A DNA stretch of 64,000 nucleotides from contig PUQB01000677.1 in assembly GCA_003024785.1 (NCBI GenBank), positions 1 through 64,000 on the forward strand, in the 5' to 3' direction. Positions 1 to 64,000 of this stretch are shown one piece after another. Both the position numbers and the translations under genes were made by a program. The notes beneath the pieces were generated by a model that was not told where the DNA came from, ran no database searches, and saw nothing but the letters and a program-made list of their open reading frames with translations. This DNA comes from Selaginella tamariscina. Its lineage: Eukaryota; Streptophyta; Lycopodiopsida; Selaginellales; Selaginellaceae. Positions within the stretch are counted from its first letter, which is position 1. Each line of letters opens with the position of its first letter.

Positions 1-145
1 TGTATATCTACGATGGCTTTTATGAAGTTGTGGATTACATCAACGAACGGGGCAAGAACGGCTGCAAAGTTTTCAAGTTTATCATGAAACGCCGTCCTGG
101 ACAGCCTCCACGCACGCCTCACTTCGTCCGATGCATTCCATTGAA
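1..145 (+). CDS. SUVH-like SRA/YDG domain exon, 3' part (left duplicate)
   Basis: The window opens inside a coding exon whose translation includes VYIYDGFYEVVDYINERG and RRPGQPPRTPHFVRCIPLK, the C-terminal half of an SRA (SET and RING associated, YDG) domain as in plant SUVH histone H3K9 methyltransferases, where it binds methylated cytosine. The exon ends at a GTGAGT donor. It is nearly identical to 41,942-42,087; the few differences include FYEV here against LYQV there. No pre-SET or SET exon follows in the next 4 kb on this strand, so this copy is probably a broken duplicate. Upstream exons lie outside the window. Confidence 0.8.
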
Positions 146-260
146 GTGAGTACTTGCCACACACAGACACACATATAGACATAGCATATATATTTCGTGT
201 CTGTGTGCAGGTACACCTCTATCTATAGCACAAATTAACATCTATTTATATGAGCATACT

Positions 261-263
261 TGT

Positions 264-317
<54 letters not shown>
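261..317. repeat. (GT)n(GA)n compound microsatellite
   Basis: Alternating GT followed by GA dinucleotides in the intron-like sequence after the SRA exon. The same tract, shorter, occurs in the right duplicate around 42,203-42,251. Confidence 0.9.
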
Positions 318-320
<3 letters not shown>

Positions 321-739
321 TAAAAAACTCGTATTGGAACAGTTACCATATTTACATGTGTAGACTATTGTATCTTAACGTCCATTCCACCTGGCGTGGG
401 TGTTGGGCGGGACAAGACATCTAGTAGATATAAACACACGTGCGTGCGTGTGTTGTTTGTGTGTGTGTCCTTATGTATTGTACACTTGCAGATGAGTGCT
501 GGAAAGGATCTTATGCTACGTTGTTTTTTCCTCTCAGATACCAAGATACACTCAGATTTTGATGTATAGAAGACATACATAGAGACATGTTAAAGAAAGT
601 GAAATTAGATATTAAAGCAATCACAGGAGTTAGCAATAACTCATCAACATAATTAATTACATTTTTTGTGCACGCTCCTCAGTGATTTTCATCCCCGTGT
701 ACCTATAAAACACAAAAAGTCAGTGCGTATGTGTACCTA

Positions 740-1160
740 TCAAACATCATGAGGGTTAGCTCCCAGGCAGAAGTTGAAAGCAGACCCATCCACAAGACGC
801 AGACGTTGTACTTTCATGACAGGGTAGTCCTGGTAATGCCACATGGTGACAATGTTGGCCTTGCAGTAGTACCCGAGAGTAACATTTAGCAGATAGGAAG
901 GCAACAGAACCGCAACCACTCCACCAGACGGCAAGGCCTGGATTTCGTACGCAAACGGTCTCATGCTCTTGGAGATAAGCTTAAGCAGATTTTGAAACTG
1001 TATGTGTGCGCATTTTAGTAAATTGATTGAAGTTTTGAGACATTATGGACTGGTGACTTTCAGCTAGTACCATGGAGATATGTATTGATGTGGAGGAGCT
1101 CCTCACCACGGGCTTCTTTGTCTGGATCCTCAACAGTAGTGCAATTCCTTGCGATATATC
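740..1160 (-). pseudogene. Unidentified gene fragment, two exon-like blocks (left copy)
   Basis: The block at 740-964 is an open frame of 74 codons containing PFAYEIQALPSGGVVAVLLP, TMWHYQDYPV and FCLGANPHDV. A second block at about 1,070-1,160, upstream on the same strand, reads ARNCTTVEDPDKEA and EELLHINTYL. Both have a protein-like composition and are conserved, in the opposite orientation, at 55,800-56,237; the 74-codon block differs there at only two residues (K to G and A to V). I do not recognise the family. Because of the inversion its direction relative to the SUVH fragment differs between copies. It could be a real exon pair of an unknown gene or a captured fragment; no start or splice structure is certain. 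Confidence 0.45.
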
Positions 1161-1224
1161 CGTCGTCGCGCAATCTTCTTCCCCATGCTCACGTCTTCCA
1201 ACGTAGAACCTTAATTTTTAAGAC

Positions 1225-1254
1225 TAGGTAAAGGTAAAGGTAAAGGTAAAGGTT
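1225..1254. repeat. (GGTAAA)n hexanucleotide repeat
   Basis: About five tandem GGTAAA units. The reverse complement occurs at about 55,711-55,738 in the inverted duplicate. Confidence 0.85.
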
Positions 1255-1296
1255 AGTTCGCATATAATATAGAGGATTCATTAGGATTCTTTTAAG

Positions 1297-1720
1297 GTTA
1301 TAATGGTAGGAGTAAGAGAAAGTATGAAGAGCAAGTAATATATGCAGATGAATCGAAACATATTGTTTTGTATAATAACGATGAAGTCGAACATGTTATT
1401 TTGGATGAAAACGATAAAGTGAAATACGTTGTTTTGGACGAGAATGATGAAGGTGACGAGGAATGTGTAATGAATGTGTACGGAAATAGTCAAATATGAT
1501 TACTTGTACAAGCCGATCAAAGTTGTACATAGTGAAATACTACGCCACTCAAGAAGAGTTTTGGTGCATTTTAATATATTATTTTTAATATTACGAAGAT
1601 TCACAAGAAATGATAAATCAATAAGAGAGAATGGAATATAAATGTTTAACAAAGGAAATCTAGGTGGAAACATATGAAAATGATTATACTGAAGAAATTG
1701 TGTTGTGATGCGAACCACTA
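1297..1720 (+). pseudogene. Acidic repeat-containing coding relic, unidentified (left copy)
   Basis: The frame to 1,497 encodes a short acidic protein with a repeated unit of about 13 residues (SKHIVLYNNDEVEHVILDEN, then KVKYVVLDENDEGDEE). After a stop, further coding-like sequence reads YIVKYYATQEEFWCI. The right copy (minus strand, 55,230-55,640) preserves more of the downstream part, including LDKRLYVVKYYVTKEQFWCI. Both copies have stops or indels, at different positions. I do not recognise the family; the alternating hydrophobic and acidic units could form a simple beta repeat. Confidence 0.35.
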
Positions 1721-1924
1721 ACGAATATACCTATGGTTGTGTAGAAGACAATTAGTTTTCTTATATTGTAAGTTTCACGTCTTATTTAGGTTGAAAAGCA
1801 TTTAATCTTCTTAATATCGTGTTTAAGTATTCTATAAGTTATTAATACACACATGCACACTTATATCTTCGTCTCTCTATGTGTGTGTGTGTGCGTGTGT
1901 GTAAACACACAGTTGGTGCGTGTA

Positions 1925-2160
1925 TGAAATAGGTTTGGGTGATCCATACGCGTACATACGTACGAAAGTAAGGGTAGGGTTACGAAAACTCTCTGCCGTA
2001 GGATTAGGTGGCAACCAGCATTGGAGAGAGCACGAGCAGTGAGGTAAGGCTCCATTGTGGCCTCCATCCACCACGATTTTTAAATAGGAACATGCGAAGA
2101 ACACAGACAGATGGTATAAATTTAATACCCATTCTAGATGAAGAACCCTAGGGCAAGACA
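1925..2160 (-). other. Conserved segment with overlapping open frames, unidentified
   Basis: Two minus-strand frames are open here; one reads EPYLTARALSNAGCH followed by LRQRVFVTLPLL. The segment is retained in inverted orientation at 53,650-53,880. No domain is recognised, and conservation may simply reflect the recent duplication. Position 1,922-1,940 also holds the unoccupied target site of the LINE found at 53,880-55,046. Confidence 0.25.
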
Positions 2161-2488
2161 AACAAGTGAATTCTGATGTATTGGAGAACGAATAACTGGA
2201 GACACATAAAAACTTAACTGAGAAAGAGAATTTTGATTTTGATGCTACATCTGTATTGCACTCTTATGAGATCTTTAAAAGGAACTGAACATGTACACTT
2301 AGGCTTCCCCTTCTCCACGTATCTATAATATGGACATACAGGCACTTATACCATTGTTCGTGTTCTAGTGGAGAGACACACACCATAGGATTTAAACTTT
2401 CTAGTGCACATCCAATGAGCACACATATGCATTTTCTACATATGTTCCTTTTTGATGGGTTTCATATACATTATACATTAAGAAGTTT

Positions 2489-3020
2489 AAGGTGTTTATA
2501 TACCCGGATGGAGATCCCAACACGTACTATCAAAGCTAACGGGGAAGTTTGTCACCAGGAACCCCAGCAAGGCTCATTCCCATCTCTTGTCACAAAATGA
2601 GAGGCAAGGTACATGCTTGTGTGTGTGTTAGAGACGCACGAGGCATACGCATACACAGACATAATAGATAAGAAATTAGCATTGTTTTGATAATTTTACG
2701 TCAACAACTACCTATACATGTCCATGTATTTGTATATGAGATGACATATCATCACTGTTGTTCAGAACTGCCTATTACAAAGAAACCATATTTTAGTTTA
2801 GCATATTGTTCTCTCTCTCTTTCCGTGTATATATTCTGTGATATTGTGTGTTATGTACATGTGTAAATGGATAGTCTGCATGGAATAAGCTACGAGAATG
2901 CAAGGGATAGTACAAGAGTACGTATAGCTAAGTATCCATACTAGAACTAGGCAGACCACTTCTTTGTGACGTGTCACGATGTGAGGCATGGAAAGTATTG
3001 CAGCCTTTTGCACTTCCACA
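2489..3020 (+). pseudogene. Exostosin-like (GT47) glycosyltransferase fragment, left copy
   Basis: Two exon-like blocks resemble plant exostosin-family glycosyltransferases (CAZy GT47, Golgi type II membrane enzymes acting on cell-wall glycans). Block 1 (about 2,489-2,611) reads KFKVFIYPDGDPNTYYQ and, after a frameshift, LTGKFVTRNPSKAH, ending at a GTACAT donor. Block 2 (about 2,876-3,020) contains YENARDSTRV and ADHFFVTCHDV, matching the conserved ADHFFVTCHD box. The left copy has also lost a dozen bases after the KAH codons; the right copy (minus strand, 52,745-53,329) still reads KAHLFFIPISCHKMRGK. In-frame stops interrupt block 2. Upstream and downstream exons of the catalytic domain are not found, so this is a truncated pseudogene. 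Confidence 0.7.
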
Positions 3021-3123
3021 ATGTCATGGTGGAATGACGTGAAAAACAGAGCGCGTGTGTGTACTGCAGATACATAACTTATATATGGTGCATGTATAAA
3101 ATGCTATGGATTTTGATCATCAA

Positions 3124-4262
3124 TCAAGTTGCTCTAAGCGAGCTTATATATATTTGTCCTATATTGACAATGGAATGGATGCATGTGTGTATGTTTCTCT
3201 CTTTATCTCTGTAACTCCTTACATAGAGATAAAGTAACTCTCTCTCGTATGGAAATATGTGTATAGATAGAACATGTGTACATCTGCACGTTACATGCAT
3301 GTGTATACTAGTTATCTGTGAGGGTATAACTATGTATAAAGAGAATATGGAGATGCATGTATTGTCCATGTGTATAATATATATGTATCCACATGTTCGT
3401 AATTGCTGTGTGAGCATATAAATCTATCTATATATACACGCACGTACATATCCATGAGTTTTCCTTCAATAGATATTCGTGAATGCAATATATACAGAAA
3501 ATTGTGAGGCCGAACTCTTTTATATAATATGCATGTATCAATTGTGTGTGTGTGTGTTATGTGCATACAGACATATCTATATATTGAGTTAACACACAGT
3601 GTCACACACAAACGTACACATTAGATATGCATATGCTTTATATAAGCATGTTGTCTACATACCCACACACAAAAAACTGTGTATACTTGTACACATATTT
3701 ATGTATTCTCGTGTGTGTGTGTGTGTGTGAATGTTTCTTATGTGCAGGACTATCCTAAGATTCTAGGCAGGACATAGGAGCTCAAAGGTACGAGTGATGC
3801 TAGCCAAGGTATGGGAGAAACCACGACATCCTAGCCATAAGCAACAACAACATGACTATTGGAGAGCTTGTTTACCATAAGCAGTTTTACAAGAGCTATT
3901 GGAGAGCTTGTTTACCATAACAACATGGGCTATTGGAGAGCTTATAAGCAACAACAACATGGGCTATTGGAGAGCTTGTTTACCACAAGTAGTTTTACAA
4001 GAGTAAGTCCTACATTAGCAGTGTAGCTCACAAGTTAACAATGTGCTCGTACATTTAAGTGTATAAGGTAATAATAAATTCTTTTTAACCTTAAAATCAC
4101 ACATTGTAGGTAGTGATTATAAGTAGTGAATCCTCACGATTGGTGTGCTTTTTTAAAAGAAACATATTGGTTTTGAGCAGAAACATTTTAAAGAAATCTT
4201 AATATATAATTATATTCATTTAAGATAAATAATAATTATGTAATATTATAATGTATGCACAT
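3124..4262. other. Non-coding, microsatellite-rich spacer with a minisatellite
   Basis: AT-rich sequence with GT/AC runs and no credible gene. At about 3,840-4,000 a short minisatellite repeats ATTGGAGAGCTTGTTTACC with ACAACAACATGGGC several times. The segment is shared with the inverted copy at about 51,640-52,640, which has fewer minisatellite units. Confidence 0.6.
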
Positions 4263-4390
4263 CATAGCTTCAAAACACGAACACGAACACGAACACGGCA
4301 TTCAATTTTTTGAACACGAACACGGAACACGGAAATGAGCACGGATAAACACGGGTGAAAACACGAATATTCTCTAGAATATTCTACTTA

Positions 4391-6400
4391 TCACTCCATC
4401 TCATCTAGAAGCTCCTCATTAGCAGGATCATCATCTTCGTCTTCATCCTCTTCTTCCATAACTTCAATATCAGCATCAGTAATTTGAGGAATACTTCCTG
4501 TCTGGCTCAATCCCACAAACTTATCATAGGAAGTGTGGCTCCCTATCAACTTGGTATTACTGGCCACAAATACCAAGTCTGCAATCCGGCTCACTGCTAA
4601 GCAATTCCTCTTCTTTGAAGCGATGTGCCCAAAAATGCTGAACAATCGCTCCACAGATGAGGAAGAACTTGCCTGACTAAGCACTCGAATTGCCAACCTC
4701 TGCAAATCTGGACCTGAGTAGCCATTGTCCTCCCACCACTGCACAGAACCCTTTGTTGTACGATCCATCTGAGAGTCCTCGGTGCCAAAACTACCCTCCA
4801 AGTTCCTGTATTGGCAAAGCTGATTTTTTATAGTTGACCTTTGCTGATAGTCAGGGAACTGGATCTTCAAGTACATGTTCCAATCTTTGGAAACTTCCCT
4901 GGATTTTTCTTGTCCTCGCCCCTGAAACTCTGGATCAAGCATGTATGCCACGGAGTGAAAGGTGCTATGATAAGCCCACCACCTGTTTGAAATCAATTGG
5001 TTTAGCTCCTCATACCTAAGATTGTTCTCCTCTTGTTGACGGATGTTCTCGCTCATCTGATCCATCCCCTCGTAGACCTTCCCAATCACAGGCACGTCTC
5101 CGTCAACCATCCGTAGCAAATACATCACCCTCCTTGAAACACCCAGCATGTGGTTAACCTCGTTCCAGTATGTATCGTTGAACACAATTCCTCGGCATGC
5201 TATCCCAGAATCTGTCCTTGACTCTAGCCTTGCATTGTAAGCGTCGCTCACAAACATTGTTGTAGCTTTGGCCTCAGCTCCACCAATCTCTCCATCATAA
5301 GAAAGTTGAAGGCGAATCGTGTTTCGCTGAACTTCAACACTCGTCGTGAAGAGAAGGATGCCAAAATTGCTACTAGATGCGAATGGTTCCGGAGGAAGCC
5401 AACCAGAGTCTTTCCCTTGTCTAGCAGCCCAACCATCCATGGTAGTTTTGCGAAATCCTTGAGAATGTTGTTCAAACAATGAGCTAAGCACGGAGCCCAC
5501 ATAATCCTTGGCTTCCTCGCCTCTAGAAGCCTAGCAGCAGCCTTGTTTGAAGCCTCACCATCCGTGACAATAAGAACAACATTCTCCTCTCCAACAATCT
5601 CGATACCTCGCTCCCATGTCGCAAAAACGTTATCAGCCGTCTTCCCACTAGAAGATATATCAATGGCCTCGAGAAAAGTCGACTGTCCTCTGCTGTATGC
5701 AACAAGCCCCATGATATGTCGATTTCTTGTGTCATTCCATGCATCAGCAACAAGAGTAACCCCACAATTCTTCCAACGTGCCTTCACCTTGGCAAGTTGA
5801 ACTTCAAGATTGGCTTTCTCCACTTGCAACAATTGCTCTCGCAATGCTGTCTCTGTTGGAAGATCGTAGGGAATTCCATGCCTTGCAATCTGCTACACCA
5901 TCTCCTTGAAATGATGAGAACGAGCTTTCACAAATGGTATGTGCTCGTTCCAGAAAAATCGTCCTATAGCCATATCCACTGCTTCCTTCCTTTTTGGATC
6001 AAAAGAATCCCGGATTCCTTGCTGTTGTTGCGAAAAAAAACCTGGAAATTCCTTCTATAGAATTGCCACTTGGTGTAGAACTCTGGGAAGCAACAAAACT
6101 CTCTCTTCCAGTGCTTTGGATGCCTTCGACACGTGTAGAAACTGCTCGTTTCTTGCTTTGGTGTTTTCCAGCCAAAACCTGGTCGTCGATGGTTTTAGCC
6201 ATCTCCCTAAGCTGTTTCTCTTCTCTGCTGAGATGATATCACAACTTAAGATTTCATGACCAGCTTCCCCTGTGAGATGTCCCTCACACGATCCACACCT
6301 GAAACTTTGTCTCTCAACGAACACCACTTGCAAGACCAGCGTCGATGCCCACTACGGCAGTTTGTTTGATCACCAAGGATCACTTCTTCCCACCAAACGG
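4391..6400 (-). pseudogene. hAT transposase (BED finger, DUF659, hATC), frameshifted
   Basis: Read from high to low coordinates: a BED-type zinc finger (WSCKWCSLRDKVSG, then in another frame GHLTGEAGHEILSC, 6,270-6,400). Next is a DUF659 / RNase-H-like segment with TLVADAWNDTRNRHIMG, VVLIVTDGEASNKAA and APCLAHCLNNIL (5,248-5,844). Last is the C-terminal hATC dimerisation region LSQASSSSSVERLFSIFGH followed by KKRNCL (about 4,560-4,690), and an acidic tail. At least two frameshifts (near 6,300 and 5,255) and one TAG near 5,893 break the frame. Normal hAT transposases are 600-800 residues; the joined segments here are of that order. Catalytic function is therefore lost in this copy unless supplied in trans. 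Confidence 0.85.
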
Positions 6401-6530
6401 ATGATGGATGTCGCCCTGTTGAAGTCCTCCTGCTCTGGCTCCCAGATGCCATCACTCAGCTCAACCTCTAAATCCTACACCTGCTTCTACTCCAATCCAC
6501 AATCACTCAGTCCAATTGTTGATCCATCCA

Positions 6531-7635
6531 CCTTTCCCTTCATCCAGTGTCCAAATCTTCACAGTTGCATCCACGACGCAGTAACCAGTCTGGAACCCGC
6601 CACACGCACACATGACACAGAATCGTCATGTACACGTACCTTAAACATGGTAAATGTCAAAGCGTACACAGCATAGACATACATACAACATACGACGTAT
6701 AAGTAATTGGATGTAGATATTTTCATTCTGTTACATATAGATCGAAAATTAAATATATTACTATATACATAAGATATATGCATATACCATGTGTATCACA
6801 CATGCGTCTGCATATATAGTACTCACTTTGCCTAGCGATCTTCCATAATCCACAGAGTAAGCATAAACACAGTTGTCATAAGACCCTACAAGCATCGTCT
6901 GTAGAACAAAGATATACCAATTATATAAATGTAAGTAACTATAAGATTATTTTAATTATATATAAGGCTATGCATAAAGTTATTTAAACAATGATTTGAT
7001 TGTACCAAATATAAATTATAATAAACAACCTAATATATTTATGAATAGATAAATGTATGTATACTATTTTAAGTGGGACAATCATTATATATATAAAAAT
7101 ACTTACAGGATATGCATCACTGCTTTTAGTTAAAGCAAGTGAGGAAATCGGCAGATTTCCAAGCTTAGCCGCTCGTACTTAAAAGCCTTCAGAAATCGAA
7201 TATACCTACATAGAATATTCTCAAATTATACCTTCATAACCGTGCACATAAGCATCAAACAAGTGTAATGTATAAATGTACACATATAAATATTAAAACA
7301 TCATTATAAAATATATGCAGAAGTATATTTGCTAATATTGCGTATACATACACACACACATACATACAGATATTTGCATACTAGATATAAGTATACATGT
7401 ATATGTATATACTCGCACGCATAATATAACGATAATTAAGTACATTTATTACGCATACACACCTATACACAAACATAGGCTGAGTCATATACAAAGATGT
7501 ATAATATACACACACATAAAAGTGTACATATACATACACATGCAATGCATGATACTTGTGTATATGTGATTATTACCTTAATTAATCCGGCTTTTGAAGC
7601 AGAATAGAGTGTAATAAACTCAGAAGCATTCTCAT
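6531..7635 (-). pseudogene. Captured WD40-repeat exons (BEACH/WDR-like) inside the hAT element
   Basis: Four small exon-like blocks lie on the minus strand in gene order. They are 7,577-7,635 (ENASEFITLYSASKAGLIK), 7,107-7,178 (AAKLGNLPISSLALTKSSDA), 6,827-6,898 (MLVGSYDNCVYAYSVDYGR) and about 6,531-6,639 (VRVHDDSVSCV, RLVTASW, then VKIWTLDEGK after a 1-nt loss). Three are followed by GT donors (GTAATA, GTAAGT, GTGAGT), and two are clearly preceded by CAG acceptors. Together they read as consecutive WD40 blades like those C-terminal to BEACH domains. Short direct repeats (AATCC..ACACC.. / CTCCAATCCACAAT) sit on both sides at about 6,468-6,513 and 7,645-7,735. Retained introns mean genomic DNA was copied, not mRNA. 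Family assignment beyond WD40 is from memory. Confidence 0.7.
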
Positions 7636-8289
7636 CTGAAACATTCTAAAATCCCACACCCTACTACTGCTCTAATCCACAATTGCTCAGCCTCTAAAAT
7701 CCCACACCCTGCTCCTGTTCCAATCCACAATCGGTCATGCCCTGCGCCTAAAAAATTTTGAAAAACTCAAAATTTTAGAATCACGCCGTCAATAACACAA
7801 TCTCAACGCCAAGCAACTAAGAATCACAAAATCTACAAAGATGCAGTGCCAAGCAGCTAAGAATTATGGCAGAAGCAATCCAAAGAGAAAATTTTGGAGA
7901 GAAAATCTACAAACCTGGAGACAATGATCAGAAATTTTTTGCAGTGAAATCAGGTGTGGTTGAGCGCCATTCCTCCCACTCCAGCGCTAGAATCCTAGAG
8001 AGGGCATCAAGACAAGAAAATATCAAAGTGCAAAAATGCTCACGTGAACCACGTGAGCTATTGTTTTAGAACACGGCGTGGTCACACGGTATTTGACCGT
8101 GTTTCAACTGTGTTTGGAGCCGTGTTTTGGAGCATTGACCGAGTCAATGAACACGGCCCGTGTTAACACGGCTGGGGGCCGTGTTCGTGTCACCACGCCA
8201 ACACGCCGTGGTGCACGGCGTGTTTTGAAGCACTGCGTGACATGTGCAAACATAAAGAGATACAAATAAATCCAATATGGATCAATTGT

Positions 8290-8990
8290 ACTTATGGAAT
8301 CATGTAAAAACATCTCCATTGTAGAAAGAGTACATAGTTGCGCTATCGAGTCATGACTTCTCAATGCATACAATGCAGTCATGTACAACAAGTTCACGTA
8401 ATTGCAAAAGCATAAACGAAGTTAAACAATTATTTGAATTCATGTGTGTGAAAAACAATTACACATGGCTCTCCATGATCACAACTTGTTTGCATAATGC
8501 CTAAGTGGAACATGCCAAGCAATTGTTTAATCGTATGCTAGACCAAGACGTACTTACATGGAATGCCATGTTAACTGCATATGTACACAATGAGAGTGGG
8601 ACTTGTATTGGAATGATAAGAGCATATGCCCATAATGAGCATCCCAAGATGCAAAGAGTTTATTCCATAATATCCCAAAGAGGAACTAACTAACATGGAG
8701 TGCATATGTTTGGGAAGGCTATTTATAAATGGTGTATAAAATTTTCATAAGTATGTTATATTCGTGGACAACCATATTCATTGCATATGCCCGGAATGGG
8801 CATCTCAAGAAGGCTTAAGATGTATTCCACCATATGCACCAAAGAGATCTCGTTTCATGAAATGCCTTATTAAATGCATATTCTTAGAGCGGGCATATAA
8901 AACTAATTTAATCAGGCCTAAGAAGAAACATTATTACTTAACTCGTTGCATATTCCTACTATGGGCATCTTGTTAAAATCAAGGTTGTCC
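8290..8990 (+). pseudogene. Pentatricopeptide repeat (PPR) gene relic
   Basis: Degenerate PPR units are visible in all three frames. They include VERVHSCAIES, SINEVKQLFEFMCVKNNYTW and, as the clearest one, VEHAKQLFNRMLDQDVLTWN followed by AMLTAYVHNE (8,505-8,600). PPR proteins are plant organelle RNA-binding factors. Stops and frameshifts are frequent and the reading is lost after about 8,990. Only the first part (to about 8,490) is found in the inverted copy at 51,395-51,610. This is an old relic, not a functional gene. Confidence 0.65.
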
Positions 8991-10300
8991 TTAACAAGAT
9001 GCTAGAGCAGGAGCGTCTCACTTGCAACACCATAGTATTTGTGTGTATATATATGAATTGGGAATCTTAAAGGAGTTTTTAAAAATATAAAAGTGTTAGG
9101 ATTTTAATTTAAATATTGTTAATTGTGCAAAGAATTTATAAACTTGAGAATACGAATGCATTGTAAATGAACATGCTTATACATGTAATATTATATATGT
9201 GTGTATGTTTATCTATATATGTGTGTGTGTATGTATGTATATAGATAGATACATACATAATATGTAATTGTGCACACACACACATTCTAAGTTCCACCAG
9301 ATATTTTATGAGTAACCAACAAACAACTTTATAAAGCAACTAAATAAAGATAATATAAATAAGTAGTTTAGATATTGTTAATTGTGCAAAGAATTATAAA
9401 CTTGAGAATACGAATGCATTGTAAAATGAACATGCTTATTAAATGTATATATATGTATATGTGTGTATGTTTATCTATATATGTGTGTGTGTATGTATGT
9501 ATATAGATAATACATAATATGTAATTGTGCACACACACACATTCTAAGTTCCACCAGATATTTTATGAGTAACCAACAAACAACTTTATAAAGCAACTAA
9601 ATAAAGATAATATAAATAAGTAGTTTAGAAGTGTAAAATGCAATATTTTTTAAAATATATTGAAATAGTTAAGCCAATGTCAATTGAAAAAATTCTTTTC
9701 AATCGCAAAGTGTGTTATAATACTTTAATGTTACATTTACAACATGTCATAATTATATATAAATCAAAACAATTATAAGATTATTGTGTGAGTGTGATTA
9801 AACTTATGGATGTATATAAATAATTTAATCTCTACCTTATTAAATTCTTGAAATTATAGTAATAAAATTAAATTCAAACTTTTGAAATTTAAGTTAATTT
9901 CAAATTCAAATTTAAATATTGTAGGACTAGTGCTTCACATACAAATTGTAGCTATATATAATACTAGTAACATTTATGGTTATCAATTATTAAACATGCT
10001 AAAAAACATATATAACATATATAATATGCTAGATTTACAATGTTGAATCTAGTCGATGGGTAAGATTGAATCTTTTCTAAATTTAAAATAATTAATAAAC
10101 TAAAACTTTAAAATATTTAATAAATCCATTGATATATTAATAAATTAGGGCAATCAAATGCATACATCTATTAATTAATTAAAAATGCATATATTTATGC
10201 ATACATATGCATGCGTAATTATGATTTGATGATGTTGTACCTCTATTTAATTGAAAATTGGTAACTTAGTTCTCATTCAATTAAAAATTATTAAATAATC
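8991..10300. other. AT-rich non-coding spacer, left copy only
   Basis: Contains only short chance frames. It has no counterpart in the inverted copy, where sequence equivalent to about 8,490 is joined to sequence equivalent to about 10,300. It was therefore either deleted there or inserted here. Confidence 0.5.
9108..9627. repeat. Tandem duplication, two units of about 258 bp
   Basis: The block beginning ATATTGTTAATTGTGCAAAG at about 9,112 recurs at about 9,373. It runs through the TGTGTGTATG run to AATAAGTAGTTTAGA. The units differ by small indels only. Confidence 0.85.
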
Positions 10301-10819
10301 TTTTAAAGATACCAAAAAATTTTCATTTCTTTACAAATTAAAAAAAATTTAAACCAAGGTTTAATCTTGTTTTGAGAATGCCAAAAGAGAAAAATGAAGA
10401 GCTTCATGCAATTGAAGAGAAGGATTATCTTAATGATCATGAAAGCAAACATTGAAACTGTTGTTACTAAAACAAATCACTTTTAGAGATAGTTTGAAAA
10501 TATTAAACACATATATTCAACCATGTGAAGTTGTGTCTAACTCCATGAGGTTTAGGGTTTAGGGGCATTGGTGTAATCTACTTTTCAATCTCATTCCAAA
10601 ATGAGCGCTATAGAGCAATAGATGTTGTTCTATATAGACTTGTGTATGTTAATGCTTTGCCATTCAAATTGTTTGTTCACCATTATGGTGTGACTTTGTA
10701 ACTGTTGTTACAAAATATGGCCTTGGTTATACTTTAGTCGTGACTTTGCATGTGAACATTTAAATAATAATTGTAACAATTTGCATGAAAAAATCTTTGA
10801 GAAGAATGTTTGAGAAAAT

Positions 10820-11790
10820 GAGTATAATTGCATGATTTTTTATGGATGGCAATGTGGTTATCAATTTTATTTTTCTAATCATTCATATATGTGTCTTTTT
10901 AAAGTTTATTGCTTTAAGTTATACGAAAAGTGGATTGTATGAATAATTAAAGCTAATTATTAAAGATGTTGGACCTGAAAATATTGTTTAATTTGTAATT
11001 GTTAATGTTAATAATTGTAGAAAATGGAAAAGCTTGTGACAAAGTGTCACAACCTTTCCCTCTTCTTTTTAAGTCAAACAAGTCAAGGACTAATTGGTGT
11101 TGATGAGAAGGCCCCTAGTTATGATATGACTTAGGTCCGGTTGGGCCAATCTTTACCTAGATGGTCAACTCACCAAGTTAGAACTATGAACAAAAAAATA
11201 TTGTGCATAGATGACATGTATGGTTTTGAATTTATTATTTGAAAATATTGGTAAGTTTCAACTAGTTCAACTAGATTGTTTCATTTTTATAAAAGTTCAA
11301 AGCTTTTATTTGCTTTTCGGAATTGCTTATAGAAACCTTATGAACTTGTATTTACTCTTTTTTGCTTATAAGTTATAATTTCTTGGTTATCAATGAGTTT
11401 GTTGAAAAGAAAATGTTAAGCATGCATCAGTTTGTTATGAGTAATGAGTGGTACGAACACTAAAGTAAAACTCCTAAAGAAAAAAAAGTAGATTCTTTAA
11501 TAAAAAATTCTAATTTTTGGATGAGATGTCAAGAGTTGCTTATGCTTATGGGTCCTATATTAAAGGTCTTTATAGTTGTTGATAAAGTAAAAGTGACCAT
11601 GGCCATTACCTTTGAATTAATGGATTGTATGCATGTAATTTTGTTAAAGGTGGTTAACTATGGTAAGCATAAGGTCTCCACCATTAAAGTGTTTATCTAT
11701 ATTGAGACTATTGTTGAGCTTAAGCTAGAGAATGAGTTTGATAAAACAAAAAACCAATGTGTACTAGAGTTTGGTTTAGATGCCTAAGTA
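10820..11790 (+). pseudogene. Old hAT transposase relic (DUF659 region), left copy
   Basis: Degenerate plus-strand coding sequence with DUF659-like blocks: FFMDGNVVINFIFL, LIIKDVGPENIV, VIVNVNNCRKW, and at 11,521-11,787 an 88-codon frame with QELLMLMGPILKVFIVVDK and VTMAITFELMD. The last block resembles the stretch of plant hAT transposases where a tryptophan-rich segment precedes a PLxKVLRLVD-like motif. Many stops are present. In the right copy the same relic lies on the minus strand and is split by the LTR element at 43,542-50,556. A further scrap lies near 39,250-39,400. It belongs to a different, older hAT family than the element at 4,263. Confidence 0.55.
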
Positions 11791-11811
11791 GGGTCTTATC
11801 CATTGGTTTAG

Positions 11812-12101
11812 ATGCCTAAGTAGGGTCTTATCCTAAGTTTTTTAGAGTGAATACCCTAGGAATACTCGAGCAAATTTTTAAAAGCTTCCCCAAGAGACCT
11901 AAACAAACTCATTCCCTACCCCAGATGTGTCTTACACAAACTTCCTTGATAAAGGTAAGGCATCATGACTTACTCACCCTCACCCAAGAGTACAACCCCT
12001 TTAGGGCAACGTGAGGTAGCTTAATCCATGATTAACCCCTAAGGTTTTGTAAGGCCAAGTTATACCTTAGACCTAGGGTTAATACTTAGTTGCCATGACC
12101 T
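11812..12101. repeat. Diverged LTR (LTR-B), first fragment
   Basis: Sequence from about 11,812 aligns with the middle of the 1.6-kb LTR at 43,542-45,227 / 48,939-50,556. Shared stretches include AGTACAACCCCTTTAGGG, ACTAACCCCTAAGG and ACCTTAGACCTAGGG-like text. It is interrupted at 12,102 by gypsy 1 and resumes at 17,646. A short tandem repeat (GGTTTAGATGCCTAAGTAGG, twice) sits at its edge near 11,772-11,832. Confidence 0.6.
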
Positions 12102-12481
12102 TGTGCAAAGGGCAAAACCTTTAAAAAAGGGCGGAACTTTAAAATAAGGGCGGAACCTTTGAGCTGAAAGGAAGAGATTGTATTCAAGAAAGAAATGAAT
12201 ACAAAATGAAAACAAGGCTGAAGACTGGTGTTGAATGATTTTGAGAAACCTGGAATTGGAACCCTATTTATATATCTGAGGTCCTGAGGATTGTGTGGTC
12301 CACAACTGGTATGGAATGTGTGATCCACAACTAGTCTGGAACATGAATATATGCCTTGCTATTGATGGTGTAATTCAACATAAAGTATTATATGGATAAT
12401 TGGCTAACACATATGTGTGTTAGTGGAAAGGTCTTGGGTTCAAGTCATATGAAAGGCAAAAAATAATCCATGATCCTTACA
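12102..12481 (-). repeat. Gypsy 1 LTR (left, 3' LTR of the element)
   Basis: 380 bp, TG...CA ends. Contains ACCTGGAATTGGAACC and a TTTATATATCTGAGGTCCTG segment shared with the other LTR. Confidence 0.85.
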
Positions 12482-12489
12482 CTATCCCC

Positions 12490-13100
12490 TCTTCGATGAT
12501 GAGCACTACACGTCATTGGTCCAGGTTTTGCAGGATATATAAATGATGAGCACTACACGTCATTGGTCCAGGTTTTGCAGGATATATAAATGATGAAACT
12601 CGGAACAAACAAGATGATCAGGATATATCAATGATGAAACTTGGAAAACAAGATGATCCCCCCCTTGATGACGAGCACACGACGTCACTGGTCCAAGTTT
12701 TGCAGGAACAAAACAAACAAGATGATCCCCCCTTCAATGATGGAACTCGGAACAAACAAGATGATCCCCCCTTCGATGACGAGCACCAAGATGATCCCCC
12801 TTGATGACGAGCACCACGTGTCATTGGTCTAGGTTTTGTAGGAACTCAAAACAAACAAGATGATCCCCCTTGATGACAGCACCGCGTCACTGGTCCAAGT
12901 TTTGCAGGAACACGAAACAAACAAGATGATCCCCCCTTCAATGATGGAACTCGGAACAAACAAAGATGATCCCCCCTTCGATGACGAGCACCACGTGTCA
13001 TTGGTCTAGGTTTGTAGGAACTCAAAACAAACAAGATGATCCCCCCTTTGATGACGAGCACAGCGTCACTGGTCCAGGTTTTACAGGATATCGATGATGG
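12490..13100. repeat. Irregular minisatellite in the 3' region of gypsy 1
   Basis: Units of about 50-80 bp combine GATGATCCCCCCTTCGATGA, CGAGCACCACGTGTCATTGG and TCCAGGTTTTGCAGGAAC, separated by AACAAACAAGATGATC. They are repeated roughly eight times with indels. The array replaces the end of the integrase reading frame. Confidence 0.85.
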
Positions 13101-16100
13101 AACTCGGACAAAATAATGAAGCTGACCATGAACAAGTGAAGCTGACCATGAACAAGATGTCCGGATGGTGGTCTCTCGATGATGCGAAATGGGGCCCAAG
13201 CGTTGATAGTCCAACTTGTCATAGGGACATGTGGTTGGCCAATGACGCCGGAGGAGCCACACTTGGTCATCAACTGTGAATGTTGGAGGAGAGAAACGGG
13301 AACGATCAATACTTGTTGCAAATCCCGAGTGCATTGAAGATGATGCTGCACTTCTTCATGGACCTGTTGGACATGATCATTGGAGCAGTGGTAAGGCAGG
13401 AACCATGGGCAAGCTGTAGGACCAGGAGAATGAACACTAGAGAATGCGAAAAAATGGCAACACACCTATGGATGAGTGTGCCGTGTTGTTATATGTGAAC
13501 TTAGTAGCAGGAAGGAGATCGACCCAATTATCTTGCAGATGAGAAATGAAACACCAGAGATATTGTTCCAGAGTCTGAATCGTGCACTTGTTTGGCCATC
13601 TGTTTCAGGATGATGTGCAGTTCCCGGTGATACGTAGCCGATCTAGGAATCTCTGCCAGAATGCCAAAGTGAAATGGGGACCTCGATCAGTGACAAGGTC
13701 ATCAGGAAGACCATGAAGACGGAACACCTCCCAGTACACCAGATCTGCAGCACAGGACCCGAACATGTCTTGTTGCAAGGAACAAAGTGCGCCATCTTAG
13801 AGAACCGATCAACAATGACTAGGACAGCATTAAACCCTCTAGAAGGCAGTAAATCAGTGAGGAAATCCATGGTGATGGAGGATCATGGCTACTGATGAAA
13901 GAGGTTGTAGTAGTCCAACTGGTCGATGACGAGGAAGTTTTGTACGCTCGTGTCACAAGATCGCACAAATTTCAACATACATGCGAAGCCGAGGCCACCA
14001 AAAACACACTATACCAGCTCGATCGTCTTTCGAATGCCAAAATGTCCTGCAACTATGTTGTCATGGCAATGTTGGATAGCTCGCAACCTCAGTTCTCCGT
14101 CTGGAACATAGATTTGGATGTGGTGATACAGCAACCCATTATGAAGACGGAAAGCAGCATAATCTCGTAGTTGTGACCCTGAAAACAATGACTGAACTTG
14201 TCGAACATGTGCAAGGACATCACGAGCAAACTCGTCTTGAGGAAGACTTTCTCATATTAGATCCAAAACGAAGTGTCAACTGGAGCAGAAGAACGGGAAA
14301 GCGCGTTCACAAATGCGATGAGATAAAGCATCTGCTTTGCCATTTAAACGACCAGGACGATGAATAATCACGTATCGAAACCGGGACAAAGACTGTGCCC
14401 ATCGTGCCTGATGCCGATTGAGAACTCGTGTTGTTGCCCAGTACTGGAGGTTTTGTGATCACAATACACCTTAACCACATGCGGAAAACCTTCAAGGAAT
14501 CTGTGCCACTCCTCAAAGGCATCAACAATCGCCAATAGCTCCTTATTGTAGACATCGTAGTTGATCTCAGGTGCAGTAAACTTACAGGAATGGAAAGCAA
14601 TGGGATGAAGAAGATGATCTGGACCTTCCTGGGACAACACTCCACTAATAGCGATGTCAAAGGCATCAGCTTCCACGAATATGGCTTCGCAAGGTCAGGA
14701 TGAATAAGAATAGGTGCCGAGGTGAACGCCTTCTTTAGGAATTCGAACGCATCCTCAACCTTAGAGGACCAGAAAATGGAACATCCTTGCTAGTCAACTT
14801 CGTCAATGGCAATGCAATCTTGGAGAAATCCCAAACGAAACATCGATAGAAGTTCTCAAACCCGAGGAAACATCAAACGTTATGAATATTTGATGGTCTC
14901 TCCCACTCCAATACAGTCCGGACTTTTGCAGGATCCATATGAACACCTTCAGCTGAAATGATGTACCCTAGGATCGACAGACTATTGACTGAAAGAGCAC
15001 TTCTTCAACTTGGCAAACAAGTGGTGGCTGAAGCTTCTCCAAGACTAACCGTACATGCCGTTCGTGTTCTTCTCGAGTTTAAAAATATCAGGATGTCGTC
15101 TAGGTACATGATGACAAACAAATAAGAAGTCCAAATATCGTTAGCCATTGGAAAACAGCAGGTGCATTTGTCAGGCCAAACGGCATTACTACGTACTCGA
15201 AATGTCCGTAGCGTGTACGGAAGTTGTTTTCCACTCGTCCCCTTCTCAATTCGGATGAGATTGTACGCTCCTCTTAAATCGATCTTTGTGAAGTACGGGC
15301 ACCAGAAAGATGCTCGAGCATGTCGGAGACAAGCGGGAGAGGATACTTGTTTGGAATGGTGACCTTATTCAGATCCGTAGTCCACCACGAGCTAGAGACT
15401 TCCATCCTTCTTGAAAAACAAAGAATACTGGGCACCAGCCGATGATCGCGAATGTGGATAAATCCGGTGACAAGATTCTCCTCAATGTATTTCCTCAATG
15501 TCTCCAACTCTGGTGAGAGACGTAATGGGACGGAGGACGGCTGCTTACCCTCAATGAGATCGATAGGACAGTCGTACTCACGGTGCGGTGGCAAGGCAGA
15601 AGCTTTCTTTTTGTCAAAGACGTTGCGAAATCACCATACTACTTTGTAAGGCAGGGAGGAACAGAAACATCCTTAACAGAGCAGGGATAGACTTGATCGC
15701 AAACACGGACTGGGTCATGTCGGCTATCTTTCTTGAATTGCTTCAAGGTGATATGTGAAACTTGAAGCAGAGGAGGAACTAGAACAGAATTGGAATCAAA
15801 GAGTGTGGCCAGAGTTGAAACAGCTGGGAAACTGTTCATGAAACATTCTTTCCATCCAGATCCACCAACTCGATCCATAGCAAACCAAGGATAATCATAG
15901 AGTCCGAAATAAAAACAACACTGAAGGAGATGTTGCACACAGCACCGTAAGCAACGACCTTAACAAACTCTATGTCATTTATTACCACTCTAGATTTGAT
16001 ATCTCATCCATTAACGACCCATATAGAACCAGAAGTCTTCAAAGGATGTAGACGAATCCCATGCTTGACAGCAAAATTTTTGTCGATGAAATTTGCGTTC

Positions 16101-16210
16101 GCTCCGCTATCCACCAAAGCTTTACCAGAGAACTCTACCTCTGGCATCTTTAGCTGCACCGGAACATGGAACGACTTGCACACCTTCGTGGATGGAATGG
16201 ATCCAAGATG
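12846..16210 (-). pseudogene. Gypsy 1 pol: protease, RT, RNase H, integrase (broken)
   Basis: From high to low coordinates: aspartic protease with ALVDSGANANFIDKNFAVKHG (about 16,065-16,130). RT has [52 protein letters not shown] and the YLDD box (about 15,060-15,594). RNase H has PIAFHSCKFTAPEINYDVYN and KELLAIVDAFEEWHRFLEG (14,368-14,676). The integrase segment is [26 protein letters not shown] (13,643-13,870), with a C-terminal VWLLRRHWPTTCPYDKLDYQ near 13,200. Many frameshifts and stops. No chromodomain could be read; the minisatellite occupies its expected place. Confidence 0.85.
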
Positions 16211-16481
16211 AGGAAGGGAAGATATTTTGAGTGAAGAGCCTTGAGGAACATGAGTTGTTCCACGGCAATCCAGTCGGACGGCTCCTATTCGGGCTGAATC
16301 TTCTTGTTTCTCGTTAGCACAGCAAGGGCCACTTCACGAGCTTGCTTTGGACGTTGAGACAATTCTCCAGCTTGTGATACAGGTCCCCACAGTACAGACA
16401 AAGCTTGTACTGAGTCTATTCTGGCGTTTGGTTGGCAAAAGCTTGCCTCAATGTGATCACCCAATTCCATCGGGGATGGTT

Positions 16482-17181
16482 CTACTGAGGAAGATGATGG
16501 ATTAGCAGATGAAGAAACAGGACTAGAGAAATGGAAGAAGACGACACCGAGAAGAAAAAAGGATGCCGACATTCTTGTTTTCGCTCGATTAACCAGTTGT
16601 CACAACGGATTGCCAACTCTATCATGCTGGTGAGGATTTCCAAAACAGCAAAATTCAGCAACATGTCTTTGATCTCGTCCTGCAATCCCGACAAGAAAAC
16701 CTCCTTGAGAGCACGATCTCCCCAGGTGACATCACAAGCAAAGAGTTGGAACTTCAACGCGTACTCTGCTACCGACATACCCCCTTGGTGAAGCTGGCAG
16801 AGTTTGGTGATGGCAGCACTCTCACGATCCGTCACTGAACATTGCCGTGAACCGTTCCACAAACTCCTCAAAATTCCCAAGGATCGGATCATTGTTCTCC
16901 AGCAAAGCTGAGAACCACGAAAAAGCAGAACCGGAAAGCGACCCAATCAATCCGACCTTAATAGGTTCTGTGCTGTAGCACCTCGATTGCATCACGATCC
17001 GCAGACGAACTTGATTGAGAAAACCTCGGAACTTCAATCGGGTACCATCGAACTTTTCGGGCATGTTGATCTTCGGCTTTGGAGAATTTGCATGCTGTTG
17101 GAGCTGATCATTCTCCAGGTGTAGTTGTTTGATCTGCTGCTGGAGGGCAGCAGCTTGCTCACAAAGAGCATGCTCGGACAT
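16482..17181 (-). pseudogene. Gypsy 1 gag (broken)
   Basis: Two overlapping frames give a retrotransposon Gag. The N-terminal part is MSEHALCEQAAALQQQIKQL, a coiled-coil-like start followed by INMPEKFDGTRLKFRGFLNQ. The second is a capsid-like region (AEYALKFQLFACDV, LKEVFLSGLQDEIKDMLLN). A single frameshift near 16,830 separates them. A clear CCHC knuckle is not seen downstream. Confidence 0.8.
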
Positions 17182-17294
17182 GATGAGTCGAAGAATAAAA
17201 TCAAAAGAAAGAAAGAAAGAAAGAAAATGGGATCAATGACAAGCGGGAGCAAAAGCTTGTCACTACCTCAGAATCATTCAAACTATCACGACAT

Positions 17295-17645
17295 TGTGCA
17301 AAGGGCAAACCTTTAGAACAAGGGCAGAACCTTTGAGTTGAAATGAGGAAATTGTATTCAAGAGAGAAATGAAGAAACACAAGGCCAAAGACTAGTGTTG
17401 AATGATTTTGAGAAACCTGGAACTGGAACCTTGTTTATATATCTGAGGTCCTGAAGATTGTGTGGTCCATAACTGGTCTGGAATGTGTGGTCCACAACTG
17501 GTCTGGAACATGCGTATATGAATATACGCCTTACTATTGATGGTGTAATTTAGGATCCAAGATCATATGGACAAGTTGGTTAACACATATATGTGTTAGT
17601 GGAAAGGTCTTGGGTAAAGGCAAAAAATAATCCATGATTCTTACA
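17295..17645 (-). repeat. Gypsy 1 LTR (right, 5' LTR of the element)
   Basis: 351 bp. Same ends and internal blocks as 12,102-12,481, with several small deletions relative to it. Confidence 0.85.
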
Positions 17646-18186
17646 ATTAACCCCTAAGGTTTTGTGAGGCCAGGTTATACCTTAGACCTAGGGTTGAGGT
17701 TGTCATAAGAAAGCCCCTAGTAAATATAAAAAAACTTCTACTAACGAACTTAACGTTGTTCGACCCTTGAATATGTTCACACATCTCTAAGAAGAACACC
17801 CCACACTCACTTATGAAACATAACTTCCCTTGAGCAAATGTCTAAGAGAACACCCCACACTCACTTATGAAACATAACTTCCCTTGAGCAAATGTCTAAG
17901 AAGAACACCCAACTCACTTATGAAACATACTTCCCTTGAGCAAATATCCAAGGCTAACACTTAATGTGAGCATAAGCACGCATGCTTGCCATGATATTCA
18001 ACACCTCAACATTAATCCCATGGCACTAATTAATCCCTTGGATGCGGCTTACTCGGACACAATAATGTAGATTTGCCAACACTAAAGGTTGTTTTACCCT
18101 TAAGGTGTGATGTACCTTTACATGTTGAAAGTTAAAACGGCACAATAGGAGTTGTATCTTGACAAACAAGTTTAAGTTTGCACTAG
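17646..18186. repeat. LTR-B, second fragment, with internal 57-bp triplication
   Basis: Continues LTR-B after gypsy 1. The text aligns with 56,350-56,790 and, more distantly, with the 1.6-kb LTRs. A unit containing AACACCCCACACTCACTTAT and CTTCCCTTGAGCAAATGTC occurs three times at about 17,788-17,945. It ends at ACTAG (18,182-18,186), where the 13.1-kb element begins. Confidence 0.65.
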
Positions 18187-18214
18187 TATGCACGTTGTAA
18201 CTAAAATGGGCATG
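18187..18214 (+). repeat. Left terminal inverted repeat of the 13.1-kb element
   Basis: TATGCAC followed by GTTGTAACTAAAA and TGGGCATG. It matches the reverse complement of 31,304-31,325 over 21-22 positions with one inserted A. The outermost bases differ between ends, so the exact terminus is uncertain by a few bases. Confidence 0.6.
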
Positions 18215-18656
18215 ATACATGAAAGTGGGAATAAAATAAAAATTAATACTAATTTAATTATTATTAATTAATCATTTAATTAATATGTAATTAAGCCTTA
18301 AATATTAATTAATTAATTAATTAATCATTCAATAACCTTACTTAGTAAGGAATCCTAAACTATCTTAGAATATTCAATTATTCTAAAAAATAGTTTATAA
18401 TAATGAAGAAATACTATCAAACATAATTACAAATGAAATCATTCCTTATCAACATGTTAATTTATTTATAAATACTTTCTTCCTAACCATACAGAGAAAT
18501 CTCCTCATTTTGTCTAAATCATCACTCTCCGGATTAATCAAATCATTTTGGTCAATATCTTAATTGTTGCCACCACCTAATACCTCACGAATGCAATTGG
18601 GAGTTGCCATTCTTGTTAATACATAAGATGTAATAAGACCAGGTCTGCATAAAGGC
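18215..18656. other. AT-rich left arm of the 13.1-kb element
   Basis: No gene. Repeated AATTAATTAATT and TTAGAATATTC-like text; similar AGAATATTCT palindromes occur in the right arm near 31,190-31,240. Confidence 0.5.
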
Positions 18657-19845
18657 TCATCTAAAGAATGACGTTCCCTTAAGAATAATATTATAAAGCG
18701 CCCGGTTGCTATCCTTCATTTTATAAAATTCAAAATCACGAGAAAGAAAAGCTTCAGGAAATGTATGATACGGTGGATACTGCTCACAAAAATTTTCGAG
18801 ATTCTTCTTTCTGAGGCACGTATCCAAGTAGTTCACTAGCTCATCCATGATATCGGTATCAGAATATGGATCGAAAGTGATTGGATGAATACAAGCAATG
18901 TTTTGGTTGAGCATAGCCTTCTGAGGAGAGTCGTCTACTACTAAGATATGTGCATTCTTCATTATCCTTAAGCGACTGATCTCCCCATGAGTCCCAATTA
19001 TTCTTTCATTCTTGAAGAAGTATGGCTTGCTTTCCTTTCTTATATTGTGAAATTCGAGAGGTTTATAACACATTCGCTGGTCAAAAATCCAATCTTTACG
19101 AATCACCTCTTCTGCAACACTACAATGTTTCTTAAGCAAATTCAACAGCGGTGTTAAGTTATGAATCTGCATGCATGACCAAATCCCCACAAGCGCACCC
19201 ATCTCCTTAAGCTTTTGAAAGAGACGATCCAACCCTGGACGAAAAATAATATCATATCGAAATTTACCATGACAAGGAATGAAATCTCCTTGTTTGATTT
19301 CTTTTTTCCTATCCTCGGGCCTTTGTCGATGAAGCAGAACACCATTGACATCCAACAACACAATATGGCCATGAGTAACATGAGATAGCGTTGCCTCTTG
19401 AATACTTTGCAAATCACTTGTTTGCTCCCTTTCACATTTATCCGTTGCCACTATCTCGTTGCCTATCCCTTCATCATTTAATTGTACATCATCCTTACAA
19501 GATTCAGATATTGCATGCGCTGAAGAAATTGATTTCGGAACTGAAGCCAATAAAAATGATGATGAAAAAACTGAAGTGGCCCCCATGGTAACGATGTTTT
19601 GAGCTGCATTATTATCCATTTCCTGCATGAACTCTGTCATTCTGACATGTGGCACAAGAAATTGTCGCCAAACCCCTCTCTTACCTCATGCCAATGCTGA
19701 AAATCCATGTTCTCAATTGTTTCATTACATCTGCAAAATGATAATTAGCTGACCTTAAAATTATCAAGGTATATTATTTACCTTGTTAATGTGTGACCCA
19801 TGTTTGAACTAAAAGCTTCATTAATCCTTGAGAATTTATTTTCTG
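18657..19845 (-). CDS. FCP1/NIF-like HAD phosphatase domain protein (cargo gene)
   Basis: The main exon (ATG at 19,638-19,640, stop at 18,657) encodes about 327 residues. After a low-complexity N-terminus come HIVLLDVNGVLLHRQRP (HAD motif I), FRPGLDRLFQKLKEMGALVG with IWSC (motif II region), and HILVVDDSPQKAMLN (motif IV, the DD pair). These are hallmarks of the FCP1 homology domain, which dephosphorylates Ser/Thr targets such as the RNA polymerase II CTD. Motif I is DVNGV rather than DxDGT: the second aspartate, the usual acid/base, is Asn, as in some plant FCP1-like proteins, so activity may be altered. Upstream exon candidates are 19,784-19,845 (NKFSRINEAFSSNMGH) and about 19,690-19,735 (CNETIENMDFQHWHE), with plausible GT donors. 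The frame is intact, unlike its neighbours. Confidence 0.75.
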
Positions 19846-19911
19846 TACAAATATAAAAGAAATATACAAAAATGCCTTATGTTACACTCATTTACAACTA
19901 TTCGTCACTCT

Positions 19912-22900
19912 AACAATTCATTAACAATTCTTCTTCGCTATTACCTTCTGAGTGAGGCGAAGAAGGTCTAAGCCGCTTGTGAGATGGTTCAAGATCTTCT
20001 GCATCTTCTATTGATGTTTCCATGGGTAATGGAGTGTGCGAATGTTCTGTACTCCTCGAGATAACTTCCGGTCTAATATCTGATTGAAGTTCGTCCTCAG
20101 ACTCCGACATTGAACCAGATTCGTCTTCAGAGCTATCGCACTTATCTGGAGGGAACTTTCTCAAATACTCCTTTATGGATTCGTTGGGGTACTCAGTTGA
20201 GAACCTATCTATCCACTTGTTCAGGTCCTCAACCATGGTCTTATCCTTTTCAACGGCAAATACACATGTATGCCGAAGGTAACACTCCTTCAAGACGGAC
20301 CCCCTAGTGCAGTAGTCAAAAACCCACGCATCACTGTGAGGACCCCCTGATCAAGTTGACGATGCTCCGTGCCGCTTGACTGTGATGTTTGGATAACGTA
20401 CATTGCCGAATACGTCACTCTCCTATCGGTGTATCGGATGGAGGTTCAGGGCCGTTGGAGTGCAAACAGATGCCTGGCCAGTCATTTGGAAGTTTGAAAT
20501 GTTTGGCGCATTCCTAACAACCAAGTGAACAACCGAATCAATGCACTTCGGATCAGCATCATTCATATAAAATCCTGTCCAACGATGTTTATTCCTCTTG
20601 GCAAAGGAGAAGGCAAAGGTATCGGTGACATGAGCAAGAATCAAGAAATAAATACCTGAAAACGTAGATATAGTCAAGAGTGCAAGTATGAATTCAATAA
20701 TAAATACCTTCTTTGTACATGCTTGCACGGCTAAGTTTCTCCACCAAATCCTCTAGTGTCCTGTCTGTCGAAGGATTTTTTGACACCCGCCGATCCATCA
20801 CGAACAATTGAAACGGTTTCCTACAAGCAGTGATGTACCCCATAAAGTCTCCGAATCCAACAACAAACATCTGTAGGGCTTGTCGTGATTCGTAGCATCC
20901 TCCTTTATAAGGTTCAACTCGGTTCTCCGCTGCTGAAGGACTGCCATAAGAGAAGGCGTCATGCAATGTTCTCCTTTTTGGCGTTGGCGTGCAATAGATT
21001 CTTGCCCAGATCTTCCGATTGATTCACCCATTCGACAAGCATATCATCGTTTGTCACATGCAAATATTTGCTGACCTCTTCGTATGTTGAAGCGAAATCC
21101 AACCCAGTTTGTGGCAGTGTATTCCCAACCACTCCTTGAAGTGCCTGACCGTCTTCAACTCCATTGCCTTGAGATGAAAAGGAGAGGTGGGCTGCTGTTG
21201 TTAATTGTAATTTGCCATCAATCACCAAATCAGCCAAGACTTCCATCTCCTCCATCGTTGTTCCATTTAAAGGCTTCAACCATGTGAGCTTGAAATCGTT
21301 GTCTACATCCTTTATAGATTGAACAGACTTAGCCTTCGGCGTCTTACTGGGTTTCTTTGCAGACTTCTCTGAGGGCTCCACTTCACTTGTCTGCTTCTTC
21401 TTCAGTGTTCCTTTTGCAAAGGATTCCATAATCCCCAACCATTTCAAAAGATCCTATCCTCGGGACAAGAAATCAACATCATCAGAAAGGATGTTTCCTT
21501 CCCGCCCACCTGGGCAAAATCAACTGCTACAATTTCTTCAACTCTCTGAGGAAAAGACAGATTAATATACCGGCGAGATAAATCCCGCCCAAACAATTTG
21601 CTTACCCGGTATTCCGCAGATTGTGTATTCCCTGCGGTAGCTCTTTGTGGTCGCTGAAGAGATTCCCACACGGCTCGCGTGTGTTTAACTTCTCCCATAT
21701 TTTGCTGTTGTAGTGGTTGGTGTCTGCAGCGTCCCATTCCGCCGATAACTTATGGTACTGCTCGATTGTGAGATTCGGCTTCGCTAAAAACGCCGATCTT
21801 TTCGTCAGCTTCTCACGGGTATGCTCGGAAAGTTTTGTTGCCATCGTTCCTTTGTTGTGTTCGTCGAGAAGTCGTTGGGCTGCCGTTATTGTGTGCTGGC
21901 CACTAATGATGTAGTACTTAACTGATTTTCTATTCTCCGTCTGAACTTCCTCATTTGTTCCGGTGTTGTGATCCACACTTTGTCAGCGCCTTTGTTCTCT
22001 CGTAGTATGCGCACAAAACAGCATTATGTGGAACGGTGTAAGAATTGTCGTCCTTCATCTTCTCCATGAGCTCAGCTACACGTTCCTGATTGAGTGGCCT
22101 GTAATTGAAGTTTGGGTTGACGCTGCAATTAACCCTACACTGGTAAATCTATCATCCAACATCATTTCCTTGTGGCTTATTGCAGCATGGACGCCACAGG
22201 TGCAGCTGACAAAACGACTAATGATTTTCTTCTACGATCCGAATCAACATGTGTGATCCCCGATTGATGCTGTTCTAGTTCTCGGCACACTCTTCCAGCT
22301 CCCGAAATTCTAAGCAAATTGAACGTGATCTGTAAAACCTGAGACCAAGCCACCCTCTCAATCTCCTTTATGATGTCGCTGTGTTCTTCTTCAATGTGAA
22401 GAGGGACGATTGCTCCACTTGCTGATTTTCTGTATTGTGAAGCAATATCTCCTGACAATACACCTACTCGATGAGTCTGAAGATCTTCGAAGTAGACATC
22501 CAGATGGATCCCCTCCATAGATGGGCTTTCGTTGAGTTGAAGAAGAACTCCAAGGTCAACATCATTAGTGAACACGTGAACGTCATTATCCACAAGTCGA
22601 CAAAACCACCCGAAATTAATGTTGTAACTGGCGACCTCTGGATCCGAGAACGTGACATTGGATGGAACAAGGCATATGTGTCGAGCATCGTCAATCTGGG
22701 TTCACAGCATGCTTTCGGATGCTTGACTAGCACACTTTCCATTGTTTTGCTTGTCCATGCGATGTGACAGAGGTTAGTTTGACAGCAACCATGGTTGTTC
22801 CAATGCGCTTCCCGTTTAGTTTGAAATATGGCCAAGTTGATTCCAGAATCCCCCTGCCCATCTCTTCTCCTGCTCTCGTCTTTAATGTCACCTCAATTCC

Positions 22901-23031
22901 ACATCTGAATACAAAAATGATTAGTTCAAGCACATATCCGAGTATAACAGATTTTATTTTAATTCTTACCCAGAATTTGACGACGACTCCATACTAATGA
23001 CTCGATCTCCTTGTTTAATTAAATCGTCCTT
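19912..23031 (-). pseudogene. ParB-like plus DNA methyltransferase-like gene, multi-exon, degenerate
   Basis: From high to low coordinates: an exon at 22,970-23,031 (LIKQGDRVISMESSSNSG) flanked by a CAG acceptor and GTAAGA donor. A long N-terminal region of unknown fold follows (RGILESTWPYFKLNGKR; VTFSDPEVASYNINFGWFCR; 22,180-22,910). Then a ParB/Srx-like segment has RPLNQERVAELMEKMKDD (about 22,050-22,110) and YYIISGQHTITAAQRLLDEH (about 21,855-21,915). A basic linker (SEKSAKKPSKTPKAKS) comes next. The end resembles an N6/N4-type methyltransferase: VMDRRVSKNPSTD, FAKRNKHRWTGFY, and DAWVFDYCTRGSVLKE with VFAVEKD (motif I-like; 20,220-20,340), then an acidic tail. No (D/N)PP(Y/F/W) motif IV is readable. 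Several stops and frameshifts are present, some possibly introns. Domain calls are by motif only. Confidence 0.5.
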
Positions 23032-23329
23032 CTGCAAAATAATACACTATGAATACAAATCATATAAAAACGCACACACACTTGTATAAACCCGAATATA
23101 CAAAAATAATACACAGAGAGAAGTAGACGGAATTAACTGTCCAAAGCTCACATTTGTGCTAGTGCAAAAGAAAGATAACATTTCGTTTTAGAACCACCAC
23201 AAATGTGAGCTCTGGACAGTTTTACATAGTTCCTAGCTTTTACTCGAAATATTATGATAAGATGATAAAAGTAAATAAAATGAGATATGCAACTTATATA
23301 TACTAATACACATATATATTCACATGGAA

Positions 23330-24262
23330 GGTGCGGCGGGATTAATCTCGCCACCCCTTCAATGCCTCCTGAAAGAGTGGGCGGGATTAATCTCGCCACC
23401 TTTCTGGAGGCCTTGAACGGGAGTGCGGAATTAATCTTGCCACCCTTCTCGGTCTCAGAGAGAACTGGGCAGGATTTATTTCACACCCCTTCAGTGACTC
23501 CAGAAAGGAGGCGGGATTAATCTCGCCCACCATGTAAGGGATAAATGAATTTCGCCACCCTTCCCAGTTCTCTCCATTGGTATGTTGTAAACCTTCTACG
23601 TCTCAGACAGAAACGTTTGGGATTGGTCCGACTCACCAATGGAGAAAAAAAGGAAGGGTGGCGGGATTCATTCCTCCAACAGGCATTGAAGGCTCGGCGG
23701 GATTAATCCCGCCGCCCAGGGCCTTCACTCGGTCCCTATGCGGCGGGATTAATCCCGCCGGACGCCAATTCCCTGCTCGAATCGGGCGGGATTAATCCCG
23801 CCGCCTAGGCCCTTCAGGCAGGCCTTTGGCGGCGGGATTAATCCCGCCCGATTCCGCGCAGGGCAGCGGGATTAATCCGCGCCCAGGCCCTTCACTCGGG
23901 CCTAGTCGGCGGGATTAATCCCGCGACGCCAATGCCCTGTGCGAATCGGGCGGATTAATCCCGCCGCCTAGGCCCAGGAAGGCGGGGGGCGGGATAATCC
24001 CCGATTCCGCGCAGGGCATGCGTACGCGGCGGGATTAATCCCGCCACCTAGGCCCTTCAGGCAGGCCAATGGCGGCGGGATAAATCCCGCCCGATTCCGC
24101 ACAGGCATGCGTACGCGGCGGGATTAATCCGCCGCCCAGGCCCTTCACTCGGGCCTTAGTCGGCGGGATTAATCCCACTGCCGAGTGGCTAATTATATAG
24201 CGGCGGGATTAATCCCGCCGCTACACACGTCTCACCATATAGCGGCGGGATTAATCTCGCTG
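23330..24262. repeat. Palindrome array 1: about 21 copies of GGCGGGATTAATCCCGCC
   Basis: Imperfect to perfect copies of an 18-22 bp palindrome recur every 35-55 bp; perfect examples are at 23,741-23,760 and 24,200-24,221. Copies near 23,460-23,680 are decayed. Spacers in the second half are GC-rich and share text such as AGGCCCTTCACTCGGGCC, so the array grew partly by duplication of palindrome plus spacer. It lies about 300 bp upstream of the first recognisable exon of the ParB-like gene. Each half site contains GGCGGGA, the core of E2F sites, though the T-run of a full E2F consensus is absent. Confidence 0.9.
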
Positions 24263-24289
24263 CTACACACACACACACAGATATATACA

Positions 24290-24623
24290 TATTATACAGA
24301 TACTGGTACACATAATATATGTATGTATACATAGGTATATATATATATGTGTGTGTATATGTATATCGTGTGTATGCGTGTGTGAAACAAATAAAATCAT
24401 ACAGATAAACAAACACACACACACACATATATATACAGGAGTGTGCGTGTGTGTGCGAGAGATACAATTAACAAATCAATAAAATTATACAGATACACAC
24501 ACACACATATATATAGATAAATAAATAGAATATATATATATATATATCTGTGTGTGTGTATGTATACGAGTGTGCGTGTGTGCGAGAGATAGAGATCTAT
24601 AGAGAAGAGAGAGAGAGAAGGAG

Positions 24624-24654
<31 letters not shown>

Positions 24655-24831
24655 CTGTGTGTGTATATGTATACGAATGTGCGTGTGTGTGCGAGAGATA
24701 GAGATCTATAGAGAAGAGAGAGAGAGAAGGATATATATATATATATATATATATATCTGTGTGTGTATATGTATACGAGTGTGCGTGTGTGTGCAAGAGA
24801 TAGAGATCTATAGAGAAGAGAGAGAGAGAGG

Positions 24832-24874
<43 letters not shown>

Positions 24875-24950
24875 GTGTGTGTGTGTGGTGTATATATGTA
24901 TACGAGTGTGCGTGTGTGTGCGAGAGATAGAGATCTAAATTATATTATTA
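24290..24950. repeat. Minisatellite and microsatellite block
   Basis: About four or five units of roughly 105-115 bp, each made of GAGAGATAGAGATCTATAGA, an AGAG run, a long TA run, TGTGTGTATATGTATACGA and GTGTGCGTGTGTGTGC. Long open frames here are artefacts of the dinucleotide repeats. Confidence 0.9.
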
Positions 24951-25424
24951 AGATACACACACATATAAATATATATGTGAATAAAAATAAATAAATATCA
25001 CAAATAAATGCAGAGGAGTGTGCGTGTGAGAGAGAGAGAGAGAGAGATCTCACCTGTGTGAAGGAGATTTCGCTGCCGCGCCGCTGCCTTACAAACCTTA
25101 GGAATATACTAAAACCCTAAAAGGAATAGAATATATATTAACCTAATCAAATATTCCTTTTAAGAATATACTTAAACCCTAAAAAGAATAAACTATAAAT
25201 TCGCCCTAAACGAATATTCTTTCATTATATTATCAGCATGTGCGTGTGCGTGAGTGTATCACATACACCCCAAGAATAAATATCATGCAAGGGTTTAACA
25301 CGTGTGTGTCCATGAGAGTGTTAAAGTTTCACATGCAGCGATACATATATACACACATAGTATTATACACATACTAGACATACATACATATTAGTATATA
25401 TTAATATTAGAGAGACAGAGTACA

Positions 25425-25935
25425 GGATCATGTATGGTGTGTATGTATTAGAGAAGAGTGACATATATATTATGGATCATGCATGGTGTGTATATTTGAG
25501 AAAAGAGAGACAGTACATATTTACATGGATCATGCATGGTGTGTATATATAAGAGAAGAGTGAGAGTGTTAACAAATTAAATTCATACACATTGGATATA
25601 TTAGTACACATATATACATACACACATGTATACACACAAACATACATACATTACATGTGTAAATTCAATGTGTTACATAGGGTTTAGGGTTTAGGGTTTA
25701 GGGTTAGGATGGATCATGCATGGTGTTTATGTATGAGAGGAGTGAGTGTTATACACAGATATACATTATACATATTACATAATATTGTAACATCAGTACA
25801 TATTATGGATCATGCATAGTGTGTATGTATGAGAGAAGAGACAGGCTACATATTATGGATCATGATCATGCATGGTGTGTATGTATGAGAGAAGGGATTA
25901 TGCATGGTGACACTGTGTATGTATGAGAGAAGAGA
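25425..25935. repeat. Dispersed 35-bp motif GGATCATGCATGGTGTGTAT, about seven copies
   Basis: Copies near 25,425, 25,474, 25,529, 25,708, 25,806, 25,856 and 25,897. Each is followed by a GTATGAGAGAAGAG-like tail; spacing is irregular. The motif contains CATGCATG, which matches the plant RY element. Confidence 0.8.
25679..25707. repeat. Short interstitial telomere-type repeat (TTTAGGG)n
   Basis: About three and a half units of the plant telomere heptamer, embedded between copies of the GGATCATGCATGG motif. Too short to be a telomere. Confidence 0.9.
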
Positions 25936-27050
25936 TAGAGTGTTAACAAATGAAAATCGTACACATTGCATATATTATATTAGTACACATATATACATAC
26001 ACACGTGTAACACACAGACATACATATATATTACATGTGTAAATTCAATGTGTTACATACACACACACTGAGTACATATAGATCATACATGCGTTGAACA
26101 TGATGTTTTTCAATAAAGAAGCAACATATAATTTCTCAAGTTTGGTTTAGGGCAATGTGCATGTGTGTACATATGTGTCTCTGTAAGTGTTTCTAATGCG
26201 TGTGCACATGTATATATAAATTTATGATTGTGTTTATATATAATATGTGCAAAACAAATATCGAATAATTAAGAAAATAATATTAATATACACACTATGA
26301 ACATATTTTAAATTATACATAATAATATATGATTTTATCTAATATATAGCCATATATAGTTTTAATAATATATATTAATTTAATATTGATAATAAGGTTT
26401 AACACTAGAATATTCTTGAAATAATAACAAATTAATTGAGAAAATCCCATTAATATATACGAATAATTACTGAGATAATTAATAATAAGACTAATTTAAT
26501 TATGATAATTAGGTTTAATATTGGAATATTCTTCGAATATTAAGAAAATAATAAAGAATATCCCATTAATAGTAGGAAATGTAAATTAATTACTCGAGTA
26601 ATTAAGAAAATAAAATAATAAACAGACTATGAATATATTTTAAATGATACATAATATATATCAATTTATTTATTGTATTACTGTATATATATATATATAT
26701 ATATAACTTAATAATATATACTTGAATATTAAGAATGTAGAATAATTACAAAAATTTCGTAATATTAAACAGCTTGAAGCACTTGAATGACATTAAATGC
26801 AATTTTAAAACACTCATTGGAATTGGAGAGTATATATGTCAGACTGTCGGTTATTTGTTTCAACTCATCTTAAATTTTCTTTTCTGTTATTTCAAAAATT
26901 TTGAATTTCTGACATAAGTATTATCAGTCTGACATGTAAATTTGAAAATACATTTAATTTCCCACTTAAATTCAGATTTGGTTCTTTCTCCGACAAGGGT
27001 TTCTTCATTTTCACTCTTCAGATTTTCTTTTTTCTTCTTAGTGATCAGCT
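25936..27050. other. AT-rich non-coding core of the 13.1-kb element
   Basis: No gene seen. Contains repeats of TACACATTG..ATATATTAGTACACATATATACATAC text also present near 25,590, and several AATATTC stretches. Confidence 0.5.
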
Positions 27051-27289
27051 CAGGAGCGACATTAAATTGGGTGCACTATTGTTTATAGGAAAGCACGGCG
27101 CCTTCAATGCTGTTTACAAGTAAGTATTATAAACAAATTTAGATATATTTATAAAGATTCACTCTCTTACATTCTCTCTTAAATTTTAGAATTTAGGGAT
27201 TTAGGAATGCATTAGGATTACAATATATTATGTTAGGGATTTATCCCGTTTAAATATACTTTTAACTTAGTATTTTCTGTTAGCCGGGG

Positions 27290-28050
27290 CGGCGGGATTA
27301 ATCCGGCCATTTTTTTTCGCCTCTTTGAAGAGGTGGCGGGATTAATCCCGCCACCATCTCTTTCATAGCTATGGCAGAATTAGTTCGGGCAATGCTTCTC
27401 TGCCTCTTAAAAGAGCGGTGAGATTAATCCCGCCGATAACTCTCTCAACTGATAATGATTTACTTGAATTTATTAGAAAGAGTTGTCGGCGGGATTAATC
27501 TCGCCAACCATTTTAGGAGGCAGAGAAGGGGTGGCGGGATTAATCTCGCCACTACTTCCCTGTTTTAAATATTTGTGGGCAGAATTCATCCCGAATCTCT
27601 TTGAAATCATAGTTTCGGAGAAAGTTGTGGGCGGGATTAATCCCGCCGCTTATTCCCCGTCGTCAGAGTTGTGGGCAGGATTAATCCCGCCGTCTATTCT
27701 CCGTCTTCAGTGTTGTGGGCGGGATTAATCCCGCCCCCTCTTCCTCGTCTGAGGAATTTGCGGCGGGATTAATCCCGTCGACTCTCACAGACGAGGAAGA
27801 TCCAGCGGTGGGATTAATCCCACCAGTACTTCCTAGTCGGAGGGAGCCCCCGGCGGGATTAATCCTGCCGCTACTTCCTCGTCGGAGGGAGTCTGCGGCG
27901 GGATTAATCCCACCAGTACTTCCTCATCTAAGGGAGCCCGCGGCGGATTAATCCCGCCACCTCTCTCCGACAGGGTAGAGTCGGCGGCGAGATTAATCCC
28001 GCCGACTCTCTCCGATGGGGTAGAGTCTGCGGCGAGATTAATCCCGCCCA
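27290..28050. repeat. Palindrome array 2: about 17 copies of GGCGGGATTAATCCCGCC
   Basis: Same palindrome as array 1 at 35-55 bp spacing; a perfect 18-mer is at 27,630-27,647. Spacers differ from array 1 and include CTACTTCCTCGTCGGAGGGA and CTCTCCGAC-type text, so this array expanded independently from the same core. It ends about 150 bp before the ATG at 28,202. Short frames reading GGINPA or AGLIPP are translations of the repeat and not genes. Confidence 0.9.
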
Positions 28051-28201
28051 TCAATTATATTAATAAAGCATGAGATATTATTTTTATATATAATTATGTA
28101 TTATTGCACATGCATATTATTAAGCAACTGCAGTTATGATTTCTTACAAATATTGCATAACAGATATCATAAATAACACAATTTTTTATGTGTAGGACAA
28201 T

Positions 28202-30783
28202 ATGTATAATACTGGAGATAAAGTATGTATTCTTCGGAACAACGAGATAGTTGGCACTGGAACTGTGGAAGTTCGAGATGATAATGCATCATGTCACAAT
28301 ATTGCCCAAGGATCTTATGTGTATGTATGGGTGAACACCATTTTTAAGCATGTTGAGGTTCCTGGAATGGAATTTGAGGAGGGTTCTCCTGTATTGTGGA
28401 ATTTGGATGAAGTCAAGGCTGACACAGAATATACAAGAGTCACAAACAAACAGTAGTACGAGTTTTCCAGATGATGGCTTGCCTGCTGTGATGGATGAGG
28501 TGATTCTCTTTCTTCATGAAATTGAGGTTGGGAGAGGCATCATCACAGCTATAAATCCAATGGAAGCAGTGTCAGAAGAGAAACTAGGGTCCGACTTTGT
28601 GGGTGTAGTTGTGACAGAGGTTTCACCTAATGGCACTTTGCATCCTGGATCCCTTGTGAGGTGGCGAACATCTGAATTAAGACGGCAAGATGGTTCAACA
28701 TATTCTGGGTTGGATTTCAATAATAACAACCCGGAAGAACAACTCATATTTGAAGAGGTTTCCTTGCATTGGTCCTATTAAAAGAAAAAGGCGATTCATG
28801 GGTTGCAGATCTTCCCCTACATGTTTCAGCAAGAGGATGAAGATGGATCCTACATCTTCCGAAAGTGTTACGAGCATTTCCACGATTGACTGCTGCAAGA
28901 AGAAGTGTTGTCAGATGGCAGACCGGAATGAAATTACCCAATGTAACATGTCTTTCGTACGCTCACCCAAAAGCAAAGGCATGAGTTTGTATATGCTGCA
29001 CTAACTGGGTGTATTGATGGAATGGCTTCGGACACAGGTTATCAGAGTACATCCATGGTATTTAATTAAGGTGGCCATCTGCTTCAAAGCTTGGTACAAT
29101 ATATATGGGATCCCAAAGACCACGTTCTACCGTTGGAGGGATGAGTGGTTAGATGGAGCGCGAACCTTAGTACATGGGAACACTGGCTTGGTCAAAACCT
29201 GCTCTCACATTATGGCAGCCATAGAGATACTCAAGGCTTTTGTGGAAGCAAATGCAAACAGGATGCCTCACAAATGCCGAACCACAAATGCAGGGGTTAA
29301 GGAAAATCTCAAGGTTTTGCCTTCGATCTACACTCAATTGAAGCTGTGTGAACATGTGAACAAGTGCCTCAGCTTGATGGGGCTGCAAGCAATCTACACT
29401 GGTACCTTCAACAACATATGGAATACTCATTTTAAGGATGTGGAGATTGCAAAAACACTCTAGCTTTTCCAAGTGTGACACTTGTACATCATTGAAGGCT
29501 GCAGAGGCTTGTGCAAAAAACCTTGGTGGAGATCACTGCCATTCAAAAGAAGATGGAGGCCCACATGATTGCGCAACAAACTTGCCGGTCTCAGTACTAT
29601 GCACACCGCATGCTTTCTTGTGTCACGCCCATCAAGTACCTGTACTTAATCCATGACAAGATGGATCATTCAAAGACCAGCATTCCAAAACACCAAAGTG
29701 CCTTAGGAAATGTCATGAAACTTCCGATTTCATTAACAGGTGTGCTAACACATGGACACGGTTGTGAATCATATGGACACTTTTCACTTCCATTGGTCTA
29801 ACGACTCCAATTTCACTATTGGGTCGTTGCCATGTGTTTCAGAAACCTTGAAGCCCACTCACAGAATCCTATCGGTGATCTCAAAGTGAAGAAACAACAC
29901 CTTCAACCTTTACATAATGCTCTCATGAAAACGTCTGCACTTGAGGCTACTTGGGAATATGAGAGGCATTGTCACAACCTGCACAAAAAACAGATGGCCA
30001 TGTTGAGAGTTCAGGTTTAGTGGAGGGATCTAGCTCAAATAGTGTACATGTGTCCTCAACATCAAATAAGCTTCCTCGTCATTTGCTTTTACAGATGGAT
30101 AATTGTGCAGGCGAGAAACAAAAATAGGTAAATCATTTTACTTAAGGGTTTCTCAAGCTCATACTTACTTTTATTTTCTAGATATGTGCTAGCATACTTG
30201 TCAATGCTTGTTGCTAAAGGTGTGTTTGAAACAATCACGTTCAGTTTTCTTATGGTTGGTCACACTCATGAAGATATTGATGCGTTCTTCAGCAAGGTCT
30301 CCAACTCTACAAAAAGGACAAGTGCACTTACCTTACCGCATATGATGAATCTTTTTTGAAAATTGCATCTCCAAAAAAAGTTGTGCTTTGCTTGTGACTG
30401 AGGTGCCAGACTTCAAAAAATTTCTCAAGGAGTATATAAAAGAGGGGAGTGATTCTTAGTTGGTCACCTTGTGCCTACAATTCTTTTTCTCCATACGAGA
30501 TGGTATACCTATTATGCAGTACAAGTTACGGCCATCAGAGCAGGAGTGGTTAAAGAGGGGTTAATGCTCTTCAAAAGTGGGAGAATGGAAAGCCACTTCT
30601 CCCAGAAGGACAACCAGACCCTATTCCATTGAGTGCCCAGCTCAAGGAACAAGAGGTTATTATTGATGGCATCAAAAAATATGTGGCATGGGTTCAAAAA
30701 TCGATGCCAAGAATTCTGATAAGGCAACTGGTTACTCAGAACTATATAAGTCATTCGATATGGGTGGATGTCAAGAAGCGTTG
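28202..30783 (+). pseudogene. Transposase-like gene with GHTHEDID motif (DUF7869-like), degenerate
   Basis: A TAG acceptor at 28,195 precedes the ATG at 28,202. The first frame (MYNTGDKVCILRNNEIVGTG) and the next (DEVILFLHEIEVGRGIITAI) look like two small beta-rich modules. Coding text continues through frameshifts: CRSQYYAHRMLSCVTPIKYL (about 29,580), MKLPISLTGVLTHGHGCES (29,720), QMDNCAG (30,090). A 54-bp intron (30,128-30,181, GTAAAT...CTAG) joins NKN to RYVLAYLSMLVAKGVFETI, then FLMVGHTHEDIDAFFSKVS (about 30,250-30,300). The DNxxxxxKN...GHTHxDID pattern resembles uncharacterised DDE-like proteins annotated, as I recall, DUF7869; I infer it is the element's transposase. Multiple frameshifts make this copy non-functional. 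Confidence 0.55.
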
Positions 30784-30839
30784 ATAAAGTCACGATTAAC
30801 AAAACTGCAAGGGAATGTATGTTTTCTGAAGCTTAAAGC

Positions 30840-31300
30840 AATTACAAAATTATAAAATATCATATATTTAATATTCATAATTATTATAAACTCTTTAATA
30901 AGTACCAAATTGTTTACTTAACTATATAAATTTAAAAAAATGATATGAAGATTGACTATATTATTATAGGATTTTTTATATTATTATTACTACTATATTT
31001 TAATTAATAAGTTATATTTAAATATTAATATTTTAATAACAACATCAATATTTATATAATGTACCTCTTATGCTCTTCCTTAATTGTTATATTAGGCAAT
31101 ATATTATATAATTTAATACCTTCTACTTTTATAATGTTATTAATTTTTGTTCATGAATGCTATAATTTATTAAGGGTAATACAAAATAGAATATTCTAAA
31201 GAATATTGTTTTCAAACATATATTCTAAAGAATATTCCTTTAATATTAGAAAATGCTAATTAAATAGTTAAAATTGCTAATTATTAAGGAAATGGACTAT
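30840..31300. other. AT-rich right arm of the 13.1-kb element
   Basis: No gene. Contains TAGAATATTCTAAAGAATATT-type palindromes near 31,190-31,240, echoing the left arm. Confidence 0.5.
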
Positions 31301-31303
31301 AGC

Positions 31304-31328
31304 CATGCCCATTTTTAGTTACAACATC
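31304..31328 (-). repeat. Right terminal inverted repeat of the 13.1-kb element
   Basis: CATGCCCATTTTTAGTTACA followed by AC and ATC; it is the inverse of the left end. ATTAG follows directly. Confidence 0.6.
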
Positions 31329-31333
31329 ATTAG

Positions 31334-31710
31334 TAGAATAATGGGCTCTCTCTAAACACTAATATACCCTATCTTATTTCCAATATTAACCTAACCTTAA
31401 ACCTAGCCTAGGGAGGTTGTTAAGTAACCATATGGGTGTTCCTAACCCTATTAGACATGCCAACTCAACAAAACTAATCAAAAATCTAACCAAGATATGC
31501 AAATAAGGGGAGAGTTTTCTAAATGTCAAGTTTTAACTTTGTCCATAGTTTCTTATAAATACCTAATACAACCATCATAAATATTAAGTGCACTAATCAG
31601 ACATGTCTTTTACAACATCTAGGGTCAATTGACATAGTACAATAAGTAAATAATAATCAACTTTCAAAGTAAAGAGCAGTTGTAGTAAAAATTATAATGT
31701 GTTCGTTTTT
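31334..31710. repeat. LTR-B, third fragment
   Basis: Resumes LTR-B after the 13.1-kb element: text aligns with 56,800-57,155 and with the last 400 bp of the 1.6-kb LTRs (GAGAGTTTTCTAAATGTCAAG; CAATTGACATAGTACAATA). Confidence 0.65.
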
Positions 31711-33356
31711 ATTGCATAAAGAAACTAAAGTATCTTTGACATAATTTAGTAAAAAAGAAGAATGTGTATAAGTTCAAGAATATGAAAAACTTGTATATTG
31801 TTACATCGACATGAGAGTTATGAAAATCATATAAGAAAGAGGTATGTAGCTTATTGAAATTAATATTGACAATATTAATTTGAACCACAGTGGTAAAAGA
31901 CTACTGGAGATATAAGATAAAATGAAAGAGTTTGAGGAGTTATTAAACTCCATGTAAGATGAAGAATGATTGTGTTTGGATTTGAAATTAGTTTAAATTG
32001 TGTATTTTTATTTGAGCCAAGTTTGAATTTGCATATAAATTGTTTATTTAGGTGATGTTTTAATCAACATTTGTAAATTGTAACATGTTTATAACCTTTA
32101 GACATTCAATGGTAAGTATGGATGCATGTGTATAAAATATATAAATTTATTTATTTCATTATACATAATATTTTTATTTAACATTTATATAAGCTAATTA
32201 TAAATATTTAAAAAATGGAGTATACATTTAGATATTTTAAAGCTATATGCATACACAAATTTAAATTTTAAATAAATTTTAATATATATCTATACATAAG
32301 CATAATCAAATTTAAATGATATTTTTTATATACTTTATTTCTCATAAGGTTTAATTAATATTTACATCTATTTTTAATATGTGAAGCATACTAGCATATG
32401 CATATATAAAAAATATATTACACATACTTGTATATAAAAGTATATACACACATTATAATTTAATAACACATAATAATTAATTAAAAAGTAAAACACTATA
32501 TTTATATAATCTATATTTATAAATATACAAAATTAATTAATAATTCTAAATTTTTATAAAAAAATATTAATTTTATACAAATATTAAAAGATTGTGAAGA
32601 ATATATTATTTTTTAAATTTACATACATACACATCTATAAAGGAATTATGTTTTCTTCAAAACTTATTAAATATATGTATATACATATCTCATATATACA
32701 TAAGCAATATATAAATGATTATTTCAATTCTCATATATTTTAAAGTATAAGTTATATAAATTTATACATATGTTTTAAAACTTCTATTATAACATGAAGT
32801 GCTTGTGTTGTGTTATGATAAATTATGTTATAATAAACCTTCATTAAAATAAACCTTATGAGAAATAAAGTTATAAACAAATAAATCATTATTATGCTTA
32901 TGTATATATATATAGAGTGTATGGAAATACCTTAGAAATATCTATATGTATAAATATTTATAATGTTAAATATAAATGTATTATGAAGTAAAAACATTCA
33001 AATATTTGTATACACATACATCCATACTTATCATTGAACGTTCAAAACGTTACAAACATATATGTTAAGAATGTTTTGAAGGAAAACATTCGAGGACTTA
33101 TATGTTTAGAACTTGATGGCTTTGGTCATGACGCATTATAGTAATCCTTGTTAATGATCATACACATGAAGAAAAGAAAAAAGAAAGAAAAGTAAAACAT
33201 AAGATGATATAAAAACTTTTCACTAACTAATTTTAATATTTCCATTATAAAAGTATATAAGACATGATAATCCCACCACTCTTATTTACAAAAAGAAAAT
33301 AAGAAGAAAAAGAAGAAACTTAAAACTTGATATGTTACTTTCTTTAAAACCCTTTT
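31711..33356. other. AT-rich non-coding sequence shared with the right copy
   Basis: No gene. It aligns with 57,156-57,566 and then, across the gypsy 2 insertion, with 63,354-64,000. The text GTAACATGTTTATAACCTTTA near 32,081-32,101 is the unoccupied target site of gypsy 2. Confidence 0.7.
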
Positions 33357-34957
33357 TGTCCTAGTTTTTATTATGATCCCCTTTACTTTGGACATTGATT
33401 GTTTTATCTACTGTACTATGTTGATGGACCCTAAATGTAATGAGAAACAGCCCCGCTTAGTGTACTTAAGTGTTTAGAGGTAGTCCGGCCGGCTATCTTT
33501 AGATGTCGCAAGAAACTCTAAGAGAAGGTAGCACTTACCTTTTAGAAAACCCACCCTCAATTTTGACGTCTTAGTTAAGATGAGTTTGCATGTTAAATAG
33601 GGTTAGGAACGCCCCTAGGGATGACCTAACCCATGCCCTAAAACCCCCACCCCCCTTGGGTAGAGTTTAGGGGTAGGGGTTAGTGTGCAAACTCATCTCA
33701 TTAACTAAGGGGCTGGCATTCCATGCAAGCCCACTTACACATATAGGAAAAGGGGGGGGGCTCCGTCACATAAATAAGGTAGAGTATGTAGAAGTGAGGT
33801 TCATGACTGAGCTCGTTACTCTTCTTCCAGTGCAAGCTCTAGCTTGTGTCGTCAAGGCATAACCCTTTGTTGTGCCGCCCTAACTTCTAGATGACAAGGG
33901 TACGTCCCACCTTCGAGGTAGCTCACCCTTAACGTTAGCAAATCCATGCATGGAAGGTCTTGTTGGAATGCACATTCCAAGAGGCAGAGGTTGAGGCTTG
34001 TCTCCAACGTCCTCGTCCACGTCAAGCTAGGTGTAACACTCATGGCCAAGCAAGGCACATTCATGTCCTTGTCCAACCGTGAGTGTGGATCTTATTTGAC
34101 GGTTCTCATTACCCAGTTCTTGAGGGTTCACTAAGGGGTTTTAGAGTTGGCATTTAGGAGCCACATTTGTGGCACTTAGTGCAACTCTTGAATCTTAGAT
34201 ATGGCATGATAGCCCACATCGTGGAAGGCTGACACTGGGCTAGATGTTACACGATACAACGCCTGAGGCATGCCCTTTGGGTCGTGTCATGGGTTTGTCG
34301 CCAAGGGATTGGATACTCTATTAAACATACATGCTTGTGTTCGCACTAGGGTGCTAAACCTTAGGCATCCGCTCAAGGGAGGTTAAGTCTCGTAATTAGG
34401 TGTGCTTTGGCACACCTAGCTAGGGGGTTTCCTTAGGATCTAAGGGTTGAACAACCTAAGCTCATTAGCAGAAGCCCTATTATGAGACACTTGCAAGGTC
34501 ATGTACTTGTCTTCACTAAGTACTAGCCCTAGGTCTAGGGTATGACTTGGCCACTCAAACCCTTAGGGGTTAGTCGTGGTTCAAGGTACCCCTTGTCGCC
34601 CTAAAGGGGTTGTTCTCCCAGATGAGGGTGATTCCTTAAAGGGTAAGTGATGATGCCTTAGCTTTGTCACAGGGGCACGTGTGAGACACATTTCCTTTGT
34701 GAGGTTAGGGCATGAGTCAGTCTATGATTACTGGGATAGGATCCTAAAGTCTACTTAGGATATCTTCTAGGGTTCGGGGGATGGTCATTCTAGGGGCTAG
34801 GGTAGGACTCTAAGTCTTCTGTTTAACTAGGCATCTGAGTCAGACTCTTAGGGTCATTTTGGAAGACTTTACGTTGCTCACACAGGGAATTAACGCCGGA
34901 AGGCCACTTGGCGGCCACTGTTGCCACGTGTTAGTCCTCTAGGTTAAAACTCTGACA
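33357..34957 (+). mobile_element. Solo LTR of the 1.6-kb LTR-A family
   Basis: 1,601 bp beginning TGTCCTAGTTTTTATTATGA and ending AACTCTGACA, flanked by a perfect 5-bp duplication CTTTT (33,352-33,356 and 34,958-34,962). It is the reverse complement of the LTRs at 43,542-45,227 and 48,939-50,556, so it lies in plus orientation. No internal region is left: the classic product of LTR-LTR recombination. Confidence 0.9.
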
Positions 34958-34999
34958 CTTTTGCCTTGGTTTTCTTTATATACTTAAAATAACTTTAAA

Positions 35000-37900
35000 A
35001 ACTACGTGTAGGGGTGTAAGAGAAAATGTAAAATGGGGATTACATAACAATATCAATAGGAGTGTTAGGGACCAAAAACGGAGCATGTAAGAACTGCATA
35101 CATAAAACTTTCCTATGGTGGAGGAAAACGCATAGAGTAGGGAAAATCCTATGGGTACAAGAAAAATCCTACAATAGTAGGAAAGATTTTACACATGTAG
35201 AAAATAATAGTTATGATAGTTGAGGAGAACATGATTCAATTAGGGCAAGTGAGGGCAAAAAGAAGGTTATGAAGGCTATGGAGAGCTATGGAGAGCAATG
35301 CATAAGAAAGAGAGAATCTTTAAGAGAAAACTCTTTGTATCATTTAATAATGCAAGTGCATGATTATTATATATGTTATATCTATTGAATATATTCTTGT
35401 CATGTGAAAAAGCTATCTTATTAATACTATAACATGGCAATAGTCAAAGCAAAATCCTATCCTTGACCTTAAAAACGAGATAAGTGATATATAGAGAACA
35501 AAATCACCTCATCTTTAAATGTAAAAGCTTTTTCTGCGTTGTGAATAATGATTTTTGCACACAAAAAAGTTTATCCATGTTAACACATGGTGACCACGGA
35601 GGGATTTCGCCATTGTTGTGTATGAATTTGTGGAATTCATAAGTGAGAAGTAATATATGTGAAATAGCTTTGAAAGAAATATAGCTTACGTGAGAAAACG
35701 AAGTGTTTATATATAATGATGGATGGAGCCTTGGAGGTATTATAATCCTAACTCATCTTTAACAAGAGAGAGAGATAATAGGCATGCCAAGAGAGAGGCT
35801 TCTCATGTTGAGTAAATAGATCTTGCTAATATGCAAGAAGCTCTTATAAAACTCATTGATTAAATATGAGAAAGTGCCACTAAAGGTGTGGAAGATATAC
35901 AATACGATGACTATCAAACTGGATGAGAAGAGGATTAAAAGGAACTCTTCGGAGAATAAGATTTCATAGTAGGTTAGGAGGAGGATCTCTTAGAAGTTTG
36001 CGTCTTAAAGTGGAGGAAGGTGGTAGAGAAAGCCCACCGAGAATATTTAATATGACACTTTTCCTCAGAATGTTGGGGAACATTGATATACCCAATATTT
36101 TCCGTAGGAAATAAGGAAAATCCTAAAAGCACTTGATACAATTTGAGAAGTTGTAAATTATAGTTGTATAAAACAAGCAATGCAGATAAGTTGTTTATAT
36201 TTCCTCACACATTAAAAGGAAATGCATTTGATTGGTATTATGAGTTAAAGAAAAATGTGAGAGAAAATTAGAGAAAGTTATAAAAGCTTTTTAAAAAATA
36301 TTTTAAAAAGGAAGAGCTGCCAAAAGAGCACTTAGAGAAGCTCAATAATATCATGTAAGAAAAAACTGGAACTATATAAGAATATACACATTGTTTTAAG
36401 AAGCATGAAAATAAATGTAAACTATATATTAAAGAAAATACTTTGCTTCAATGGTATAAGTAAGAATTTTAGAAGCCATATAGGCATTATGCAATGACCA
36501 TTCAGGAAATAAATAAGAAAGATCTTGTAAAGCATTTAAAAGATTATGAAAAAGAAAATAGGACAAATAGAGAAATAGTAAAAAGAAAGATAAAGTTTTT
36601 AAAGAGAAGAGAGGATAGTTCAAATGATGAGGATGAACCTATTAAGGTTTAAGATTATAAAAATGATGAAAATGTTATTACAGTTGGTAAAATTCTTAAA
36701 AAACAATCCTACATATAAGGAATTAGATGCCAAGGTATGGCGTGCCAAGTGCAAAAATCCTGGGCATATTATAGATAAATGCAGATTAAAGTTGTCAAAT
36801 GTCAAATTTGTGAAAAGAAAGACATTTGACAAAAGACTATAAGTATTTTCTTAATTAAAACGTGGCACGTGTGAAAAGAGAAATGAGGAATAACAAAGGA
36901 AGGAAGGTCAATATGACATGCTGCTTCTTGTGAGACAACCTCCTATTAATACATTCCCATCTCATAATAAGAAGCTTATTATGAAAATTAGCAGGAAAGA
37001 AGAAACAGAAATCTTGTCAATAATAGAAGGGATGCTCTTTACACATAGGTTGTATAAAAGAAATCAAACTAATTATACTCCACTATACAAGCTTAATATA
37101 GAAAGGAATGAGACTTCCTACAGAGGACCAGAAAGGTCATATTCAAAAAAAGAAATATATTGGAAATTAAAATGAGAATAAACAAAGAGAAGTGCAAAGA
37201 AGGAATTCTATTAATCTTACTTGTTATACATGTGAGAGAAAGGACATATTTCTCCAAATTGTCCTAGGAATCAACCAACAATCCTCTTAAACATCAACCT
37301 TGAGCTAGATTAATTGATGTGGAAGAGAGTGAAGTAGAAAAATTATCCTACTATAAGAGTAGTAACATGTACAAAAGAAAACAAAAATCAAAAACATAGC
37401 AAAAGAAGGAAATTCTGTGTATCTATCATAAGATAATATGCAGACAGGAGAAGAGATGAACATTCATCTCCAAGAAACAAGATCTTCTTGAGTATATCTC
37501 GGTTGATGAGAAACAATTGGCATATATACCTAAAAATCTAAAAATAACTAATTTTATTATAGGCAGGAATATTCAGGAGAACAAGATATTCCTGTAAAAC
37601 AAAATATTCCTATAAAACAAAAATATTCTTGTAAAACATAGCATTCATGTGAAGTAGATTCAAGATGACATAACAAATCAATGGCTTAGAGTCCATTGAA
37701 CCAAGAACGTTGGACAATTAATACATATAGCCCCATATATTAAAAATCAAATTCTACAAATATTAAATATTATCCCAAAATCTTTACCTACCTATACATG
37801 ACATGAAATTCATTGAGTAGAAAAACATTATGAAAAAGAAGGTAATTATGATGAGTATGTACCAAGTATTATAATATATAATAAAAATAAATAAAAGGAG

Positions 37901-39135
37901 CACTTATAGATGGAGGCTCAGGAGTTAACTTTATTGAAGAGCATGCTTGTAAAAAAATGGGTTTAATTCCTATTGAACTTGCTCCTTTTAATTTAAAAAT
38001 AGCAGATCAAAGAAGTGTGAAGCCTATAGAGTGACTATATTTATAAAAAGTTTTAAGTATAAGGTGTCACTCATTGTTCTCTAAATAGAAGGAAAAGACA
38101 CTGTATATACTATGTTATTAGGTAGACCTTAGTTAAAATCTACCAAAATAATACAAGATTGGGGAACATGAAAGATGACGTTGGGAGAAGAAGAAGGAAA
38201 ACCAGTGATCTATAATCATATTAAGAAATGTTAAAAAGGAAAATCATCCTTTTGTTTTAAAAGGATATGATTGATTTAATGGGTTAGATGATCAGAAAGA
38301 AGTAGAAATCCTAAAAGTATATCCTAATTTAAAGGTCTTAATAGATATAGATCTTCATGTAGTGCTGAAAGAAAAGAAAATTGTTCACTAGAAAGAAAAT
38401 AATAGGCCTGGATTATAAAAAAAGTTTTATAAAACAATATTGATTTGCAGGAAAAGCCTGTAGAGTATACATATGTGTATACCACAAAACCTTTAAAGCA
38501 AGTGAATATAGGCAGTTTAAAATCTTCATAATTAAAAAGAACTCCGGGAAAAAGGATTAAACTTACTTCAAAAGTATTAGGATGTTTTTGCTTGGTCTTA
38601 TAAAGATCTTAAAAGCATACCTTCATGAATTGTGTACACAGACTATACAATTATTATTAAGAAGTAAACCCATAAAACAAAGAGCATATAGGATGAATCA
38701 TAATTATGCACAACTTCTTAAGGAAGAGATAGATAAGTTGTTAAATGTTGGTTTTATTTATCCTATACAAGGTAACAATGATTATCACCACTTGTTATTA
38801 TTCTAAAAAAAATGGAAAATTGAGAGTATGTATAAATTATAAGAAGTTAAATAATGCCACAAAAAAGGAAATGTTGAATATTGTAATTGAACATGAAATG
38901 TATTCTTTTATAAATGAATTCTTATCAGGTCATGATGGCTCTTGAGGATTAGCATAAAAACTTTTATAAGCCCATGGGGCATATGAATACAAGGTTATGC
39001 CTTTTAGCCTTTGTAATGCACTTTTTACTTTTCAAAGAATTATAACATAACACTTTTTGAAAATACTTATTAAATTTATGAAAGTTTTTATGAATGATTT
39101 TAGTGTATATAGTAATAAAGAAAATCATGAAAATC
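35000..39135 (+). mobile_element. Gypsy 3: old, truncated Ty3/gypsy element
   Basis: Plus-strand gag-protease-RT order with heavy decay. A likely 5' LTR end and primer site (TTAACACATGGTGACCACGG, near 35,580-35,598) precede gag. No RNase H or integrase is seen; sequence changes abruptly at about 39,135, so the 3' half and 3' LTR are missing. LTR limits are not resolved. Confidence 0.6.
36180..39130 (+). pseudogene. Gypsy 3 gag-pol relic
   Basis: Gag: after a capsid-like stretch (about 36,190-36,350) come two zinc knuckles, CKNPGHIIDKC (36,750) and CYTCERK.HISPNC (37,210). Protease: GALIDGGSGVNFIEEHACKK at 37,900. RT: DVFAWSYKDLK (38,582), QLLKEEIDKLLNVGFIYPIQ (38,710), KNGKLRVCINYKKLNNATKK (38,810) and a YKVMPFSLCNALFTFQR-like block (38,990-39,040). 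The YxDD box region reads MNDFSVYS. Stops occur every few dozen codons. Confidence 0.7.
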
Positions 39136-40112
39136 ATGAAAATAAGTTCAATGTAGTCATGAAAGTCTCGTTTTGCCTCATTATCTTCTACATCATCCAT
39201 CATAAAGAATGTAAACATCAAACAAACAGTTCGTAGTTTGTTGAGTAACATAACTTAGTAATTCTTTTTCACATTTTGTTTTATACTTCATCAAACTCAT
39301 CCTCTAACTCATGTTCAACCATCATCCTTAATATAAATAAACCTCTAATGTAGAGTCATCATATGTAGCTCAAGTTCAACATCACCTTCAATATAAATAA
39401 ACTCTCTAATTGGGGATACTCATGCTCCTCAATTGTGAGATAAATTGGATCTAAATGAAAATTTATAAACATATCAAATATGAAATACTATTTATCTTTA
39501 AGTATTAATATTTTTAAATACTTAAATTAAATTAAGTTTGTCCAACATCTAAAAGTCCACTACTATGCAAAATTCAAAAAGTTATTCATAAACTTATATA
39601 ATACTTGAAAAGCTAGAGGTGTGTGTGGGTATTTTAAATGTTTATCACTTCTTGTCATATCTACTTTCTTGAATTATTTGCAGGTATTAAATAAATAATT
39701 AAATACATAATAAAGGATTAGCTACACAATCACTTATAGAATATGTTAGTATACGACATTAGAATAGATGTTTATGCACAGTTATATAATTTGCATTTAA
39801 AGACACTAGACATAAAATTTTGCATATTAAATAACTTCTTTTTATTTAAATGGCTAATAAGATTCTTTGATAGTTGAGTGTAAAGAATTATAAATTAATA
39901 ATAAATAAATACATTTGGAGGGGTTGTATTTATATTTACTCAGAGTATGACATGAGCAGAACAAATACTTCTGCTGTATGAAATTTCCGGAAAAATCTTT
40001 TTTGCATCTATCAATTGTGTTTCAGACAGCATATAATCCATTGCCACGTGTCAAACGGTCATTGTATCTTCTTTTATATTCAAAGAAGACGGTGTTTTGG
40101 TAGTAGGAGGAA
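39136..40112. other. AT-rich spacer with a scrap of the older hAT relic
   Basis: No gene. At about 39,250-39,400 text (TTCTTTTTCACATT; CTCATGTTCAACC) is similar to 42,800-42,890. The last 60 bases are upstream of the SUVH-like ATG. Confidence 0.45.
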
Positions 40113-42087
40113 ATGTCCGACGCAGTCCGAGAGTGGCCGGGGAAGAGGCGGCAGTCCGAGCCGACGGGACAGGTAATCGGAGTCCGAGATTGGCCAGTAA
40201 AGATGTTGAAACTCGAACCAGCAGCAAGAAAATCCTCGTCTGCGGCATGCGACTCAGTCAGAAAGTTCAAATCCGAGATCAAGAACGGGCTTTCATCCGG
40301 AAAGACTGGATTTTTTTATCGGTCCGAGTCTGAGAAGCCACCGTTTGATCGCTCCCAGTCCGGGAAGGTGCTGCTTGATTCAAGCAAGACAGCATTCCTG
40401 CACAGGTATGGTAAGCAGCTCTGGTCCGGCTCCGAAGAGCCGTTGTCTGCTCAGCGGGTCATCTGCGAGTCCGACATCTTGCCCTCTGCTCAACGATTCT
40501 TGTCCGAGTCGGATAAGCGGGGCTTATCCAGGAAGTCGTTTCCGGCTGAGCGATCGAGGGTTAGGGAGACAAGCACGGGCGAAGGGAGCGATCCTGTCCG
40601 GGAGCGTGACAATGCTACGCGTCAGGAGTTTGAGAGGCTAAGGCTACGCACAAATCGCCCACATTTGGATGCCTTGACTCAGATGCGGATTCGCAACCGG
40701 GTATGTTCTGTCCATATGTAGTTTTCATGTCTGTGTGTGTCCGTGAAAATACGTGTACAGCCGTCGGGACAGGTCCGAGATTGGCCAGAACCAGGAGCAA
40801 AAAAATCCTCGTCCAAGTATGGTAAGCGACTCTCGTCCGACTCCGATAAGCCGTTATCTGCTCAGCGGGTCATGTGCGAGTCCGACATCTTGCCCTCTGC
40901 TCAACGATTCTTGGGCGAAGGGAGCGATTCTGTCCGGGAGCGGGTCAATGCAACGCGTCGGGAGTTTGAGAGGCTAAGGCTACAATTTGCCACCAGTTGC
41001 AGAAAGCGCCCATATATGGCTGCCTTGACTCAGATGCGGATTCGCAACCGGTATGTTCTGTCCATGTAGGTGTGTGTCCGTGCAAAGACGTGTACAAACA
41101 GCAAATATTACATATATAGGCATGTATGTTGTGTGTGCTTTTGTATAACAGGGATGTTTCATCACAAGACAAGGAGTCGGAAGTATTCCAGGTGTCCACG
41201 TAGGTGACATGTTCTACTACAGAGCAGAGATTTGTCTTCTGGGGCTCCACAAGCATCTCCAAGCAGGAATCGATTATGAGAGAGATGGGTTCACGTAAGT
41301 TAACGTAATTTCAAGAACGTTTCGGTTAAAATAATTGTTATTTATTGACGGGTGACAGCATCGCCACGAGCATAGTCTTTTCTGGAGGTTATGCAGATGA
41401 CCGAGATGGTGGCGATACATTCGTGTACACTGGATCTGGTGGAAACAATGCACACCGCTACAAGTGCGTGCGTACTTGTGTTATAATAATAACACAATGG
41501 AAAGAACATGGACGGCACATTACACATTGTTTGTCATAGTCTATTGTTCGATGTTCATACTTACGTGGCCTGTTATATTGTAACTCTCTCTCTCCTCTCC
41601 CTCTCTGTGCGTGCGCGTGTTGCATTCTTAGAGAATCCTATTTCTTCTAGTTTGTTGATTTTGTACATATATATACAGTGTGTATGTTTGTGCGCGTGTG
41701 TGTGTGTATATATAAACATTTGAAAAATCTATGTATATATACACACCCGTGTTTGTGTTTGTATTCCATATGAATGTTGTAGGTTCCTAAACATGAATTG
41801 CGAATATATTTCAGGCATCCAAGGGGGCCGACCGATCAGAAACTGGAGAAGGGGAACCTGGCATTGGTGAATTCCAAGGGGCAGAAGAATCCCATTAGAG
41901 TCATTAGAGGAATCGCAGACGAGGGCTCTCCATCCAAGACGGTGTATATCTACGATGGCTTATATCAAGTTGTGGATTACATCAACGAACGGGGCAAGAA
42001 CGGCTGCAAAGTTTTCAAGTTTATCATGAAACGCCGTCCTGGACAGCCTCCACGCACGCCTCACTTCGTCCGATGCATTCCATTGAA
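40113..42087 (+). CDS. SUVH-like histone methyltransferase gene, N-terminal and SRA exons
   Basis: Four exons join in frame: 40,113-40,700, 41,152-41,294, 41,359-41,463 and 41,815-42,087, with GTATGT, GTAAGT, GTGCGT and GTGAGT donors and CAG acceptors; about 370 codons. Exon 1 is a Ser/Lys/Arg-rich N-terminus ending in a helix (REFERLRLRT...ALTQMRIRNR). Exons 2-4 are a complete SRA/YDG domain: VGSIPGVHVGDMFYYRAEIC, SIATSIVFSGGYADDRDGG, QKLEKGNLALVNSKG, VYIYDGLYQVVDYINERG. In SUVH proteins this domain reads methylated DNA ahead of pre-SET/SET. The next exons are absent: an inversion breakpoint lies 440 bp downstream. The gene is therefore truncated, or would give an SRA-only protein. A second copy of exon 1 sits in intron 1. 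Confidence 0.8.
40759..41050 (+). pseudogene. Duplicated copy of SUVH-like exon 1 within intron 1
   Basis: It repeats exon 1 blocks (SGQVRDWPEPGAKKSSS; PLSAQRVMCESDILPSAQRF; ALTQMRIRNR) and the same GTATGT donor. One G is missing just before the donor (AACCG against AACCGG), so splicing from this copy to 41,152 would shift the frame. It also lacks the segment between AQRF and the GEGSDSVRER block. Probably skipped or non-functional. Confidence 0.7.
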
Positions 42088-42533
42088 GTGAGTACTTGCC
42101 ACACACACACACATATAGACATAGCATATATATTTCGTGTTTGTGTGCAGGTACACCTCTATCTATAGCACAAATTAACATCTATTTATATGAGCATAAG
42201 CTTGTGTGTGTGTGTGTGTGTGTGTGCGTATGTGTGTGTGAGAGAGAGAGGGGTTAAAAAATCGTATTGGGACAGTTACCATATTTACATGTGTAGACTA
42301 TGTATCTTAACGTCCATTCCACCTGGCGTGGGTGTTGGGCGGGACAAGACATCTAGTAGATATAAACACACGTGCGTGCATGCGTTGTTTGTGTGTGTGT
42401 CCTTATGTATTGTACACTTGCAGATGAGTGCTGGCTTACGGGAAAGGATCTTATGGTACGTTGTTTTTTCCTCTTAGATACCAAGATACACTCAGATTTT
42501 GATGTATAGAAGACATACATAGAGACATGTTAA
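42088..42533. other. SUVH-like downstream intron shared with 146-593
   Basis: Collinear with the left copy up to the TTAA at 42,530-42,533, then breaks. Includes GT and GA runs. Near 42,424 a TTGCAG-preceded block (ATGAGTGCTGGCTTACGGGA) could be a small exon, but no homology supports it. Confidence 0.5.
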
Positions 42534-42822
42534 TCATGGGTTAAGCTACCTCACGTCACCCTAAAGGGGTTGTACTCTTGGGTGAGGGTGAGTAAGTCAT
42601 GATGCCTTACCTTTATCAAGGAAGTTTATGTAAGACACATATCCTTGGTGGGGTAAGGGATGAGTTTGTTTAGGTCTCTTAGGAAAGCTTTTTAAAATTT
42701 GCTTGAGTATTCCTCATGGGTCATGAGGGTATTCATTTTAAAAACTTAGGATAAGACCCTTAAGTCTCATGCCTACTTGGGTATTTGAACTAAACTTTAG
42801 TATTCTTTTTCACATTGGTTTT
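42534..42822. repeat. LTR-B fragment inside the inverted segment
   Basis: Reverse complement of 11,812-12,031; its end marks one inversion breakpoint. Confidence 0.6.
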
Positions 42823-43541
42823 CTATTTTATCAAAAACTCATTCTCTAGCTCAAGCTCAATAGTAGTCTCAATATAGATAAACACTTTAATGGTGGAGAC
42901 CTTATGCTTGTCAACTATACCATAGTTAATCACCTTTAACAAAATTACATGCATACAATTCATCAATTCAAACACTTTAATGGTGGAGACCTTATGCTTG
43001 TCAACTATACCATAGTTAATCACCTTTAACAAAATTACATGCATACAATTCATCAATTCAAAGTTAATGGCCATGGTCACTTTTACTTTATCAACAATTA
43101 TAAAGACCTTTAATATAGGACCCATCTCCTGACGTCTTATTAAAAAATCAAAATTCTTTATTAAAGAATCTGCTTTTTCTTCTTTAGGAGTTTTACTTTA
43201 GTGCTTGTACCACTCAACTGATGCATGATTTTTAACATTCTCTTTTCAACAAACTCATTAATAGCCAAGAAATTATAACTTATAAGCAAAAGGAGTAGTA
43301 ACAAGTCTCATAAGGTTTCTATAAGCAATATTCCAAAAAGTAAATAAGAGCTTTGGACTCTTATAAAGAATGAAACAAACATTTAACATCCTTTGACCAA
43401 GGAGTAACCTAGTTCAACTTGTCAATATCTTTAAATAATAAATTCAAGACATGACATACATGTCATTTATGCACAATATCTTTGTGTCATAGTTCTAACC
43501 TCATCTGGGTAATGTGAAATATATGGGAAAAAGACCCAAGC
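42823..43541 (-). pseudogene. Older hAT relic, right copy, first part
   Basis: Minus-strand frame with MGPILKVFIIVDKVKVTMAI and FELMNCMHVILLKVINYG; it corresponds to 11,100-11,787. A 90-bp unit (AACACTTTAATGGTGGAGAC ... CATACAATTCATCAATTCA) is tandemly duplicated at 42,881-43,061, lengthening the frame. The relic is cut at 43,541 by the LTR-A element and continues at 50,562. Confidence 0.55.
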
Positions 43542-45227
43542 TGTCAGAGTTTTAACCCGAAGGGCCAACACGTGACAACACGTGGCTGCCAAGTGACATT
43601 CAGCGTCATCACCTTGTGTGAACAACACTAAGTCTTTCAAGATAACCTTAAGAGTCTGACTCAGAGGCCCAATTAGGCAGAAGATTTAGAGTCCTACCCT
43701 AAGTCCCTTAAAATGACCATCCCCTGAACCCTAGAGGATACCCGAGTAGACTTTTAGGATCTTGTCCTAGTAGACCTAGACAAGCTCATACCCTAACCCC
43801 ACAAAGGAGATATGTCTCACACATACCCCGTGACAGAGCCAAGGCATTGTCACTTACCCCTTAAGGAATCACCCTTATTCGGGAGTACAACCCCTTTAGG
43901 GCGACAAGGGGTACCCTAAACCACGACTAACCCTTAAGGGTTTGAGTGGCCAAGTCATACCCTAAACCTAGGGCTAATACTTAATGAGGACACGAGTATG
44001 CGCCGTAGGCAAACGAGTGTTTTGCTAAGCAAACTCCCTAAGGCTAGTTTGGATAACCTAAGTACATGACTTTACAAGTGCTTCACGAAAAGGCTCATGC
44101 TAACAAACTTAAGTTGTTCAACCCCTGGATTCCAAGGGGAACACTCCCCTAGCCAAGTGTGCCTAAGCACATCTAGTTACGAGACCTAACCTCCCTTGAG
44201 CAAATGCCCAAGGCTTAGCACCCTAGTGCAAGCACAAACATGTCTGTTTGCTAGAGTATCCAACCCTTTGGCGACAAGCCCAGGACACAACCCCAAAGGG
44301 CATGCTTCAAGTGTGACGTCTAGCCCAGTGTCACATCTCCATGTGACACTACCTTCCACGATGTGGGTTATCATGCCATAGCCCTTAGATTCGAGAGTTG
44401 CACCAAGTGCCACAAATGTGGTTCCTAAGTGCCAACTCTAGAACCCCTCAATGAACCCTCAGGAACTAGGTAACGTGAACCTGTCAAACAAGATCCCACG
44501 CCCACAGTTAGACAAGGACACAGATGTGCCTTGTTTGGCCGTGAGTGTTACACCTAGCTTGACGTGGAGGAGGAGGCTGGAGACAAGCCTCTACCTCTAC
44601 CTCTTGGAACGTGCAATCTGACAAGACCTCCCAGACATGGATTCGCCAACGCTAAGGGTAAGCTACCCCAAGGTGGAACGTACCCCTATCATCTGAAATT
44701 AGGGCGGCACAACAGAGAGTTGTGCCTTGATGACACAAGCTAGAGCTTACATTAGGAGAAGAGTAACGAGCTCAGTCATGAACCCAGGAACCCTCATTCC
44801 TACATACTACCTTATTTATGTGACAGAGCCCCCCCCCCCCCCCCTTGTTTTCATGTTTAGTTAAGTGGGCTAGCACGAATCTCATTCCCAGAGGGAATAT
44901 ACTTGGTGAGTTATCCATCGACCTCTAAACCCTAACTTGTCAAACCTAGGGGTATTTTTAAACTATCCGACATGCCGAACTCACTGGAACTAACCATTAA
45001 CCCAATCGGGACACAAAAACCATGGTAAGAGTTTTCTAGAAGGTAAGTTCTAGCTTCGCCTAGAGTTTCTTGCAAATACTTAATGACACCCAGCCAGACC
45101 ATCACTAGATACCCAAGTGCACTAAATGGGCCTGTTTCTTACTACATCTAGAGCTTACCAACATAGTACAGTAGGTAACAATAGTCAACGTCCAAAGTAA
45201 AGGGGAATCATAGTAAAAACTATGACA
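43542..45227 (-). repeat. LTR-A element, left LTR (3' LTR)
   Basis: 1,686 bp, TGTCAGAG ... CTATGACA. A long poly-C run near 44,828-44,844. Confidence 0.9.
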
Positions 45228-48200
45228 CACTCCCCGCCTTTGAAAATGTCAACGTCCTCATTGACGTCCAACTCCAAGACTAGATAATGTTAGAGAAAAC
45301 TAACCAAAACTAACATATCACTCTATAGCCAAAAGTTCACATAATTTCATTACCCCCTTGCATTACGCGAAACCAAGTACTTCAGAATCGTTGTTCACTA
45401 AGTCGTAAACCCAACTGCCAGAGGCACCACCTGTGACATGAAGTCACTTGGAGACCTTTTGCAGGTCTGCAAAGTCTGTCACCCGACGCACACAACACAA
45501 TGGTTAATTTCTTTACTTAACTAGAATTTATATTGGAGGCCTCTAGTTAGTGTTGCTGCCGGCCCCTTGGTTAACAAGAAATAAAGGCTTTGCTTTATTC
45601 CTTAATATCAAACGCTATTGACAACCCTGTCATCTTAGCACACAACAAGCACTTTGACGTCCATTTCAAGTTCTTAACCAATGCCTTCTCGTTTCTTTGA
45701 TTTCCCAATGGTTCCACATTTCCATATGTTACGATATTATAGCTTCACATTTCTGCATCCCTCGGTGTTTCTCATTACCCCTTTACATAAGGGTCTGCTA
45801 CTATATCTATCCCCATTAGTATATAGTTATGTCAGACTAGGTATGAGACTTTATTGGAATCAAGCTCTTTTCCGATACTAGAGTACTTCTCTCGAAACCC
45901 TATTCTTCGTAGACATGTCAATCTGGCCAGAGGCAATCACATAGGCGCATGGCTGTACACATCTATACAACAAGGTTATGCTAACTTGAAATTAGCCCAT
46001 CCACTTGATGTGTCATTGACATAACTTCATTCCCAATGAGAATTAAATTCAAGTCAAATTCTATTACCAAGTGTAATAACACTAATATTCACTTTTTCGC
46101 AACCGACTATGTACTCTTTCATAACACCGACCAGTTCAAGGATCAGATAAGCTAACATACCTTTCTTACAAACCAATGTGAAAACCAATAAATTCAATCC
46201 ATCTCTAGTGCCTCAATTGACAACCTTTAGATAACATGTCTCGTAATTGTCACTTTCATTGTACTCATTCCCCAAAGAGCACAGATGTTGTTCAATACTT
46301 CCTAACTCTTTATCTCACTAAGTTCAAAAATACCAATTTTCAAAACTTAGTTTCCGCAATAAGAGTCTCCCTAAACTCAAAATACTGCATGTTGCTGTAA
46401 CATTATATCTATTTCCAACTCTTAAACTGATTATGTAAATGTCTCTCAACACTATACCGAAGTATAGCATTTCCACCAATCCTAAATCCATAAACAATTG
46501 CAATTTCGATATTGATACTCTTGAACGGATATTGATCGTCTAACGTTCAAATCCTAAATTTACCAACTAGTTGTTACACTAACGGATATAACTTTACAAT
46601 CATATCAATTATCGAAATGCTACAACTATAATATAAATATGGTCTTAGTTTACATGAACTAAATTTCAGTTTTGAGATAGAAATAATATTGTTACAATAG
46701 TATTCCGAGGAACTGTTTAGAGACTAAGAGGAATCATGAACTAGTGTCTGGTTCATCTAATTAATTTAGTAAGATATCAACCTCCACCTAAATGTTATCA
46801 TAACATTGAAGTGTTAATGAACTTCATGTTTCAATCATACCTTATAATTCAATAAATCTCCCCAAACATGAATAAGATATCTAGTTCAGTACATCGAACT
46901 AAAATACACTATTCATTCTAGACACCTAGCCATTTACAATGTACCACATTGCCCCTCAAGCAATGTATTGAGAAATGCCTCATTTCTCAACTAACTTGAA
47001 AATATGTTTTAAGTCATAACATTAAGGTAGTGCCTTACCAAAGTGTCGAACTCAAGTTTGTTTGAGTCTTTCTATTATATGATTATGGCCACCTCATGTG
47101 ATCATAACCAAGTTTTCAATTGAGCCCTTCAAACTCAATATTGAAAAGATATCATATCATACTTTAATAAATCATTTATAACCAATCTTGAAAAGATTGT
47201 CATAAATACTTCCAAAATCTAAAATATAAATATCTCAACAGATGAGGTGATACGAAACCTCATGTTTTCATATCGGATTTGGACCACACGCTAGGAACCA
47301 TGAACTATGATAATCAAGAAGGGACATCATCTTCTTGAGCTAATCCCGCAACTCAAGGAACACCATCAAACCTTGAGATAGAACTAACAACTAACCCAAT
47401 GAATACAATTAAACCTTTGAGTCAAGAATGGTTCTATTTTTTGATATTCCAAAGAACTGAAGATACTTATTTTATAAGTTCTTTGAGTGCCCACATTTGC
47501 GACCATGATGCAAAATCAAGAAATCGTTTTTTTTGAATAATTGTATTGACTCTAAAATGAAATTGTTATTGAAAAACAATACCAACTTCTGATTCTCATT
47601 GAATACCGACTCTCTAAGGAGGTACATGCACTTAAACCTCCAATAGAAATCCGACTGTTATTGGTTCATTAGTAATTCTTAACATAAGTTATCAAACTTA
47701 ACAAGTTTCCTTACTTAGCTGATAAACAAAGTGGAGAATCCCAATTATGCTCTTCTTAACCAAGGAATCACCCTTGTTCGAGAGCTTATCCACACATTGC
47801 AAATAATGTTACAGATTCCCAAGATTAAAGAGTTAACAATGAAAATGCACAAGTGTGCGCCGAACGTTCTCACTATGCAAGTCCTTCATTATTCAGTAAA
47901 CTTGAAAATGTAAACGTATGTTTCCAACATTACTTTTATGATAGATCATGCCATCCATTGGATGCAACATTAAATCCGTCTACTGCCAAAATCTATTTTT
48001 ATCTCATTCTTATGATCCCACATGAGATAACATCATAATCAAGTTAGTCAAGCTAGCTAACTTTAATACAAAGTGCGCGCTTACAACCAACTAAGGTTTT
48101 AAGTTGTACTTTGTTCAAATTAGGTTAGTAAACTATTTCATCTAATGTTACTTGTAATTAACATCATCAAAATATTGTGAACATCAGATAATACTTTGAT

Positions 48201-48938
48201 TACATTGGATCTAAAAACCAACTGCTTAACATATTCATCATATGTTAATATCCGACAATCCGTTATATTACAAGTTCAACACCATAGTTTGATTTTGGAG
48301 TTACACTCTCGAAAACATGCATTATAATGAGAGCTTATTTTACACTTTATGTCAAAATGTAGTGTTTATTCTTATGTTTAAATATGCCCCTTCTCCCGAA
48401 GTCAAAGACACACATTTAACATAAGCCTTTCCCCATTTGAACACTATTGTCGAACCCGATATTGAATCTTGACCTAAGCCAAAACTCAATGGACACTGTT
48501 TATTTTTAAATCATGTGTTATCCCAAATTCAAACACCTTAATGAAAAAGGAAAAATTTTCAATAATATGTAAACTTAGCATATCACATTATTCACTTCAC
48601 AAGATTTAGTTTGTAAGCCAAACAAACTAACATGCTAGGTCTTGTAGAAGTATATGGCAATGTAACCTGAACATCCATAAGGTAAAATAACATGGCCTAC
48701 AATTTAGAAGTTGCCTTCTAAGTGCCACCTTCAACATTGGAGTCCATAACCCACATTCATTTATGGAGTAGGTGTACTTCTGAAGAGTTATATATCTCAG
48801 GACCATCTCTCCACGTAGAATTTAGACTTTAGCCGAAAGTGATAAAGTACTTCAAAAATTTAGAACTAACTAAACCCTGAAACACACTACAACTTTAGGC
48901 AGTCCTATTGACCGTAGAGAATAGGCTCCGGTACCAAT
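45228..48938 (-). other. Internal region of the LTR-A element, no coding capacity
   Basis: 3,711 bp with only short chance frames on both strands. No Gag, protease, RT or integrase motif is visible. Composition is uniform and AT-rich. Purine tract at 45,228-45,241; primer site at 48,924-48,938. Confidence 0.8.
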
Positions 48939-50556
48939 TGTTAGAGTTTTAACCCGAAGGGCCAACCATTCAACATCATCACCTGTGTGAGCAACACTAA
49001 GTCTTCCAAGATAACCCTAAGAGTCTGACTCAAGGCCCAATTAGGCAGAAGATTTAGAGTCCTACCCTAAGTCCCTTAAAATGACCATCCCCTGAACCCT
49101 AGAGGATAACCCGAGTAGACTTTTAGGATCCTGTCCCAGTAGACCTAAACAGGCTTGCCCTAACCCCACAAAGAAAATGTGTCTCACACATACCCCCGTG
49201 ACAGAGCCAAGGCATCGTCACTTACCCCTTGAGGAATCACCCTCATTCGGGAGTACAAACCCTTTTAGGGCAACAAGGGGTACCCTGAACCACGACTAAC
49301 CCCTAAGGGTTTGAGTGGCCAAGTCATACCCTAGACCTAGGGCTAATACTTAATGAGGACATGAGTGTGCGTTGTAGGCGAACACGAGTTGTTCTGCTAA
49401 GCAAACTCCCTAAGGCTAGGTTTGGATAACCCTAAGTACATGACTTCACGAAAAGGCTCATGCTAACAAGCTTAAGTTGTTCAACCCCTGGATTCCAAGG
49501 AGAACACTCCCCTAGCCAAGTGTGCCTAAGCACATCTAGTTACGAGACCTAATCTCCCTTGAGCAAATGCCTAAGGCTTAACACCCTAGTGCAAGCACAA
49601 GCATGTTTGTTTGCTAAGTATCCAACCCCTTGGCGACAAGCCCATGACACAACCCCAAAGGGCGTACCTCAAGTGTTGTATCGTGTGACCTACCCTAGTG
49701 TCACATCTTCATGTGACACTGCCTTCCACAATGTGGGCTATCATGCCATAGCCCTTAGATTCGAGAGTTGCACCAAGTGCCACAACCCTTAGGAACTAGG
49801 TAACGTGAACCTGTCAAACAAGATCTCACACCCACAGTTAACAAGGACACAATGTGCCTTGTTTGGCCGTGAGTGCTACACCTAGCTTGATGTGGAGGAG
49901 GAGGCTGGAGACAAACCTCTACCTCTGCCTCTTGGAACGTGCAATCCAACAAGACCTCCCAACATGGATTTGCCAACGCTAAGGATAAGCTACCTCGAAG
50001 GTGGGGCGTACCCCTATCATCTGAAATTAGGGCACACAATAGAGAGTTGTGCCTTGACGACACAAGCTAGAGCTTGCACCGGGAGAAGAGTAACGAGCTC
50101 AGTCATGAACCCAGAACCCTCACTCCTACATACTACCTTATTTATGTGACAGAGCCCCCCCCTCCCCCCCCCCTTGTTTTCATGTTTAATTAAGTGGGCT
50201 AGCACGGAATCTCATTCCCAAAGGGAATATACTTGGTGAGTTATCCATCGACCCTTAAACCCTAACTTGTCAAACCTAAGGGTATTTCTAAACATATCCG
50301 ACATGTTGAACTCACCGAAATTAACCATTAATCCAACTGGGACACGAAAAACTAGGGTAAGAGTTTTCTAGAAGGTAAGTTCTAGCTTTGCCTAGAGTTT
50401 CCTACAAATACCTAATAACACCTAGCCGGACCATCACCAGATACCAAGTGCACTAAACGAGCATGTTTCCTTACATCTAGAACTTATCAACATAGTACAG
50501 TAAGTAACAACAGTCAACGTCCAAAGTAAAAGGGAGTCATGGTAAAAACTATGACA
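48939..50556 (-). repeat. LTR-A element, right LTR (5' LTR)
   Basis: 1,618 bp, TGTTAGAG ... CTATGACA. It differs from the left LTR by a few short deletions and scattered substitutions, so the insertion is not very recent. Confidence 0.9.
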
Positions 50557-50561
50557 CAAGC

Positions 50562-51394
50562 AACCCTAGGTCATATCATGATTAGGGACCGTCTCAATTA
50601 GCCCTTTGCCTTGTTGGCTTAAGGGGAAAGGGAAAGGTTGTGACACTTTGTCACAAACTTTTTCATTTTCTACAATTACTAACATTAACAATTACAAATT
50701 AAACAATATTTTCATGTCCAACATCTTTAATAATTGGCTTTAATTATTCATACAATTGTTTGCCACTTTTCGTATAACTTGAAGCATTAATAAACTTTAA
50801 AAAGATACATCTATGAATGATTAGAAAAATAAAATTAATAATCACATTGCCATCCATAAAATATAATCGTGCAATTATACTTTTTTCATTCTTCTCTCAA
50901 AGGCTATATCTTTTTATATGCAAATTGTTATAATTATTATTTAAATGTTCCACATGTAGAGTCACAACTAAAGTATATAACCAAGGCCATCTTTTACAAC
51001 AACAGTTACAAAGTCATACCATAACAGTGAACAAACAATGTTGAATGGCAAAGCATTAGCATACACAAGTTTATGTAGAGCAACATCTATTGCTGTATAG
51101 CGCTCATTCTAAAAGGAGCTTAAAGAGTAAATTACACACGAATGCCCCAATGCCCTAAACCCTAAACCTCATGGAGTTAGACACAAGTTCACATAGTTGA
51201 ATATGTGTGTTTAAAATTTTAATGTTTGCTTCCATGATTATTGAATAATACTTTCATTTAATTATATGAAGCTCTCCATTTTTCTCTTATTGGCATTCAA
51301 ACCTTGGTTTAATTTTATTTTTTTTAATTTGTAAAGAAATGAAACTTTTTTGGTATCTTTAAAAGATTATTTAACAATTTGAAGCAAGTTGTGA
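50562..51394 (-). pseudogene. Older hAT relic, right copy, second part
   Basis: Reverse complement of about 10,300-11,145. The DUF659-like coding text of the left copy is recognisable but even more broken. Confidence 0.5.
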
Positions 51395-51610
51395 TCATGG
51401 AGAGCCATGTGTAATTGTTTTTCACACATATGAATTTAAATAATTTTTTAACTTAGTTTAAGCTTTTGCATTTGCCGTAGAATTTTGTACATGACTATAT
51501 GCATTGAGAAGTCATGACTCAATAACGCAACTATGTACTCTTTCTACAACGGAGATGTTTTTACATGATTCCATAAGTACAATTGATCCATATTGGATTG
51601 TTTGTATTTC
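51395..51610 (-). pseudogene. PPR relic fragment, right copy
   Basis: Reverse complement of 8,270-8,490 (text equivalent to VERVHSCAIES and the NNYTWLSMITT block). The downstream PPR units of the left copy are missing here. Confidence 0.5.
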
Positions 51611-52744
51611 TTTATGTTTGTACATGTGCATACATTATAATATTACACAATTATTATTTATCTTAAATAAATATAATTATATCCTAAGATTTCTTTAAGA
51701 TGTTTATACTCAAAACCAATCATGTTTCTTCTCAAAAATCACACCAATTGTGAGGATTCACTAGTTATAATCACTACCTACAATGTGTGTAAGGTTGAAA
51801 GGAATTATTATTACCTTATACACTTAAATGTACGAGCACATTGTTAACTTGTGAGCTACACGGCTTATGTAGAACTTACTCTTGTAAAACTGCTTTTGGT
51901 AAACAAGCTCTCCAATAGCCCATGTTGTTGTTGCTTATGGCTAGGATGTCGTGGTTCTCCCATACCTTGGCTAGCATCACTCGTATCTCTGAGCTCCTAT
52001 GTCCTGCCTAGAATCTTAGGATAGTCCTGCACATAAGAAACATTCACACACACACACACACGAGAATACATATCTAGGACATAAATATGTGTGTAAGTAT
52101 ACACAGTTTTTTTGTGTGTGGTATGTAGACAACATGCTTATATAAAGCATATGCATATCTAATGTGTATGTTTGTGTGTGTGTGTGTGTGTGTTAACTCA
52201 ATATATAGATATGTCTGTATGCACATAACACACACACACATTGACACATGCATATTATATAAAAGAGTTCGGCCTCTCCATTTTCTGTATATATTTGCAT
52301 TCACAAATATCTATTGAAGGAAAACTCATGGATATGTATGTGCGTGTATATATAGATAGACTTACATGCTCACACAGCATTTACGAACATGTGGATACAT
52401 ATATATACACATGGACAATACATGCATCTCCATATTCTCTTTATACATAGTTATACCCTCACAGATAACTAGTATACACATGCATGTAACGTGCAGATGT
52501 ACACATGTTCTATCTATACACATATTTCCATGAGAGAGAGAGAATTACTTTATCTCTATGTAAGGAGTTACAGAGATAAAGAGAGAACATACACACATGC
52601 ATCCATCCCATTGTCAATATAGAACAAATATTATAAGCTCGCTTAGAGCAACTTGATTGATGATCAAAATGCATAGCATTTTATACATGCACCATATATA
52701 AGTTATGTATCTGCAGTACACACACGCGCTCTGTTTTTCACGTC
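51611..52744. other. Microsatellite-rich spacer, right copy
   Basis: Inverted counterpart of 3,020-4,262. Contains the unoccupied hAT target near 51,618-51,640. No gene seen. Confidence 0.6.
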
Positions 52745-53329
52745 ATTCCCACCATGTGGAAGTGCAAAAGGCTGCAATACTTGCCATGCCTCACATCGTG
52801 ACACGTCACAAAGAAGTGGTCTGCCTAGTTCTAGTATGGATACTCAGCTATACGTACTCTTGTACTATCCCTTGCATCCTCTCGTAGATTATTCCATGCA
52901 GAATATCCATTTACACATGTACATAACACACAATATCACAGAATATATACACGGAAAGAGAGAGAGAACAATATGCTAAACTAAAGTATGGTTTCTTTGT
53001 AATATGCAGTTCTGAACAACAGTGATGATATGTGTATGTATACATCTCATATACAAATACATGGACATGTATAGGTAGTTTTTGACGCAAAAATTATCAA
53101 AACAATGCTAATTTCTTATCTATTATGTCTGTGTATGCATATGCCTCGTGCGTCTCTAACACACACACAAGCATGTACCTTGCCTCTCATTTTGTGACAA
53201 GAGATGGGAATGAAGAAGAGATGAGCCTTGCTGGGGTTCCTGGTGACGAACTTCCCCGTTAGCTTTGATAGTACGTGTTGGGATCTCCATCCGGGTATAT
53301 AAACACCTTAAACTTCTTCTCCATCTGTT
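52745..53329 (-). pseudogene. Exostosin-like (GT47) glycosyltransferase fragment, right copy
   Basis: The better preserved copy. Block 1 (53,190-53,329) follows an ACAG acceptor and reads MEKKFKVFIYPDGDPNTYYQ. After one frameshift it reads LTGKFVTRNPSKAHLFFIPI and SCHKMRGK, ending at a GTACAT donor. Block 2 (52,745-52,905) reads YERMQGIVQEYV and, in another frame, ADHFFVTCHDV. Both match the conserved N-terminal half of plant GT47 exostosin domains. The shared frameshift after TYYQ in both copies means the gene was already dead before the duplication, or that a small intron or sequence error is involved. Confidence 0.7.
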
Positions 53330-53649
53330 AATGTATAATGTATATGAAACCCATCAAAAAGGAACATATGTAGAAAATGCATATGTGTGCTCATTAGGTG
53401 TGCACTACAAAGTTTAGATCCTGTGGTGTGTGTCTCTCCACTAGAACACGGATAAGTGCATGTATGTCCATATTATAGATACGTGGAGAAGGGGGAAGCC
53501 TAAGTGTACATGTTCAGTTCCTTTTAAAGATCTCGTAAGAGTGGAATACAGATGTAGCATCAAAATCAAACCTCTCTTTCTCAGTTAAGTCTTTATGTGT
53601 CTCCAGTTATTCGTTCTCCAATACATCAGAATTCACTTGTTTGTCTTGC

Positions 53650-53879
53650 CCTTGGGTTCTTCATCTAGAATAGGTATTAAATTTATACCATCTGTCTGTG
53701 TTCTTCGCATGTTCCTATTTGAAAATCATGGTGGATGGAGGCCACAATGGAGCCTTACCTCACTGCTCGTGCTCTCTCCAATGCTGGTTGCCACCCAATC
53801 CTACGGCAGAGAGTTTTCGTAACCCTACCCTTACTTTAGTACGTACGTACGCGTATGGATCACCCAAACCTATTTCATA
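53650..53879 (+). other. Conserved segment, unidentified (right copy)
   Basis: Inverted counterpart of 1,925-2,160, open in two frames (EPYLTARALSNAGCHPILRQ in one). The 3' target duplication of the LINE, ACCTATTTCATA, is at 53,868-53,879. Confidence 0.25.
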
Positions 53880-54000
53880 ACAGTAAGAGATTTAAAACAG
53901 CGAAAATGACAAACCTATTTCATAACAGTAAGAGATTTAAAACAGCGAAAATGACAAACCTATTTCATAACAGTAATTGATTTAAACCAGCGAAAACAAG
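53880..54000 (-). repeat. Tandem 45-bp repeat at the LINE 3' end
   Basis: Two to three units of AACAGTAAGAGATTTAAAAC / AGCGAAAATGACAA / ACCTATTTCAT. The target-site sequence itself is part of each unit. Confidence 0.8.
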
Positions 54001-55046
54001 TACATAGCTAATACTCTGAAGTCACCCCTGCCCCTTGGACCTCGTTTAAATACCTCCATTTTCTATGCTTCAGATATCATTTGTGCCGGGATACTGTCAC
54101 ATGGTGGAAGCTGAAAAGATCAACAATAGAGAGATGGTGGTGGTTGTCAGAACCAAGTAATCGAGGAACCATATTCCGTAATCTGCCAAAAGTTGCAGTA
54201 CTTAACCAAGTGGTGCAGAACTGTTGTCGTATTTCTTCTCGGCCTCCTAGCAAATGCCTCCATCTACTAGAAAGATAAGAAATTAGATCCGTCCAAAGGG
54301 CAGTTATCAACCCCTCCCTGGACGGCACACCATGTCTGTGCTTCACATTATTCCGATGCACCCACAAGTGATATATAGTTGTAATACGTAAAAGTAACCA
54401 TACTTCCAAGGGCATCGGCTGTATGGTCGAAGAAACTTGTACTTGCACTTAAGAAATGGTAGACGGAAGCGCAATTATCCAAGTAGATGTTGGCGTTTCC
54501 CGTGGAGAATTGCACCCATACTTAACCACTGACCAAGTTAGGATAGCTTCATGATAGCCTAACAACTTAACAATTCTAATAGTAGACCGCCAAATAGATA
54601 CCGAAAATGGGCATTCCCAAAACCGGTGAAGTTCTGTTTCTACAATGGGATCCGCACACAAGGGACAGGAAAGAGGGATAGGCTTTACAATGGCGCCAAC
54701 TGGAACACTGTCCTGAAGTAAAAGCCAGCTAAAGAACTTTTGCTTCGCAATAAGTTTTGATTGCCATATTTTCTGGGTAATGGAAAGGGCTTGTTACCGA
54801 GTAAAACCTTGTAAAGCCATACGGGTGACAACCTTTGTGTCAGGTGTACCTAAGCGTATGGAATCCCGTCCTATTTTAGGAGTGTATTCAAAAAAGCTCT
54901 TCTCAAAAAGAAACCATTGCGTTTCCCCTGGATCCCACGGTAGATCCCGTAACGGACGAGAATGAAACCACCATAAGGAAACGAAATCTCCTGGTGAAAT
55001 AGAGGGATCTACTGTTGCGGTTTTCCTGCCTTGCAGAATTACACGC
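53880..55046 (-). mobile_element. 5'-truncated LINE (non-LTR retrotransposon)
   Basis: Flanked by a perfect 12-bp target duplication ACCTATTTCATA (53,868-53,879 and 55,047-55,058); the left duplicate has the single unoccupied copy at 1,922-1,940. The minus strand encodes the C-terminal part of a LINE ORF2. This includes LIAKQKFFSWLLLQDSVPVG and a zf-RVT zinc-binding motif, CPLCADPIVETELHRFWECP (54,600-54,780). Downstream is VWLLLRITTIYHLWVHRNNV (about 54,350-54,410). The 3' end (left side) has no poly-A but a tandem repeat of about 45 bp. The reverse transcriptase domain is missing through 5' truncation. Confidence 0.85.
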
Positions 55047-55229
55047 ACCTATTTCATACACGCACCAACTGTGTATCCCAGTGGCACCAAGTAACTTAGT
55101 TTACACACACACATAGAGAGACGAAGATATAAGTGTGCAATAACTTATAGAATACCCAAACACGATATTAATAAGATTAAATGCTTTTCAACCTAAATAA
55201 AACGTGAAACTTACAATATAAGAAAATTA

Positions 55230-55640
55230 ATTGTCTTCTACACAACCGTAGGTATACTCGTTAGTGGTTTGCATCACAACACAGTACTCTTCGGTATAAT
55301 CGTTTTCATATGTTTCCACCTACGTTCCCTCTGTTAAACATTCATATTCCACTCTCTTCAACTGGTTTATCATTTCTTATGAATCTTCGCAATTCTGAAA
55401 GCAATGTATCGGAATGCACCAAAACTGTTCTTTAGTGACGTAGTATTTCACCACGTACAACCTTTTATCGAGCTTGTACAAGTAATCATATTTGACTATT
55501 TCCGTACACATATTCATCATTCTCGTCCAAAACAATGTATTCCACTCCATCGTTCTCATTTAAATAACATGTTCTACTTCATCGTTATCATATAAAACAA
55601 TATGTTCCAGTTCATCTGCATATATTACTTGCTCTTCATA
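55230..55640 (-). pseudogene. Acidic repeat-containing coding relic, right copy
   Basis: Reads ELEHIVLYDNDEVEHVI, then out of frame EYIVLDENDEYVYGNSQI-like text and LDKRLYVVKYYVTKEQFWCI. Downstream are RVEYECLTEGT and NDYTEEYCVVMQTTNEYTYG. Inverted counterpart of 1,297-1,740. One frameshift and scattered stops. Confidence 0.4.
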
Positions 55641-55799
55641 CTTTCTCTTACTCCCTACCATTATAACCCTAAAAGAATCCTAATGAATCCTCCATATTAT
55701 ATGCGAACTAACCTTTACCTTTACCTTTACCTTTACCTAGTATTAAAAATTAGGGTTCTTGTTTGGGTAGACGTTGGAAGACGTGAGCAAGGGGAAAAA

Positions 55800-56237
55800 G
55801 GATTGCGACGACGGATATATCGCAAGGAATTACACTACTGTTGAGGATCCAAACAAATAAGCCCGTCGTGAGGAGCTCCTCCACATCAATACATATCTCC
55901 AGGTCGAGTGGGTCTTGGTACCACCAGTCCGTAATGTCTCAAAACTTCAATCAATTTACTAAAATGCGCACACATACAGTTTCAAAAGCTGCTTAAGCTT
56001 ATCTCCAAGAGCATGAGGCCGTTTGCGTACGAAATCCAGGCCTTGCCGTCTGGTGGAGTGGTTGCGGTTCTGTTGCCTTCCTATCTGCTAAATGTTACTC
56101 TCGGGTACTACTGCAAGGCCAACATTGTCACCATGTGGCATTACCAGGACTACCCTGTCATGGGAGTACAACGTCTACGTCTTGTGGATGGGTCTGTTTT
56201 CAACTTCTGCCTGGGAGCTAACCCTCATGATGTTTGA
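55800..56237 (+). pseudogene. Unidentified gene fragment, two exon-like blocks (right copy)
   Basis: Block 1 (about 55,815-55,902) reads YIARNYTTVEDPNK, stop, ARREELLHINTYLQ. Block 2 (about 55,990-56,237) reads LLKLISKSMRPFAYEIQALP onwards to FCLGANPHDV and a TGA. Inverted counterpart of 740-1,160. The frame of block 2 is intact in both copies. Family not recognised. Confidence 0.45.
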
Positions 56238-56349
56238 TAGGTACACATACGCACTGACTTTTTGTGTTTTATAGGTACACAGGAATGAAAATCATTGAGG
56301 AGCGTGCACAAAAAATGTAATTAATTATGTTGATGAGTTATTACTAACT

Positions 56350-57155
56350 CTTTTTGTGAAGCCAAGTTATACCTTAGACTTAGGGTTAATATTTAGTTGT
56401 AACATGAGGTTATGATAATAAAGCCCCTAAAGATAGGTTTGGACATTGATCACATAAGTGCCTCACAACAAAGTTTCTACTAACGAGCTTAGGTTGTTCG
56501 ATCCTTGAATATGTTCACACGTCTTTAAGAAGAACATCCATATTCAAGAGTGCCAATTAGTGCACTCATTTATGAAACATAACTTTCCTTGAGCAAATGT
56601 CCAAGGCTTAACACTTTAATATGAGCATAAGCATGCATACTTGTCATGATATTCAACACTTCAACATTAATTAATCCCTTGGATGCAGCTTACTCAGACA
56701 TAATAATGTAGATTTGCCGACATTAAAGGTTGTTTTACCCTTAAGGTATGACATACCCTTACATGTTGAAAGTTAAGACGGCACAATAGGAGTTCTTATT
56801 TATGTAAACCCTATTTGTATAAGTGGATCCAATATTTAGTGAGTTTAACTTTAACCTAACCTTAAACCTAGAACAAGGCAACCCTATGGGTGTTCCTAAC
56901 TCTATTAGACATGCCAACTCACTAGAACTAATCAAAAATAGATCTAACCAAGACATGTAAAATAAGGGGAGAGTTTTTTAAATGTCAAGTTTTATCTTTG
57001 TCCATAGTTTCTTATAAATACCTAACAACACCATCATTAAATATTTAAGTGCACTAATCAGGCATGTCTTTTACAACATCTAGGGGCAATTGACATAGTA
57101 CAATAGGTAATAATAAATAACTTTCAAAGTAAAGAGTGGTTGTAGTAAAAATTAT
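56350..57155. repeat. LTR-B, right copy
   Basis: Begins immediately after the second inversion junction with TTTTTGTGAAGCCAAGTTAT; collinear with 17,655-18,170 and 31,350-31,705. An internal deletion near 56,792 removes the region where the 13.1-kb element sits in the left copy. Confidence 0.65.
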
Positions 57156-57570
57156 AAGAATGTGTTTATTTTTATTGCATAGAGAAACTAGAGTATCTTT
57201 GACATAATTTAGTAAAAAAGAAGAATGTGTATAAGTTTGAGAATATGAACAAGCTTGTATATTGTTACATCAACATGAGAGTTATGAAAATCATATAAGA
57301 AAAAGGTATGTAGCTTATGGAAATTAATATTAACAATATTAATTTAGAAGCATAATGGTAAAAGACTATTAAAGATATAAGATAAATAAAAAGAGTTTGA
57401 GGAGTTATTAAACTCCATGTAAGAAGAAAAATGAAATTGTGTTTAGATTTAAAACTAGTTTAAATTGTGTATTTTTATTTGAGCCAAGTTTGAATTTGCA
57501 TATAAATTGTTTATTTAGGTGATGTTTTGATCAACATTTGTAAATTGTAACATGTTTGTTTGTAACCTTT

Positions 57571-58025
57571 TGTCAAGCCACGATCCAATAGTAAAGAGGT
57601 TTGACTTAGGAGCAGGATAAGGACTAGGAACAAGACAGGAGCAGGACAGGAACTAGGAAGACAAGGAGAGAATAGGAAGCAAGGATTAAGACAAGACAAA
57701 GACAAGATTGATCGTAGAAAGACTGGTGTTGATAGTAACTGATTGTACAACAATTAAGTCGGAGCTTTTATACTCACAACTCTAAGAGCTAATTTGGTCA
57801 TGAGTCTAATTTAGTCATGAGCTAAAAATGGTGACTCTTATCCTATAGGTATATCCTGTAGCATATCTTGTAGGCATATCCTGTAGGTATATCCTGTACG
57901 TATATCTTGTAGGCATATCCTATAGGTATATCCTGTAGGCATATCCTGTGAGCATATCTCGTATCCTGTATCCTATATCCTGTATCCTGTATTTGGTATC
58001 CTGCATCCTGTATCGGGTCGTGACA
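57571..58025 (-). repeat. Gypsy 2 left LTR (3' LTR) with short tandem repeats
   Basis: 455 bp. Its last third is an array of TATCCTGTAGGTA / TATCCTGTAGGCA units of about 10-11 bp. Copy number differs from the right LTR. Confidence 0.9.
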
Positions 58026-58036
58026 GCACCTCCTCC

Positions 58037-59440
58037 CTAAGGACGAGTTCCACGAGTCCTGGGACTTGGTTTAACAAGATAACGCCAATGGAAGGCAACA
58101 AGTTTGGAAGAAGCATGGAGTAAGTTGGATGCAGATTCCCAAGTGCGATCGGTAGGCAAATAACATTTCCAATCCACCAAGTATTGAAGTTGGCGATGAT
58201 GAAGACGAAAATCAAGGATGGCTACAACTTCGTACTTAGGTTCATCATCAATGACCATAGGAGGGGGAGGAGAAGAAGCACGACCAGGAAGAGAAGAAGG
58301 ATGATATGGCTCCAACAAAGAGGTGTGAAATATAGGATGACATTTCATCGTAGATGGTAGCTCTAGTCGGAAAGCTACATGATTGACTTCAACCGTAATC
58401 CTGTAAGGGCCCAATTGTTGAAAATCCAACTTAGAAGAAGGCATGTTGGTGCGAATATGCCGACGAAGGAGCCACACAAGATCACCAATCTTGTATGCAG
58501 GTGTCGGCTGACGATGAGCATCAGCATGACGCTTGTACCGTTCCTGTGTTGCTTAAAGATGAACCTAGAGATCATTCTGTACCTAACAAAGATGTTGGAG
58601 ACGATTCTATACTGTAGGAGCGGAAGAAGGAGAAGCAAGAGGAGCAAAGTCAAAACGTGGATGGTAACCTGTAAGAGCAAAGAAAGATGTTTGGCATGTA
58701 GATATGTGAATAGAGTTGTTGTAGGCAAACTCCGCATGGAAGAAGGTCCAACCAGTTGTCCTGTTGAAACTATGAAGTAGCGAAGATATTGCTCCAAGGT
58801 CTGAATCGTGCATTCTGACTACCCATTAGTTTGTGGATGATATCCTGAAGAAAGATCCGCTTTAACTTGTAGACTCCGGAGAAGCTCTCACCAAAAACTG
58901 GACATGAATTGTGGGTCTCGATCAGAAACAATGCTCTCAGAAAGACTATGATGCGGAACACTTCGCGGATCACCAACTCAGCAGTTGTTTGGCCTGTAAC
59001 CGTCTTGTTACATGGTAAGAAATGAACCTGTTTGGTGAAACGGTCAACCACCACAAGAACTGCATCAAATCACAGAAGGAGGAAGATCTGTGAGGAAATC
59101 CATAAAAATGGATCTCTAAGGAGCATAAGGAACAGGAAAAGGACGAAGAAGACTAGAGGGTGCGTAATGAGGCATCTTTGACCTGTTGCAGGTGTCACAA
59201 CTTTGTACAAACTTTCCACAAAACCTCGCAACCCAGGCCACCAATAGTTGCGAGTCACCAACTCAATTGTCTTGGCCACACAAAATGTCTTATAACCGGG
59301 GTATCATGACAATCCTGTACCACACAGTCATGCAAACACCAACAGGAATGTACAGGAGACCTTCCCGGTACAGGAGTCCGTCCTATATGGTAAACAACTT
59401 GTAGTCTATACGGGAACTGGAGGAAGAGGAACTTGCAATG
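58037..59440 (-). pseudogene. Gypsy 2 integrase and chromodomain (broken)
   Basis: The zinc-binding region is recognisable near 59,170-59,290 (NYWWPGLRGFVESL, CDTCNRSK). The integrase core has MDFLTDLPPS, SIVSDRDPQFMSSFW and SGYHPQTNG (about 58,800-59,100). The C-terminal part has VWLLRRHIRTNMPSSKLDFQ. A chromodomain follows, YEVVAILDFRLHHRQLQYLV and DWKCYLPTDRTWESASNL (58,130-58,230). In chromoviruses this domain directs integration to marked chromatin. Stops and frameshifts separate the blocks. Confidence 0.85.
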
Positions 59441-59699
59441 TCAGGCTAATGTGTGAGAACACATTCTTTGCCAAGTCGTCTGTAGCGAACTGCAAACGAA
59501 TGTTCTGTAGAAGTGTTGAATCTGCTAGAGCCTGATGAACTTGTAGTGCTGCAAGCCGAAGTCAATCAAGACCCAACAACACTTGCTTTTGACAGTCATA
59601 TGCAGGATCACTCGGGGTCGGTGCAAGGTAAGAGCGCTAGACAATGCATCCACTTGTCATTTCAAAAACCAGGCCTATAGATGATGACAAAATCAAAAC

Positions 59700-60960
59700 G
59701 TGATAAAATTCTGCCCACCTAACCTGTCACCGACTGAGAACTCGAGCCATTTGAAAAAACTCCAGGTTCTTGTGATCCGTAAGAACTTGTACAGATGCCC
59801 AGCACCTTCTAGGAAGTGCCGCACTCCTCGAACGAATCCACAATGGCCTTGAGTTCCTTGTCATGAATCTCGTAATTGATTTCCGTCGAAAGGAACTTAT
59901 GAGAGTGAAAGACTACAGGATGAAGTAACTTGTCTTCACCAACTTGAGATAAGATAGAACCTACTGCAAAGTCCGAAGTATCTGCTTCAATAAAGAAGGG
60001 ACAAGAAGGATCAGGATGTGCTAAAATTGGAGCTGTTGTGAAGGTGTCCTTGAGTGTTGTGAATGCATGTTCCGCCTTATCATACCAAGAGAAATCTCTT
60101 GTGCGCTTGGTGAGTTCGTGATTGGAAGTATACTCTTGGAGAAGTCCTGTATGAATTGCCTATAGAAGTTTGCAAAGCCAAGAAACATTGTACGTCTCAT
60201 ACAGACTTAGGCCTCTCCCACTCCACAATAGTCTTCACCTTGTGCATGTCCATGGAAACGCCAGTAGGAGAGACGATGTAGCCCAAGAACTCCATAGTAT
60301 CCCTATCAAAAAACACTTCTCCAACTTTGCATACAAGCCATGCTTGCGAAGCCTTTATAAAACTAGTCGTACATGCTTGTCATGTGTCGCCTGGTCCTTG
60401 GAAAAAATCAAAATGTCATCGAGGTAGATCACCACAAACAGGTCTAAGAAGTCACGAAAGATGTCGTTCACCATGTGTTGAAACATGGCTAGGGCATTGG
60501 TAAGTCCGAAAGGCATCACCGTGTACTCGAAGTGTCTATACCTTGTACGAAAGGCAGTCTTCCACTCATCACCTAGACGAATCCATACAAGATTGTAAGC
60601 CCCTCATAAGTCAATCTTCGTGAACACCTTTGCTCCTCGCAATCGATCGAAAAGTTCCGAGATCAATGGCAACGGGTACCAGTTCCGGATGGTGACTTGA
60701 TTCAAACCCCTGTAGTCCACAACCAAACGCAAACTCCCATTTTCTTCTTGACAAAAAAGATAGATGTTCCTGCAGAGGACTTTGAGTGACGAATGAAGCC
60801 AGATGCCAAGTTCTCCACGATGTATTGAGGAAGAACCTCCAATTCTGTAAGTGATAGTGCATAAATCGGTCCGAACAGTGGAGTCTTTCCTTCCACAAGA
60901 TCGATAGGACAATCATAGACTTGTGAATAGGAAGAACTACAACCTTGTGCTTATCAAAAA
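59700..60960 (-). pseudogene. Gypsy 2 reverse transcriptase and RNase H (broken)
   Basis: [68 protein letters not shown] and [11 protein letters not shown] (catalytic YLDD, about 60,410). RNase H: FIEADTSDFAVGSILSQVGE and VFHSHKFLSTEINYEIHDKE (59,860-60,000). Conserved motifs are all present, but the frame changes several times. Confidence 0.9.
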
Positions 60961-61526
60961 CGTCCTAAAAGGAGTAATACTTGGATGGCACAGAAGAAGT
61001 AGAAGGAGGGATTGAAAAACAAGAGAGTCAGTTACAGGAGAGGTAGAAGAGGACATAGGACTTACTTGAAAAGCAAAGAGATGAAAATGAATAGGATCAA
61101 TGGCAAGTTCATGTATAATAGTGGTACAAACTCGAAGAGGAGAAGGAGGGAGCTGTGAATGAAAAAGAGGAAGGATCTTGGAGGATGGAACAGAAGTAGA
61201 GTAATGAAAAGAGGCAGGATTGGGAAAAACCTGTGCGGATGTTGACGAGTGTACAGAATTGGAAGAATCCTGTACAGAAGTTTGTGAATGCATATGAGTG
61301 AGGAGAGCTTGAGAATGTGTGATGAAATGACATAAGGTGAATCCTGTCGAGGAGGAATCTTCAACACTGATACAGGAATAAGCACGGTCAATCATGTAGC
61401 TTGTACTGCCTCAGACACTAAGGACGTGTCCTGCATGCAGGAAGGTATAGGATTGATCATGGTTGCCAGGGAGGAAAACGTGAGCGTCTTAGACCTCCAG
61501 TCGATCTGAGGATTTGCAACCACGAA

Positions 61527-62063
61527 TCATGGCATGCCCAAAACGATGGGAGTCGACCAAGTCTTGATCAAGTTGAAGGAAATCGAACAATTGAATGCAC
61601 TATGACTGCAAGAGAGAGGTGTGGTAACATAGGTAACTGCACCAGAAGCAATCAGACGACCATCTACAACCTTTATCGGAACTGCACACTTCAACTTCAC
61701 CATCGGAATGCCATGTTGAGTTGCAAAAGTGTCATCCATGAAGCATGCATTTGCACCAGTGTCTAACAGGGCAAACTCCTTGAGTTCTCGATCATTGAGG
61801 CAAATGTGTACAAGAAACTTGAGTGATAAGATGGTATGAGTAGCACCAATAGAGCCTGCACCTACGTCCAACTTCGCAGCTCCTAGACGAAGTAAACATT
61901 GAACTTCAGCTTCAACTTCACACGTCTTGAGCTTCTTGGCTTTAATAGGAGATTCGGCCACTTTGTGTCCTGCTTCACCACAATACAAGCATAAGTTCTC
62001 ACCGCAACGACATTGCTTCTCCACAGCTAAAAGTGGACCACGCTTGTATTTTTCAACCTCCAT
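61527..62063 (-). pseudogene. Gypsy 2 zinc knuckle and aspartic protease
   Basis: An open frame of 178 codons. It has a degenerate CCHC knuckle (CLYCGEAGHKVAESP, final Cys replaced by Ser) and the retropepsin motif FALLDTGANACFMDDTFATQ. The segment after it (61,000-61,395) is low-complexity and Leu/Phe/Ser-rich in the surviving frames. Confidence 0.85.
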
Positions 62064-62149
62064 AAGAACTACTCTAAAAGGTGTCGTAGGAATATGTGCT
62101 ACAGCTACAGGATTGGTTGGCAGGGACTGTTGGCGGGATTTGTTTTAAA

Positions 62150-62832
62150 TGATTGTCGTAACCAACGGCCTATAGCATAATCTCCATTAAGGTTTGGGCA
62201 TCTGGTAATGTAAGGAGAAGGTCCTTCATGTCATCCCTCAACCCAAAATGGAAGTGTTCAATCAATGTAGTCTCGTCCCATGGGAATGTTTGTGCAAAGT
62301 TGCTGAAATTCAGATGCATAAACGGAAGCTGGTCGGAATCCTTGTGTGAGCTTCCTTAACTTCATGCATGCGAAACGGTACTTATCGGGATCTCCAAAGC
62401 AGGCTTCAAAGGTAGCCACGAAGCCTTCAAAGTCTTCCATCAATGGGTCGTCACGCTCTAGCAAAGGGGCAACCCAAGCCGTGGAGATCCAACTAGTAAG
62501 GATGCCAAAAGGCCAACCTTTTGTGCATCAGTCGAGTAGCGGCGTGGTTGCATGCGGATCAAGAGCCGAATCTGATTTAGGAAACCTTGAAAATTGGCAT
62601 GATTGCCACTGAACTTTTTCGGCATCTTGATCTTCGGCTCTGAAGAAGAGTTCGATGGAGAGGAAACCACAGATGCTTGAGAAAGCGCCTGTGCAACAAC
62701 CTTGGAGGATGCATCAGTAGCTACATGCGCCGCGCTGGTGGAACCTTGTAGATCTGTGACCACTTAGCGCAAAGTGGCCAGCTCATGAAGTAACATTTGG
62801 TGCTCGCGTTGAAATTGCTCAAAATCGGCCAT
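62150..62832 (-). pseudogene. Gypsy 2 gag (broken)
   Basis: ATG at 62,832 opens MADFEQFQREHQMLLHELAT, then a stop. Later frames give KIKMPKKFSGNHANFQGFLN, EDFEGFVATFEACFGDPDK and VYASEFQQLCTNIPMGRDYI, a typical capsid-like Gag close to that of gypsy 1. Confidence 0.85.
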
Positions 62833-62924
62833 GATCTATGAAAGGAAAAAAAAAAGGAGGAAAACGAAAGAGAAGAACCAAGAAAAAAAAAGTAACTGGA
62901 AATCGAAGAGCTATAAAAGGAGTC

Positions 62925-63348
62925 TGTCAAGCCACAATCCAAGAGCAAGGAGGCTTGACTTAGGAGCAGGACAAGGACTAGGAACAAGACAGGAGCAGGA
63001 CAGGAATTAGGAGCAAGACAAGGAGAGAACAGAAAGCAAGGAGCAAGACAAAGATTAATCGTAGAAAGACTGGTGTTGATAGTAACTAATTGTACAACAA
63101 TTAGGTCGGAGCTTTTATGCTCACAACTCCAAGAGCTAATTTGGTCATGAGCCTAATCTAGTCATGAGCTAAAAATGGTGACCCTTATCTTATAGGTATA
63201 TCTTATAGCATATCTTGTAGGCATATCCTGTAGGTATATCCTGTAGGCATATCCTGTAGGTATATCTTGTAGGCATATCTTGTGAGCATATCCTCCTGTA
63301 TCTTATATCATATATCCGGTATCCTGCATCATGTATCGGGTCGTGACA
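62925..63348 (-). repeat. Gypsy 2 right LTR (5' LTR)
   Basis: 424 bp, same ends as the left LTR; fewer units of the TATCCTGTAGGTA array. Confidence 0.9.
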
Positions 63349-63353
63349 CCTTT

Positions 63354-64000
63354 TAGACATTCAATGGTAAGTAAGGATGCATGTGTATAAAAATATATAA
63401 ATTTTATTTATTTCATTATACATAATATTTTTTTAACATATATATAAGCTAATTATAAACATTAAAAAAATTGAGTATACATTTAGATATTTCTAAAGTT
63501 ATATGCATACACAAATTTAAATTTTAAATAAATTTAATATATATCTATACATAAGCATAATCAAATTTAAATTTTAAATAAATTTTAATATATCTATACA
63601 TAAGCATAATCAAATTTAAATGATATTTTTTTATATACTTTATTTCTCATTAGGTTTATTTTAATATTCACATCTATTTTAAATATGTGAAGCATACTAG
63701 CATATGCATATATCAAAACATATATCACACATACTTGTATATAAAAGTATATACACACATTATAATTTAATAACACATAATAATTAATTGAAAAGTAAAA
63801 CAGTATATTATGTTATATATACATCTATATTATAAATATACAAAATTAATTAATAATTCTAAATTTTTATATAAAAAAGTATTAATTTTATACAAATATT
63901 AAAAGATTGTGAAGAATATATTATTTCTAAATTTACATACATACACATCTATAAAGGAATTATGTTTTTTCTTCAAAACTTATTAATATATGTATATGCA
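63354..64000. other. AT-rich non-coding tail of the right copy
   Basis: Collinear with 32,097-32,690 to the window edge. No gene seen. A 55-bp stretch (CACAAATTTAAATTTTAAAT ... CATAAGCATAATC) is repeated at about 63,511-63,611. Confidence 0.7.

Follow-up and report, generated by a model that had tools for sequence, protein, structure and literature searches.

Our analysis showed that positions 18188–31330 of the window (the whole 64,000-nt stretch of Selaginella tamariscina DNA that was analysed) are a DNA transposon of 13,143 bp. The element family is large, very abundant and young, and it brings along its own cutting enzyme together with two additional genes and palindrome arrays. Taken as a whole, the observations are best explained, with a probability of roughly 0.7, by a giant cut-and-paste transposon that most likely belongs with Sola1 and has palindrome arrays by which it would control itself. 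An earlier note on this DNA had proposed a 13.1-kb DNA transposon with inverted ends, and this was borne out once the borders had been corrected to the positions given above.

At the left end lies a 27-bp terminal inverted repeat, ATGCACGTTGTAACTAAAATGGGCATG (18188–18214, forward strand), which conforms to the terminal pattern ATGCAYGTTGTAACTAAARTGGGCATG. Its counterpart on the right (31304–31330, reverse strand) has in this copy lost one base near its tip, reading ATGAT inward instead of the ATGCAT or ATGCAA of other copies, and has gained one A. The two ends are flanked by the target-site duplication TAGT (18184–18187 on the left, 31331–31334 on the right). Perfect 4-bp duplications were found in six of the seven copies with both ends read, namely the element in the window, L011 (CCCA), L015 (ACTG), L017 (TAAT), L019 (GTTT) and contig C794 (CAAT at both ends, which lie 13.7 kb apart and were treated as one copy). 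In L011, L015, L017 and L019 the two 27-bp ends match each other at 25 of 27 positions. The seventh copy, L009, is without a target duplication and is probably a recombinant, because its left flank is shared with the window (91.7% identity over 1,006 columns) while its right flank is different. This left flank and window 17255–18187 form a common left junction of about 1 kb, resembling copy recombination or segmental duplication. Of the other right ends, 29 were fetched; (A/T)TGCAT follows GTTACAAC in 27 of them, and two are off by one base in length; the ten bases beyond these ends vary between copies and are identical only for L043 and L054. Ten other left ends start with ATGCA(C/T)G, and the flanks preceding them all differ except those of L009 and the window. 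Inverted ends common to many dispersed copies and a target duplication of fixed length, the marks of a DNA transposon with terminal inverted repeats, are thus both present.

In the host assembly the 27-bp terminal pattern was matched exactly 1,638 times, a count that takes in some right ends (those of the ATGCAT form), and the reversed control not at all. Probes made of the terminal ~500 bp gave 2,056 first-look candidates for the left end and 1,978 for the right, of which the best 40 each were scored; leaving the window's own match aside, the remaining 39 were 93–95% identical to the left probe and 96% to the right one. The left 5 kb of the window element were present in all ten fetched copies (with a 1.35-kb deletion in L019), and five of the ten were collinear with it from end to end, allowing for local gaps or insertions. 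Searching the host with the terminal sequence and aligning the copies, as the earlier note had advised, yielded second copies with the same ends and fixed both the termini and the 4-bp duplication. The proposal that all parts belong to one mobile unit is upheld by the five end-to-end copies together with the perfect duplications in six of seven. Across 11 copies the left part is 94.2–99.5% identical, gaps not counted. Between window 18195–23044 and L015 there are 31 substitutions and 39 gaps (28 of one base) in 4,896 columns, and since gaps, mostly of one base, outnumber substitutions between near-identical copies, this suggests that many of the frameshifts here may be long-read assembly errors.

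The element seems to split another repeat, which the earlier note had taken for an LTR: its left flank (17728–17846 and 17912–18153) matches 56467–56605 and 56564–56794 at 76% and 86%, and its right flank (31386–32090) matches 56851–57557 at 89%, both flanks thereby matching two parts of one repeat copy at window 56467–57557. About 34 bp on the left, about 51 bp on the right and 56 bp of the other repeat copy are unaligned at the junction, and therefore that copy gives no base-exact empty site. Elsewhere in the window, open frames of 379 and 214 aa (4394–5892, reverse strand) may represent a hAT-type transposase, which they resemble.

The gene nearest the right end (28202–30836, forward strand; indel-broken here, borders approximate) lacks about 470 bp near 30750 that are present in the end-to-end copies. 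Its product, which contains the motif GHTHEDID, is Pfam DUF7869 (PF25273; E 1.7e-35, with the reading joined over frameshifts). A putative GT-AG intron of 54 nt (30128–30181, forward strand) separates ...NKNR from YVLAY..., and this predicted intron recurs at the same place, with small length differences, in further copies, the GT being absent in L058. The protein has invariant acids, and the fold predicted for a relative is, at modest Z in a fold search, of the RNase-H type, as would suit a cut-and-paste transposase with an acidic triad. The earlier note had correctly placed this gene inside the element but had counted it as cargo, whereas the predicted fold and the invariant acids indicate that it is most likely the transposase. 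Proteins of PF25273 have the same domain and invariant motifs, the function of the family being unnamed, and the name DUF7869 had no match in the literature searched. A viral-contig scan with the transposase alignment returned 22 pattern matches and no relative, and a virus origin was discarded; an HTH_23 profile match in the transposase (E 0.02) and others at E 0.04–0.25 were taken as chance.

On the opposite strand lies the ParB/methyltransferase-like accessory gene (19910–23000, reverse strand, about 1,000 aa), which is indel-interrupted here, with approximate borders; in copy L025 its frame runs from one stop to the next over 651 aa. We take the stretch YYIISGQHTITAAQRLLDE of its product to recall ParB-type domains, and VFDYCTRGS...VFAVEKD further on to recall motif I of N4/N6 methyltransferases in a degenerate form. 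Both names are given by motif resemblance, layout and published precedent. Of the earlier claim of such a gene, the gene itself stands as an interrupted reading, while its naming found no ParB or methyltransferase match in Pfam, PHROGs, NCBIfam, PDB or the protein database; because no profile search supports the methyltransferase, the 'epigenetic cargo' once proposed for the element is a tentative reading. The predicted structure of the ParB piece had a pLDDT of 41. Several matches were taken as chance: a phage ParB relative (one match, E 7), PHROG 21535 (E 0.12), Rhomboid_N (E 0.014), PH_BUD3_C (E 0.02), ArsI_CadI_VOC (E 0.086) and proline-tRNA ligase (E 0.0004, 19 bits against a cut-off of 558). 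Upstream of the gene, at 23135–23221, lies an inverted repeat of 35 bp whose arms are 86% complementary and 17 bp apart.

Comparison of five segments of the accessory gene among 11 copies gave 111 synonymous and 168 non-synonymous changes against 81 and 210 expected under the observed mutation spectrum. The segments had values of 0.40, 0.41, 0.58, 0.75 and 0.90, the phosphatase-like gene 0.78 and a 600-nt non-coding control 0.96. This test replaced a naive non-synonymous/synonymous ratio, which did not separate coding sequence (0.45) from the non-coding control (0.49). The synonymous excess suggests, without proving it, that the accessory gene was probably translated and selected during the spread of the family.

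The third gene (18657–19685, reverse strand) was recognised earlier as a HAD phosphatase gene, and its Pfam match to NIF (PF03031, E 3.8e-12) agrees, placing it with the NIF/FCP1-type phosphatases. Its frame runs, stop to stop, for 342 aa here, for 340 aa in L015 and L017, and for 412 aa in the column majority of the 11 copies. None of 820 word-sharing candidates in the protein database reached E ≤ 0.01, the searches with both accessory genes reaching only relatives that share exact five-residue words. The first motif of NIF/FCP1-type phosphatases is D-x-D; that of the element's protein is D-V-N, and its phosphatase activity is therefore uncertain.

Two palindrome arrays described earlier were found again, and they hold 33 of the 34 window sites of the 18-bp palindrome GGCGGGATTAATCCCGCC at up to four mismatches. 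The left array (23335–24261, 18 sites) lies upstream of the accessory gene with spacings of 40–46 bp in 12 of 17 cases, the right array (27291–28048, 15 sites) lies upstream of the transposase gene with spacings of 44–45 bp in 11 of 14, and 20 of the 31 spacings in both together are 43–46 bp. CpG is not depleted in the arrays (observed/expected 1.01 left, 1.07 right), compared with 0.65 for the rest of the element, 0.80 for the accessory gene and 0.38 for the transposase gene. Between the arrays is an AT-rich spacer with CA/TG/GA repeats (24262–27284), which contains four TAGGGTT units (25678–25705), a plant-type telomere-like run. The remaining site lies inside the accessory gene (21572–21589) and recurs near the same place in four of the five end-to-end copies, being absent from L019. 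No sites were found in the window outside the element, and none in each of ten mononucleotide shuffles. The four end-to-end copies free of N have 31–38 sites, and L009 (2,683 N) has 17. A per-column tally of the sites is no independent proof, as they were chosen by their core. In the host assembly the exact palindrome was counted 27,128 times and its reversed control not once, and since single copies have 9–14 exact palindromes (nine in the window), we estimate that array-bearing copies or fragments number on the order of 2,000.

It is conceivable, though in our view less likely than not, that the arrays are passive, being tandem duplications of promoter elements read by a host transcription factor and unconnected with the ParB-like protein; both lie directly upstream of gene blocks, their units are tandem repeats of about 44–45 bp, and the spacers share sequence too. 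Against this, the exact 18-bp palindrome is kept in many units (9 of 34 in the window, 10–14 in the four other copies without N), a lone site sits within the accessory gene, and the palindrome, abundant where its control is absent, forms clusters that accompany the element on contig C1: among the palindrome matches listed (the first 100 places, all on that contig), a cluster lies 2.1–2.5 kb upstream of each of the six DUF7869 places listed there. In bacterial ParB–parS systems and plasmid iteron arrays, a ParB-like gene likewise adjoins palindrome arrays. The element has this arrangement in common with them, by putative homology of the gene, but no ParA-like partner was noticed in it and no partition role is suggested.

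By layout, size and duplication, rather than by comparison with curated Sola1 sequences, the element is most likely a Sola1-like giant transposon. Sola1 elements make a 4-bp target duplication, as does this one. CACTA/EnSpm elements have CACTA-type termini and a 3-bp duplication, PIF/Harbinger elements a 3-bp and MULEs or Pack-MULEs a 9–11-bp duplication; with ATGCA termini and a duplication of 4 bp, the element fits none of these. Its accessory gene of about 1,000 aa on the strand opposite the transposase reproduces the layout of Sola1 with a ParB-methyltransferase accessory. Among published elements, Sola1-1_Ec32 from the brown alga Ectocarpus comes closest. According to the portion of the source available to us, it is a giant DNA transposon of 21.5 kb with 1,989 copies, two of them intact, and the strand that does not bear its transposase encodes a protein of 1,104 aa in which ParB-like and N4C/N6A methyltransferase domains are combined (PMC12477816). 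Giant size and opposite-strand genes are common to both elements, but ours is 13–15 kb, no methyltransferase is detectable in it by profile, and it adds a phosphatase gene and two arrays of 18-bp candidate binding sites, such arrays being unmentioned for the algal element in that portion of the source. No other relevant report emerged from a literature search on ParB-methyltransferase Sola elements, one further match being set aside by its title. The earlier note knew of no named plant transposon family with these genes; a related set is published, though in an alga (PMC12477816, as far as available). For land plants, a review table names a Physcomitrella Sola1, which in the part of the review seen comes without gene content (PMC9033089). 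Since the layout of Sola1-1_Ec32 is published and the arrays and phosphatase gene are extra to it, the element is of a known kind with additions.

We consider it unlikely that the transposase belongs to a new superfamily other than Sola1 and that the accessory genes were acquired without connection to those of the algal elements: the literature consulted, some of it in part, did not link DUF7869 or ATGCA termini to Sola1, but the 4-bp duplication is a Sola1 trait, and both the giant size and the accessory gene on the opposite strand match what the available portion of the source describes for Sola1-1_Ec32. That the interior genes are unrelated insertions is very improbable and largely refuted, for although in five of the ten fetched copies collinearity does not reach the right end, as far as the stretch was fetched, the other five are collinear throughout at separate places, four with duplications of their own.

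Under the preferred reading of a Sola1-like transposon, the DUF7869 protein, as a DDE/D transposase, would bind the 27-bp ends, excise the 13–15-kb unit and integrate it through a cut staggered by 4 bp. Of this, the ends, the duplication and the protein family are observed, and the catalysis is predicted. The 18-bp palindromes of the two promoter-proximal arrays would be the recognition sites of the ParB-like accessory protein, whose binding would regulate or mark the divergent promoters of the element itself, so that they stay expressed or unsilenced. The phosphatase-like gene would be a carried accessory, perhaps acting on the transcription machinery in the manner of FCP1/SCP relatives.

These results give the unnamed domain DUF7869 a place in a concrete transposon, one whose ends and target duplications are established. 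They also bear on a proposal of the Ectocarpus authors, that ParB-methyltransferase proteins bind and modify their own element, for which the available portion of the source gives no binding site (PMC12477816). By analogy, the element described here may mark its own DNA, as proposed for related algal elements. In a bolder and, in our view, doubtful form of this idea, the element would be a case of transposon-borne, parS-like self-marking in a eukaryotic genome, its ParB-like protein binding the palindrome arrays and modifying or shielding CpG-rich promoters from silencing by the host. If true, this would explain the high abundance of the family, and with the palindrome there would be a first concrete candidate for the site that the ParB-methyltransferase accessories of algal transposons recognise. 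An abundant, young family of the same layout supplies a precise and countable candidate site in promoter position, in 27,128 identical copies within one genome, and therefore makes the self-marking proposal directly testable.
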